Under the pieces are notes generated by a model. The model made no database searches, had not been told where the DNA came from, and was given only the letters and a program-made list of their open reading frames with translations. Positions 1 to 43,779 of a stretch of DNA of 43,779 nt are shown here, piece after piece (position 1 is the first letter of the stretch; every line of letters begins with the position of its first letter). Location: assembly GCA_025499625.1 (NCBI GenBank), contig JAFMVD010000050.1, positions 1 to 43,779 of the forward strand, read 5' to 3'. This DNA comes from Carboxylicivirga fragile. GTDB lineage: Bacteria; Bacteroidota; Bacteroidia; Bacteroidales; Marinilabiliaceae. Position numbers and translations under genes: made by a program.

Positions 1-167
1 AACAAAATAGTTCTTCGAATATTTGCCGTAGCATATAGAGAAGAGCCATTTGTGAAATTATCTTGCTAAAAACTTGTTTTTATCTTAGAATGCTCAGGGA
101 TCATCTCGATGACCGTTCTTTGTGTTCGAACACCCTGTTTATACGCCGTTATCTAATCAAACAAGAG
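1..167. other. Non-coding left edge with two short inverted repeats
   Basis: No convincing gene is visible here. There is a perfect 12-bp palindrome, GTGTTCGAACAC, at 122-133. A second inverted pair, TATACGCCGT (140-149) and ACGGCGCTATA (170-180), is separated by 20 nt and overlaps the stop codon of the DUF4907 gene, which ends at 168. The second pair could be a weak transcription-end hairpin for the minus-strand pair of genes. It has no strong U tract, so this is tentative. Confidence 0.4.
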
Positions 168-509
168 CTACGGCGCTATATACCCAATGGTTTTTATATC
201 TTCATTAGATAAGCTTGGTGACTTTCCTTTTTCTATTTTTTTAATAACCATTTTAGCTGCCGCTTCAGCATCTTCTTTCATTTTAAAAGGATGATAACCA
301 CTAAGGGATGGTATTGATGGTTGATGTATAATTACCTTTTCTTTATTTAAGATGTTGTAACCATAGCCTCCATTTACCGCAATCACCTGATGACTTAGAT
401 GACTAGTTGGCTGACTTAAACTGATGGCAAAAAGTAGAAGTGATCCAGCGATAACTAATAGACCACTGTATCGCTTATCTATTAGTCTTAATACCTTTGT
501 TTTAATCAT
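168..509 (-). CDS. DUF4907 family small secreted or membrane-anchored protein
   Basis: A 113-residue protein that looks like the DUF4907 family of Bacteroidota; its function is unknown. It starts with a basic stretch and one hydrophobic segment (about residues 14-30), followed by a short periplasmic or extracytoplasmic domain with the sequence GGYGYNIL and a helical, Lys/Glu-rich C-terminus. The start at 509 (MIKTKVLRL) is chosen because its ATG overlaps the stop of the Kelch gene by 8 bases (ATGATTAA, 502-509). That suggests translational coupling. A longer in-frame extension upstream would run through the Kelch coding sequence and has no protein-like character. The Kelch gene is directly upstream, and the DUF4270 gene is divergent. 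I am fairly sure of the family from its look and this neighbourhood. Confidence 0.75.
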   Translation of the reverse strand: MIKTKVLRLIDKRYSGLLVIAGSLLLFAISLSQPTSHLSHQVIAVNGGYGYNILNKEKVIIHQPSIPSLSGYHPFKMKEDAEAAAKMVIKKIEKGKSPSLSNEDIKTIGYIAP

Positions 510-1515
510 TGTCGTCTTGTGTTGCGTCGGGATCGAATGTCCAAACATCATCCATATAATACGAAGAACTTCGACCAGTAAGCACATATGGTTTGTTGTC
601 GATGGTGAATGCCACAGCTTCGTATCGAGGCGATCCTTCGTGACTGGTTCGTTGTTCCCATAGATCAAGTACCGGATCGTATTCCCAAACATGGTTATTG
701 GGATAGCCAGGTCCGCCTGTGGCTAAATAACCAAGTCCATTGATGCTAAAAGCGACCCCATTTATTCCTGTCATTTCGTAGTCATCATCATAACTTTCAT
801 CGGTGTTGGCATCTTTACCAATCTTACGTTTTTGTAACCAACTGTTCTCCAGAGGATCGTATTGCCAAAGGTCTTCGAGGTATTCGCCATTATCTGAGCC
901 CATGCAAACATAGGCCTTGTTATTAATCACAAAAGTGCTTGCATCACGTCGTTTTTTACCACCAATACTAACAATCTGTTCCCAACTATCCATGATGGGG
1001 TCATATTGCCAGAAATCTTTAAGAATGTTACCATCATAACCAGTGCCTACATATCCCTTGTCATCAATGCTAAAGGCAACAGATCCATAACGTCCGGTTC
1101 CGCCAAAGTCACTTTTTTGAGTCCACTCATTACTTTCTGGATCGTATTCCCAGGTATCCTTTAGTTTAAATTCGCCATCGTAACCTGTTGTAATGAATCC
1201 TTTGGTTGAAGTACCAAAGGCAACCGCTCCATTACGTGCTGATGCTGGCAAGCTTTTCACCTGTGTCCAAAAATCTTTTTCGGCATCGTAGCGCCAGAAA
1301 TCGTTTAAGCGTTCATCTTCATAACCATCATATCCTGTACCTACATACGCATAATTGCCAACGGTAAAAGCCACAGCATCACTTCGAGGTACGCCTTCGA
1401 ATGAGCCTAAATCAATCCAGTTACCTTGTAATTCTACTTCATCATCATCATCGGAGCAAGAAGCAAATACCATTACGAAAGCAAGCATTACCAATAAGCC
1501 ATTTATTTTCTTCAT
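502..1515 (-). CDS. Kelch-repeat surface lipoprotein
   Basis: A 337-residue lipoprotein. The signal peptide ends in a lipobox with Cys20 (VFASC), followed by SDDDDE. Such acidic residues right after the Cys fit the Bacteroidota lipoprotein surface-export signal. The mature part is a beta-propeller made of six Kelch-like units, each with a G-Y-D-G or similar turn followed by W-x-Y-D-P and a closing W. The internal repeats are very regular. The start at 1515 (MKKINGLL) is preferred because an upstream ATG at 1542 would overlap a -7 promoter box at 1540-1547; the ATG at 1518 is equally possible. The gene leads a two-gene operon with the DUF4907 gene and is divergent from the DUF4270/outer-membrane protein pair. 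It probably makes protein contacts on the outer surface. No enzymatic motif is visible. Confidence 0.88.
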   Translation of the reverse strand: MKKINGLLVMLAFVMVFASCSDDDDEVELQGNWIDLGSFEGVPRSDAVAFTVGNYAYVGTGYDGYEDERLNDFWRYDAEKDFWTQVKSLPASARNGAVAFGTSTKGFITTGYDGEFKLKDTWEYDPESNEWTQKSDFGGTGRYGSVAFSIDDKGYVGTGYDGNILKDFWQYDPIMDSWEQIVSIGGKKRRDASTFVINNKAYVCMGSDNGEYLEDLWQYDPLENSWLQKRKIGKDANTDESYDDDYEMTGINGVAFSINGLGYLATGGPGYPNNHVWEYDPVLDLWEQRTSHEGSPRYEAVAFTIDNKPYVLTGRSSSYYMDDVWTFDPDATQDDND

Positions 1516-1539
1516 CATAATCTGTTTATAATTATGGCT

Positions 1540-1547
1540 CAAATCTA
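1540..1547 (-). promoter_or_regulatory. Probable -7 box of the Kelch/DUF4907 operon
   Basis: On the minus strand this reads TAGATTTG, an exact match to the Bacteroidota -7 consensus TAnnTTTG. It lies about 25 bases before the chosen Kelch start codon. I see no convincing -33 TTG at the usual distance, so the call rests on the -7 box and its position. Confidence 0.5.
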
Positions 1548-1616
1548 AAAATGCAAGTCTTCGTGTGGTAATTTAATCTATGAAATGCGCTTTTTCTCCT
1601 ATACAAGTGTTTTTCA

Positions 1617-1641
1617 TTTCAACAAACGGTTTTTGTTGAAA
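1617..1641. promoter_or_regulatory. Perfect 10-bp hairpin in a divergent intergenic region
   Basis: The arms TTTCAACAAA (1617-1626) and TTTGTTGAAA (1632-1641) are perfectly complementary around a 5-nt loop. The hairpin sits between the divergent Kelch and DUF4270 genes, about 75 bp from the Kelch -7 box and 135 bp from the DUF4270 start. It may be an operator for a dimeric regulator controlling both directions, or a 5' leader hairpin. It is seen directly; its function is inferred. Confidence 0.4.
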
Positions 1642-1775
1642 TTATGCTCTATAAGGTTGCGTTGGTTGAATGACTATTCCTTTTTGTAGAATAAATGTTC
1701 CGATTCATCGAATAGATTTACGGGTCATCATGAGACCGCTTTTATTTGTGTTGTAATTATAGCACAAATAACTCA

Positions 1776-3122
1776 ATGAATATAGAATTATACAAGTACT
1801 CTGTTTTTGGATTTCGCTTTAAATTAATGCTGTTGTTAAGCTTAGTTTATACTTCATGCACAAAAGGGAGTTTAAACCCAGGAAAGGTCTTTGTTAGTTC
1901 ATCGACGTATACCACACTTATCGATTCTGTTACGGTTCAGTTTTCAACCATTAAGCTCGATTCTTTTGTAACATCTTCGGCTTCATCTGCTTTGATAGGT
2001 CACCATGAGCATGCCTTATTGGGAAGTCAGGAGGTGAAAAGTTATTTTCCATTAGTGGCACCCAGCAGTTTTGACTGGGACGATGAAGAGGTGCTGGATA
2101 GTATTGTTCTGCGTTTAGTGCCTAATGGATACTACCTGGGTGATACCACAGAATTGTTTGATTTAGAGGTTTATCCTTTATTCGAGGAGATTGAAACCAG
2201 CGATGATGGGTATTTATATAATCTTCATTCATTTCAGTATGATGAATCAAATAGCTTAGGTAAAAAGCAATTTAGGCCTAAGCCCGGAAAGGGTAGTGCA
2301 ATTGAGGTAAGGCTTAAGGATGAATTTGCACGAGAGATTGTTGATTTTATGCAAGCTTATGAAAATCATGTGGATAAGATAACGCTTTTTAAAGAACGAT
2401 TTAACGGTGTAGTGCTTAACTGTGATAGAAACACAACGAATAGCGTTTTAGGTATCACCTTAGCAGATTCGGTACCACATGTGCGATTGTATTCACACAA
2501 GGTATCCCTCGAAAAAGAAACCATAATCAGGGATTTAAATCTGGAAGTGTCGTCGCGTAATTTTAATCAATTTATTAATCATGATTCGGATAACGATTAT
2601 TCTACGATTGCATCCGGACAAGATAAATTGGTAGAAACAGCAAGCAATGGCCTTTTGGCTTTACAGGCAGGATCGGGTTATGAAATCCGTGTCGACTTTC
2701 CATATTTAAATAATTTGCTTGAGATAAAACAGTTAGGTCATGAGGTGAAAGCTGAATTACACATTCGACCCAACTCAAAGTTAAGCCCATGGAGTGAGTT
2801 GCCTGATCTGGTTTATATATCGGAGTTGGATCGTATTAACGCCAACAGAAATCCATTATTAACGAGTGAAGAGACTGCATTAAGTGGAACCTTATACTTA
2901 GATAAAGTCTACAATGAGGAAACGTTTTATGTGTTCGATGTTTCCGATTATCTCAATTATCGCCTCACTGAGAGTATTGTTGATACTGAAAAAGGTTTAG
3001 TGTTTAGTCTTCCAAGCGATGATTTGGTTAACTCATTTGCCAGTTTAATCGTGAACGGATCAAGTTTTTCAAACAACGCATCACAATTATATATCTACTA
3101 CTATTATTATGACAATCAATAA
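1776..3122 (+). CDS. DUF4270 family lipoprotein
   Basis: A 448-residue protein resembling the DUF4270 family, large beta-rich lipoproteins found widely in Bacteroidota and of unknown function. A signal peptide ends in a lipobox at Cys28 (VYTSC). Recognisable features are the early DSVTVQFSTIKLDS strand region and the DWDDEEVLDSIVLRL segment. The C-terminal half has further strand-rich stretches and ends in a Tyr run. The ATG at 1776 is chosen over a TTG ten codons upstream because it gives a conventional signal peptide. The last 14 bases overlap the next gene, an outer-membrane beta-barrel, so the two are co-transcribed and probably co-translated. The Kelch and DUF4907 genes are divergent from it. 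Together they look like one surface module. Confidence 0.85.
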   Translation: MNIELYKYSVFGFRFKLMLLLSLVYTSCTKGSLNPGKVFVSSSTYTTLIDSVTVQFSTIKLDSFVTSSASSALIGHHEHALLGSQEVKSYFPLVAPSSFDWDDEEVLDSIVLRLVPNGYYLGDTTELFDLEVYPLFEEIETSDDGYLYNLHSFQYDESNSLGKKQFRPKPGKGSAIEVRLKDEFAREIVDFMQAYENHVDKITLFKERFNGVVLNCDRNTTNSVLGITLADSVPHVRLYSHKVSLEKETIIRDLNLEVSSRNFNQFINHDSDNDYSTIASGQDKLVETASNGLLALQAGSGYEIRVDFPYLNNLLEIKQLGHEVKAELHIRPNSKLSPWSELPDLVYISELDRINANRNPLLTSEETALSGTLYLDKVYNEETFYVFDVSDYLNYRLTESIVDTEKGLVFSLPSDDLVNSFASLIVNGSSFSNNASQLYIYYYYYDNQ

Positions 3123-4356
3123 AACAAGCTTTGTCTTTTTATTCATTATATGCTTCTCGTTTTACTTTAAAGGGGAGGCTCAAAACAGTGTGTCTTCCCC
3201 TTATTCTATCTTTGGTGTTGGAGTGCTCGAACCTAAAAGTGATGCTACAAATGCTGGTATGGGACACACAGGTATTGCGCTTTCATCCGATGGATACATC
3301 AATACTTTAAACCCTGCATCGTTATCAGGCCTTGATAGCACCACCTTTTTATTTAATATTCAAGGCAAGGCATCGTTTTCAAAATTTGAAACTCAGCTCG
3401 AGTCGCAACATAATTTTGATGCCAATCTGGATGCTTTTCAAATGGCTTTTAAAGTGAATCGGAATTGGGGAATGAGTTTTAGTTTGCAGCCATTCTCAAG
3501 TATTGGCTATAATATTTACAGCGAGAAATATATTCTGGGCACCATGTCAACCTATCCTGTCGAATACATTGGCGAAGGTGGTATTTCGCAGGTGTCATGG
3601 TCGAATGGGATAAGGATAGCAAAAGGATTTTCGCTCGGTTTAAGTGCTTCTTTTTTGTGGGGTAATACCGATGTTATTGAAAATTCGTACTATCCAAGTA
3701 TAACTGGTGAGACCATAACAAACAGCAGATCGTATAAAGTCAACTCTTTGTTATTAGAATATGGTTTTCAATACCACCAGCCAATAGGATCGAGTGTCCT
3801 GTCTTTTGGGGCTAGGATAAATACAGAATCGCAATTGCATAATTCGTATGAACACAACATTAGTAACGATAACGGAGTTCAATTGCTAGAATCATCGGAT
3901 GGAGGGGCTGATCTTTTTCTTCCTTGTAGTTATGGCTTTGGTGTAGCCTTACAATTTCGTGATGCCTGGTTGTTCACAGGCGATTACCGTTATGGAAATT
4001 GGAGTGAAAGTCAATTAAATATTGGTGCGGGTGAATATAAGGATACCCATGGAGCGAGTTTAGGTATTCAGTTCACACCACAGAAGAATTATTATAGGTC
4101 GTATTTTAATCAAATAAAATACCGTGCTGGAGTTTTTTACAATCAAAACTATTTTGCTATTAATGGTATTAACCTCGATGAAAAAGGTGTGACATTTGGA
4201 GCTACATTGCCGGTTAAAGCATCAAAAATAAATATAGCTTATGAGTACAAGCAAAGTGGCACGATGGAGGGTGGTCTGATTAAAGAAAACTACCACAATA
4301 TTAAAGTGGGTTTCACCTTTAACGAAACTTGGTTTAGAAAAAGTAAATTTCAATAA
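3109..4356 (+). CDS. Outer-membrane beta-barrel protein (PorV/FadL-like)
   Basis: A 415-residue protein with a cleavable signal peptide (cleavage likely after GEAQ, residue 25). The mature N-terminus reads SPYSIFGVGVLEP, followed by NAGMGHTGIAL and NPASL. This pattern is typical of Bacteroidota outer-membrane proteins of the PorV/FadL type. The rest is alternating aromatic and polar beta-strands, and the end, VGFTFNETWF, fits a last barrel strand, although the chain runs on a few residues to SKFQ. It overlaps the DUF4270 gene by 14 bp. It may be the membrane channel or anchor for the DUF4270 and Kelch lipoproteins. The substrate cannot be read from the sequence. Confidence 0.8.
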   Translation: MTINKTSFVFLFIICFSFYFKGEAQNSVSSPYSIFGVGVLEPKSDATNAGMGHTGIALSSDGYINTLNPASLSGLDSTTFLFNIQGKASFSKFETQLESQHNFDANLDAFQMAFKVNRNWGMSFSLQPFSSIGYNIYSEKYILGTMSTYPVEYIGEGGISQVSWSNGIRIAKGFSLGLSASFLWGNTDVIENSYYPSITGETITNSRSYKVNSLLLEYGFQYHQPIGSSVLSFGARINTESQLHNSYEHNISNDNGVQLLESSDGGADLFLPCSYGFGVALQFRDAWLFTGDYRYGNWSESQLNIGAGEYKDTHGASLGIQFTPQKNYYRSYFNQIKYRAGVFYNQNYFAINGINLDEKGVTFGATLPVKASKINIAYEYKQSGTMEGGLIKENYHNIKVGFTFNETWFRKSKFQ

Positions 4357-4428
4357 TGTTGTTAAAGGCCTAAAGATTAGGCAGAAATGAGTTTATAGAT
4401 AATTGAGGAGAATGTGTACTTGAAGTGT

Positions 4429-4540
4429 TAGGTGAGTTTAAGCAATTCCAGTGGATTAACCGTAGTTTTTATGAACGAAGCAGGTGAAGTCGGCGGGCGT
4501 TTTGTCCAGCTATGGCGGGAAGCCTAGCGGCTTGAGCGAA
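4429..4540. repeat. Dispersed intergenic repeat, diverged copy
   Basis: This stretch aligns by eye with the second halves of two better copies, at 4664-4855 and 10052-10262. Shared landmarks in order are GGTGAGTTTAA, CAATT(T/C)CAGT, TAGTTTTT, GAACGAAG/GAGCGAAG, GTCGGCGG, and AAGCCT..CGGCT(T/C)GAGC. The left, hairpin-forming half is degraded. It is non-coding and lies between an outer-membrane protein gene and a convergent lipoprotein gene. Confidence 0.6.
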
Positions 4541-4663
4541 AGGAACAGTTCGGGTAACAATAATACCTTAAACGTGTGAAATAATATATGAACCTCGCCC
4601 CGATAGCTAACGGTAGCGTCCTAAACACTTTTATTCAAAGCTCTAAACATCTTGTTGCCAAAA

Positions 4664-4855
4664 GGCCTCAGCAGGTGAGGCAAAAAACAAGGTTGAGATG
4701 ACGCTTAAGAATTGTTTTTTGTTTGAGCCTTTTCGAGGAACGAGAAAGGGTGAGTTTAAAACAATTTCAGTCATCAACTGTAGTTTTTTGAGCGAAGCTG
4801 GTGTAGCCTAGACCTTTTTTGCTTCCGTTTTTTGTGTCATGACAAAAAATGAAGT
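4664..4855. repeat. Dispersed intergenic hairpin repeat, copy A
   Basis: Parts in order: a small inverted repeat GCCTCA/TGAGGC (4665-4681); a long imperfect hairpin, 4698-4774, bounded by ATGAC and GTCAT with inner arms built on ATTGTTTT and AAACAATT and a loop of GAGGAACGAG; a spacer with TAGTTTTTTGAGCGAAG; and a perfect AT-rich hairpin, TTTTTTGT/ACAAAAAA (4828-4849). The same order of parts recurs at 10052-10262. It carries no open reading frame of protein character. It may be a REP/MITE-like element or a relic of one; no target-site duplication was identified. The remaining DNA to 4937 holds a 13-T run (4924-4936) and nothing else recognised. Confidence 0.7.
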
Positions 4856-4937
4856 CAGGTTTGGGCGGATAGCCCAATTGATAAAACTATTAGGACAACT
4901 TTGGTTTGCTACTCATCTTTTCATTTTTTTTTTTTTA

Positions 4938-5399
4938 TTAAAACATAAGCACATCTTCTTCCTTTATGAATTGTTGAATTTCAAACTTGTGACCTTCCGC
5001 ATCATCAAAGAAGAAAGAGCGAAGTGGAATGCTTTCAAAGTGCTTCATTTCGGTTAAATTATACACGTTTAATTGTCCAACTCTTTTGTATTCTTCATCT
5101 ACATTGTTGGTAGTTAATGAGAACAAGGTGCTACCTGCTACATCAGTACTGTCTTTTTCTTCTACTATACCCAAAAAAGCTTTTTCATTAACCTGATAAA
5201 CACGCGCAAAGCCTTGATCCATGACTAAGTCTAATTGCAGTGTGTTCTCCATGAAGTCAATGCCGTACTTGAAATCTTTATAATACAAGAAGGTAATGGA
5301 TGATGAATATTTCATGTTTTTTTCCTTTTCTGTTTTTTGAGTGCAGCAAGTCATAATTGTGATAAATACAATTAATAGTATTTGAGGTTTTGTTTTCAT
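4938..5399 (-). CDS. VOC (glyoxalase)-fold lipoprotein
   Basis: A 153-residue protein with a lipoprotein signal (TIMTCC, Cys18 or Cys19). The remainder looks like a single vicinal-oxygen-chelate domain: ITFLYYKDFKYGIDFMENTL at the start of the fold, GFARVYQVNEKAFLGIVEE in the middle, and SFFFDDAEGHKFEIQQF at the end. The final segment resembles the F-x-DP-x-G-x-x-F-E-I strand of VOC proteins. Possible metal ligands are a His/Glu in the last strand, but a full set is not obvious. A lipid anchor on a VOC domain is unusual, since most are cytosolic. The gene is followed downstream by non-coding repeat DNA and preceded by a YdeI-like gene in the same direction. Confidence 0.65.
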   Translation of the reverse strand: MKTKPQILLIVFITIMTCCTQKTEKEKNMKYSSSITFLYYKDFKYGIDFMENTLQLDLVMDQGFARVYQVNEKAFLGIVEEKDSTDVAGSTLFSLTTNNVDEEYKRVGQLNVYNLTEMKHFESIPLRSFFFDDAEGHKFEIQQFIKEEDVLMF

Positions 5400-5471
5400 T
5401 ACATCATATGTTTTCGTTCAAAGCCTAACAAAGTACAGGAATAGTAGTTAAATTAACTCTTGCACTTTATC

Positions 5472-6047
5472 TTATCTGAATTGCTTGGGTTTCATATTTA
5501 GCATGGCGTTATCTGCTATTTCTAATACCCTCTTTTGTCTTGTCTCTTTTCGTTTAGCAGAAACAACCCAGTATAATAAACCCTTTTTTACCGATTTACT
5601 CAAACCCTTAAAGTATTGCGCTGCGCCATCATGTTTTTCCAGTTCATCTTCTAAATCTTGTGGAACAACCAATGCTTCAATTTCATCTAAAATAGTCCAC
5701 GAACCATTTTCTTTGGCAATTTCAATGCTCTTAAAACCTGCTTCTTGCATAAGGCCTTGGTCAATTAAGGTAAGCACTTTGTCCTTATTTATCTTCGACC
5801 AATTACTCTTTGCTTTTCGTTTGCTAAAATATTGTTTGAATTTCTCACTGTCAATGCTCTTTTTAACGCTATCAATCCAACCAAAACAAAGTGCTTCATC
5901 AACCGACTCACTCCAGCTCATATTATGACTGGGAGAGCTTTTCTTATGAAAAATAACCCATACGGCTTCTTTTTTATCGTGGTTCAACTCCAGCCATTTT
6001 CTCCACTCATTTTGGTTAGCAGGCCTAAAGGTCTCAATATCTGTCAT
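5472..6047 (-). CDS. YdeI/OmpD-associated family protein (paralogue 1)
   Basis: A 191-residue cytosolic protein of the YdeI (bacteriocin-protection/OmdA-like) family. Hallmarks are EWRKWLELNH near the N-terminus, then VWVIFHKK, the strongly conserved EALCFGWIDS, and YFSKRKAKSNWS. The C-terminal half contains the family's helical region with LLYWVVSAKRKETRQKRV. Length matches the usual 180-200 residues. Members have been linked to peptide or bacteriocin tolerance, but their biochemical role is unknown. A second copy lies at 8800-9366, and the two share the W-x-x-W and CFGWID blocks. The start at 6047 gives the normal family N-terminus. Confidence 0.82.
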   Translation of the reverse strand: MTDIETFRPANQNEWRKWLELNHDKKEAVWVIFHKKSSPSHNMSWSESVDEALCFGWIDSVKKSIDSEKFKQYFSKRKAKSNWSKINKDKVLTLIDQGLMQEAGFKSIEIAKENGSWTILDEIEALVVPQDLEDELEKHDGAAQYFKGLSKSVKKGLLYWVVSAKRKETRQKRVLEIADNAMLNMKPKQFR

Positions 6048-6157
6048 ATGGAAGTTTCTGTTTTTATGGATTGGGTCTGTTTAATGAGCTTTTAAAACAC
6101 AATTGTTTCAAACGAAAAAGTAGCCAAAACTACGTTTTTACAGTAAGCCTTCAAATA

Positions 6158-7081
6158 TTAATTTGCCGATGCATTCTCTATGTATTCTTTCGGACTCACA
6201 CCCACCTTCTTTTTGAACAGTCGAGAAAAATACTGCGGATATTCAAAGCCTAGCTTGTAGGCTGTTTCTGAAATAGAGGCATGGGGAGCCAGCAAAAGAT
6301 TCTTTGCTTCTTCAACTAAATACAAGTTAATTTGGTCAACAGCTGTTTTTCCTGTTTCAGCTTTAATGGTGTCGCGCATGTACCTATGACTCACACCTAA
6401 CTGGTTTGCCAACCATTCAACCGTTGGTATTCCTTTTTCTTCTAATTGATCCGATTCAAAATACACATCCAGTATTTCCTTAAAACGTGTAAAGAGTGCC
6501 TTATTAATGTCTTTTCGGTTCAGGAACTGACGCTTGTAAAAGCGGTCGGCATATTTTAGCAAGGCTTCCAAATGGGTTAGAATAATTTCCTTACTAAACT
6601 CATCCTGGTTGTTCTGATATTCTGCTTCGATGTTTTTTAAAATTGACTTTATGGTAAGCTCTTCCTTCGGACTTAGGTGCAACGCTTCATTTACATTGTA
6701 GTTGAAGAAATTATATTTCTTAATACGCTTCTGAATATCGAGCCCCCGAATAAAATCTTCGTGAAAAGCGATAAACCACGATTCGGAACTAATAACAATA
6801 TCTTTAACGGTATAGGTTTGATTGGGTGCCGAAAACAATAATGTTCCAGTTTCGCAATCGTACTTTGTGCGGCCATAAAGTATTTCGCCCGAAACAATGT
6901 TCTTTAAACTGATGATGTAAAACTGGTTGGTATAACTCACTTCTTTGTTTGAAGAAACACAATTTTGTACTTCATCAGCATTCATGCTTTTATGCCCGAT
7001 GCTAAAAAGAGGATTCTCAGGATCAGGTAAGTTCTGCGCCCGATTAAATTCCGTTATATTATTAAAAATGATAGCTTCCAT
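6158..7081 (-). CDS. AraC-family transcriptional regulator
   Basis: A 307-residue regulator. The first ~190 residues form a cupin-like sensing domain, as in the AraC_binding type (FYIISLKNIVSGE, TLLFSAPNQTY). The last ~100 residues are a two-helix-turn-helix AraC DNA-binding domain with LANQLGVSHRYMRDTIK, ISETAYKLGFEYPQYFSRLFKK and a GVSPKEYI ending. The ATG at 7081 is chosen because a longer reading frame from 7114 would overlap the end of the upstream gene in another frame and add no domain. It follows a frameshifted membrane-protein gene by about 10 bases and an SDR gene, so the three probably form one transcript. Regulators of this type often control a neighbouring oxidoreductase, here likely the SDR. 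Confidence 0.88.
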   Translation of the reverse strand: MEAIIFNNITEFNRAQNLPDPENPLFSIGHKSMNADEVQNCVSSNKEVSYTNQFYIISLKNIVSGEILYGRTKYDCETGTLLFSAPNQTYTVKDIVISSESWFIAFHEDFIRGLDIQKRIKKYNFFNYNVNEALHLSPKEELTIKSILKNIEAEYQNNQDEFSKEIILTHLEALLKYADRFYKRQFLNRKDINKALFTRFKEILDVYFESDQLEEKGIPTVEWLANQLGVSHRYMRDTIKAETGKTAVDQINLYLVEEAKNLLLAPHASISETAYKLGFEYPQYFSRLFKKKVGVSPKEYIENASAN

Positions 7082-7091
7082 TATTAGCAAT

Positions 7092-7599
7092 TTATTCTTG
7101 TTTCTCAGCTTCAATTAACTGCTTGTTGTAATTCTCAATTCTTGCAGAGGCGGTACCATCAATCAACAATATAACTACTAACATAGCAATGCTTGTTATC
7201 AAACCTGCCCGCCAACCCGAAGAGTTAACAAAGATTATTACAATGGCGCAAATGGCAATAATAATAGGAATAGCTGTAAAAACTATGTTTTTGTATTCTT
7301 TTTATTGTGGCATCGGCACGTTCTAACTCCGATTGAACAAAGGCTGGTGCATCGGCATGATAAGCTTTCTCAAATTGTGAAACTCTGGCTTTATTGGTAA
7401 AGAATAAGCCAAAGCCAATTATCATGAGCATAACACCAGCTACCAATGTGGGTATAATATAGGCTTTGGCCATGTCGGTTTTACCCAGTTGCCAAAAACC
7501 AATACTTGCGGCTACAAATAAAATTCCAAATACTATGAAAAAAGGTGTTGAAAACAATTCGGCTTTTGCCCAATCGCTTGCTGATTTTAGTATATCCAT
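7092..7599 (-). pseudogene. Small integral membrane protein gene with a frameshift
   Basis: The first ~95 codons encode two membrane spans (about residues 18-35 and 47-66) and a soluble helix ending in SELERADATIK. In that frame the protein then turns into low-quality sequence (HSFYSYSYYYC) and stops at 7225. Shifting one base at the five-T run 7299-7303 (five A on the coding strand) restores a natural continuation: EYKNIVFTAIPIII, a third and fourth membrane span, and a charged tail ending EAEKQE at a stop at 7092-7094. With one base fewer in the run the product would be 168 residues. I infer a single-base insertion, either a real mutation or a sequencing error in a homopolymer. The family is not recognised. 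It lies between the SDR and AraC genes in one likely transcript. Confidence 0.75.
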
Positions 7600-7628
7600 G
7601 GTCTTGTGCTTTTTAATAATTCAGTAAT

Positions 7629-8582
7629 TTACAAATTCCATTTTACACCCGTTTCTTTTTCCGATAAATCCCACAACTTCTTGGCTACTTTTTTATTCTT
7701 TGCATGTGGTTCTAATTTACATTCGCCAACTGGACCCTTAAAATAACCGTATCCTGTAGGACCATAAAAACCATTTTCATCCAGATTAACTTCAGTGGCG
7801 CACATCAATTCCGGATAAGCACCTTTCTCAGCCGATTGTACCAATGGAGACAATTTCATCAGTTGCCATACGAAACGAGTCATTAAGCTACCGCTGGTTT
7901 TGATCAATGATGTTCTGGAAGCGCCCGGGTGACAGGCATATGCTTTAACTTCTGTTTTTCCTGCTTCTTTCAATCTATCCTGTAGTTCGTATATCGACAT
8001 TATCTGTGCCAACTTACTTTGGCTATATACACCATTAGGACTATAGTTCTTATCCCAGTTCATATCATCGAACTGTATGGTTCTAAGCCCTAAATTATAA
8101 CCCATGCTACCAACTGTCACAATACGTCCTTTAGATTCAGCAATGCGTGGGTAAAGCAGTGTTTGAAGCAAGAAGTTACCATAGTGGTTTACACCCAACT
8201 GACTTTCAAAGCCGTCAACGGTAAAGGTTTGTTTGGGCACTTGTGCAATGGCGGCGTTTAATATCAATGCATCTATTTTAGTATACATTTTAAGTACTTC
8301 TTCTGCTGCCGCTTTTACGGAGGCTTGTTCTGCCAAATCCATTCTTATGTAGGATACATCAATAGTATTTCCAAGCTTTTGTTTCAATTCTGCAATGGTA
8401 TCTTCCGATTTTTTTGAGTTGCGATTTAACATCACCACTTTTGCTCCCTTTGAAAGCAATATGCGCGCTGCTTCAAATCCTGTACCACTTGTTGTTCCGG
8501 TAATAACAAATGTTTTGCCTTTCTGCGATTTCATTAACTCTGGTGTCCATCCCTTTTTTTCAAATGTGTTTTTAGTAGTCAT
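7629..8582 (-). CDS. Short-chain dehydrogenase (retinol/protochlorophyllide reductase-like)
   Basis: A 317-residue NAD(P)-dependent oxidoreductase of the classical SDR superfamily. The cofactor motif TGTTSGTG is at residues 28-35. The LNAAIA motif (variant of NNAG) and a catalytic YSQSK (Y-x-x-x-K) follow, with a Ser in VTVGSMG upstream. The CHPGASRTSL segment after the active site and the length near 310 match the retinol dehydrogenase/protochlorophyllide reductase-like group, which in non-photosynthetic bacteria have unknown substrates. It is the first gene of a likely operon with the small membrane protein and the AraC regulator. The start at 8582 gives a normal N-terminal extension before the Rossmann fold. 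Confidence 0.88.
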   Translation of the reverse strand: MTTKNTFEKKGWTPELMKSQKGKTFVITGTTSGTGFEAARILLSKGAKVVMLNRNSKKSEDTIAELKQKLGNTIDVSYIRMDLAEQASVKAAAEEVLKMYTKIDALILNAAIAQVPKQTFTVDGFESQLGVNHYGNFLLQTLLYPRIAESKGRIVTVGSMGYNLGLRTIQFDDMNWDKNYSPNGVYSQSKLAQIMSIYELQDRLKEAGKTEVKAYACHPGASRTSLIKTSGSLMTRFVWQLMKLSPLVQSAEKGAYPELMCATEVNLDENGFYGPTGYGYFKGPVGECKLEPHAKNKKVAKKLWDLSEKETGVKWNL

Positions 8583-8799
8583 AATTCAAAGCTTTTCGTT
8601 TTATAAATTATCATGCTACAAAGATCATCTATGAATGGCCTTTAGTACTTAAACATTTTGGCAGAAGATGTATACTTTTCTGCATGAGCCGGACTTGCTG
8701 ATAATACTTCAAGTATGAAGTTAATAAAATTGGCTAGGGTGTGTCAAGTCTGGCCTTAGTTGCTTGTGGAGAAGTGATTCTCAATTTCTTTGGGCAGTT

Positions 8800-9366
8800 T
8801 TAATAGTACTTATTAATTCCACCAAACCCTTTAATGAGTTTATTCTCTTTTGTTTTGTGAAAGAAATTCTGAAGACGTTTTTCAAATTCCTCAGGTCTTT
8901 TTCTTGCGCTATCGATATAGGCAATCCTTATTCGTTTATAGGGTTCCGAAAAGTTTTGATAGTTTTCCCAAACAGTCTTATCCATCTTAAGCAGTTTAAG
9001 TATGTCTTTCGGAAACTTAAATTCTGCTTGAATTATTTTTTGTATATCATTCCTTATTGAGTCGTGAATCAAGTTGTTTTCAAAGAGCCATTTCAGGCGT
9101 TCGATGTTAGGTTGTGAGAAGGAAGTGTTTTTTCTTCGTTTACAAAATCGTTGAATGCTAGTATCATCGTTTAACGATTTAACAGTGCTGTCAATCCATC
9201 CAAAGCAGAGAGCTTCTTCCACCGCATCATTATACATAATTCGTTTTTTACCTGTCTTCTTTAATGGATACTCCAACCAAACATCATCGGCACTTTCAAA
9301 ATTGGTTGAGAGCCACTTTCTCCATTCTTTTCTATCGATAAAATATTTACAGGTTATTTCACTCAT
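8800..9366 (-). CDS. YdeI/OmpD-associated family protein (paralogue 2)
   Basis: A 188-residue member of the same family as the gene at 5472-6047. Shared blocks are EWRKWLSTN, VWLEYPLKKTG, EALCFGWIDS and FCKRRKNTSFS. The C-terminal half is more diverged: PKDILKLLK..W, then IAYIDSARKRPEEFEKRL, which replaces the SAKRKETRQKR block of paralogue 1. This protein is probably cytosolic; its function is unknown. Its ATG overlaps the stop of the truncated methyltransferase upstream (ATGA, 9363-9366), so it may be translated by coupling to that broken gene. Confidence 0.82.
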   Translation of the reverse strand: MSEITCKYFIDRKEWRKWLSTNFESADDVWLEYPLKKTGKKRIMYNDAVEEALCFGWIDSTVKSLNDDTSIQRFCKRRKNTSFSQPNIERLKWLFENNLIHDSIRNDIQKIIQAEFKFPKDILKLLKMDKTVWENYQNFSEPYKRIRIAYIDSARKRPEEFEKRLQNFFHKTKENKLIKGFGGINKYY

Positions 9367-9725
9367 CTTTTAGCAACTACAAATATTTTTAATGTAGATG
9401 GCAGATTAAGTCGATGAGCTCTTAAGTCGTATCCGGCACCTAATATAACATACTGTTCTACCTCATTGGCCGTGCTTTTTTCGAGAAGGTCATCTATGAA
9501 GCGAGTTCGTGAAATTAAATGTTCGTGAAAACCTGCTGCGAACTTTTGAGTTATCCAAACACTCAACTTATGTCCCATAAGTTTGATTATACCTGCCCCA
9601 AGCACAAATTTTTCAGCATAAGGGTCATATATAACACGTTTATCAGCTTTAGCGAGCGATTCAATCAAACGCTGTTTCGCAACCCCTTGGGCAGTACCAT
9701 CTTTTCTAAATATCGAGTCACTCAT
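9363..9725 (-). pseudogene. Truncated leucine-carboxyl-methyltransferase-like gene (5' part)
   Basis: The 120 residues match the N-terminus of the class I SAM-dependent methyltransferase family related to LCMT/PPM1: DGTAQGVAKQRLIESL, DPYAEKF, HEHLISRTRFIDDLL and the SAM-binding QYVILGAGYDLRAHRL. Right after this glycine-rich motif the protein should continue with the acidic ribose-binding residue and about 150 more residues. Instead it ends in KIFVVAKR and a stop that overlaps the start of the YdeI-like gene. Family members are normally about 270-300 residues, so well over half is missing. I infer a deletion that joined the 5' part to the YdeI gene. The start at 9725 (MSDSIF) is preferred to an ATG eleven codons upstream. 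It is unlikely to be active. Confidence 0.75.
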
Positions 9726-9951
9726 GTTTGCGTTTGTTTGATTTGTTAAAGGTTTCAATAAAAATACTTTTTATTCTTCATACCAGTGTGCATTTTGTGC
9801 CTTTTAAGTTTCTACAGTATAAATCAGTTTGTGAGCTGATTATTTATTCCTAAATATATAGCTTTCGAATGAGCATTTTACGCTTTTTAAACCTTTTAAT
9901 ATTAGAGAATACTTTTTAGTGAAATAACAAATTTCTAAAAAAAATACATGT

Positions 9952-9998
9952 AAAAAACCGCAAAGCTTGCGCCCCGCGGTTCCTGTTGAATTGATTGA
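9952..9998 (-). terminator. Duplicated terminator hairpin (distal copy)
   Basis: On the minus strand this is a hairpin with arms AACCGC and GCGGTT followed by a run of T, the form of an intrinsic terminator. All 47 bases are identical to 10338-10384, which sits directly after the GH2 gene. Here there is no gene immediately upstream. It looks like a relic or duplicate. The flanking DNA from 9726 to 9951 holds nothing else recognised. Confidence 0.65.
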
Positions 9999-10051
9999 TG
10001 TTTAATGAAGTTCTAAAGTTTCAAAATTGAGTAAGAAACATTAGTATGCAA

Positions 10052-10262
10052 ACCGACATCAGCCAGTGATCCAAAAAACAGGATTGAAATGACGTTTAAA
10101 AATTGTTTTCTGTTTGAACCCTTTTGAGGAACGAGAAAGGGTGAGTTTAAAACAATTTCAGTCATGAAACCTAGTTTTTTGAGTGAAGTGGATGCAGTCG
10201 GCGGACTTTTTATTTACTTTTTTGACTGTAGAAAAAAGTAAAAGCCTCCACGGCTCGAGCAA
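10052..10262. repeat. Dispersed intergenic hairpin repeat, copy B
   Basis: Same architecture as 4664-4855: a leader ACCGACATCAGCC at 10052, a long imperfect hairpin (10089-10165) bounded by ATGAC and GTCAT with a GAGGAACGAG loop, the TAGTTTTTTGAGTGAAG spacer, then an AT-rich hairpin with TTTACTTTTTT and AAAAAAGTAAA arms (about 10213-10243). The hairpin is 77 nt long in both copies. It lies between two identical terminator copies. The leader recurs alone at 13103-13131. Confidence 0.7.
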
Positions 10263-10337
10263 TTCTGACCTTAGAGATCGCCCTATTGCTATAAGAAAGG
10301 GAGTAACCGAAAGTTGACTTCAATAAAAAGTTATACA

Positions 10338-10384
10338 AAAAAACCGCAAAGCTTGCGCCCCGCGGTTCCTGTTGAATTGATTGA
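10338..10384 (-). terminator. Intrinsic terminator of the GH2 gene
   Basis: It lies 5 bases after the GH2 stop codon. On the minus strand it forms AACCGC ... GCGGTT followed by T residues, with GGGGCGCAAGCTTT in the loop. An exact 47-bp copy lies at 9952-9998. A related hairpin at 21853-21886 shares AAAAAACCGCAAAGCTT. Confidence 0.75.
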
Positions 10385-10388
10385 AAAT

Positions 10389-13019
10389 TTATTTCACATC
10401 AACGTTATATCCTTTTACTTTCAACTCTAATTCATCACTATTCGTATTAGTGCCAGGTGTATACTTTACAACTCGCGTTTCGCCTGGAAGAAGAGAAAGG
10501 TAATTGTCGCTCCAAAAGGCTGGCAATAACGTCAGCTTACTTTCTTTATCAACAAAGGCCAACTCAATTAAAAAGGCCAGTTTATCCGATTGGTTTGTAA
10601 GCGTAACTTCTGCTTCACCCTTATCATTGATGAAGTTATTTGAAACACTTACTTCCGCACGTGGTAAGGTGCGCAGCTCACTTAGGTCTGCAAAGCTTTT
10701 ATTCGGTGTATGAATCCAGGTGGTCTTATCCCAATCCATCACATCTTTCTTGTTCGACAACCAATAGAAGTTACGACTGATTTCTTTTTCACTTTCATCG
10801 TTTAATGTTAAAGCCACAAAGTAAAGTGATGTTAGGTTTTTAATTTCAGGTAATTCAAATACCAAAGCAGAGCTGTTAGCTGTAACATCACAACTTACTT
10901 CCTTGCTAAATACCTCCTTGCTATTTGAATCCAGAATCTGAATGTTTGCCTTTAAACCATCAAAAGCTTTCAGGTGATCGTTGTTGATGTAAATGTTATT
11001 GTCACCATAATTGTAAATCAGGTTGAGTGGCTGATTGGCTGCTCGTGTACCATAAAAGGCACCATTGGGCATCATGTACCAATCGTACAACTGCCAAAAT
11101 GTTTCAGGCCAGGCTGAGTTCAACATCCACTGCACCACACCCGTTGCTTCATCGTGTTTATTAACCGAGAAAGCCTCGAACATAGCGCGCATCGCTTCAT
11201 AGTTATTGGCCTGTGCCAATAGGGCAAAATCTTCAATGTTATTGCTTTCGCCATAACGGCCATTGAAGGCAGTTAAATAACGATCGAGTGTGTGGAAGGA
11301 ATGACGCCCATTGTGATACATCCACATCTCATTGGTAGGAGGCCATAGGGCATCTTCCGGAATCATCTTTTTGATGCTTTCCAAAGGTGGTACTTGTGCA
11401 CCCGGTCCTGTTTCTGTATTAAAGCCATAGGCTCCACCAAATTCTTTATCGATGTACCAATAGTTAGGTGTGACGTAGGAGTAGGGGCCACGCATTTTAA
11501 CGCCTGCTTCTCCTGTAATCTCACTTATCTCTGGTTCAGGGTTGCCAATCACATGGCCACGACAAGTTGACAATATCGGACGAGTGCCATCGTACTTGGT
11601 CAATATATCATGCATCTTGGTTTCTACTTCAGGGCTCACCATACGGTCGCTACCCAATACCCATAAAAACACACTTGGGTGGTTACGTAACCAGATGGCT
11701 TGATCCTGATAACCCTTGGTTTGAACCCGAATGTCATCTGGCGTTTCAATGTTCATGTAACGCTGTTCCTTACGGCCAGTGTACGATTCCCATTCCCACT
11801 CACAGCTCCAACCAATCAATATGAGTATACCGTTTTCATCAGCCTTGTCATAAATGGTTTTGTTCTTGCCCCAGAAGCCTTCCAGACGGATAGAATTCAT
11901 ATTCATGTGTTTCACATAGTCGAGCTGGGCAGCCACTTTTTCATCCGAGTCGCCAAGGAATAAATCATCAACCCATCCGCCCGAACGTAACATCACTTTC
12001 TCGCCGTTTATCTTCCAGCCCTTATGACCATCAGCGGTCTTAAACTCTTCTAACTCACGTATACCGAAACGAACGGATTGCTCATCGCTTTTTTTGCCAT
12101 CAACAAAGAGTTCCAGATCCAGTGTGTATAAGTTTGGCTCACCCATATTGTTGGGCCACCATAGCTTTGGCTTGTTGATGAGTAATTCTTTGACAGTGCT
12201 CTCATCCAGATTAGCATTTAATTGACTGTTGGCTTCAATGGTATATGATTGACTGAAGTTGATGTCTCCGATACGTCCCACAAGCTTTGCTGAAATGGCT
12301 TTATCCGTATTATTCTTTAATACTGAACTAATCGACAGACTTGCCTTATTTAGTGTTTCAGTATCTACATCTGTTTTTACGTATACTTCGTCTAGCGAAG
12401 CTGCTCCTGATAACTTAAGACTAACACCACGCCATAGGCCCATATTACGATCCGGTGCAGGTGGGTTCCAATCAACAAAACCAATGGTTAAGTCCCCATA
12501 CTTCATCGGGATAATCTCAATGGCCAGTGTGTTTACACCTTTAATTAGATGCTTTTTCACTTCCAGATCGAACATGTTAAAGGCACCTTCTATTTGCTTT
12601 GAATCAGCAATAAGTTTACCGTTAAGCCAAATATTAGCCTTGTAGTTAAGTCCTTCGAAAATCAAACGAGCACTCTGGTAGCTGACTTCATCTAACGTAA
12701 ATGTTTTACGATACCACCATGGGCACTGAAATTGTTTGCTATCAATTTTGTCAAGGTTCTTACCCATAAAGATGTCAGGATACTTACCGCTTTCAACCAG
12801 TGCATTCATTACCGTTGATGGAACCGATGTACTAATCCATCCTTCTGTTTGGTAGTTGACTGTTGAAATTTGTTCGCCCTTATCAGTGGCCACTTCCGAC
12901 GACTGAATTTGCCAATCATCGTTGAGCGATTGTTTAAATGTGCCTTGCGATTGGACACAACTCGTGCTGAGCATCATGGTAATGCAGAACATTACCGTGC
13001 TTAAAATTTTAGATTTCAT
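10389..13019 (-). CDS. GH2 exo-beta-D-glucosaminidase-like lipoprotein
   Basis: An 876-residue glycoside hydrolase family 2 enzyme with a lipoprotein signal (LSTSC, Cys21). Order of domains: jelly-roll sugar-binding domain (about 30-205, with PWWYRKTF and NYKANIWLNGK), immunoglobulin-like domain (about 205-325), TIM barrel (about 330-640, with INGEKVMLRSGGW), and a C-terminal beta-rich part. The usual GH2 acid/base Asn-Glu is replaced by Ser-Asp in WVLGSDRM (Asp458), and the nucleophile is Glu536 in FNTETGPG. From memory, this S-D/E pair is the mark of the CsxA-type exo-beta-D-glucosaminidases rather than beta-galactosidases or beta-mannosidases. It would act in the periplasm or on the cell surface, removing glucosamine from chitosan-type oligomers. 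A LytS/LytTR system and an HGSNAT-like gene lie next to it. It has its own terminator. Confidence 0.82.
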   Translation of the reverse strand: MKSKILSTVMFCITMMLSTSCVQSQGTFKQSLNDDWQIQSSEVATDKGEQISTVNYQTEGWISTSVPSTVMNALVESGKYPDIFMGKNLDKIDSKQFQCPWWYRKTFTLDEVSYQSARLIFEGLNYKANIWLNGKLIADSKQIEGAFNMFDLEVKKHLIKGVNTLAIEIIPMKYGDLTIGFVDWNPPAPDRNMGLWRGVSLKLSGAASLDEVYVKTDVDTETLNKASLSISSVLKNNTDKAISAKLVGRIGDINFSQSYTIEANSQLNANLDESTVKELLINKPKLWWPNNMGEPNLYTLDLELFVDGKKSDEQSVRFGIRELEEFKTADGHKGWKINGEKVMLRSGGWVDDLFLGDSDEKVAAQLDYVKHMNMNSIRLEGFWGKNKTIYDKADENGILILIGWSCEWEWESYTGRKEQRYMNIETPDDIRVQTKGYQDQAIWLRNHPSVFLWVLGSDRMVSPEVETKMHDILTKYDGTRPILSTCRGHVIGNPEPEISEITGEAGVKMRGPYSYVTPNYWYIDKEFGGAYGFNTETGPGAQVPPLESIKKMIPEDALWPPTNEMWMYHNGRHSFHTLDRYLTAFNGRYGESNNIEDFALLAQANNYEAMRAMFEAFSVNKHDEATGVVQWMLNSAWPETFWQLYDWYMMPNGAFYGTRAANQPLNLIYNYGDNNIYINNDHLKAFDGLKANIQILDSNSKEVFSKEVSCDVTANSSALVFELPEIKNLTSLYFVALTLNDESEKEISRNFYWLSNKKDVMDWDKTTWIHTPNKSFADLSELRTLPRAEVSVSNNFINDKGEAEVTLTNQSDKLAFLIELAFVDKESKLTLLPAFWSDNYLSLLPGETRVVKYTPGTNTNSDELELKVKGYNVDVK

Positions 13020-13102
13020 GTTTGTAATACTTTAGGTTTATCTCTTATATCAATTGAAATTTTTCTATTGCCAATTAAATAATTTTATACATCATGCTAA
13101 TT

Positions 13103-13131
13103 ACCGACATCAGCCAATGAGCCAAAAAAAC
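13103..13131. repeat. Fragment of the dispersed repeat (leader only)
   Basis: ACCGACATCAGCC followed by A(A/G)TGA(G/T)CCAAAAAA matches the leader of repeat copy B at 10052-10080, with only a few changes. The hairpin half is absent here apart from a possible CAATT and ATGAC remnant. It sits in the 169-bp gap between the GH2 gene and the response regulator. Confidence 0.55.
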
Positions 13132-13188
13132 AATTACTATCATAAATGACTCCTATCTTCGGACTATGGACTATCGGACTAATTTGTT

Positions 13189-13905
13189 TTACTCTCCAAG
13201 TAATTTATAATTGAGCTTTTCGAAAACTTGTTTGCTGTACATACGACCAATGGGTAATTCCTTATTGTGTATTTCAATGCTGTTGGCCGAGAACCCACTG
13301 ATGTGTTTAATGCCTATGATGAAAGAGCGATGAATGCGTATGAAATCAGTCGTATTCAAATTCTCTTCCAAGGTGTTAAGTGCGTATTTAGCCACAATCT
13401 CTTTATTGTTGGTCACTATCTTCACATAGTCCTTTAAGCTTTCGATGTAATGAATATCATTCAACAATACCTTATGCACCTTCTTGTTGCCCTTTACAAA
13501 AATGTGTTTTTCATCATTTTCCAAAGGAGTAGAACTGCTCACTGGTACACTTCGTTGGTTGATGTATTTATTAACAGCTTTCAGAAAACGATCGAAGGGA
13601 ATCGGTTTCAGTAAATAATCGATGGCATTTAGTTCATAGCCTTCTATGGCATAATCGCGATAAGCCGTTGTAAAGATTACTGCAGGCGGGTGTTGCAGTG
13701 TTTTTACCAGATCGATACCACTAATGCCCGGCATCTTAATGTCGAGAAAGATTAAATCAACTTCCATGGTTTTTAGCATGGTAAAAGCATCGGCAGCACG
13801 GTTACATGTGCCTACCACTTCTAACAAATCAATGTTGTCGATGTGTTTCTGAATCACTTTTATGGCAAGTGGTTCATCGTCTATTATGAGGCATTTTGAT
13901 ATCAT
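13189..13905 (-). CDS. LytTR-family response regulator
   Basis: A 238-residue two-component response regulator. An N-terminal receiver domain (1-115) has the acidic pair DDE at 9-11, phospho-acceptor Asp55 in IFLDIKMPG, Thr in FTTAY and Lys in LLKP. A C-terminal LytTR DNA-binding domain (about 135-238) has HIFVKGNKKVHKV, IHYIESLKDYVKI and FIRIHRSFII. The start ATG overlaps the stop of the sensor-kinase gene by 4 bases (13902-13905), the standard arrangement. LytTR regulators bind pairs of short direct repeats upstream of target promoters. The likely targets are the neighbouring GH2 and HGSNAT-like genes, but no operator repeats were identified with confidence. Confidence 0.93.
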   Translation of the reverse strand: MISKCLIIDDEPLAIKVIQKHIDNIDLLEVVGTCNRAADAFTMLKTMEVDLIFLDIKMPGISGIDLVKTLQHPPAVIFTTAYRDYAIEGYELNAIDYLLKPIPFDRFLKAVNKYINQRSVPVSSSTPLENDEKHIFVKGNKKVHKVLLNDIHYIESLKDYVKIVTNNKEIVAKYALNTLEENLNTTDFIRIHRSFIIGIKHISGFSANSIEIHNKELPIGRMYSKQVFEKLNYKLLGE

Positions 13906-14945
13906 CGTATAATTGGGTTCCAGTAAAGTTTCAGACTTAATTTAAATGTAAGGTTCTCCTTTTTGATCTCCAGTTTGTAGGCATTTTTATACAAAAGTTC
14001 CAAACGTTTCTTAATGTTGCTGATGCCTATACCATCGTTGTGCACTTTATTTTTGTCGGCCTCTGGTATCGAGTTTTCAGCATAAAAGTCCAAATGGGTT
14101 TCATAGCTTTTGATACGGACGTTGATATAAGCTTCGTCCTCACTTTTATCTACCCCATGCTTAAAACAATTCTCGATGATAGGTAATAATAGGAGTGGAG
14201 CAATATTTTGGTTGAGGTTGTTGGCATCTATGTCAAGTTTAATACTAACTATATCTGCATTGTGTCTGATTTTTTGCAAACTCATATAGTTCTCGATAAA
14301 CTCCATCTCCTTATTGAAATTTACATAGTCCACATTGCAATCGTATAGCGTATAGTTAAGCAATTGACTCAATTTAATAACAACATTAGGTGCTTCGTCC
14401 GATTTAATCAGTGTTAAAGAGTAAAGGTTATTAAGTGTATTGAATAGGAAATGTGGATGAATCTGTGTCTTTAGAAAATTGAGCTCGGCCTGATGCTTTT
14501 CATTTAGTAATTGTTGTTTCTTGCTCTGATCGATGTACCATGTTTTAAACAACTTGATAATAACCGCCATGGTAGCGATGATGTAGTTGACTAATATGGT
14601 TGTTAGCAACTGTCCAAGATCGAGTAGTGGCTGGGTTGTTGAAGGGGCTATCTCTATAAAATAGATGCTGCTCCAAATGAGCCAGCCATACACCAAGGCA
14701 TGAATGGCACAAAGGCCAAAGAAAGCAAAGTATCTTTTCTTGAGCAGAAACTGTGGCAATAAGTAATAAATCAACGAATACACGCCTAGCATGCGCAGCG
14801 GTAACAGTAGGAGGTTGGTAATTAACTCACCTCTATAATTGTCCTGGTATTCGCCATAGGTTATTACATAGAACAGGTAGACAAAGACCCAAAACAGGAC
14901 GTGCCAGAGTAGGCGGTTTCTAAATATGAAGAGGTTTCTGCTCAT
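13902..14945 (-). CDS. LytS-like sensor histidine kinase
   Basis: A 347-residue membrane histidine kinase of the PF06580 type. Four predicted membrane spans lie in residues 12-30, 45-65, 74-97 and 112-133, with no large periplasmic sensor domain. A short linker leads to the phospho-acceptor region QIHPHFLFNTLNNLYSL (His165), an N box LPIIENCFKHGV, and a G box with DGIGISNIKKRL. The gene overlaps the response-regulator gene by 4 bp, so the two are co-translated. The absence of an extracellular domain suggests that it senses membrane state or a partner protein. The start at 14945 is preceded by a promoter-like sequence. Confidence 0.92.
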   Translation of the reverse strand: MSRNLFIFRNRLLWHVLFWVFVYLFYVITYGEYQDNYRGELITNLLLLPLRMLGVYSLIYYLLPQFLLKKRYFAFFGLCAIHALVYGWLIWSSIYFIEIAPSTTQPLLDLGQLLTTILVNYIIATMAVIIKLFKTWYIDQSKKQQLLNEKHQAELNFLKTQIHPHFLFNTLNNLYSLTLIKSDEAPNVVIKLSQLLNYTLYDCNVDYVNFNKEMEFIENYMSLQKIRHNADIVSIKLDIDANNLNQNIAPLLLLPIIENCFKHGVDKSEDEAYINVRIKSYETHLDFYAENSIPEADKNKVHNDGIGISNIKKRLELLYKNAYKLEIKKENLTFKLSLKLYWNPIIR

Positions 14946-14964
14946 GCATTTTATTAATTGATCC

Positions 14965-14995
14965 TAAATGTATTTTAATCTAACATTATCTGCAA
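14965..14995 (-). promoter_or_regulatory. Probable promoter of the LytS/LytTR operon
   Basis: On the minus strand a TTG (14993-14995) is followed after 20 nt by TACATTTA (14965-14972). This fits the Bacteroidota consensus TTG-N(19-21)-TAnnTTTG with one mismatch in the last base. The start codon follows about 20 bases downstream. Confidence 0.45.
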
Positions 14996-15181
14996 GGCGC
15001 ATCTATCAAATGATCTTAAAAAGCGACAGATATATGATTTCGAAGGATGGAATACAGATGTCCTTAGTAATATGGCTTATAACTGTTGATAATAGCTTTT
15101 GGTAGATCTTGTAATTAAGCCTCATATGCTGTAGATATATTTACAAGCAATAAGTCTAATCAAATCCCAAATTTTACATTT

Positions 15182-16327
15182 ATGAATACTACTAGTAAAC
15201 GTTTATTTTCCCTCGATGCCTTTCGTGGCTTATGCATGTTAGGTATGTTGTTGGTTGATTATCCTGGCGACTGGGGCAATAAATACAAACCACTCATTCA
15301 TGCCAGTTGGAATGGCTTTACTTTGGCCGATCTTATATTCCCATCCTTCCTATTTATTGTTGGTGTGGCCATGATTTTTTCCTTGCAAAAAAGAGTGCAG
15401 AATGGCGATAGTCATGCTAAGATCATGAAACATGTAGCTAAGCGAGCTATCATCCTTATTCTCCTAGGTTGGCTGAGCAATGCCTTTTTGGATAGTCAAC
15501 CCATTTATAGCTTAAAGACTTTACGTATAATGGGCGTTCTTCAACGCATTGCCTTGGTATATGTTATCTGTTCATTTCTGTTTTTAAAGCTCAATGTCAA
15601 ACAGTTGTTATGGACTGGCATTGGAATGTTAATAGCCTTTTGGGGTATTTCTACATTGATTCCTGTGCCAGGTTATGGCATGCCCAACCTTAATGTCTTG
15701 CCTGCCGATGGCATTGCTAACCTTTCTGTTTGGATTGATTCCGTTGTGCTCGAAGGCCATGTGGCAGAATGGAACAAACCATTCGACAATGAAGGTATAC
15801 TCGGAACGATACCTGCAGTAGTCACGTGTTTACTGGGAATGCTGGTTGGCCTATTACTTAAATCAGATAAAGATGGAGCCACTAAAACAGCTTGGTTATT
15901 CTTGAGTGGATGTGCCTTGTTAGCCATTGCATCTGTTTGGAATGTATGGTATCCAATTAATAAGTTGTTATGGTCCAGTACCTTTGTTTTATATTCAGGT
16001 GGATGGTCTTTGTTAATCCTTGCCGCCTTCTATTGGTTGATTGATGTGCAGGGATATACGCGCTGGAGCAGACCGTTTCAAATACTTGGCAAGAATGCTG
16101 TATTAGTGTTTACAGCTGCTCTGTGTTTTCAAGGCGCTTTCTGGCGTATTCAAATACCTTATGAGGGAGCCGAAACAGCATTGCGCTGGGCGGTCTATTC
16201 CAAGTTCTATGCACCACTATTTACCGATCCATTAAAAAGCTCCATCCTCTACACTTTCACAGTGATTTTGTTTTGGTACGGTGTATCTTATATCCTAGAT
16301 AAAAAGAAGATATATTTAAGAGCATAA
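15182..16327 (+). CDS. HGSNAT-like membrane acyltransferase (DUF5009/NagX-type)
   Basis: A 381-residue polytopic protein with about ten membrane spans. The N-terminus RLFSLDAFRGLCMLGMLLVDYPG, then HASWNGFTLADLIFPSFLFIVG, are the signature blocks of the heparan-alpha-glucosaminide N-acetyltransferase-like family (DUF5009/DUF1624, NagX). The His in HASWNGF corresponds to the conserved active-site region. The human enzyme moves an acetyl group from cytosolic acetyl-CoA across the membrane to a terminal glucosamine. Bacterial members are poorly characterised and often sit with sugar-degradation genes. Here it diverges from the LytS/LytTR pair and lies near an exo-glucosaminidase, so acetylation of released glucosamine is a reasonable inference. 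A terminator hairpin follows 38 bp downstream. Confidence 0.88.
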   Translation: MNTTSKRLFSLDAFRGLCMLGMLLVDYPGDWGNKYKPLIHASWNGFTLADLIFPSFLFIVGVAMIFSLQKRVQNGDSHAKIMKHVAKRAIILILLGWLSNAFLDSQPIYSLKTLRIMGVLQRIALVYVICSFLFLKLNVKQLLWTGIGMLIAFWGISTLIPVPGYGMPNLNVLPADGIANLSVWIDSVVLEGHVAEWNKPFDNEGILGTIPAVVTCLLGMLVGLLLKSDKDGATKTAWLFLSGCALLAIASVWNVWYPINKLLWSSTFVLYSGGWSLLILAAFYWLIDVQGYTRWSRPFQILGKNAVLVFTAALCFQGAFWRIQIPYEGAETALRWAVYSKFYAPLFTDPLKSSILYTFTVILFWYGVSYILDKKKIYLRA

Positions 16328-16365
16328 TCGTCTTATTTTTGATAGATCCTATATCAAAAAGAAGG

Positions 16366-16397
16366 AACGCCCCTTGATGTCAAACTCAAGGGGCGTT
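16366..16397 (+). terminator. Hairpin terminator after the HGSNAT-like gene
   Basis: A perfect 12-bp stem, AACGCCCCTTGA (16366-16377) and TCAAGGGGCGTT (16386-16397), with an 8-nt loop. The following tract is only weakly U-rich. It forms the left end of a ~150-bp repeat. In the second repeat copy the left arm has three changes and the stem is broken. Confidence 0.65.
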
Positions 16398-16523
16398 CTG
16401 TAATAATGTGATTATTCGGTAGCTTTCACTGAATGTCCGAAAAATTGTTGCAACTTCAAACCTTGTGCTGTGGGCCGAATTCCCCTTTAGGGGCTAGGGG
16501 TAAGGCTAAACAGGCAAAAAGTT
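16366..16523. repeat. Long intergenic repeat, copy 1
   Basis: About 130 core bases match 18950-19105 with roughly eight differences by eye. Landmarks are TTGATGTCAAACTCAAGGGG, ATTATTCGGTAGCTTTC, GAATGTCCGAAAAATTG, TGGGCCGAATTCCCCTTTAG and TAGGGGT. Both copies have the same orientation, and both lie just downstream (in the minus sense) of a minus-strand gene. The region between the copies carries four minus-strand genes. It is non-coding. Confidence 0.8.
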
Positions 16524-16542
16524 GGACTCTAAATAACTTCAT

Positions 16543-17286
16543 TTACAACAAATAAAATATACAATAAATCATACCCAGATTAAATCCAGAATGGCATAAA
16601 ACAGCACCCCATAAGGAATTAGTGAGTTCTTTCATTTTAAAAAACAGAATACTTACACCAAACATGCTCATTACCCAAATCAGTGTAGGAACTAAATAAA
16701 AGTCCCAGCTACTATTTACAAACACCAATCCAAAATGAGAAATGTGTGTTAAAGCAAAAGCCATACTATCAATAATAGATGCTTTTTTATCTCCAATTGA
16801 TTTCGCAAAACTCCCATGAACAATACCTCGAAAAAACAGCTCTTCACCAATCGGACTGAAAGTCATTCCGGTAATCGCCATGATTATAAACATGACTTTT
16901 TTATCATGAGCAGCAATACCTTCTGTTATATTATATGATTTACCAATATATGCGTACCAATTTTCATAGGTATTATCAAAGAGGCAAATGCCTACAAAAT
17001 GCAATAAGACACTAAAAGCAAGACCTGACATCAACGCATATACTAGAAACTTATATTTTGATGTTTTCTTAAGCCCTATTTGATTTAATCCATGTTTGTT
17101 AAGAAATATAAAAGGTAGCAAAGCAGAAATAAGCATTACTAAACCAATTAGGCTGTAATTTCCTGTCTCATTTGCTTTAAGAACTAATATGAACCTGGGA
17201 ATACAGATTATCAATAATAGAAATAGCCCAAATTTCCAATTCAATCTGAATACTCTATTCCAAATTTTTCTTAATCCATTCTCCAT
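16543..17286 (-). CDS. CPBP-family intramembrane metalloprotease (CAAX protease-like)
   Basis: A 247-residue membrane protein with about seven spans and the Abi/CPBP signature. The motif EE-x-x-x-R is at GEELFFRG (Glu148, Glu149, Arg153), followed by a His in FALTHISHFG (His181 or His184) and LCHSGFN (His232, Asn236). These residues form the catalytic site in Rce1-type proteases. In bacteria the family serves in immunity to bacteriocins, in protein processing, or in unknown roles. It is the last gene of a probable operon with an ICMT-like gene (46 bp upstream) and a Crp regulator. Confidence 0.88.
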   Translation of the reverse strand: MENGLRKIWNRVFRLNWKFGLFLLLIICIPRFILVLKANETGNYSLIGLVMLISALLPFIFLNKHGLNQIGLKKTSKYKFLVYALMSGLAFSVLLHFVGICLFDNTYENWYAYIGKSYNITEGIAAHDKKVMFIIMAITGMTFSPIGEELFFRGIVHGSFAKSIGDKKASIIDSMAFALTHISHFGLVFVNSSWDFYLVPTLIWVMSMFGVSILFFKMKELTNSLWGAVLCHSGFNLGMIYCIFYLL

Positions 17287-17332
17287 ATGTGTTACTGTCT
17301 ATGTTAAGCATTCGATTTAATCACCAGTAGAT

Positions 17333-17776
17333 TTATATCCACTTCCTCACTTTTGATTTATACTTTTTATACTCATCCCCAAATGTCTGTTCCATAATTC
17401 GCTCTTCAAACGGAATATAGTAATTATTTGTTATTACAATAAAAAGTAAACAGCCAATAATAGGAAGAACTGTTCCTAAAAGAACCCAAAGCCCAAATAA
17501 ACTAATTGTAAAGCCAAGATAAATGGGATTCCTGCTATATTTAAAAAGTCCAGTGCTTACAAGTTTTCCTGGGACTTTAAATGTGTGTATTTCTGTGTTA
17601 ATCTTTTCAAACCCTTTTCTTACAACTACTGTCATTAGGAATCCAAATATCAAAAATACTATACCAATGTAATTAAACGGTTCTTGAATAATTTCTTTAA
17701 AAACGAATAGGTTCCTTAGTGCAAGCATAATGATTATGCAGATTAAGAAAAGGAATGGTGGAATTAGTTTTTTCAT
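17333..17776 (-). CDS. Isoprenylcysteine carboxyl methyltransferase (ICMT)-like membrane protein
   Basis: A 147-residue protein with about four membrane spans. Typical blocks are LVSTGLFKYSRNPIYLGF (the R-N-P-x-Y motif) and, near the end, EERIMEQTFGDEYKKYKSKVRKWI, the E-x-x-(L/M)-x-x-x-F-G-x-x-Y-x-x-Y pattern that forms the SAM pocket in ICMT and the related phospholipid methyltransferases. Bacteria lack CAAX prenylation, so the substrate is likely a lipid or small hydrophobic molecule. It lies between a Crp-family regulator and a CPBP protease, and all three genes point the same way. Confidence 0.85.
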   Translation of the reverse strand: MKKLIPPFLFLICIIIMLALRNLFVFKEIIQEPFNYIGIVFLIFGFLMTVVVRKGFEKINTEIHTFKVPGKLVSTGLFKYSRNPIYLGFTISLFGLWVLLGTVLPIIGCLLFIVITNNYYIPFEERIMEQTFGDEYKKYKSKVRKWI

Positions 17777-17838
17777 ACTTTAAGTTTTTTGTTTCCTCAA
17801 AGCTACTTTGAAGTAATTCCACTTGCATTAACCTAGGT

Positions 17839-18414
17839 TTATACTTGCATCTTTTTTCTGATTCGACTTAAAGCTATTGGTGTTATTCCAAGATACGAAG
17901 CAACCATGTGTTGTTTTACTCTGCTTTCTAAATTCGGATATTCTTCCAGGAATATTTTATACCTGCTTTCTGCATCTAACAATAAAAATTCACGCTCCCG
18001 TTTTTCTTTTACTGCATATCCCTTTTCTAAAAGCTTTATTAGTAATGAATTCCATTTGGGCTTGTGTTCTCTCAGTTTTTGCCATTTGTCGTGCGAGATT
18101 ACCAAGACTTTTGAATCTTCTATTGCTTCGATAAAAAAGAAAGAACTTGTTTTTGAAATCATTGCTGAATAGGAACTAATAAAACTCTTTTCAGGCATAA
18201 AAACCTTTGTGAGTTCTTTTCCTTGTTCCGAAATATAAACGTATCGGAATAATCCGCTTAAAACGAATCCAAATTCAGTGGGGATTTGTCCGGCTCTAAT
18301 AAAATTATCTTTCGCTTTAAAGGACCTTATACTTGATATTTCGATAAATTCAGAAATCTCCGATTCCGTTAAATCAGTAAGTTGTTTTATCGTATTTGTA
18401 ATTTCTACGGTCAT
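17839..18414 (-). CDS. Crp/Fnr-family transcriptional regulator
   Basis: A 191-residue regulator with an N-terminal cyclic-nucleotide-binding-like beta-roll (about 20-115: FIRAGQIPTEFGFVLSGLFR, then GKELTKVF) and a C-terminal helix-turn-helix of the Bacteroidota Crp subtype (QHMVASYLGITPIALSRIRKK). No Cys cluster for an iron-sulfur centre is present, so it is not an FNR oxygen sensor. The Arg and Glu of a true cAMP pocket are not evident, and the effector is unknown. It leads the ICMT-like and CPBP genes (62-bp gap) and probably controls them. Confidence 0.88.
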   Translation of the reverse strand: MTVEITNTIKQLTDLTESEISEFIEISSIRSFKAKDNFIRAGQIPTEFGFVLSGLFRYVYISEQGKELTKVFMPEKSFISSYSAMISKTSSFFFIEAIEDSKVLVISHDKWQKLREHKPKWNSLLIKLLEKGYAVKEKREREFLLLDAESRYKIFLEEYPNLESRVKQHMVASYLGITPIALSRIRKKMQV

Positions 18415-18534
18415 TTTTTATTGCTTCATTTAGCCAGTTGTTTCTATTATCGACCACAACTTAATTATTTTATTTAAATCATAGATATAGACAACTATTA
18501 GGGTTTATCATCCAATCTGTAAATCAATAAAACT

Positions 18535-18897
18535 TTAAATGTCTAATACTGCAATGGTCCCTAATACGTATATAATTGATATAGTTATTCTAAAGTACTT
18601 TAGAAACCCTTTATCATGTTCCCATTTGTCAAGTAGTTTTTCATATGTTATTACCTTTTTATATCTAATTATATTAAAGGTCAAGGGTAAAATTGCGATA
18701 GAAATAATTAAAACAAGATTAGGATTAGATTTAATATTAGGATTCAAAATCTTTATAATGACTAATATATTTAACCATTGGAGTAAACTTGTAAATACAA
18801 TACCTGCAAACACGCAATTGCCCGAATAATCGAAAACTCTATCATAAAGTAATGCAATATGATAAAATACGATGTCAAAAAATCTTATAGGGTTCAT
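18535..18897 (-). CDS. Small four-span membrane protein, uncharacterised
   Basis: A 120-residue protein beginning MNPIRFFDIVFYHIALLYDR. Three to four hydrophobic segments cover about residues 25-50, 60-78 and 98-118, with a charged loop RYKKVITYEKLLDKWEHDKG between the last two. The N-terminal block M-N-P-I-R-F-F-D is one I associate with a small Bacteroidota membrane-protein family of unknown function. No catalytic motif is visible. It is the upstream-most gene inside the pair of ~150-bp repeats and stands 120 bp from the Crp gene, so it may be a separate transcript. Confidence 0.7.
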   Translation of the reverse strand: MNPIRFFDIVFYHIALLYDRVFDYSGNCVFAGIVFTSLLQWLNILVIIKILNPNIKSNPNLVLIISIAILPLTFNIIRYKKVITYEKLLDKWEHDKGFLKYFRITISIIYVLGTIAVLDI

Positions 18898-18949
18898 ATG
18901 GTAATTTAAATCTTTAGGTTTCTTTTAATTATTAGCAATGTTTTACGTG

Positions 18950-19105
18950 CGTAGCCTCTTGATGTCAAACTCAAGGGGCGTTCTGTAAAAATATGATTAT
19001 TCGGTAGCTTTCCCTGAATGTCCGAAAAATTGTTTTCAACTTCAAACCTTGCGCTGTGGGCCGAATTCCCCTTTAGGGGGTAGGGGTGAGTGCTGCAAAT
19101 AGTTG
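18950..19105. repeat. Long intergenic repeat, copy 2
   Basis: Direct repeat of 16366-16523. The left arm of the hairpin reads GTAGCCTCTTGA instead of AACGCCCCTTGA, so the stem is no longer perfect; the right arm is unchanged. A short open frame through this copy (18906-19136, minus) is an artefact of the repeat. The copy lies between the small membrane protein gene and the secreted protein gene at 19123. Confidence 0.8.
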
Positions 19106-19122
19106 AACTATAAAAGTTTCTT

Positions 19123-20010
19123 CTACAAAAGTTCAATTGTCTTTATAATATCTTTCAGTTTATCTAGTTTATTTATGTCTGTAATAGTCCCAATTATTAA
19201 TATGTCAAAATTATTACAATAAATGACTGCCATACAGTTGTAGGAAATTTGAGAACCCTTTTGACTTTTATAAGTTATTAAATCTGAATTAAGGCTACAG
19301 ACACTTAAAGTTTCTTTCGAGATTTGTTCTCTAATTGGAAAGTATTTGTTTGCAAAATAATCATATAAATCAGTTTGATTAAATTTTTCAAAATTAGCCT
19401 TTTCGCTCCTAACAAGATTCAAGTATGATGCTAGCTCATTATTATCATCTCTTTCTTCAAACCTTAAACTAACAGCGCTTGCACTTACTTCCTTCAGAAA
19501 TGTCTGATTCGTATCAACTCTGAAACCAATAAGCTTATAGGGATCTAATTTTATTGTTGAATCATATTTCCCATTTAAAACCACATTTCTTAATTCTTCT
19601 TTCCTCTCTTTTGTATAACTTGATAATATAGCAATTTGTAAATTATCTTCACCAAAAAGTAGTACACATTCTTCTAATTCTGAAGTGGGATTTTTCACCG
19701 TTAATTGAAGAGCTCTATATCCATTGTATTTGAATTCCTTTTCTTCCAAGATACTAAATCCTTGTTGTAGAATTATTCCAACCTGCTGAATTATCCAATC
19801 TCTAAAAATAATTGGAACAGCCATCTCTGAAACTTTAATAAATGAAGAGTCCTCTCGAGATTCGTATCCAGAAATTTTATCTGACTTAACAAAATCATGA
19901 GGAATTTCAATAAGAACTTTTGTTCCCTCAACTTGGACAAAGTTTTGCCCATAAGTAATACTGCAATGCGTTATTAAAAAAAATAGTAATACTAAGGATA
20001 ATTTACTCAT
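19123..20010 (-). CDS. Secreted protein of unknown function
   Basis: A 295-residue protein with a clear signal peptide (residues 1-21, cleaved near ITYGQ). The mature protein reads as alternating strands and helices. Its start, FVQVEGTKVLIEIPHDFVKS, is followed by SGYESREDSSFIKVSEMAVPI, reminiscent of DcrB/PsbP-like periplasmic domains in which a short lipid-binding-like fold is followed by a repeated region. A second similar half may begin near LDPYKLIGFRVD. I do not assign a function. A good promoter lies about 110 bp upstream. Confidence 0.75.
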   Translation of the reverse strand: MSKLSLVLLFFLITHCSITYGQNFVQVEGTKVLIEIPHDFVKSDKISGYESREDSSFIKVSEMAVPIIFRDWIIQQVGIILQQGFSILEEKEFKYNGYRALQLTVKNPTSELEECVLLFGEDNLQIAILSSYTKERKEELRNVVLNGKYDSTIKLDPYKLIGFRVDTNQTFLKEVSASAVSLRFEERDDNNELASYLNLVRSEKANFEKFNQTDLYDYFANKYFPIREQISKETLSVCSLNSDLITYKSQKGSQISYNCMAVIYCNNFDILIIGTITDINKLDKLKDIIKTIELL

Positions 20011-20121
20011 ACTATAAAATCTTATGTCTCATAATTGTAAACAATGGTCTCACTGCATGACGTCGTGAGGAATTTTAACCATATTAACTTTCCATTCCGA
20101 TAACCTTCGAGAGAGCGGTAC

Positions 20122-20151
20122 CAAAGTTATCGATTGTTTTATCTTTTCAAA
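20122..20151 (-). promoter_or_regulatory. Promoter of the 19123-20010 gene
   Basis: On the minus strand TTTG (20148-20151) is followed after 18 nt by TAACTTTG (20122-20129). This matches the Bacteroidota TTTG-N(17-23)-TAnnTTTG promoter. The start codon at 20010 is about 110 nt downstream, so the transcript would have a long leader. The -7 box lies within a 7-bp inverted repeat, CGATAAC/GTTATCG. Confidence 0.55.
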
Positions 20152-20227
20152 AGCCAATTCTAAGATTAGGCAGAGGTCAACTATTCAACCTAAATCCTAA
20201 GCACTCATTAACGCCTAATGCTTTATA

Positions 20228-20683
20228 CTAGTGTATTACACTAGTTTTTATTGCTTTTGTTCTAGGGTCAAGAGTCAATGTATTTAACTCTTTAGTAATT
20301 TGATATTCCCAACCAATCCCATACTCTTGGATTATAAATCTGTAATAGTTTAATGCATAGGGGTTTGCTGAGTCACCATCTTGAATCTCGTAGCTGTTTA
20401 TTCTATACCCAATTGTCCCACAAGTATCTTGATAATTATTAATGTCAATAATTTCTTTTGCAAGTCTTTTAAGTTCTTCGGGGCTTTGGTAAAGATTATA
20501 GCTATTTAGCAATCTTAAAAGAGTCGAATTGTGCATTAAAACAGTCCGTAGTTCTATATTCTTCTGTTTTAGTATTTCTATTTCGGTGGTCGTATTTTCT
20601 TTGCTAAAACTGACATTTGAAAGCAAAAGTCCTATTGAAATACCAATTACAAGAATTGTAACTATTTTCAGATATTTTTGCAT
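20228..20683 (-). CDS. Membrane-anchored protein of unknown function
   Basis: A 151-residue protein with one N-terminal hydrophobic segment (about residues 7-24), which is a signal anchor or signal peptide. It is followed by a short coiled-coil-like helix (TTTEIEILKQKNIELRTVL) and a compact domain with DTCGTIGYRINSYEI and YYRFIIQEYGIGWEYQI. Family not recognised. The gene stands alone between two unrelated minus-strand genes, with about 110 bp on the upstream side. Confidence 0.65.
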   Translation of the reverse strand: MQKYLKIVTILVIGISIGLLLSNVSFSKENTTTEIEILKQKNIELRTVLMHNSTLLRLLNSYNLYQSPEELKRLAKEIIDINNYQDTCGTIGYRINSYEIQDGDSANPYALNYYRFIIQEYGIGWEYQITKELNTLTLDPRTKAIKTSVIH

Positions 20684-20793
20684 TTGAATAATTGATTTAT
20701 TGAATTTAAGTGAATGCTATGGTTGACTAGGTCAAGTGATTGGTAATCTATGAACCAAACCTTTCAAAGCTCCACTGAGCCAAAGTGCCGTTT

Positions 20794-21606
20794 TTATTTT
20801 ATTATTCCTCTAAAAAAATCTTTTGTTTTATCATAAAAGAGAACGCCAACTACATTTTTACCATTTTTGTCTTTCATAATTACAGGATATCCTTCACCTT
20901 CATGCTGCAATTGTTTGCGAGCTTTGAGAAACATACTTTGAAATTCATAAGAAAGAAGAAAAGAATAACAAAACCTTTGTGTCCATTCATCAAAGCTTAT
21001 TTTCTCTATTTCCCAATCTTCACCCTTATAATTAGTTAAAACTATTTGTGAATTGTGTTTGTCAAAATAAAACTCTGAATGAGCAAAAGAGTTCCTTAAA
21101 GACGAATGGTAACCCTTTTTAATTACGTTTCCTATTTGTAGTTCCTTACTATCAAAAATTTCTCGTACTTCCTGACGTATAAATTTATGTTTTGTAAAGT
21201 CTGGAATTTCAACCTTCCATCCATATTCTTCGGAGTTAGTCATTAATGCAAGGCGTTTTAACTGCCTTAGAAATGGTTTGGACTCCCATATATGAGTATA
21301 AATCATTAGTTCCCTAGCGATTTTATCTTCTGAATCTGCAGTTTCATCATCTTCAAATGTATAAGCTTCATTCAGATAGCGAGTTAAGTGATTAATCCTG
21401 AAAGCATCTCGGTGTCTATGTTCTGTGTAGTCAATTATATACGGATTAACGTTAGCTCCTTCTAAACTCTCAAGATATTCTGAATGAGCTAAAAATTGAA
21501 TAAAGTCATTTTCATTTAAAGAATTATTATGCGCAAAAATGAATGAATCTTGTATCGCTTTTTTAACTTCTTTCCAGATGGCAATAAATTCTTTTCGTTT
21601 AATCAT
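20794..21606 (-). CDS. Uncharacterised protein with a HEPN-like RNSFAH motif
   Basis: A 270-residue soluble, mostly helical protein. Residues 166-180 (YHSSLRNSFAHSEFY) contain R-x4-H (Arg171, His176) in a context like HEPN-type RNase or nucleotide-binding helical bundles, where LRNxxAH is the typical core. The N-terminal part is charged and helical. The C-terminal ~40 residues (EGEGYPVIMKDKNGKNVVGVLF) look like a small beta-hairpin domain. No toxin-antitoxin partner is adjacent: the neighbours are a small membrane-anchored protein and, across a terminator, an ABC exporter. HEPN assignment is by motif only. Confidence 0.65.
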   Translation of the reverse strand: MIKRKEFIAIWKEVKKAIQDSFIFAHNNSLNENDFIQFLAHSEYLESLEGANVNPYIIDYTEHRHRDAFRINHLTRYLNEAYTFEDDETADSEDKIARELMIYTHIWESKPFLRQLKRLALMTNSEEYGWKVEIPDFTKHKFIRQEVREIFDSKELQIGNVIKKGYHSSLRNSFAHSEFYFDKHNSQIVLTNYKGEDWEIEKISFDEWTQRFCYSFLLSYEFQSMFLKARKQLQHEGEGYPVIMKDKNGKNVVGVLFYDKTKDFFRGIIK

Positions 21607-21852
21607 TGTTTAATTCATTTTAGGTATTCGTACAATAATAACACCCAACTTGTCAACATGCCGTGTCTTATCTATATATCCCATATGGTCGGATAGGTAC
21701 TAGCCATCTTTTACCATAAGTATTATCTCTTTTAAAACTAAACAAAATAGTAGTAAGGATTAATATGTATTGGCTAATCTAGAACAATTCTACAATATGC
21801 TTGGCACACTAAAGTGGTGGTCTTATGAAAGATATTGGCTATTCATGCTAAT

Positions 21853-21886
21853 AAAAAACCGCAAAGCTTAGGCTCTGCGGTTTTTT
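21853..21886. terminator. Bidirectional intrinsic terminator
   Basis: AAAAAACCGCA (21853-21863) pairs perfectly with TGCGGTTTTTT (21876-21886) around a 12-nt loop, giving U runs on both strands. It lies just downstream of the ABC-permease/M1 gene on the minus strand (gene end 21940). Its first 17 bases match those of the GH2 terminator. The rest of the 333-bp gap (21607-21939) holds nothing else I recognise. Confidence 0.8.
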
Positions 21887-21939
21887 ATTCAAATCTTATC
21901 GATCATCTTTTTAATATCAATAGCGTATCTTATTTTTTT

Positions 21940-24900
21940 TTACTCTTCCGAAATCGTTTTAATGTTATCGGAATAAACACGGTCAATCAATAAATGACGA
22001 GGATCAATGGCTGCTTTGGCAGGCAATGTATCCAGAACAAAACTAAAGTTCATTACATCCTGATTAATTAAAACACGTTTCTCCTGATATAACTGCTCTT
22101 CATCATCATCAAGGAAGAAACCAATGTCCACCCAGTCGTTCATCGCCAAGCGGTTTTCGTTACCCAAGCTATCGGCTTTAATCTTGTGCGAATTAATTTC
22201 CATTGTAACTTCATACTTACCGTTATCCAATTCTTTGTAATTGGCTTCTTTCACACGATTATCGTAGAGTGTAATCTCTTTGAACCAATCGGTAATCAAG
22301 TATTGCAACGAATCGGGTACCTGTGGCTCCAAATGATCAAGGAAATCCAATGAGGTTGAATAATAGGGAGCACCCTTGTATTTATACTCATTCAGGTAAT
22401 CGCGCATGGCTTGGTTCACCTTATCTTCACCTATGTAATCTTGTAAAGCATACAACACGACACTTCCTTTTCGGTAATGGATGTAGCCTTGGTTCTCAAC
22501 TTTGTATAGCGGCAATTCCTTTTCCAACTCTTGTCCACGACCACGTAAATAGCTATTGTGGTTGTACTTCAAGAATTCGCGCATCTTCATTGGAGTCTCG
22601 GCCAATTGCTTCATGGTCATCAGCGCGGAGTACTCCGAGAAGCTCTCACTCATTAAGGTACTGCCTTGCATGTGTGCACCAATTACCTGATGTGCCCACC
22701 ATTGATGCGCCATTTCATGTGCTATTACTTCATCAACAATGTTGTTGTCGGTATCTTCTCCTTCCAAATCTATGACAAAACCAATGGACTCAGAATACGG
22801 CATGGTTCCCGGGAAGGCCTGAGCAAATGTTGAGTAACGCGGAAACTCAATAATACGACATTGCTTATGGTAATAAGGACCAAAATTAGTTGAGTAATAC
22901 TCCAAAGAGCGTTCAACGGCATCCATCATCATTTCAATATTCTGAGGATGTTTGGCATCATAGTACACTTCAATATCCACATTGTTCCATTTGCGTGTCG
23001 CTTTTTCGAAACGCGCTGAAATGAAAGAGTAGAAATTCTGCGAAGGATGATCTACCTTATAATGGTAGTAGTTTCTTCCATCTTCGGTCCATTGTTTCAA
23101 TAACGAACCTGGTGCAATGGCTGTTTGATCACCTGCAGTTGAAATAACCGTTTCCACATTAATGAAATCAGATCGGCCATCTGTGAGGTAATTGGCCATA
23201 TGGTATTTGCAGGAATCTTTTGTTAGTGCCGGCATACGGTCCTTAGGAGGTAAATCATGTTTCTTGCGATCATTCTTATCGCTTAATTCGCCAGCCGGAT
23301 TATATCCAAGACCAGGCAGTACTTCCATGTTGTTCAGGAAGGTACCATTGTTGATAATGCTGGTATTACCGCGCGAGTTGGAGAAACCTAAGGAAATATG
23401 CTCCGACCTTACTTCCACTTCAATGGTTTGTTGAGGTTGAAGAGCTGGCTCAAGTTGATAAATCACATAGTCCAGTTCTTCATCATTATGCACCAGTTTT
23501 GCATTTGGAATATTCAATTCTGTTTCCCAAAAATCACTAAGGCTAAGATGAAGCGAGTCAATGGCAACATCCGTCTCGTTGGTTAACTTTAGGATGGCTT
23601 TGATTTTAGCATCGCGCTTATACGGATAGATATCGATAAAATACTTGGCATCCGTTATTTTCGGCATTGCTACGTGTTCGTACTTCTTGTACTTCGTTTC
23701 GTAGTCAACCGCCATTTGCTCCCTCTCATCACTTGTGTCATAGGGATTTAATATTTGCGTGTTATAATAAACAAATCCTGCCACAGCAGCCCATACAACA
23801 AAAACGCTCAAGGTGATGTATTTGTAATTTTTCGGAACTTGTTTGTTAGCGGCTACTATTCGGCTTTTTAACGAGCCTAACATACCTCTGTTCCATACAG
23901 CTCCGGCAAGTAATAAGGCCAGTATGCTAAGTAATACCCAATAGAGATTAAACCAGAAAGCACCTAATAAGCCTGGGCCAAAGCCATTCATATCAGAATA
24001 CATCAGTGATGGACCTTCGCCAAGGTGTAACATGGCACTTTCCACATCAAAGATGGATAGCATAATGCTCCAAACAAATATGAGTAAGATAGAAACAAAG
24101 TAGCCGATGTATTTATTGTTGACCAATACCTGAATCATGATCATGACACCACTAAAGATGACATAGGCCCAAAGGTTGGTATAAAAGAAATCTAATAGAT
24201 ACACATTCAATTCAATGCGTGTGTAACCATTCAATAATTGGTAAATAACTCCGCAAATAATAAAGAAAACATTAAGTATGCTTGTGGCGGCTATTAGTGA
24301 TAAAGCTTTAGCAGCAAGCGAAATAAATGAGGTATGTGGAGACGAGTCCATTACTTCATTTATTTTACTGTCTCTGTCGCGCCAAATGAGTTCGCCACTG
24401 AAAAATACCAATATAATAAGAAGGAATAGCGAGGTGCTATCAGTAATTGAATCAATTACCTTGTAGGTTAATGGGTACGATTTTAACCCATAATATTCAA
24501 AACCTGCAAACAGATCAGTGACCAGCAAAATGGCACTAAAGAGAAACATTATTTTGAAGGTTACGCTTTTAACGATGCTCAAGAAGCTAATTTTGAAAAA
24601 GCTTTTTAAGTGCAACCACTCAGTGTGACCATTAAAAGCAAGGTTTAATTCAGGAAGATTAAAATCAACTACTTTCTTTGCCTTACTTGCTTTCTGTTTT
24701 TTAAGTTTCTTGTTCTTTTCCTTGAATGAATGTAAGGTATAAGAAACAATAAGTATAAGTATACCTACGCCTGTCCATATTAAGCGGTTGGTAAGCAGAA
24801 TGCCATTAAAGCCGGGACTTAAGGTATTGCGTTCAACTGCTGTATAGTATTTACTTTCGAGCGAATAAGAATTAATGCCAAACACATCAACTAAACCAGC

Positions 24901-25524
24901 AATGGTTTCATTATCGATATCTGACATTAGCGTGGATGAAATGATGTATCCAATTATTATCAGAAACGCTCCGGTGAAAGAGATAACCGTACTTTTCCAT
25001 TTGTTGGCGGTGGCAAAGATGATGGCACCAGCAAAAAACATGTTAGGTAGAATGAATAGGAAATAGTTGTTAATGAACATTTCGGATGAGAACTCCCCAA
25101 AGCGTTCAGCTTCAATCCAGCCAAAGGCCGGGGCTGAAATGGTTCCTATATACGATCCTAAAAATATACCTAGTAAAGGAATGGTCGACAAGATTAAGGC
25201 TCCAAAGAAACGACCGAAAAAGTAGCCGGCCTTACTCAGTGGAGTGGTAAATAGTATCTCGTTGAAATTGTTTGAATGATCGCGCAGGGCGGCATTGTTA
25301 AAGAATGCCGTGGCCACTAATAATCCAAAAATAGATAGTATGGATGTGAAAATGGCTAGAGTGTATGGTGAATTGCGGTGCACATTACCCACCGATCCGC
25401 CAATCATAACATTATCACTCGCCGTAGCTCCAAACACAAGTAGCGTGAAAAGAGCCAGGAATATATACACCATGGGTTGTTTCAGGGTGTATTTTATTTC
25501 GGTAAAAAAGAATGTCTTAAACAT
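21940..25524 (-). CDS. ABC transporter permease fused to M1-family aminopeptidase
   Basis: A 1194-residue fusion. The first ~600 residues are ABC-2-type permease with two sets of about six membrane spans (residues ~15-260 and ~320-590), each beginning with a soluble N-terminal helix. The C-terminal ~560 residues are an M1 zinc metallopeptidase: HEMAHQWW at residues 936-943 (His936, Glu937, His940) and a third ligand region SESFSEYS (Glu960). The spacing is one residue longer than in free M1 enzymes. From memory this is usual in the fused family, and its role is not established. The peptidase half would lie outside the membrane if the last span ends near residue 580. It follows the ABC ATPase gene by 18 bp. 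Confidence 0.9.
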   Translation of the reverse strand: MFKTFFFTEIKYTLKQPMVYIFLALFTLLVFGATASDNVMIGGSVGNVHRNSPYTLAIFTSILSIFGLLVATAFFNNAALRDHSNNFNEILFTTPLSKAGYFFGRFFGALILSTIPLLGIFLGSYIGTISAPAFGWIEAERFGEFSSEMFINNYFLFILPNMFFAGAIIFATANKWKSTVISFTGAFLIIIGYIISSTLMSDIDNETIAGLVDVFGINSYSLESKYYTAVERNTLSPGFNGILLTNRLIWTGVGILILIVSYTLHSFKEKNKKLKKQKASKAKKVVDFNLPELNLAFNGHTEWLHLKSFFKISFLSIVKSVTFKIMFLFSAILLVTDLFAGFEYYGLKSYPLTYKVIDSITDSTSLFLLIILVFFSGELIWRDRDSKINEVMDSSPHTSFISLAAKALSLIAATSILNVFFIICGVIYQLLNGYTRIELNVYLLDFFYTNLWAYVIFSGVMIMIQVLVNNKYIGYFVSILLIFVWSIMLSIFDVESAMLHLGEGPSLMYSDMNGFGPGLLGAFWFNLYWVLLSILALLLAGAVWNRGMLGSLKSRIVAANKQVPKNYKYITLSVFVVWAAVAGFVYYNTQILNPYDTSDEREQMAVDYETKYKKYEHVAMPKITDAKYFIDIYPYKRDAKIKAILKLTNETDVAIDSLHLSLSDFWETELNIPNAKLVHNDEELDYVIYQLEPALQPQQTIEVEVRSEHISLGFSNSRGNTSIINNGTFLNNMEVLPGLGYNPAGELSDKNDRKKHDLPPKDRMPALTKDSCKYHMANYLTDGRSDFINVETVISTAGDQTAIAPGSLLKQWTEDGRNYYHYKVDHPSQNFYSFISARFEKATRKWNNVDIEVYYDAKHPQNIEMMMDAVERSLEYYSTNFGPYYHKQCRIIEFPRYSTFAQAFPGTMPYSESIGFVIDLEGEDTDNNIVDEVIAHEMAHQWWAHQVIGAHMQGSTLMSESFSEYSALMTMKQLAETPMKMREFLKYNHNSYLRGRGQELEKELPLYKVENQGYIHYRKGSVVLYALQDYIGEDKVNQAMRDYLNEYKYKGAPYYSTSLDFLDHLEPQVPDSLQYLITDWFKEITLYDNRVKEANYKELDNGKYEVTMEINSHKIKADSLGNENRLAMNDWVDIGFFLDDDEEQLYQEKRVLINQDVMNFSFVLDTLPAKAAIDPRHLLIDRVYSDNIKTISEE

Positions 25525-25542
25525 AGTTAATCGTTTGGGTGG

Positions 25543-26427
25543 TTAAACAAGTACATTGGCCGTGTTAATCTTCGAGAAGAAGACATCTTCCAAATTAGGA
25601 TTCACTTGTTCAAAACCATTTTCAGGATGCTCATCGCTGAAGACATGAATGAGTGGCTGACCACCCACCATTTTATTTGATATGATGGAATACTTACGGG
25701 CGTAATCTTCCAAATCGGTTCGTGTTACTATCTTCTGATAAACCTTACCATTTATGCTGTCAATGGCATTCTGCGGTGTATCCTGAAATACGATCTGTCC
25801 CAGATTCATGATGGCCATTTTGGTGCATAGTTCACGCACATCATCAACAATATGGGTTGATAAAATTACAATGACCTCTTCACCTACATCAGCCAGTAGG
25901 TTATGAAAGCGGTTACGCTCGCCTGGATCTAAACCCGCGGTAGGTTCATCCACAATAATCAATTTAGGATTACCAATTAAGGCTTGAGCAATACCAACAC
26001 GTTGCTTCATTCCACCTGAGAATCCTTTAACGTGTTTGTTCTTAATGTCGTATAGGTTAACCTTGTTTAGTAGATAGGCTACCAAGTCTTTTCTTTCTCC
26101 TTTATTGGTGATCCCCTTAAGTACGGCAATGTGGTTTAATAACTGTTCTGCCGTAATACGCGGATATACGCCAAACTCCTGTGGTAGATAACCGAGTACC
26201 TTACGCAATTCGCCTGGTTGTTTAAATATATCAATATCATCTAAGGTAGCTGTACCTGTATCTGCTTCTTGAAGCGAAGCAAGTGTACGCATCAAGGTAG
26301 ACTTACCAGCGCCATTTGGGCCTAAGAGACCAAACATGCCGTTTGATAATTCCAGATTAACGTTATCCAGCGCTTTTACACCATTGGGGTAGGTTTTTGA
26401 TAGGTTCGTGATCTTTAATGTACTCAT
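25543..26427 (-). CDS. ABC transporter ATP-binding protein
   Basis: A 294-residue ATPase. Walker A GPNGAGKST is at residues 36-44. Also present are a Q-loop in GYLPQEFGVYP, signature FSGGMKQRVGIA, Walker B LIIVDEPTAGLD and the H-loop STHIV. A C-terminal extension of about 80 residues follows the nucleotide-binding core. It is the first gene of a two-gene operon with the permease/M1 fusion and supplies its energy. A -7 box is present about 50 bp upstream. Confidence 0.95.
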   Translation of the reverse strand: MSTLKITNLSKTYPNGVKALDNVNLELSNGMFGLLGPNGAGKSTLMRTLASLQEADTGTATLDDIDIFKQPGELRKVLGYLPQEFGVYPRITAEQLLNHIAVLKGITNKGERKDLVAYLLNKVNLYDIKNKHVKGFSGGMKQRVGIAQALIGNPKLIIVDEPTAGLDPGERNRFHNLLADVGEEVIVILSTHIVDDVRELCTKMAIMNLGQIVFQDTPQNAIDSINGKVYQKIVTRTDLEDYARKYSIISNKMVGGQPLIHVFSDEHPENGFEQVNPNLEDVFFSKINTANVLV

Positions 26428-26472
26428 AGTGGGTTAAGTGTTTTATTGATAATTGTATTGGTGCTTGTGTAA

Positions 26473-26480
26473 CAAATATA
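26473..26480 (-). promoter_or_regulatory. -7 box of the ABC/M1 operon
   Basis: TATATTTG on the minus strand is an exact TAnnTTTG match, about 45 bp upstream of the ATPase start. No clear -33 TTG is seen at the expected spacing. The 372-bp divergent gap (26428-26799) contains this box, one for the opposite direction, and no other recognised feature. Confidence 0.5.
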
Positions 26481-26713
26481 GTTAAATCTTGATAGTGTAA
26501 TACTTATTCATCTTTTATTGTTTGTATTTATAAATCGTAAATCGTGTATTTTATTTTACTTTGTTTAGAGTGTTTTCTAATAAGTTGAACTAAAATCATT
26601 ATACCTCAGATAATTCAACTCAGTTTGGGACTATATAAAAGAATCTAACTACTGCCTTCCGACTATATACTGACAAACTATCTTAATATATAAATGTTTG
26701 ATTTGTTCTTTAG

Positions 26714-26743
26714 GTTGCCTTCTGCCAAGTTTTTTTAATTTTG
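26714..26743 (+). promoter_or_regulatory. Promoter of the radical SAM gene
   Basis: GTTG (26714-26717) is followed by 18 nt and TAATTTTG (26736-26743), matching the Bacteroidota consensus. The gene starts at 26800, giving a leader of about 50 nt. Confidence 0.5.
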
Positions 26744-26799
26744 TCGCAGTCAAATTGCTGTGCTAATGCAGTTGTTAGGGCGAAAATAAACACTTTCCA

Positions 26800-28632
26800 A
26801 TGAAGATACTTCTGAATTGCCTACCTCCTACAGATGTTAATAGTCCTACTATTTCGCTGTCTATCCTTAAGAAGTTCATGAATAATAATGGCTTTGAGAC
26901 CATAATTAAGTACTGGAATTTTTCATTATCACTTATGGCGGAACATACCGATAGTGAAGATACTGAAATACGACTCATTCCATTTTTGTCAATTCTTAAC
27001 GATAAACAAAATAATCTCGTAGGCAATGCACGCATTATTTCGCAACTCCAGCTCTTAAAGCCTGAATATAAGATAGAGGGGCCTGGTTATTATTCTGAAT
27101 TACTCGACGAGTTGAAACAGGGTGTGTACACAGTAATTCGGGATGAAATAAGTAAGATTGATTTTAGTGAAATTTCACTATTTGGTATAAGTGCCAAGTA
27201 CAATCAATGGATTCCAGGCATGATTCTGGCTGAAGAGATTAAAAGAGTGGCTCCGCATTTAAAAATTATAGTAGGCGGATTTGGCAGCAAAGGTGTTGCC
27301 GAGGAGGCCATGAAGCTTTGTCCACATTTTGATTATGGAACCTGGGGAGAGGGAGAATATCCATTGTTAGAATTAGCAAAACAATTAGATAGTAATACGC
27401 TTGATTTAAGTACGGTGCCTCGTTTGATTTATCGCGAGGGCGAACGGCTTATTCAATCAGAACTCATAAAGAGTCAGTATCTCGATTTTAAGAATTACAT
27501 CTACCCCGATTACGATGATTTTGTAAACACCTTTCCCGATGATGAGGATAAGGATTTGATTAGCATCCCAATAAATTCGATAAGATCATGTCATTGGCGA
27601 AAGTGTAAGTTTTGTGACTTTAACCAAGGTTATAAATTGCGGGCCAGAACACCTGAGTGTGTTGTAAAGGAGATAGAAGAGCTAAGGCAACAATACGGAT
27701 TTACAACTTTTACCTTTGTTGATAGCGATACCTTTGGTAATCTGACTCATTTCGAGAAGTTGTTGGATTTACTTATCGACCTACGATATCGCACTGAAGA
27801 AGATTATTCTTTTTGGGCAGAGCTGATACCAAATAATCAATACAATGCCGACTTAATGCAAAAGATGGCCATTGCCGGATTTAAAAACCTGTTTATTGGT
27901 TACGATGGTTTATCGGATGCTCTATTAAGCAAGATGAATAAGAGCAATACCTTTTCTGATAATGTGTTCTTTGTCAAATATTCCTTAAAGAACGGTATCG
28001 CGCCAGTTGTGAATGTAATTAAGCACATACCCGACGAAACTGAGGCAGATGTGCAAGAGTGCATAGATAACCTGCATTACTTGCGCTTCTTTTACAAGGA
28101 TCCTGTGGTTGAGTTCACGCACATCTATGTCGATTTGGTTTTGTCTTCCATGTCGAAGTATTATTCGATGTTATCGGAAGAGGAAAGAGAAACCTACAAT
28201 ACTGACGATTTAAGCTATATGTTGCCTGCTGAGTATTCTAATCATGAGGATAGATTTCACCTTTTTAGATTTAAAAAGGATAAGCCTGCCAACGAACGAG
28301 AGTGGAAGAAGTTAGTAGAGGTGGAGGAGTATTACAAGCAAAACAAGTTTAGTTATAAGATTCAAGAATTGAATGGTATATGTTATTATACCGAGTATTG
28401 TAACGACGAGGAGATAGAAAACATTGTTTTTGGTGAGCCCGAATATGCATTTATTCTGAAAGCAACGGAAAAATGCGTTCGAACATTCTCGGAACTTTTA
28501 ACAGATATTCAGGTGCCCCATCCTTTGGTAACAGAGGAACGTTTGAAAGAATTATTAAGCCATTTAAAAGCGAGTTATCTTATTTATTGTAATGCCGAAT
28601 ATTCCAATATTATCTCGCTTATACATTTATAA
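26800..28632 (+). CDS. B12-binding-type radical SAM protein
   Basis: A 610-residue enzyme. Residues 1-230 look like a cobalamin-binding-type Rossmann domain: PTISLSILKKFM at the start, FGISAKYNQWIPGMILAEEI, then IIVGGFGSKG and a YGTWGEGEYPLLEL block. The classical DxHxxG cobalamin-ligand motif is not evident. The radical SAM part follows, with Cys264, Cys269 and Cys272 in CHWRKCKFC, a C-x4-C-x2-C spacing instead of the usual C-x3-C-x2-C. Then come FVDSDTF and GYDGLSDALLSKMNK, typical of the barrel. The N-terminal block resembles RiPP-maturation B12 radical SAM enzymes, but I see no precursor peptide nearby. The last ~150 residues are a separate C-terminal domain. The J-domain gene follows after 59 bp. 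Confidence 0.85.
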   Translation: MKILLNCLPPTDVNSPTISLSILKKFMNNNGFETIIKYWNFSLSLMAEHTDSEDTEIRLIPFLSILNDKQNNLVGNARIISQLQLLKPEYKIEGPGYYSELLDELKQGVYTVIRDEISKIDFSEISLFGISAKYNQWIPGMILAEEIKRVAPHLKIIVGGFGSKGVAEEAMKLCPHFDYGTWGEGEYPLLELAKQLDSNTLDLSTVPRLIYREGERLIQSELIKSQYLDFKNYIYPDYDDFVNTFPDDEDKDLISIPINSIRSCHWRKCKFCDFNQGYKLRARTPECVVKEIEELRQQYGFTTFTFVDSDTFGNLTHFEKLLDLLIDLRYRTEEDYSFWAELIPNNQYNADLMQKMAIAGFKNLFIGYDGLSDALLSKMNKSNTFSDNVFFVKYSLKNGIAPVVNVIKHIPDETEADVQECIDNLHYLRFFYKDPVVEFTHIYVDLVLSSMSKYYSMLSEEERETYNTDDLSYMLPAEYSNHEDRFHLFRFKKDKPANEREWKKLVEVEEYYKQNKFSYKIQELNGICYYTEYCNDEEIENIVFGEPEYAFILKATEKCVRTFSELLTDIQVPHPLVTEERLKELLSHLKASYLIYCNAEYSNIISLIHL

Positions 28633-28691
28633 AAGCCAATTTTATTATCCAATCGGTATTATTACATTAGTGGCTCAATGCATTGTTATAC

Positions 28692-29717
28692 ATGATTGAT
28701 TATTACAAGATATTAGGCATTACTCAGAATGCTACCCTGGATCAGATTAAAAAAGCCTATCGTTCAAAGGCTAAAATGTATCATCCTGATATAAACAAGT
28801 CAGATGATGCGCACGACAAGTTTATATTGCTGAACGAGGCATATGAATACTTCGTCAAGTTAAAAGATCCGAAAAGGCAGAAGCAACGTACAACAAATAC
28901 CAAAGCGAATAACGAGGAATTCTGGAATGAGTGGCAACAACGAGAAAAACAAAAGGCAAGACAACGTGCCCAGGCCTATGCTAAAATGCGTTACGAAGCT
29001 TATATAAAATCTGACGTATACCGAACTGCCGAAGTGGTAAATTCTATTGTAGATTTTTTTGGGGGAGTGTTTATATTACTTTTTGTGATTGGCTTACCCA
29101 TTATGTTGTTTGTTCAATATGGAGCGGTAACGCTTTTAGTAAGTGCCATTCTAATTTTGCCCACTTCACCTTTATGGCTTCGGTTTTTATTCCGAACCTT
29201 TAATAAGGATGCTATTAATTCCTTTTTTAGAATCCGTAATGCCAGCTTGCGAACTAAAATAATGCGTTTAATACTGTTTGTAGCTATCAATATTTGGCTA
29301 TTTTTCACTTTTACTTTAAATACACTGGTTGAGTTAAAGGTGTTGGGAGGTGCTTTTGCACTGTCTTTTGTACTAGCTTTAGTGGCTTCCAGACTGGTGA
29401 AATCCTTGTACTACAGATACCTATTATTTGCGTTGGTAGCTCCCTTACTTATTAATCTGTTTTTTGTAATAAATTTTAGTTTCTCTTCATCGCCCCAAAT
29501 AAACTCGTATTACTACACATACTCTTATAATGGTAATACCACATTTACAAGTATTCATCTGGAAGATGGACAATACGATAACTATAAAGGGATTCGCTAT
29601 TTTACTGATTTCAGACCTTTCATAGCTAAGTCGTGTGTCACCTATACCATTGAAGATGGTTTGTTTGGTATAAAGGTGGTGAAGGATGTGTTGGCAACTT
29701 ATCAAATGGTAGAGTAG
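28692..29717 (+). CDS. J-domain (DnaJ-like) membrane protein
   Basis: A 341-residue protein. Residues 1-65 are a J domain with [20 protein letters not shown] and the essential HPD tripeptide at 31-33 (MYHPDINK), so it should stimulate an Hsp70 (DnaK). A charged Lys/Arg/Gln-rich linker (70-110) follows. Then come about six membrane spans (120-265) and a small extracytoplasmic tail with Tyr-rich [10 protein letters not shown] and [17 protein letters not shown]. It is not a full DnaJ: no Gly/Phe region and no zinc fingers. The ATG at 28692 is preferred over a TTG at 28683 because it gives the standard J-domain start. It lies 59 bp after the radical SAM gene and may be co-transcribed. Confidence 0.85.
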
Positions 29718-29790
29718 ATATCGGTTGGTCAATATTTCTTGTTTTTAAGGAAGTGATTTGTTTATTATAGTTTTATGATCTATGTCTATC

Positions 29791-32076
29791 TTAAATAATG
29801 CTTTTCGCTTCAGGTAAAGTAAACCAGAAGGTTGTACCAGCTTCTTGACTGGAGTTCACACCGATTTGTCCGCCGTGCGATTCAATGGCCATAGTGCAAT
29901 AGGTGAGACCTATACCTGTCGAGTGCATTTTAGTTTTGGCATGAGCTTTAACCTGAGCAAAGCGATTAAAAATATGCTTTTGTTGTTCCTCGGATATAAA
30001 TGAACCAATGTTGTGCACTGATACTTTTAATAAGTCACTATTCGATATTGTAGCTTTAATAGTTACCGTTTCGCTTGGTGATGAGAACTTAACAGCATTT
30101 GATAAGATGTTGGAGAATACCCTGCGTAAAACCATGGCATCTGAATTAACTTCAATTTTATTTTCGACTTGTACATCAAAACTTAGCTCGTTCATTCTTG
30201 CCAAGAATCCCACTTCTTCGATGGCACCATTAACGATCCCATGTATGTCTTTATATTCCTTATGAAGCATCAAGTCAATGCTTTCATTTCGATATACATC
30301 TAAAGTGTTTTCAATCATGCTGAGCATGCGCAGCGATAAATGTTTAATCAATTCATCTTTTTCATCCAATTCAGATAAAATATCAATATTTACTAAGGTT
30401 GACAGTGGGTTTTTAAGATCATGAATAACCATGTTAGTCATATCTTCCTTAAACTGCGATAATTGTTCCAGCGATTTATTGGTATTAATGAGCTCCTCTT
30501 TCTGCTTATTAATTTCAAGGTTTTTGGCGCGTAGTTGGCGATTTGTCTTTTTCTTTTCAATAGAACTTCTCCAAATACTTACCACTAAAAGTAACATGAA
30601 TAGAAACCCAACAATAAAAGTGTTTCTAAAAGCTTTCTGTTTTTTTAGTTCTGCCTCTTGAAGTCGATCTTTTTTGTCTTGTTCACGTTTAGCTATGGCT
30701 TTCTCTTTTGCCGATTTATACTCGTATTCTAAGTTACTAATTCGTCTTATGTTTTCTTTATTAAACAAGCTATCGCTCATTGTTTTAAATGCTATATGAG
30801 CGCCAAGCGCTTCCTTGTAAAGTCCTAAGCGTTCACTAGTTTTGGCAAGCATTTTAGCGCTTTCACTAATGAGTTGTATGTCATCCAATTCTGTTGCCAT
30901 CAGATAGGCTTTTTTGCTATAGAGATAAGCTTCTGTGTGTTTGTTCTGCTTATCGTAAATAGTGGAAATACCTATGTAGCTACTAATTTCTGTACGTTTA
31001 TAAGATATGGTCTGGCTCAGGTTAACGGCCTTGTTATACAGTTCCATGGCATCCACAAGTTTATCCGTCAAAACAAGAATGTTAGCCAAATCTCTTAAGG
31101 CATTCAGCTCTCCTTGTTTGTTTCCTATTTCCTGTTGGAGCTTAAGCGTCTTGTTCTGGTATTCCCATGCTTTATCGTAAGCCCCTTTTTTTGTGTAAAT
31201 GCGGCCCATGTATTCATAATTATAACACAGTCCGGTTTTAAATCCAATTTCTTCGGCATACCCCAATCCTTTTAAACAATACTTCAAAGCATCACTGTAG
31301 TTGCTTTCCACAATATAAATATGAGCAATGTTGGAAGCAGCAATTGAGGCATCTTTATAGTTATTTTGACGCTCATCAATGAGAAAGCTTTTTTGATAGC
31401 ATTCAAGTGCTTTGGGCCAGTTGCCATGATGTTCATATACTACGCCCAGATTGTTGAGTGTAAAAGACATGGCCTCTTCATCATTGATCTTGGTTGCTAT
31501 TTCAAGAGCCAGTTCGGCGTATTGTAGTGCTAAATCATAATTGCCTATGTCGGCATAATTGGTGCCTAAACTGGCATAGTTGTAACAAATAGATGCACTG
31601 TCTTTTAATGCAATATTTATTCTAAGAGCTTGCTTTATGAATTTAGTAGCTTTGTCTACTTCACCTTGAAAATATTGTATTTTACCTATGTAATAGTAGT
31701 TTTTTGCAAGTCCTTTTTGGTTGTTAATGGATTGATTGATTAATAAGCTTTTGTTAGAATACTCTTGTACCTTACAGAACTCGGAAATTACATAATAATA
31801 CATGGCCATTTGATCGTAATAATCTGCTTTCCCTTTTGGGTAATTTATTTCTTCTACAATTTCACCAGCTTCTTTAAGGTGCTTAAAGGCATTTTGTGGA
31901 TTGATGTTTTGAAATGCTTCCGCAGCCGAATTTAAAAGGTCAACGCGCACACTATCTCTGATGGAGTGATTTGATAATTGCCTTTCAATGCTATCAATAG
32001 TTGATGATTGAGCCTGAGAAATAGGAGTAGACGTGATGTGAAAAAATATGCAAATAAAATAAAAAGCTACCCTCAT
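29791..32076 (-). CDS. TPR-repeat sensor histidine kinase
   Basis: A 761-residue sensor. It starts with a signal peptide (about 1-23). A long region of TPR-type repeats (about residues 60-430) follows, with repeated A-x-x-x-x-(Y/L)-x-x-x-A-L and LG/NLG patterns. A membrane span lies near 488-506, then a coiled-coil linker and a HisKA domain with phospho-acceptor His552 in VIHDLKNPLS. The HATPase domain has the N box SNILSNAVKFS, G2 TGIGLTYC and a modified G1 box, HNIGSFI, at 688-694. No receiver domain is attached and no response-regulator gene lies next to it, so its partner is elsewhere. TPRs in this position sense periplasmic proteins or peptides. The gene is convergent with the J-domain gene. 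Confidence 0.9.
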   Translation of the reverse strand: MRVAFYFICIFFHITSTPISQAQSSTIDSIERQLSNHSIRDSVRVDLLNSAAEAFQNINPQNAFKHLKEAGEIVEEINYPKGKADYYDQMAMYYYVISEFCKVQEYSNKSLLINQSINNQKGLAKNYYYIGKIQYFQGEVDKATKFIKQALRINIALKDSASICYNYASLGTNYADIGNYDLALQYAELALEIATKINDEEAMSFTLNNLGVVYEHHGNWPKALECYQKSFLIDERQNNYKDASIAASNIAHIYIVESNYSDALKYCLKGLGYAEEIGFKTGLCYNYEYMGRIYTKKGAYDKAWEYQNKTLKLQQEIGNKQGELNALRDLANILVLTDKLVDAMELYNKAVNLSQTISYKRTEISSYIGISTIYDKQNKHTEAYLYSKKAYLMATELDDIQLISESAKMLAKTSERLGLYKEALGAHIAFKTMSDSLFNKENIRRISNLEYEYKSAKEKAIAKREQDKKDRLQEAELKKQKAFRNTFIVGFLFMLLLVVSIWRSSIEKKKTNRQLRAKNLEINKQKEELINTNKSLEQLSQFKEDMTNMVIHDLKNPLSTLVNIDILSELDEKDELIKHLSLRMLSMIENTLDVYRNESIDLMLHKEYKDIHGIVNGAIEEVGFLARMNELSFDVQVENKIEVNSDAMVLRRVFSNILSNAVKFSSPSETVTIKATISNSDLLKVSVHNIGSFISEEQQKHIFNRFAQVKAHAKTKMHSTGIGLTYCTMAIESHGGQIGVNSSQEAGTTFWFTLPEAKSII

Positions 32077-32237
32077 GTAATATTATTTTCCAAGGCTAAT
32101 ATACCTAATTTACATCAACAATATTTGGCATGTAGATAAGTTTTTTGTTTTTGTATATAGGTGAAGGGTGTCTAACTCTTTAGTGTTAAGTGGCTTTATT
32201 TCGTACTATTTGGCAGATTGCACTATTCAATTTATAA

Positions 32238-32268
32238 TTGGTCACTTCACTTTATTGGACTAAATTTG
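32238..32268 (+). promoter_or_regulatory. Promoter of the AEC transporter gene
   Basis: TTG (32238-32240) is followed after 20 nt by TAAATTTG (32261-32268), an exact match to the -7 consensus and the ideal spacing. The start codon lies about 42 bp downstream. Confidence 0.6.
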
Positions 32269-32310
32269 AATAAATAAGAATGTTGAAGTATTAGAGAATA
32301 GTAAATATAT

Positions 32311-33270
32311 ATGATCACAAGCACATTTATACCTGTTTTTAAAGCTGTTCTCAGCATATTTTTAATAGCCATAGCAAGTGGTGTATTGGTAAGGCGTAAT
32401 ATTATTAGGCAAAGTGATATTCAGAGTATGTCGCATATTACTATTGTGATATTGCTACCATGCCTTTTCTTTTCGAAGATCATTGGAAGTTTTGACCCAG
32501 CTAGTTTCGTGTATTGGTGGATTTTGCCCTTGGTGGCTTTTGTTATGATAGGTTTTGCTTTAGGTTTATCGTATTTATTCTTTTACAAAAAACGTAAACA
32601 AAAGAAGGCCATAATGGCAGTTGCATCTTTTATGAATGCCAATTACATGGTACTGCCTATTGCAACTATGTTATATGTTGAAGATTTGAATACATTTTTA
32701 ACTTATTGCTTCATGTTTATTTTAGGTGTAAGCACTGCATTGTGGAGTGTAGGAAAGTACATGGTGACCTCTGGCGAAAATGAAAAGATCAGATTAAAAG
32801 AAATTGTGAATCCGCCATTAATTGCAAGTTTGGGTTCAATATTAATTGTTCTACTTGGTTTGGAGAATTACGTTCCTTCAGCTATTTTAATCCCTGTTGA
32901 TTTCCTTGGGCAAGCTGCCATTCCTATTGCCACTATTGTATTAGGTGCTACATTGGGTTCTATCTCGGTAAGGCAAATGCCCTCCATTATCGATTCAATT
33001 AAGGTAGTGGGAATAAAGTTATTTTTAATGCCCGCCATTGTTATTGCTCTATTATATTGGACGCAATGGCTAAACACTTACCCTTTAATCGCCGACTTAT
33101 TAGTATTACAGGCCTCGGTTGCCCCGGCTACTCTGTTAATTGTTCAGGTTCGTAAATATGGAGGTAATGCACAGGAGGTGGGTAGTATGATGCTAATCAA
33201 TTATATCGTTTGTCTTTTAACGATACCCGCATGGCTTACTATTTGGCGTATGCTTATTGCTTCCTATTAA
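32311..33270 (+). CDS. AEC-family (auxin efflux carrier-like) transporter
   Basis: A 319-residue protein with about ten membrane spans in two inverted halves. It is recognised by the early GVLVRRNIIRQSDIQSMSHI region, the SFMNANYMVLPIATMLY stretch, and the later DFLGQAAIPIATIVLGATLG and QASVAPATLL. Bacterial AEC proteins carry malonate, malate or other organic anions; the substrate cannot be read here. It is a single-gene transcript with its own promoter, diverging from the histidine kinase and converging on the ExbD gene. Confidence 0.88.
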   Translation: MITSTFIPVFKAVLSIFLIAIASGVLVRRNIIRQSDIQSMSHITIVILLPCLFFSKIIGSFDPASFVYWWILPLVAFVMIGFALGLSYLFFYKKRKQKKAIMAVASFMNANYMVLPIATMLYVEDLNTFLTYCFMFILGVSTALWSVGKYMVTSGENEKIRLKEIVNPPLIASLGSILIVLLGLENYVPSAILIPVDFLGQAAIPIATIVLGATLGSISVRQMPSIIDSIKVVGIKLFLMPAIVIALLYWTQWLNTYPLIADLLVLQASVAPATLLIVQVRKYGGNAQEVGSMMLINYIVCLLTIPAWLTIWRMLIASY

Positions 33271-33278
33271 TAGTGTAA

Positions 33279-33303
33279 GGAAACCAGCTTAATGCCAGTT
33301 TCC
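33279..33303. terminator. Weak hairpin between convergent genes
   Basis: GGAAAC (33279-33284) and GTTTCC (33298-33303) flank a 13-nt loop and are followed by CTTTC on the plus strand. The stem is only six base pairs, so this is a weak candidate. It lies in the 46-bp gap between the AEC and ExbD genes, where a shared terminator is expected. Confidence 0.35.
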
Positions 33304-33316
33304 CTTTCAATTATTT

Positions 33317-33892
33317 TTAGTTTGAAGCTAGTTTAACTGGTTCGGCTTCCGAAATGTATTTTGGACAGACTTCACGAACTGCATCTTTTTCTGTTTTGCC
33401 TAACTTTTTATATTCTTTCCCAAACTTACTTTTGGCAATGTCGTTTCGCATTTCATTAAATGCTCGTAATACTTCATTTTGCACCAATAAGTAGGCGTGG
33501 TATTCGGTATCATTGGTGGTTTGAATCGAAATAATACCCTTACTAACTTCAGTGGGACCGAAGTACTTAATATTTTTACTTTCCTTGTCCGATAGCTGTA
33601 GTTTATCGTTAGGGTTTAAAATGAATTCTTTAGTTGCCTCAGTTAGGTTTCGTATGTCCATTTGGGATTTTTCGACCATTAGTTGATTATTGGAGTTAAC
33701 CAATATTTCAAATACATTACGATCATGCTTAAGGGGCGTATCAATATCTGGTTTATCTTGATACGGGGGAAGAAGTGTACTTAATCCCTGATCTGTGTCC
33801 ATTGTTGTTGATACCAAGAAGAATATTAGTAACAAAAACGCGATGTCGGCCATTGAACCGGCATTTACTTCAGTAGTTTCTCTTTGTTTCAT
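33317..33892 (-). CDS. exbD: ExbD/TolR-like biopolymer transport protein
   Basis: A 191-residue protein with a short cytoplasmic N-terminus, one membrane span (about 16-30) preceded by the conserved Asp in MADIAFLLLIFF, and a periplasmic domain. This matches ExbD/TolR, which with ExbB/TolQ uses the proton gradient to drive TonB or Tol. The periplasmic domain is longer than in classical ExbD (about 140 residues), with STTMDTDQGL after the span, as in Bacteroidota ExbD paralogues. No exbB or tonB gene is adjacent, so it must work with partners elsewhere. The symbol marks the family and not proven orthology. Confidence 0.85.
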   Translation of the reverse strand: MKQRETTEVNAGSMADIAFLLLIFFLVSTTMDTDQGLSTLLPPYQDKPDIDTPLKHDRNVFEILVNSNNQLMVEKSQMDIRNLTEATKEFILNPNDKLQLSDKESKNIKYFGPTEVSKGIISIQTTNDTEYHAYLLVQNEVLRAFNEMRNDIAKSKFGKEYKKLGKTEKDAVREVCPKYISEAEPVKLASN

Positions 33893-34155
33893 AATAGATC
33901 ATTTAATTATTTATTAATAATTAATGACCCTGCATAATATGATTCCGAAATTGACACCATTAATATACAAAAAAAATAACAGTTTACACTTTATGTGGTC
34001 AATTAAATTTATGATCAACTATCTTATTGTGCCCAGAATAAGATTGGTTAAAAAGAATTAAGCTGCTTTCTGCAAAAACTGGAATCTCAGGTTCATTTTG
34101 TCGTAATTTGGCGTTAGTTTTCTTGAGTAAAAGGTAGCGCGTGCTGCATATTTAT

Positions 34156-34163
34156 TACCTTTG
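34156..34163 (+). promoter_or_regulatory. Probable -7 box of the RND/PlsC-like operon
   Basis: TACCTTTG is an exact TAnnTTTG match, 26 bp before the GTG start of the RND gene. There is no obvious -33 element. The preceding gap (33893-34155) shows no other recognised feature. Confidence 0.45.
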
Positions 34164-34189
34164 TACGCTAATTTTGAAATATACAATAA

Positions 34190-36571
34190 GTGAATCATCT
34201 TTCCGTCAATCATATAATCATTCGCTATCGATTAGCCATTTTAGCTGCTGTCGCTTTTTTAACTTTGTTTTTTGGTTTTCAGGCTAGTAAAGTAACCTTG
34301 GATTATAAGTTAGCCCAGCTTCTTCCAAAAACAGATTCAACGTTTATTGAATACGAGAATTTTAAGAAAATATATGGTGAGGATGCTAAGCTCATACTGT
34401 TAGGAATTAATGATTCTACAATTCTTGAACTTGATAAGTTTAATGCCCTTTATGACCTTACTGAAGCTATTGCTGCTATTACTGTTTCAGGCGATGATGG
34501 TGAGCAAATAGTAGGTGCTAAAAGTGTATTGTCTTTAAGTAGAATAAGTGAGTTAAATAGGGTGAATGATAAGTTAGAGTTAAAAACTTTATTTCCTCAA
34601 AAACCTAGCTCTCAATATCAATTGGATAGTATTTTAGGCATCGTTGATAAACAATTGTTTTATAAAGACCTATTATTTAAGCAGACAGATAGCTCGTTTG
34701 TGACCATATTGAGTATTACTCTTCGCAATGATATGGTTAATTCAAAACGGCGAATTGCCTTTGTGAATAATGTATATGAAACTACCGAATTGTTTAGTGA
34801 AAAAACGGGGGTTGATGTGCATTACTCGGGGCTGCCATATATCCGAACACGTGTAATGGATAAAGTAAGAGGCGAGTTGAGCCTTTTTATTATTTTGGCT
34901 GCTATTGTATTGGCCATTATACTGTATCTGTTTTTCCGCTCGTTTAAAATAGTTGGAACATCCCTCTTGGTTGTTGGTATTTCAGTTATTTGGGTATTTG
35001 GTTTTATTGGTTTGTTTGGTTTTAAAATAACAGTACTAACAGGATTGATCCCCCCACTAATCATCGTTATTGGAATACCCAATTCCATTTTCATGATTAA
35101 TAAGTATCATCAGGAATGCAGTAATCATGGAAATCAATGGGCCGCATTGGAGCGAATGATAAAGAAAATTGGCGGAGTTATTTTCTTGACCAATCTAACT
35201 ACAGCTTCTGGTTTTGCTACATTCATACTTACTAGTTCTACCATTTTGGTTGAATTTGGAATTATAGCAGCGATTAATATTATCTGCCTGTTTTTTATTT
35301 CCATCACCATTTTTCCAATCATAACAAGCTTTCAGAAAATGCCATCTGCAAGGCATATCAAGCATCTGGAGAATAAATCGTTAAATTCATCAATTAAATG
35401 GTTAGTGATAACCGCCATGAAGAATAGGCGATGGGTATATGTTGGTACGTTGTTTTTAGTACTATTTAGTGCATTGGGTATTAGTTTAATAAAAACATCG
35501 GGTAATGTCGTTGATGATATTCCTAAGAGTGATGCTATTTATCAGGATCTTCTCTTTTTTGAAGAACAGTTCAAGGGCGTATTGCCTTTCGAAATTGTGA
35601 TAGACACTAAGGTAGAGAATGGTGTTTTTAGAGAAGGGGGAAAAACCTTGTATAAAATGCGACGTTTAGAGAAGGTTTTAGCTCGCGATTCTTTGTTTAC
35701 GCCTTACTTTTCGAAACCGTTATCTATTAATGATGGGGTGAAATATATCTATCAAGCCCATATGGGAGGCGATCCTAAGTTTTATAATGTGCCGTCACCT
35801 AGTAAATTGACCGGGCTAAAAAAGTATTTCTCAAGCGAATCATCGGAACATTCTGAGAGTTTAAGTGCTTTTATCGATTCATCAAAACAGATAACACGGA
35901 TGACGGTTAAGATGGCGAATGTTAATACCGATCAGATTCAAAGTATAAAAGATTCACTTAGGATAAAGGTTGATAAAATATTCAGCCCAGCCGATTATAA
36001 GGTGAGTTTTACTGGTACAAGTTTAGTGTTTTTAAAAGGAACCAATTTTCTTATACGCAACTTATTTGTGAGTCTGGCCATAGCCATTCTGTTAATATCG
36101 GTTTTTATAGCTTTCATGTTTCGATCTTTCCGAATGGTTTTTATATCACTTATCCCTAATATAATTCCATTACTTTTTACCGCTGGAATTATGGGTTATT
36201 TTGGTATTCATATAAAACCATCCACTATATTGGTATTTAGCATTGCCTTTGGTATTTCAATTGATGATAGTATTCATTTCTTGGCCAAATATCGTCAGGA
36301 ATTAAAGATACATGGAGGACGTATTAAGTTTTCGGTGGTCGAAGCTATAAAGGAATCGGGGGTGAGCATGATTTATACATCTATTGTTTTATTCTTTGGA
36401 TTCTCCATATTTACAGCTTCAAGTTTTGGTGGTACTATAGCCCTGGGTTTATTGGTGTCATTAACTTTATTAGTGGCAATGTTAACCAACTTGATATTGT
36501 TACCTGCAATGCTTTTGTCATTAGAGAAGGCCAAGCGTAAAGAAGAAAAAAAGATTAAAAAGAAGAAATGA
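34190..36571 (+). CDS. RND/MMPL-family exporter
   Basis: A 793-residue protein of two similar halves, each with one membrane helix, a large periplasmic domain and five further helices. Half one has spans near residues 12-30 and 228-385. Half two has spans near 413-435 and 625-780. The second half contains FGISIDDSIHFLAKY, the Asp pair of the proton-relay region in RND/MMPL transporters. The matching place in half one reads IGIPNSIFMINKY, without the Asp pair. Length and the absence of an adaptor or outer-membrane channel gene point to the HAE3/MMPL-like group that moves lipids or hydrophobic molecules. The start is GTG (34190). The last 4 bases overlap the PlsC-like gene. Confidence 0.88.
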   Translation: MNHLSVNHIIIRYRLAILAAVAFLTLFFGFQASKVTLDYKLAQLLPKTDSTFIEYENFKKIYGEDAKLILLGINDSTILELDKFNALYDLTEAIAAITVSGDDGEQIVGAKSVLSLSRISELNRVNDKLELKTLFPQKPSSQYQLDSILGIVDKQLFYKDLLFKQTDSSFVTILSITLRNDMVNSKRRIAFVNNVYETTELFSEKTGVDVHYSGLPYIRTRVMDKVRGELSLFIILAAIVLAIILYLFFRSFKIVGTSLLVVGISVIWVFGFIGLFGFKITVLTGLIPPLIIVIGIPNSIFMINKYHQECSNHGNQWAALERMIKKIGGVIFLTNLTTASGFATFILTSSTILVEFGIIAAINIICLFFISITIFPIITSFQKMPSARHIKHLENKSLNSSIKWLVITAMKNRRWVYVGTLFLVLFSALGISLIKTSGNVVDDIPKSDAIYQDLLFFEEQFKGVLPFEIVIDTKVENGVFREGGKTLYKMRRLEKVLARDSLFTPYFSKPLSINDGVKYIYQAHMGGDPKFYNVPSPSKLTGLKKYFSSESSEHSESLSAFIDSSKQITRMTVKMANVNTDQIQSIKDSLRIKVDKIFSPADYKVSFTGTSLVFLKGTNFLIRNLFVSLAIAILLISVFIAFMFRSFRMVFISLIPNIIPLLFTAGIMGYFGIHIKPSTILVFSIAFGISIDDSIHFLAKYRQELKIHGGRIKFSVVEAIKESGVSMIYTSIVLFFGFSIFTASSFGGTIALGLLVSLTLLVAMLTNLILLPAMLLSLEKAKRKEEKKIKKKK

Positions 36572-37863
36572 TATACTACTGGTTAAGATATACAATGCCC
36601 ATTGCATTAAGGCTTTATTTTAAACATATCTTTTTTGTTCATCGACATAAGATTCCTAAAAAAGGACCAGTCATATTAGCCTCGATGCATCCAAATTCAT
36701 TCATTGATGATTTTGTGATTGGTATTTTTGCAGGACGCAAACTAAGGTTTCTTGCCAGGGGAGATGTATTTGCTACTAAGCTCGCACGTGTTTTATTGGA
36801 ATCAATGCGCGTATCGCCTGTTTATAGAGCCATGGATAACACGCAGGATGTAAAGAAGAATTTGGAGGCTTTTGATATTTATACGCAAACATTGAAATAT
36901 AATGGCACCTTATTAATTCATTCCGAGGGAGTATGTGTTGTTGAGAAACGCGTGCGTAAACTTAAGAAAGGAACGGCTCGAATTGCCTTTAAAGCTGAAG
37001 AAGAAAATGATTTTAAGCTGGGGGTACAGATTGTTCCGATCTCTTTAAATTATACCAATGGGCCAAAAATAAGAGAAACATTAATGGCACAATGTGCCGA
37101 TCCCATTTTGGTGAGTGATTATAAAGATATCTACCTTGAAAATCCAGCAAAGGCGGCAAAAGCCCTGAATGATGATTTATACGCAGCGCTTAATGAAGGG
37201 GCCGTTGTTATTGAATCTAAAGAGTGTGAAACCACGGTAGAACAGTGTTTCGAAATTGCTCGAAATAACAAGTTAGTGGGGGCTCTACCTATTGCTAATG
37301 CCAACCCTGTGCCATTTCAGATTGAGAATAAAATAAGTTCACATATTAATCAACTCTTTTCAGATTCAAAAGAGCAGTATAAGGAACTAAAAGAAAAAGC
37401 TCAAGTTTATTTTGATTTGTTAGGTAAGTATAGGATTACCGATCGGGAAGTGGCCTGTGATAAAACTTCATACTATCTTAAGGCATTGCTTTTAGTGGTT
37501 GTGTTACCCATTTTTTCTCTTGGCTACTTAGCCAATGTTTTACCTGTTTATTTAGGCCGTAAGGTGGCAGATAAAGTCGTGAAAACACGTGAGTTTTATG
37601 GTTCGGTTTACGTTGGAGCCAATTGGTTGTTTGTACAGCTGTATTACCTTGTTTTATTCATATTAGGAGGGGTGTTTGCAGGACTTATGGGGCTTTTATT
37701 GGTGTTGAGTATTGCTGTTATAGGGTTCTGGTCGGTACTATTACGCGATCAATATTTGCTGTTTTTTGAACGCTTTAGGTTCAATAAGTTCAAGTCGAAA
37801 CATACAGCTGATTATAAACAGGCTAAGCTGTATAGAGATGAACTGTCTAAGCTTCTTGGATAG
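36568..37863 (+). CDS. PlsC-like glycerophospholipid/lysophospholipid acyltransferase
   Basis: A 431-residue membrane-bound acyltransferase. The catalytic block is MHPNSFIDD (His41, Asp47), an H-x5-D form instead of the usual H-x4-D; this variant occurs in Bacteroidota members. Then come RFLARGDVF, the glutamate-glycine motif in HSEGVC (Glu120, Gly121) and KKGTARIAFKA. The first 200 residues make the acyltransferase fold. A helical insert (about 230-300) and three or four membrane spans (about 310-400) follow. It would transfer a fatty acyl chain to a lysolipid or similar acceptor at the inner membrane. It overlaps the RND exporter gene by 4 bp, so synthesis and export of one lipid is a plausible joint role. 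Confidence 0.86.
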   Translation: MIYYWLRYTMPIALRLYFKHIFFVHRHKIPKKGPVILASMHPNSFIDDFVIGIFAGRKLRFLARGDVFATKLARVLLESMRVSPVYRAMDNTQDVKKNLEAFDIYTQTLKYNGTLLIHSEGVCVVEKRVRKLKKGTARIAFKAEEENDFKLGVQIVPISLNYTNGPKIRETLMAQCADPILVSDYKDIYLENPAKAAKALNDDLYAALNEGAVVIESKECETTVEQCFEIARNNKLVGALPIANANPVPFQIENKISSHINQLFSDSKEQYKELKEKAQVYFDLLGKYRITDREVACDKTSYYLKALLLVVVLPIFSLGYLANVLPVYLGRKVADKVVKTREFYGSVYVGANWLFVQLYYLVLFILGGVFAGLMGLLLVLSIAVIGFWSVLLRDQYLLFFERFRFNKFKSKHTADYKQAKLYRDELSKLLG

Positions 37864-37939
37864 TTGAGTAAGAGTATTGTAGTATTATAGATAGGCAGAT
37901 TAAATTCATTTAATTGCTTTTTTGATTAAAAACAATAAT

Positions 37940-37947
37940 TACTTTTG
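37940..37947 (+). promoter_or_regulatory. Probable -7 box of the SDR/VOC pair
   Basis: TACTTTTG matches TAnnTTTG and lies 26 bp before the TTG start codon of the SDR gene. A TTTG at 37921-37924 is 15 nt upstream and a TTG at 37914-37916 is 23 nt upstream. Neither spacing is ideal. Confidence 0.45.
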
Positions 37948-37973
37948 TTTACTAATAAAAAGATAAAATAATT

Positions 37974-38762
37974 TTGGCAGATAGTGTAGTTTGGATAACA
38001 GGAGCTTCGTCGGGAATAGGTGAAGAATTGGCATACGCATATGCAAGAGAAGGTGCAAGGCTGGTTCTGACAGCGCGAAGAGAAGATAAACTTAATTTGG
38101 TACGAGAGAAGTGTCTTTCGTATACAAAAGAATGTTTTGTATTCCCTGCCGACCTGTCATCAACAGATCAGTTAGAAGACTTAGTTGATAATGTCATAAA
38201 ACAAACTGGAACCATTGACGTTTTAGTTAATAATGCTGGAATAAGCCAACGTTCCTTAGCCCATGCAACGCCTCTCGAAAATGATCGAAAAATTATGGAG
38301 ATAAATTTCTTTAGTGCAGTAGCATTAACGAAGTTGGTTTTACCATACATGATTAAAAATAGAAGTGGTCATATAGTTGCCATCAGCAGTATAGTTGGAA
38401 AGTTTGGTTTTCCATTACGTAGTGCCTATTCTGCGGCAAAGCATGCCTTGCAAGGTTTTTTTGAGTCTTTAAGGGCAGAACTTAAGGCAGATAATATAAA
38501 AGTAACCATTGTGTCTCCGGGGAGAATTAAAACCGAGGTATCGAAAAATGCGTTAACAAAAGAAGGTGTTGCGCATGGTGAAATGGATCCAGGACAGGAT
38601 AAAGGAATGCGAGCAGATGTGTGTGCAAACATTATTCTCAAAGCGATTAAAAAAGAGAAGAAGGATATTTTAGTGGGTGGTAAGGAATTGTTAATGGTTT
38701 ATATTTACAAGTATTTACCAGCTCTATATAATCGTATTGTAACTAAAGTAAGTAGTAAATAA
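37974..38762 (+). CDS. Short-chain dehydrogenase (DHRS7-like)
   Basis: A 262-residue classical SDR. The cofactor motif is TGASSGIG (residues 9-16), with NNAG, the Ser of AISSIVG, and YSAAK supplying the Tyr and Lys of the catalytic triad. The end of the fold has SPGRIKTEVS. The tail KELLMVYIYKYLPALYNRIV is hydrophobic and could touch the membrane, as in DHRS7-type enzymes. The start codon is TTG (37974): no ATG exists in frame before an upstream stop (37956), and the TTG places the Rossmann fold normally. The stop is 9 bp from the VOC gene, so they form an operon. Substrate unknown. Confidence 0.88.
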   Translation: MADSVVWITGASSGIGEELAYAYAREGARLVLTARREDKLNLVREKCLSYTKECFVFPADLSSTDQLEDLVDNVIKQTGTIDVLVNNAGISQRSLAHATPLENDRKIMEINFFSAVALTKLVLPYMIKNRSGHIVAISSIVGKFGFPLRSAYSAAKHALQGFFESLRAELKADNIKVTIVSPGRIKTEVSKNALTKEGVAHGEMDPGQDKGMRADVCANIILKAIKKEKKDILVGGKELLMVYIYKYLPALYNRIVTKVSSK

Positions 38763-38771
38763 TATAATCCT

Positions 38772-39833
38772 ATGGTCAAAACTATAAGCGGGATTCAACA
38801 AATTGGTGTTGGAGTAAAAGATGCTCAAGAAGCATGGAAGTGGTATCGCACCCAATTTGGAATGGATATTAATGTTTTTGAAGATACTGCGGTGGCTGAG
38901 ATTATGCTTCCTCATACCGAAGGTAAGACCAGGGAACGTTACGCTGCTTTAGCCGTTAATATGGAGGGTGGCGGAGGTTTTGAAATATGGCAGCACACAG
39001 GTATTGAACCTAAAGCGCCCAATTTTGAAGTCCAGTTAGGCGATTATGGTATATTTATCACTAAAATTAAAAGTCGCGATATTGAGAAATCGTATCGAGT
39101 ACATAAAGAGCGCGGCTTGAATATACTTGGTGAGCTTTACAAAGATCCGAGTGGGAATGATCATTATTTTATCAAAGATCCCTACAATAATATCTTTCAG
39201 ATTGTAGCTGAGCCAGTTTTTTATAAGAAACAAAAATCAGTTACTGGAGGAACCAATGGTTGTTTAATTGGCGTATCAGATATTGAGGCAGCCATGAAGG
39301 TTTATTCCGATATTCTACAATACGATGAAGTGGTTTATGACAAGGAAGATGTGTTTGCCGATTTCGCACAGCTACCAGGAGGTGATCAGAAATGTCGTCG
39401 TGTGTTACTTAAGCATAAAGAAACAAGAACAGGCACGTTCAGTCGTTTATTTGGCCCCACACAAATTGAATTGGTAAAAGTATATGATCGTGAACCTCGT
39501 AAAATATTCGAAAACAGAATATGGGGTGAGCTAGGATTTATCCACTTGTGTTTTGATATTACGGGTATGGACTTTTTGCGTGAAGAATGCAAATCCAAAG
39601 GTTTTGCGTTTACCGTTGATAGTGCTGATAGTTTTGATATGGGTGTGGCAGCTGGCCATTTCTCTTATATCGAAGATCCAGATGGTACGCTCATTGAATT
39701 TGTAGAAACACATAAATTACCAATCATTGAAAAGTTTGGCTGGTACATGAATCTTAAAGGGAGAGATCCAAAGAAGAGTCTGCCGAATTGGATGGTTAAT
39801 ACACTTGCTTTTAATCGCATTAAGGATAAGTAG
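38772..39833 (+). CDS. Two-domain VOC-family protein
   Basis: A 353-residue protein with two vicinal-oxygen-chelate modules. The first (about 1-155) has IQQIGVGVKDAQEAWKWYR and ends in DPYNNIFQIVAEP. The second (about 160-315) has IGVSDIEAAMKVYSDILQYDE and ends in EDPDGTLIEFVETH. The layout resembles extradiol dioxygenases and 4-hydroxyphenylpyruvate dioxygenase, but the known HPPD C-terminal signature is absent. A likely metal site uses His257 (FIHLCFDITG) and Glu of LIEFVE in the second module; the first lacks an obvious matching His. It sits 9 bp after the SDR gene and ends before a terminator. The reaction is unknown. Confidence 0.8.
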   Translation: MVKTISGIQQIGVGVKDAQEAWKWYRTQFGMDINVFEDTAVAEIMLPHTEGKTRERYAALAVNMEGGGGFEIWQHTGIEPKAPNFEVQLGDYGIFITKIKSRDIEKSYRVHKERGLNILGELYKDPSGNDHYFIKDPYNNIFQIVAEPVFYKKQKSVTGGTNGCLIGVSDIEAAMKVYSDILQYDEVVYDKEDVFADFAQLPGGDQKCRRVLLKHKETRTGTFSRLFGPTQIELVKVYDREPRKIFENRIWGELGFIHLCFDITGMDFLREECKSKGFAFTVDSADSFDMGVAAGHFSYIEDPDGTLIEFVETHKLPIIEKFGWYMNLKGRDPKKSLPNWMVNTLAFNRIKDK

Positions 39834-39858
39834 AATATTCTTTGAAATAAAATACAAG

Positions 39859-39894
39859 GCCATTTCTCATTTTACTCTGAGAAATGGCTTTTTT
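39859..39894 (+). terminator. Strong intrinsic terminator of the SDR/VOC operon
   Basis: The 11-bp perfect stem GCCATTTCTCA (39859-39869) and TGAGAAATGGC (39878-39888) with an 8-nt loop is followed by six T residues (39889-39894). It is 26 bp after the VOC stop codon. Confidence 0.92.
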
Positions 39895-40057
39895 ATAACA
39901 ACTTCACTAAGTTTTTATTTTGAGATCTAACCTCCTCTTAAAAGGAGTTTGTTATTGGCGTGAAGATTGTTTTAGAAAGGGTATGCTTTGTTGTGCATGA
40001 AAAAAGAGATGTGTGAATGTTAGTTGGTATTGTAAGATGATTGTTCAGGGATGAGGA

Positions 40058-40084
40058 ATTCTATTTGCTTGGTTAATAGAATTT
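40058..40084. promoter_or_regulatory. Perfect 9-bp inverted repeat before the amidase operon
   Basis: AATTCTATT (40058-40066) and AATAGAATT (40076-40084) are separated by 9 nt, a spacing that suits a dimeric regulator. It lies about 90 bp before the amidase start. The rest of 39895-40175 shows only a small CTCCT/AGGAG hairpin and no gene. A sequence TATAATTTG near 40143 could be an imperfect -7 box. Confidence 0.4.
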
Positions 40085-40175
40085 AATTACACTAGAGTGC
40101 AAAATTATTTAACACTATGATTGACAAAGTTAAATATTGTTTATAATTTGTGTGTGCATTATAAACCAATTTACC

Positions 40176-41009
40176 ATGTCGTCAAAATCAAACCTATCTA
40201 TTTCAGATCACCTTTTGAAAGGTGATGGCATCATTCCCTATTTATTAGAGCACACAAAAGGAGGAGAATTTCAATCTTCTTATCCTGATTCTGTCATCAT
40301 ACATTATACGGCAGGCGGCAGTGCTGAATCATCGGCTCGTCATTTACGAAATAAAGACGTTAAAGCATCGGCACATTTGGTTATTGGCCGCGCTGGAGAA
40401 ATATACCAGATAGTGCCCTTTAATTATCAGGCTTGGCATGCCGGTAAAAGCAAATATGGTTCGCGTGTTGGGTACAACAAGTTTTCCATAGGTATTGAAT
40501 TGGATAATGCCGGCGTATTAACCAAGGCAGGTACTGAATATGTATCATGGTTTGGTAAAAAATATCAGCAGAATGATGTACTTCAAGCGCGTCATCGCAA
40601 CGAACAGGATTTAAAATATTGGCACCTCTATACACCTGAGCAGATAGCGGCTTGCGAACGAGTTGTTAAGTTACTTATTGAAAATTACGGAATAAAGGAG
40701 ATATTAGGTCACGAAGAAATAGCACCGGGAAGAAAACAAGATCCTGGACCAGCATTTCCTTTGGATCGATTTAGAAATAGGCTTTTGTTCGAAGATAGAG
40801 CCGATGATGAAACACCCTTAAAAGGTAAAAACTATAAAGTTACAGCAAGTCAATTGAATATTAGGGAAGGTGCTGGCGGACAGTTCAAAAAGGTGGCTCA
40901 ACCTTTAAAAAAAGGTAGCGAGGTAACCATTCTGGAAGAGAAAGATGGCTGGTGTAAGGTAAAAACAACGATTACTGGTTGGGTTAGTAAAGGGCATCTA
41001 GATATTTAG
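40176..41009 (+). CDS. N-acetylmuramoyl-L-alanine amidase (Amidase_2) with SH3b domain
   Basis: A 277-residue peptidoglycan amidase. The catalytic domain (about 35-195) has zinc ligands His43 (VIIHYTAGG), His179 (LGHEEIAPG) and Asp189 (KQDPGPAF), and the active-site Lys187. The C-terminal SH3b-like domain (about 217-277) begins YKVTASQLNIREG and ends GWVSKGHL, for cell-wall binding. There is no signal peptide: the ATG at 40176 (MSSKSNLS) is preferred to a TTG thirteen codons upstream. Such leaderless amidases resemble phage endolysins or proteins released by a holin-like step. It leads a tight operon with the DUF5675, membrane and DUF4230 genes (4-bp gap to the next). Confidence 0.9.
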   Translation: MSSKSNLSISDHLLKGDGIIPYLLEHTKGGEFQSSYPDSVIIHYTAGGSAESSARHLRNKDVKASAHLVIGRAGEIYQIVPFNYQAWHAGKSKYGSRVGYNKFSIGIELDNAGVLTKAGTEYVSWFGKKYQQNDVLQARHRNEQDLKYWHLYTPEQIAACERVVKLLIENYGIKEILGHEEIAPGRKQDPGPAFPLDRFRNRLLFEDRADDETPLKGKNYKVTASQLNIREGAGGQFKKVAQPLKKGSEVTILEEKDGWCKVKTTITGWVSKGHLDI

Positions 41010-41013
41010 TCAT

Positions 41014-41763
41014 ATGCAACGATTTCTTTTGTTAATAGTAATTGCAGGTATCGTTTTCTTGCTGGTACTCTTTGTTAATCGACCCGATTTAATTGAAAAC
41101 ATCTGGATTTGGTTGGTGGGATTGGCGGGCAGCATCGTAAAATCCTTTCAATTAATAATCGACTTCTTTAAAGATCGATTTGGTAACGCGACAACTGACA
41201 CGGATCAGAACAAAAATGGAAATAAGAGTAATACATCTAATGGTCGTGAATCAAGTAAAACAGATGCGACCATTGAAGCTTTTAAGGGCACTACCATTAC
41301 CGTATTGCGTATTTCAGATGATGAGGAAACGACCATCGGTTTGTTGTACATTGATTCAAGCTTTTATTGTTATACACTCGAGGATACTTATAATGAGGTT
41401 AAAATAAAAGGGCAAACGCGCATACCTGCAGGTACCTATAATATTGATTTTCTGAGGCAGGAAACACCGCTTACTTTAAAGTACAGAGAAAGGTATCCCG
41501 ACTGGTTTAATTTTCACTTACACATTCAGAATGTACCAGGATTTACAGGTATTTATATTCATAGTGGCGGCAATCATCAGCATACCGAAGGGTGTTTGTT
41601 AGTCAGTAATAGTTTGTCTGTTGGAACTGATAATTCGTACTTAACCAATTCGAGAACAACCTTTAAGAACTTGTATAAATATTTGGAGGAGCGTTTGACT
41701 AATAAGCATAAGCTTAGAATTATTATACGAGATGAAAACTGGATCAAAGAACTAAATCATTAA
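41014..41763 (+). CDS. Membrane-tethered DUF5675 domain protein
   Basis: A 249-residue protein with one N-terminal membrane span (about 4-21), a short second hydrophobic stretch (about 30-50), and a low-complexity Asn/Asp/Ser/Lys-rich linker (58-85). A DUF5675 domain (about 92-245) follows, recognised by YCYTLEDTYNEVK, RIPAGTYNI and IYIHSGGNHQHTEGCLLVS. His183 and Cys194 in the last block are arranged somewhat like the His/Cys of YkuD L,D-transpeptidases, which suggests a peptidoglycan-linked role, but this is inference. The domain is also common in phages and in secretion-type clusters. Gap to the amidase gene is 4 bp, to the next gene 2 bp. Confidence 0.82.
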   Translation: MQRFLLLIVIAGIVFLLVLFVNRPDLIENIWIWLVGLAGSIVKSFQLIIDFFKDRFGNATTDTDQNKNGNKSNTSNGRESSKTDATIEAFKGTTITVLRISDDEETTIGLLYIDSSFYCYTLEDTYNEVKIKGQTRIPAGTYNIDFLRQETPLTLKYRERYPDWFNFHLHIQNVPGFTGIYIHSGGNHQHTEGCLLVSNSLSVGTDNSYLTNSRTTFKNLYKYLEERLTNKHKLRIIIRDENWIKELNH

Positions 41764-41765
41764 TC

Positions 41766-42563
41766 ATGGCTACTAAAGAAATCAACTATACCGATCAAAT
41801 TGCTAGCACTTTGCGAGAAAAGAAAAACTTAAATCGCCTTTTAGTTGGTGCAGTGCTTTTTCTTGAGCTTATCATTTTTATTGGTGTTGTGCTAACGGCA
41901 CGGGTCTATTATTGCGATGATACACAGCATTTCAAAGACATTTTCTACGTCATAGCATTGTCATTAATCTTAATTTGGTTTGGCATTTTTGTCGCTTATC
42001 TCACATGGGCTATCTACTTTTATAACATTAACCTTGGGCTTACAAATCAATCGTGGGCTGAGTTAAGACAACGTATAGCTGAATCGCCCGAACTGGAGCT
42101 GAAAGAACCAAGAGTGAATCCACACGCCAACGAAACTTTAGGCTTGCCTAAAGGCACCATTAGGGGGATGGTAGCAATCACTCTTTTAATTGGTGGTTTG
42201 TCCATGGCCATTGCCTCCTTAGGTTATGACTCAGAACTTAAACAAGATTCGTTTTTTATCGATCATTTCGACTTTTTTAAGACTGCTTTTTTAATGATGA
42301 TTGCCTTTTATTTTGGTAATAAATCATTGGAGCTTATTGGTTATAAAAGTTCTAAAGTGATTGGTGCAAATACCACCCAAGCTCAATCACAAAATGCAAC
42401 TGCTGGCAGTGAATCTGAGGTGCCGATGTCTACAGTTAGCAATGGTGCAAGCGGAATGAAAAATAATTTATTGAACGACGTATCTGGTGAAAGTAATATT
42501 GAGGATTCAGCTACTTCGCCAAAAGATCAGGAAGATTTTAATGTTGATAACGCACAAGGTTAA
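41766..42563 (+). CDS. Four-span membrane protein with GLPKGTIRGM motif
   Basis: A 265-residue protein. Membrane spans lie near residues 24-46, 60-85, 131-151 and 166-184. Between spans two and three is a cytoplasmic helix leading to ETLGLPKGTIRGMVAITLL. The fourth span ends AFYFGNKSLEL. The pair L-P-x-G-(T/S)-x-R and F-Y-F-G-(N/S) recurs in many membrane proteins of unknown role. The C-terminal ~75 residues are disordered and rich in Ser, Asn, Gln and Asp. The gene overlaps the DUF4230 gene by one base (TAATG, 42561-42565). No function is assigned. Confidence 0.75.
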   Translation: MATKEINYTDQIASTLREKKNLNRLLVGAVLFLELIIFIGVVLTARVYYCDDTQHFKDIFYVIALSLILIWFGIFVAYLTWAIYFYNINLGLTNQSWAELRQRIAESPELELKEPRVNPHANETLGLPKGTIRGMVAITLLIGGLSMAIASLGYDSELKQDSFFIDHFDFFKTAFLMMIAFYFGNKSLELIGYKSSKVIGANTTQAQSQNATAGSESEVPMSTVSNGASGMKNNLLNDVSGESNIEDSATSPKDQEDFNVDNAQG

Positions 42564-43180
42564 TGCTTCGATTTAAACAAATAGCGTTTGTGTTATTAGC
42601 AACAAGCATGTTGTTGGCTTGTAAGCGCGAAAAAAGGTGGTTGGTCATCAGTAAAATAAAAAGTACAGCTAAACTAGCCACAACACAAACCACGATTGAT
42701 AAAGTTGTGATTGGTAACAAGCAACGAAAAGCTTTTGGTTTGGTGCGTATAAGCAGTTCTGATTTTGTTGCATATTCCGAAGCAACTGTCTTAACAGGAA
42801 TTGATCTGACCAAACTCGATCGAAAAGACGTTGAAATTGATGGGGATGTGATAGAGCTTAAACTGCCTGCGGTTGAAGTATTAGATTTTAACTACCCTTT
42901 TGAGAAGTTTGAAATTGATCATCATCTTTCCAATAATAAATTCATGAGTACCATTGATGTGATTGATATGGAGTCGTTTTTCAGACAGGCTGAGAGTGAT
43001 ATTCGTGAGCATTTGAAATACATGGGAATTACAGAACAAACAGAGGAGAACACACGGAAAATGTTGGAAGGGCTCTTGAAAAACATGGGTTATAAGGAAA
43101 TTTATATAGAATTTAAGAATGATTCGACTGAACTAATTCCTAAAATAAACTGGGACAAATACCTTAACAGTAATGATTAG
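42563..43180 (+). CDS. DUF4230 domain lipoprotein
   Basis: A 205-residue protein with a lipoprotein signal (SMLLAC, Cys20) followed by a DUF4230-type domain: WLVISKIKSTAKLAT, an aromatic GLVRISSSDFVAYSEATVLTGID strand block, IELKLPAVEVLDFNYPFEKF, and a helical end with AESDIREHLKYMGITEQTEE. DUF4230 proteins are found in many bacteria at the envelope and have no known activity. It overlaps the next gene by 8 bases (ATGATTAG, 43173-43180), so the two are probably coupled in translation. Confidence 0.78.
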   Translation: MLRFKQIAFVLLATSMLLACKREKRWLVISKIKSTAKLATTQTTIDKVVIGNKQRKAFGLVRISSSDFVAYSEATVLTGIDLTKLDRKDVEIDGDVIELKLPAVEVLDFNYPFEKFEIDHHLSNNKFMSTIDVIDMESFFRQAESDIREHLKYMGITEQTEENTRKMLEGLLKNMGYKEIYIEFKNDSTELIPKINWDKYLNSND

Positions 43181-43748
43181 TTTATTCTCAAAAGGGTTTT
43201 CGTTTTTGCTTCAAGTAATACTTGTGGTGGCTGTGGTATTGCTGTTCTCGTGGTTCGACCCATTTGACCTGTTGGCACCAACTAAGACAAAACTAAAAAA
43301 TACACCTATACAGGTTGAAAGCATAAAGGAGATTGGGAAACTCATTACTGCTGAGTATTATGGCGAGGTCATTGCCTCATTGGGTGAGGTAGTGGATCAA
43401 GAAAATAAAAAAGATACCGAGCTTTTTAGCCTAGGAATTAAAGATGTACATGCTGAATTTACGGATTGTTTAGCGACTCTGTCTCTGCTAGATTTTAAAA
43501 ACAAGGGCGATAATTGTTATGAGGAATTTTTGAAGTTAAATACTTTTTTACACCGAAGTCCTTTGTTTGAGCGTTATTTATATTTCATCTTCGATAATAT
43601 AAGCGGTAGAACGTATAAAGTCTCCGAATTAAATCAGGAGCTCGGTTCAGGTAAAAAAGAAAGACTTTTCAGGCGATTACAGGATATGGAGTTGCTAAAT
43701 TTACACGGACGATTTTTTAGAGATATTAAGACCAAAATAATATCTTAG
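43173..43748 (+). CDS. Membrane-anchored protein with DUF4230-like N-terminal block
   Basis: A 191-residue protein with one membrane span (about 8-27) and a short proline-containing stretch, FDPFDLLAP. The next part, KNTPIQVESIKEIGKLITAEYYGEVIASL, resembles the N-terminal block of Bacteroidota DUF4230 proteins. The usual following beta-strand region is missing. Instead the C-terminal ~90 residues are helical and end in a winged-helix-like segment (YKVSELNQELGSGKKERLFRR, LNLHGRFF). It may be a shortened or re-domained DUF4230 paralogue of its neighbour. It overlaps the DUF4230 lipoprotein gene by 8 bp. Confidence 0.7.
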   Translation: MISLFSKGFSFLLQVILVVAVVLLFSWFDPFDLLAPTKTKLKNTPIQVESIKEIGKLITAEYYGEVIASLGEVVDQENKKDTELFSLGIKDVHAEFTDCLATLSLLDFKNKGDNCYEEFLKLNTFLHRSPLFERYLYFIFDNISGRTYKVSELNQELGSGKKERLFRRLQDMELLNLHGRFFRDIKTKIIS

Positions 43749-43753
43749 AAAAA

Positions 43754-43779
43754 TGAGTACACAGAAAAAGTATTACAGT
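43754..43779 (+). CDS. Start of the next operon gene (partial)
   Basis: An ATG at 43754, five bases after the previous stop codon, opens MSTQKKYYS and runs off the window edge. Position and spacing match the rest of the operon, so it is probably a real gene, but its product cannot be told. Confidence 0.4.

Follow-up and report, generated by a model that had tools for sequence, protein, structure and literature searches.

A candidate wall-opening operon of Bacteroidota that combines peptidoglycan hydrolases with multi-TM and DUF4230 envelope proteins

At the end of one of its contigs, Carboxylicivirga fragile carries a tightly packed operon for an endolysin-like amidase, a membrane-tethered protein with an L,D-transpeptidase-like domain, a multi-TM protein, a DUF4230 lipoprotein and, as a fragment, a large TM + DUF4230 protein. 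Our tentative reading is that Bacteroidota use this chromosomal operon to open the wall by the logic of phage lysis, like a type 10 secretion system (T10SS) or a programmed-lysis module. The T10SS-like function is suggested by analogy, and we use T10SS as a likeness rather than assign the operon to that class. Among the roles put forward in a first-pass annotation of this DNA, lysis, wall remodelling and secretion all survive our analysis: the survey of gene order that it proposed identified the same core in 12 further loci, always with a wall hydrolase. In excerpted literature on DUF4230, DUF5675 and related topics we found no earlier description of this operon, and almost nothing in print on DUF4230 and DUF5675 themselves.

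Results

The window analyzed here is the whole stretch of 43,779 nucleotides, and it ends at the end of its contig. A glyoxalase-family gene, followed by a stretch without a long ORF, lies upstream of the operon. The five ORFs of the operon share one strand, and their coordinates confirm the spacing given at first pass: the first two junctions are gaps (4 and 2 bp) and the next two are overlaps (1 and 8 bp).

The first gene (40176..41009, forward strand), which begins with ATG at 40176 and has an alternative TTG start at 40137, encodes an amidase with an Amidase_2 domain (Pfam, 7.6e-30) and a C-terminal SH3_3 domain (8.3e-11). The protein is endolysin-like, as had been proposed: it matches the PHROG lysis amidase at 1.3e-38 and also 54 phage records, with identity up to 40.6% among the best 10 of the 54. 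Inspection by eye agrees with the annotation that there is no signal peptide. The annotation had further described intact zinc ligands; the H...H...D pattern is indeed kept, and we take its residues to be those ligands. The absence of a signal peptide, together with a match to the NCBIfam AmpD equivalog model at 102.4 bits, would also fit a cytosolic enzyme of peptidoglycan recycling, an AmpD-like amidase that happens to sit beside unrelated envelope genes. However, the score does not reach the AmpD cut-off (143 bits), the protein bears an SH3 domain, and relatives of the operon replace this amidase with a muramidase, an Amidase_3 or a PG-binding/CHAP-like enzyme. We regard recycling as the least probable of the readings weighed here.

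The second gene (41014..41763, forward strand), 4 bp beyond the amidase gene, encodes a DUF5675 protein (Pfam, 1.6e-27) composed of an N-terminal two-helix membrane segment, a linker and an L,D-transpeptidase-like domain. The predicted fold of the DUF5675 domain is that of YkuD, and His183 and Cys194 are invariant in 11 of 11 aligned proteins. In fold and in these two residues, DUF5675 resembles YkuD-type L,D-transpeptidases and Tlde1. It differs from them in its tether, the two-helix membrane segment, and in the setting of the conserved residues. The YkuD motif printed in the excerpt of PMC12729407, HG(S/T)-X10-(S/T)XGC-hydrophobic-R, separates His and Cys by 16 residues, whereas DUF5675 has them 11 residues apart and the window protein lacks the Arg after the Cys; as excerpted, the printed motif is not matched by DUF5675. 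Matches to DUF5675 were also found in 249 phage records, and 1 of the 11 DUF5675 proteins is matched weakly by GTA_holin_3TM (E 0.0042).

The third gene (41766..42563, forward strand) follows after 2 bp and encodes a multi-TM protein, which was aligned with 12 relatives and for which no family scored over the cut-off in Pfam, NCBIfam, PHROGs or PADLOC. It carries a loop motif, NPxxxETLGLPKGT(I/V)RG, as well as the motif FFKTAFLMMIAFYFG, and its C-terminal tail can, in relatives, bear a muramidase and/or an Amidase_3. Lys and Arg residues average 7.4 in the loop between TM2 and TM3, 1.2 in that between TM3 and TM4, and 4.4 over the first 20 residues of the tail (n=13). This distribution of charge predicts a cytosolic location for the C-tail, and hence for any fused enzyme, as well as for the loop that precedes TM3. 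TM segments were counted with our own hydropathy scan rather than a trained predictor; with TM4 included, their number is 4 or 6. With a mean KD of 0.61-0.85, TM4 is weakly hydrophobic, and the scan missed it in 12 of 13 rows; a protein that lacked TM4 would have its tail in the periplasm, which would change the logic of a cytosolic side.

The fourth gene (42563..43180, forward strand) overlaps the multi-TM gene by 1 bp. Its product is a lipoprotein with the lipobox LLAC, identified by eye, and a DUF4230 domain (PF14014, 3.5e-27) that scores 95.8 bits against a Pfam gathering score of 27. It shares 39-52% identity with its 12 relatives and gives one weak PHROG match (E 0.0013).

The fifth ORF (43173-43748), which overlaps the lipoprotein gene by 8 bp, had been read as an intact protein of 191 aa and as a second DUF4230-type protein. 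This misreading is due to an IS insertion: the stop of the ORF lies inside an inserted element. No Pfam family matches the ORF over the cut-off, so that two DUF4230-type proteins in the window are not confirmed. Over 149 columns, its product shares 50% identity with the beginning of the 483-aa TM + DUF4230 protein of the closest relative, L045. Alignment with the 12 relatives identifies what remains in the window as the N-terminal ~171 codons (43173..43686, forward strand) of a large gene, whose product spans 483-747 aa in relatives; the large gene of L051 contains a run of N. The last 93 bases of the window, from about 43687 to 43779 (no strand assigned), form the left end of a multi-copy element and are also present, differently flanked, at 6 other contig ends. 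We take the element to be IS3-like from the type of transposase-like tail peptide in its right-end copy on contig C11. Behind the element's right end, contig C77 encodes the DUF4230 half of the large protein (positions 46-1086; 35.9 bits to PF14014). The start of C77 carries another repeat, the one whose copy on C11 has the transposase-like tail; it is common to 8 further contigs, where it lies at or within 46 bases of the start. The three bases ATA stand at the element on both sides, in the window and on C77. Most simply, the large gene is interrupted by an IS-like element in the C. fragile genome, with its halves on separate contigs. Because its last gene is interrupted, the C. fragile copy of the operon may be inactive.

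To retrieve relatives, we searched genome contigs for the DUF4230 lipoprotein, a search from which cores without the lipoprotein would escape. The 12 loci obtained, nearly all Bacteroidota by record title, are titled Prolixibacteraceae, Aquimarina (2), Marinoscillum, Mariniradius, Lunatibacter, Bacteroidales (2), Cytophagales, Flammeovirgaceae (2) and one Rickettsiales MAG. With the window, these loci (L045-L056) make up the 13 operons counted here; L049 and L035, like L050 and L036, have the same lengths and genes and look like the same contigs, and each pair is counted once. The order multi-TM protein, DUF4230 lipoprotein, large TM + DUF4230 protein is kept in 13/13 operons. DUF5675 precedes this core in 12 of the 13 (11 by Pfam and L054 by eye), and there is none beside L050. 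By eye, the loci of the relatives have no neighbor in common beyond close relatives that could represent a cargo gene, which could also be encoded at a distance.

At least one peptidoglycan hydrolase is present in each of the 13 operons, and its type varies. The window and L045 encode a separate Amidase_2 + SH3 protein, and L036 (the same as L050) a separate protein with PG_binding_1 (1.5e-15) and a weak CHAP match that stays below the cut-off, at 17.7 of 26 bits. Elsewhere the enzyme is fused behind the multi-TM part: an Amidase_3 in L046, L047, L048, L051 and L056, a muramidase in L035 (the same as L049), L052 and L053, and both a muramidase and an Amidase_3 in L054 and L055. All 7 fused copies of Amidase_3 keep its motifs intact. 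On a tree of the three core proteins, Amidase_3 appears at three places and muramidase at two. Endolysins are not usually fused to a membrane protein.

The fused hydrolases would also fit a non-lytic wall-remodelling complex, in which a tethered hydrolase and an L,D-transpeptidase-like enzyme would sit in an envelope-spanning DUF4230 scaffold and make local openings in the wall, either for growth or so that another machine can be assembled. The pairing of a lipoprotein with a TM partner and the L,D-transpeptidase-like domain fit such a complex, as does the occurrence of the DUF4230 lipoprotein and its TM partner without wall genes in genome G659. Several observations point the other way. The multi-TM protein occurs in 1 of 71 genomes of the family, that of C. 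fragile itself, and is therefore not core growth machinery; in addition, the separate amidase has no export signal, and the tail of the multi-TM protein is predicted to be cytosolic. We consider a remodelling complex unlikely, though it deserves more weight than the other alternatives to a wall-opening cassette. At higher ranks, the multi-TM protein has matches in 28 of 295 genomes of the order, with the long form in the C. fragile genome, G213 and G336, of which the last two appear to be the Bacteroidales records L049 and L050, and the lipoprotein profile matches 16 of 395 genomes in a sample of the phylum, with E <1e-20 only in the C. fragile genome and G659.

As a lipoprotein and a TM-anchored protein, the two DUF4230 proteins of the operon have spanin-like anchoring, with no sequence match and no clear structural match to spanins. 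When the small and large DUF4230 proteins are compared directly, the alignment reaches a probability of only 12.5%, though both match the Pfam family. G659 carries just the DUF4230 pair, and the pair is therefore not lysis-specific. A DUF4230 protein of S. mutans adjoins ribosome-biogenesis genes (PMC13041782, as excerpted), so the family, by this excerpt, is not tied to wall lysis.

A shorter sister cassette emerged from the weaker matches of the multi-TM protein. It is represented by 26 loci in 25 genomes, and two of its operons were run through Pfam. It encodes an amidase (Amidase_2 + SH3), a ~140-aa TM hairpin with a coil, a secreted coiled-coil protein and a 3TM protein. The 3TM gene is present in all 26 loci; the hairpin and the coil each occur in 24, and a longer fetch raises the count for the hairpin to 25. 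L021, a 3TM gene without partners, is the exception. An upstream amidase on the same strand was found in 17 of the 26 loci with a short fetch and in 21 after longer fetches of four more. The two cassettes are related through their membrane proteins: the 3TM protein of the short one is a homolog of the multi-TM protein (hhalign 99.3%, E 4e-20), and its hairpin of the DUF5675 membrane segment (94.4%, E 9e-8). They share an Amidase_2 + SH3 enzyme, a homologous membrane hairpin and a protein of the PxGTxRG/AFYFG type, whereas the short cassette has no L,D-transpeptidase domain and, in the loci read, no DUF4230 proteins. The short cassette is also commoner in the order, with the hairpin form in 24 of 295 genomes (~8%).

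The first-pass annotation had seen no phage structural genes, and this holds: PHROGs identified 0 structural families among 20 neighbor proteins, 10 from the window and C77 and 10 from relatives, with other neighbors assessed by eye or Pfam. The 20 proteins fall into metabolic, regulatory, stress, transposase (L055) and unknown classes; the transposase gene (rve) of L055 lies upstream of the operon. Of the two findings that the annotation had named as able to overturn its reading, a known prophage is absent from the PHROG scan of the neighbors, and no known secretion cluster follows just past the edge, on C77. Its suggestion that the parts were recruited from phage stands for the amidase, which is phage-like; apart from the PHROG match at E 0.0013, the multi-TM and DUF4230 proteins have no match in the phage records or viral contigs searched, and a phage origin of all operon parts is not supported. 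The same evidence bears on the possibility that the operon is the remnant of a prophage or phage satellite. The resemblance of the amidase to phage amidases and the many phage records matched by DUF5675 are in keeping with a remnant, but the lack of structural families, the absence of the core membrane and DUF4230 proteins from phage and viral searches and the presence of the same core in distant Bacteroidota all argue against it, and we judge it very improbable.

An immunity device had also been suggested at first pass. As an abortive-infection or competition module, the operon would lyse or weaken its own cell on phage attack, which would suit its patchy distribution and lysis-type enzymes; in at least 1 of the 12 loci, L045, the region ~5 kb downstream holds genes for RloB and for an AbiEii-like AAA protein. 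Against this, PADLOC returned no match for the 5 window proteins, and the operon has no recognized sensor. Such a module appears improbable, if slightly less so than a phage remnant.

Discussion

Taken together, the charges of the tail, the number of TM segments and the signal-less amidase point most simply to hydrolases that are kept on the cytosolic side. This is the principle of phage lysis and, in the excerpted description, of T10SS. In the mechanism that we propose for a wall-opening cassette, the hydrolases would either stay in the cytosol or be tethered by the multi-TM protein to the cytosolic face of the inner membrane. A signal would make this protein, together with the membrane hairpin of DUF5675, open or traverse the inner membrane in a holin-like manner. 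The hydrolase would then cut the wall, the L,D-transpeptidase-like domain would edit or trim stem peptides, and the DUF4230 lipoprotein and its inner-membrane partner would bridge the envelope like a spanin pair. As a result, material may be released or secreted, or a subpopulation may lyse.

Gram-negative phage lysis cassettes consist of an endolysin, a holin and an i-/o-spanin. Like them, the operon tightly packs together an endolysin-like amidase that lacks a signal peptide, a membrane protein, a lipoprotein and an envelope protein with a TM anchor. Unlike them, it lies among no virion genes, and the phage and viral collections that we searched contained no relatives of its membrane and DUF4230 proteins. 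Except for the weak GTA_holin_3TM match, no holin or spanin family was matched by the operon proteins or their relatives.

As excerpted, PMC13284979 describes T10SS as a holin with a signal-less amidase or muramidase and optional spanins. Its examples are chiWXYZ, ChiH/ChiP and TtsA with YcbB, from Yersinia, Clostridioides, Serratia and Salmonella; YcbB is an L,D-transpeptidase that acts with TtsA in the typhoid toxin system. Judged by this excerpt, the operon is similar in combining a chromosomal wall hydrolase without a signal sequence, as in the window amidase, with membrane proteins, an L,D-transpeptidase-like protein (one T10SS has an L,D-transpeptidase) and optional envelope proteins. 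It differs in having no recognized holin, spanin or cargo, in its DUF5675 and DUF4230 families, in its occurrence in Bacteroidota and in its hydrolase, which in most relatives is fused behind the TM segments of the multi-TM protein.

Somewhat more tentatively than the cassette reading itself, we envision an envelope machine in which a multi-TM gate would carry interchangeable hydrolases on its cytoplasmic tail, beside a tethered L,D-transpeptidase-like enzyme and a DUF4230 bridge between inner and outer membranes. Such a machine could be a second, independently built secretion or lysis system of the holin/endolysin type, and many genomes would hold a simpler sister version of it. If this is true, Bacteroidota would possess a counterpart made from other membrane families, with its hydrolase exchanged or fused, and the logic of lysis would have been domesticated more than once. 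DUF4230 and DUF5675 would, in turn, acquire testable roles.

A tree of three core proteins places the cassette of L056, a related locus on a contig titled as a Rickettsiales MAG, as sister to the Marinoscillum cassette (L047), and the genes neighbouring the two cassettes are alike. Misbinning of a contig from a member of the Bacteroidota is the probable explanation for L056. In the closest relative, L045, an RloB gene and an AbiEii-like AAA gene (L045:16855-18869, minus strand), which possibly form a defence pair, are located roughly 5 kb away from the operon. In six loci of the sister operon, the short cassette (L038, L039, L040, L041, L042 and L044), a lipoprotein of ~265 aa with a GWSxDGKFAYIxEP-like motif is encoded upstream of the amidase; two of the six were scanned, with no Pfam match above cut-off.

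The C. fragile genome carries a second, short DUF5675 gene on contig C113 (L075:1439-1918, minus strand). Its product lacks a membrane segment, and a 164-aa membrane-type ORF is close by. These surroundings are possibly a phage lysis region, but a Pfam scan of two neighbouring genes matched no family.

Some breaks in the 140-contig assembly are explained by a multi-copy element at contig ends, which is taken to be IS3-like from the type of its transposase-like peptide. End copies lie at 43687-43779 of the window and L074:1-94; among the contigs of this genome, an identical left end is found at 7 contig ends, and 9 contigs begin, exactly or nearly, with an identical right end.

DUF4230 genes also pair apart from the operon. 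Genome G659 encodes a lipoprotein and a TM-anchored partner (locus L108, turned stretch 6175-7367) without wall genes, and genome G751 has two adjoining DUF4230 matches (C1:242763-243945). In the alignment of DUF4230 lipoproteins (A5), several, including those of L052, L054 and L055, have K/Q and then acidic residues after the lipobox cysteine, a pattern that presumably resembles a surface-export signal of Bacteroidota lipoproteins.
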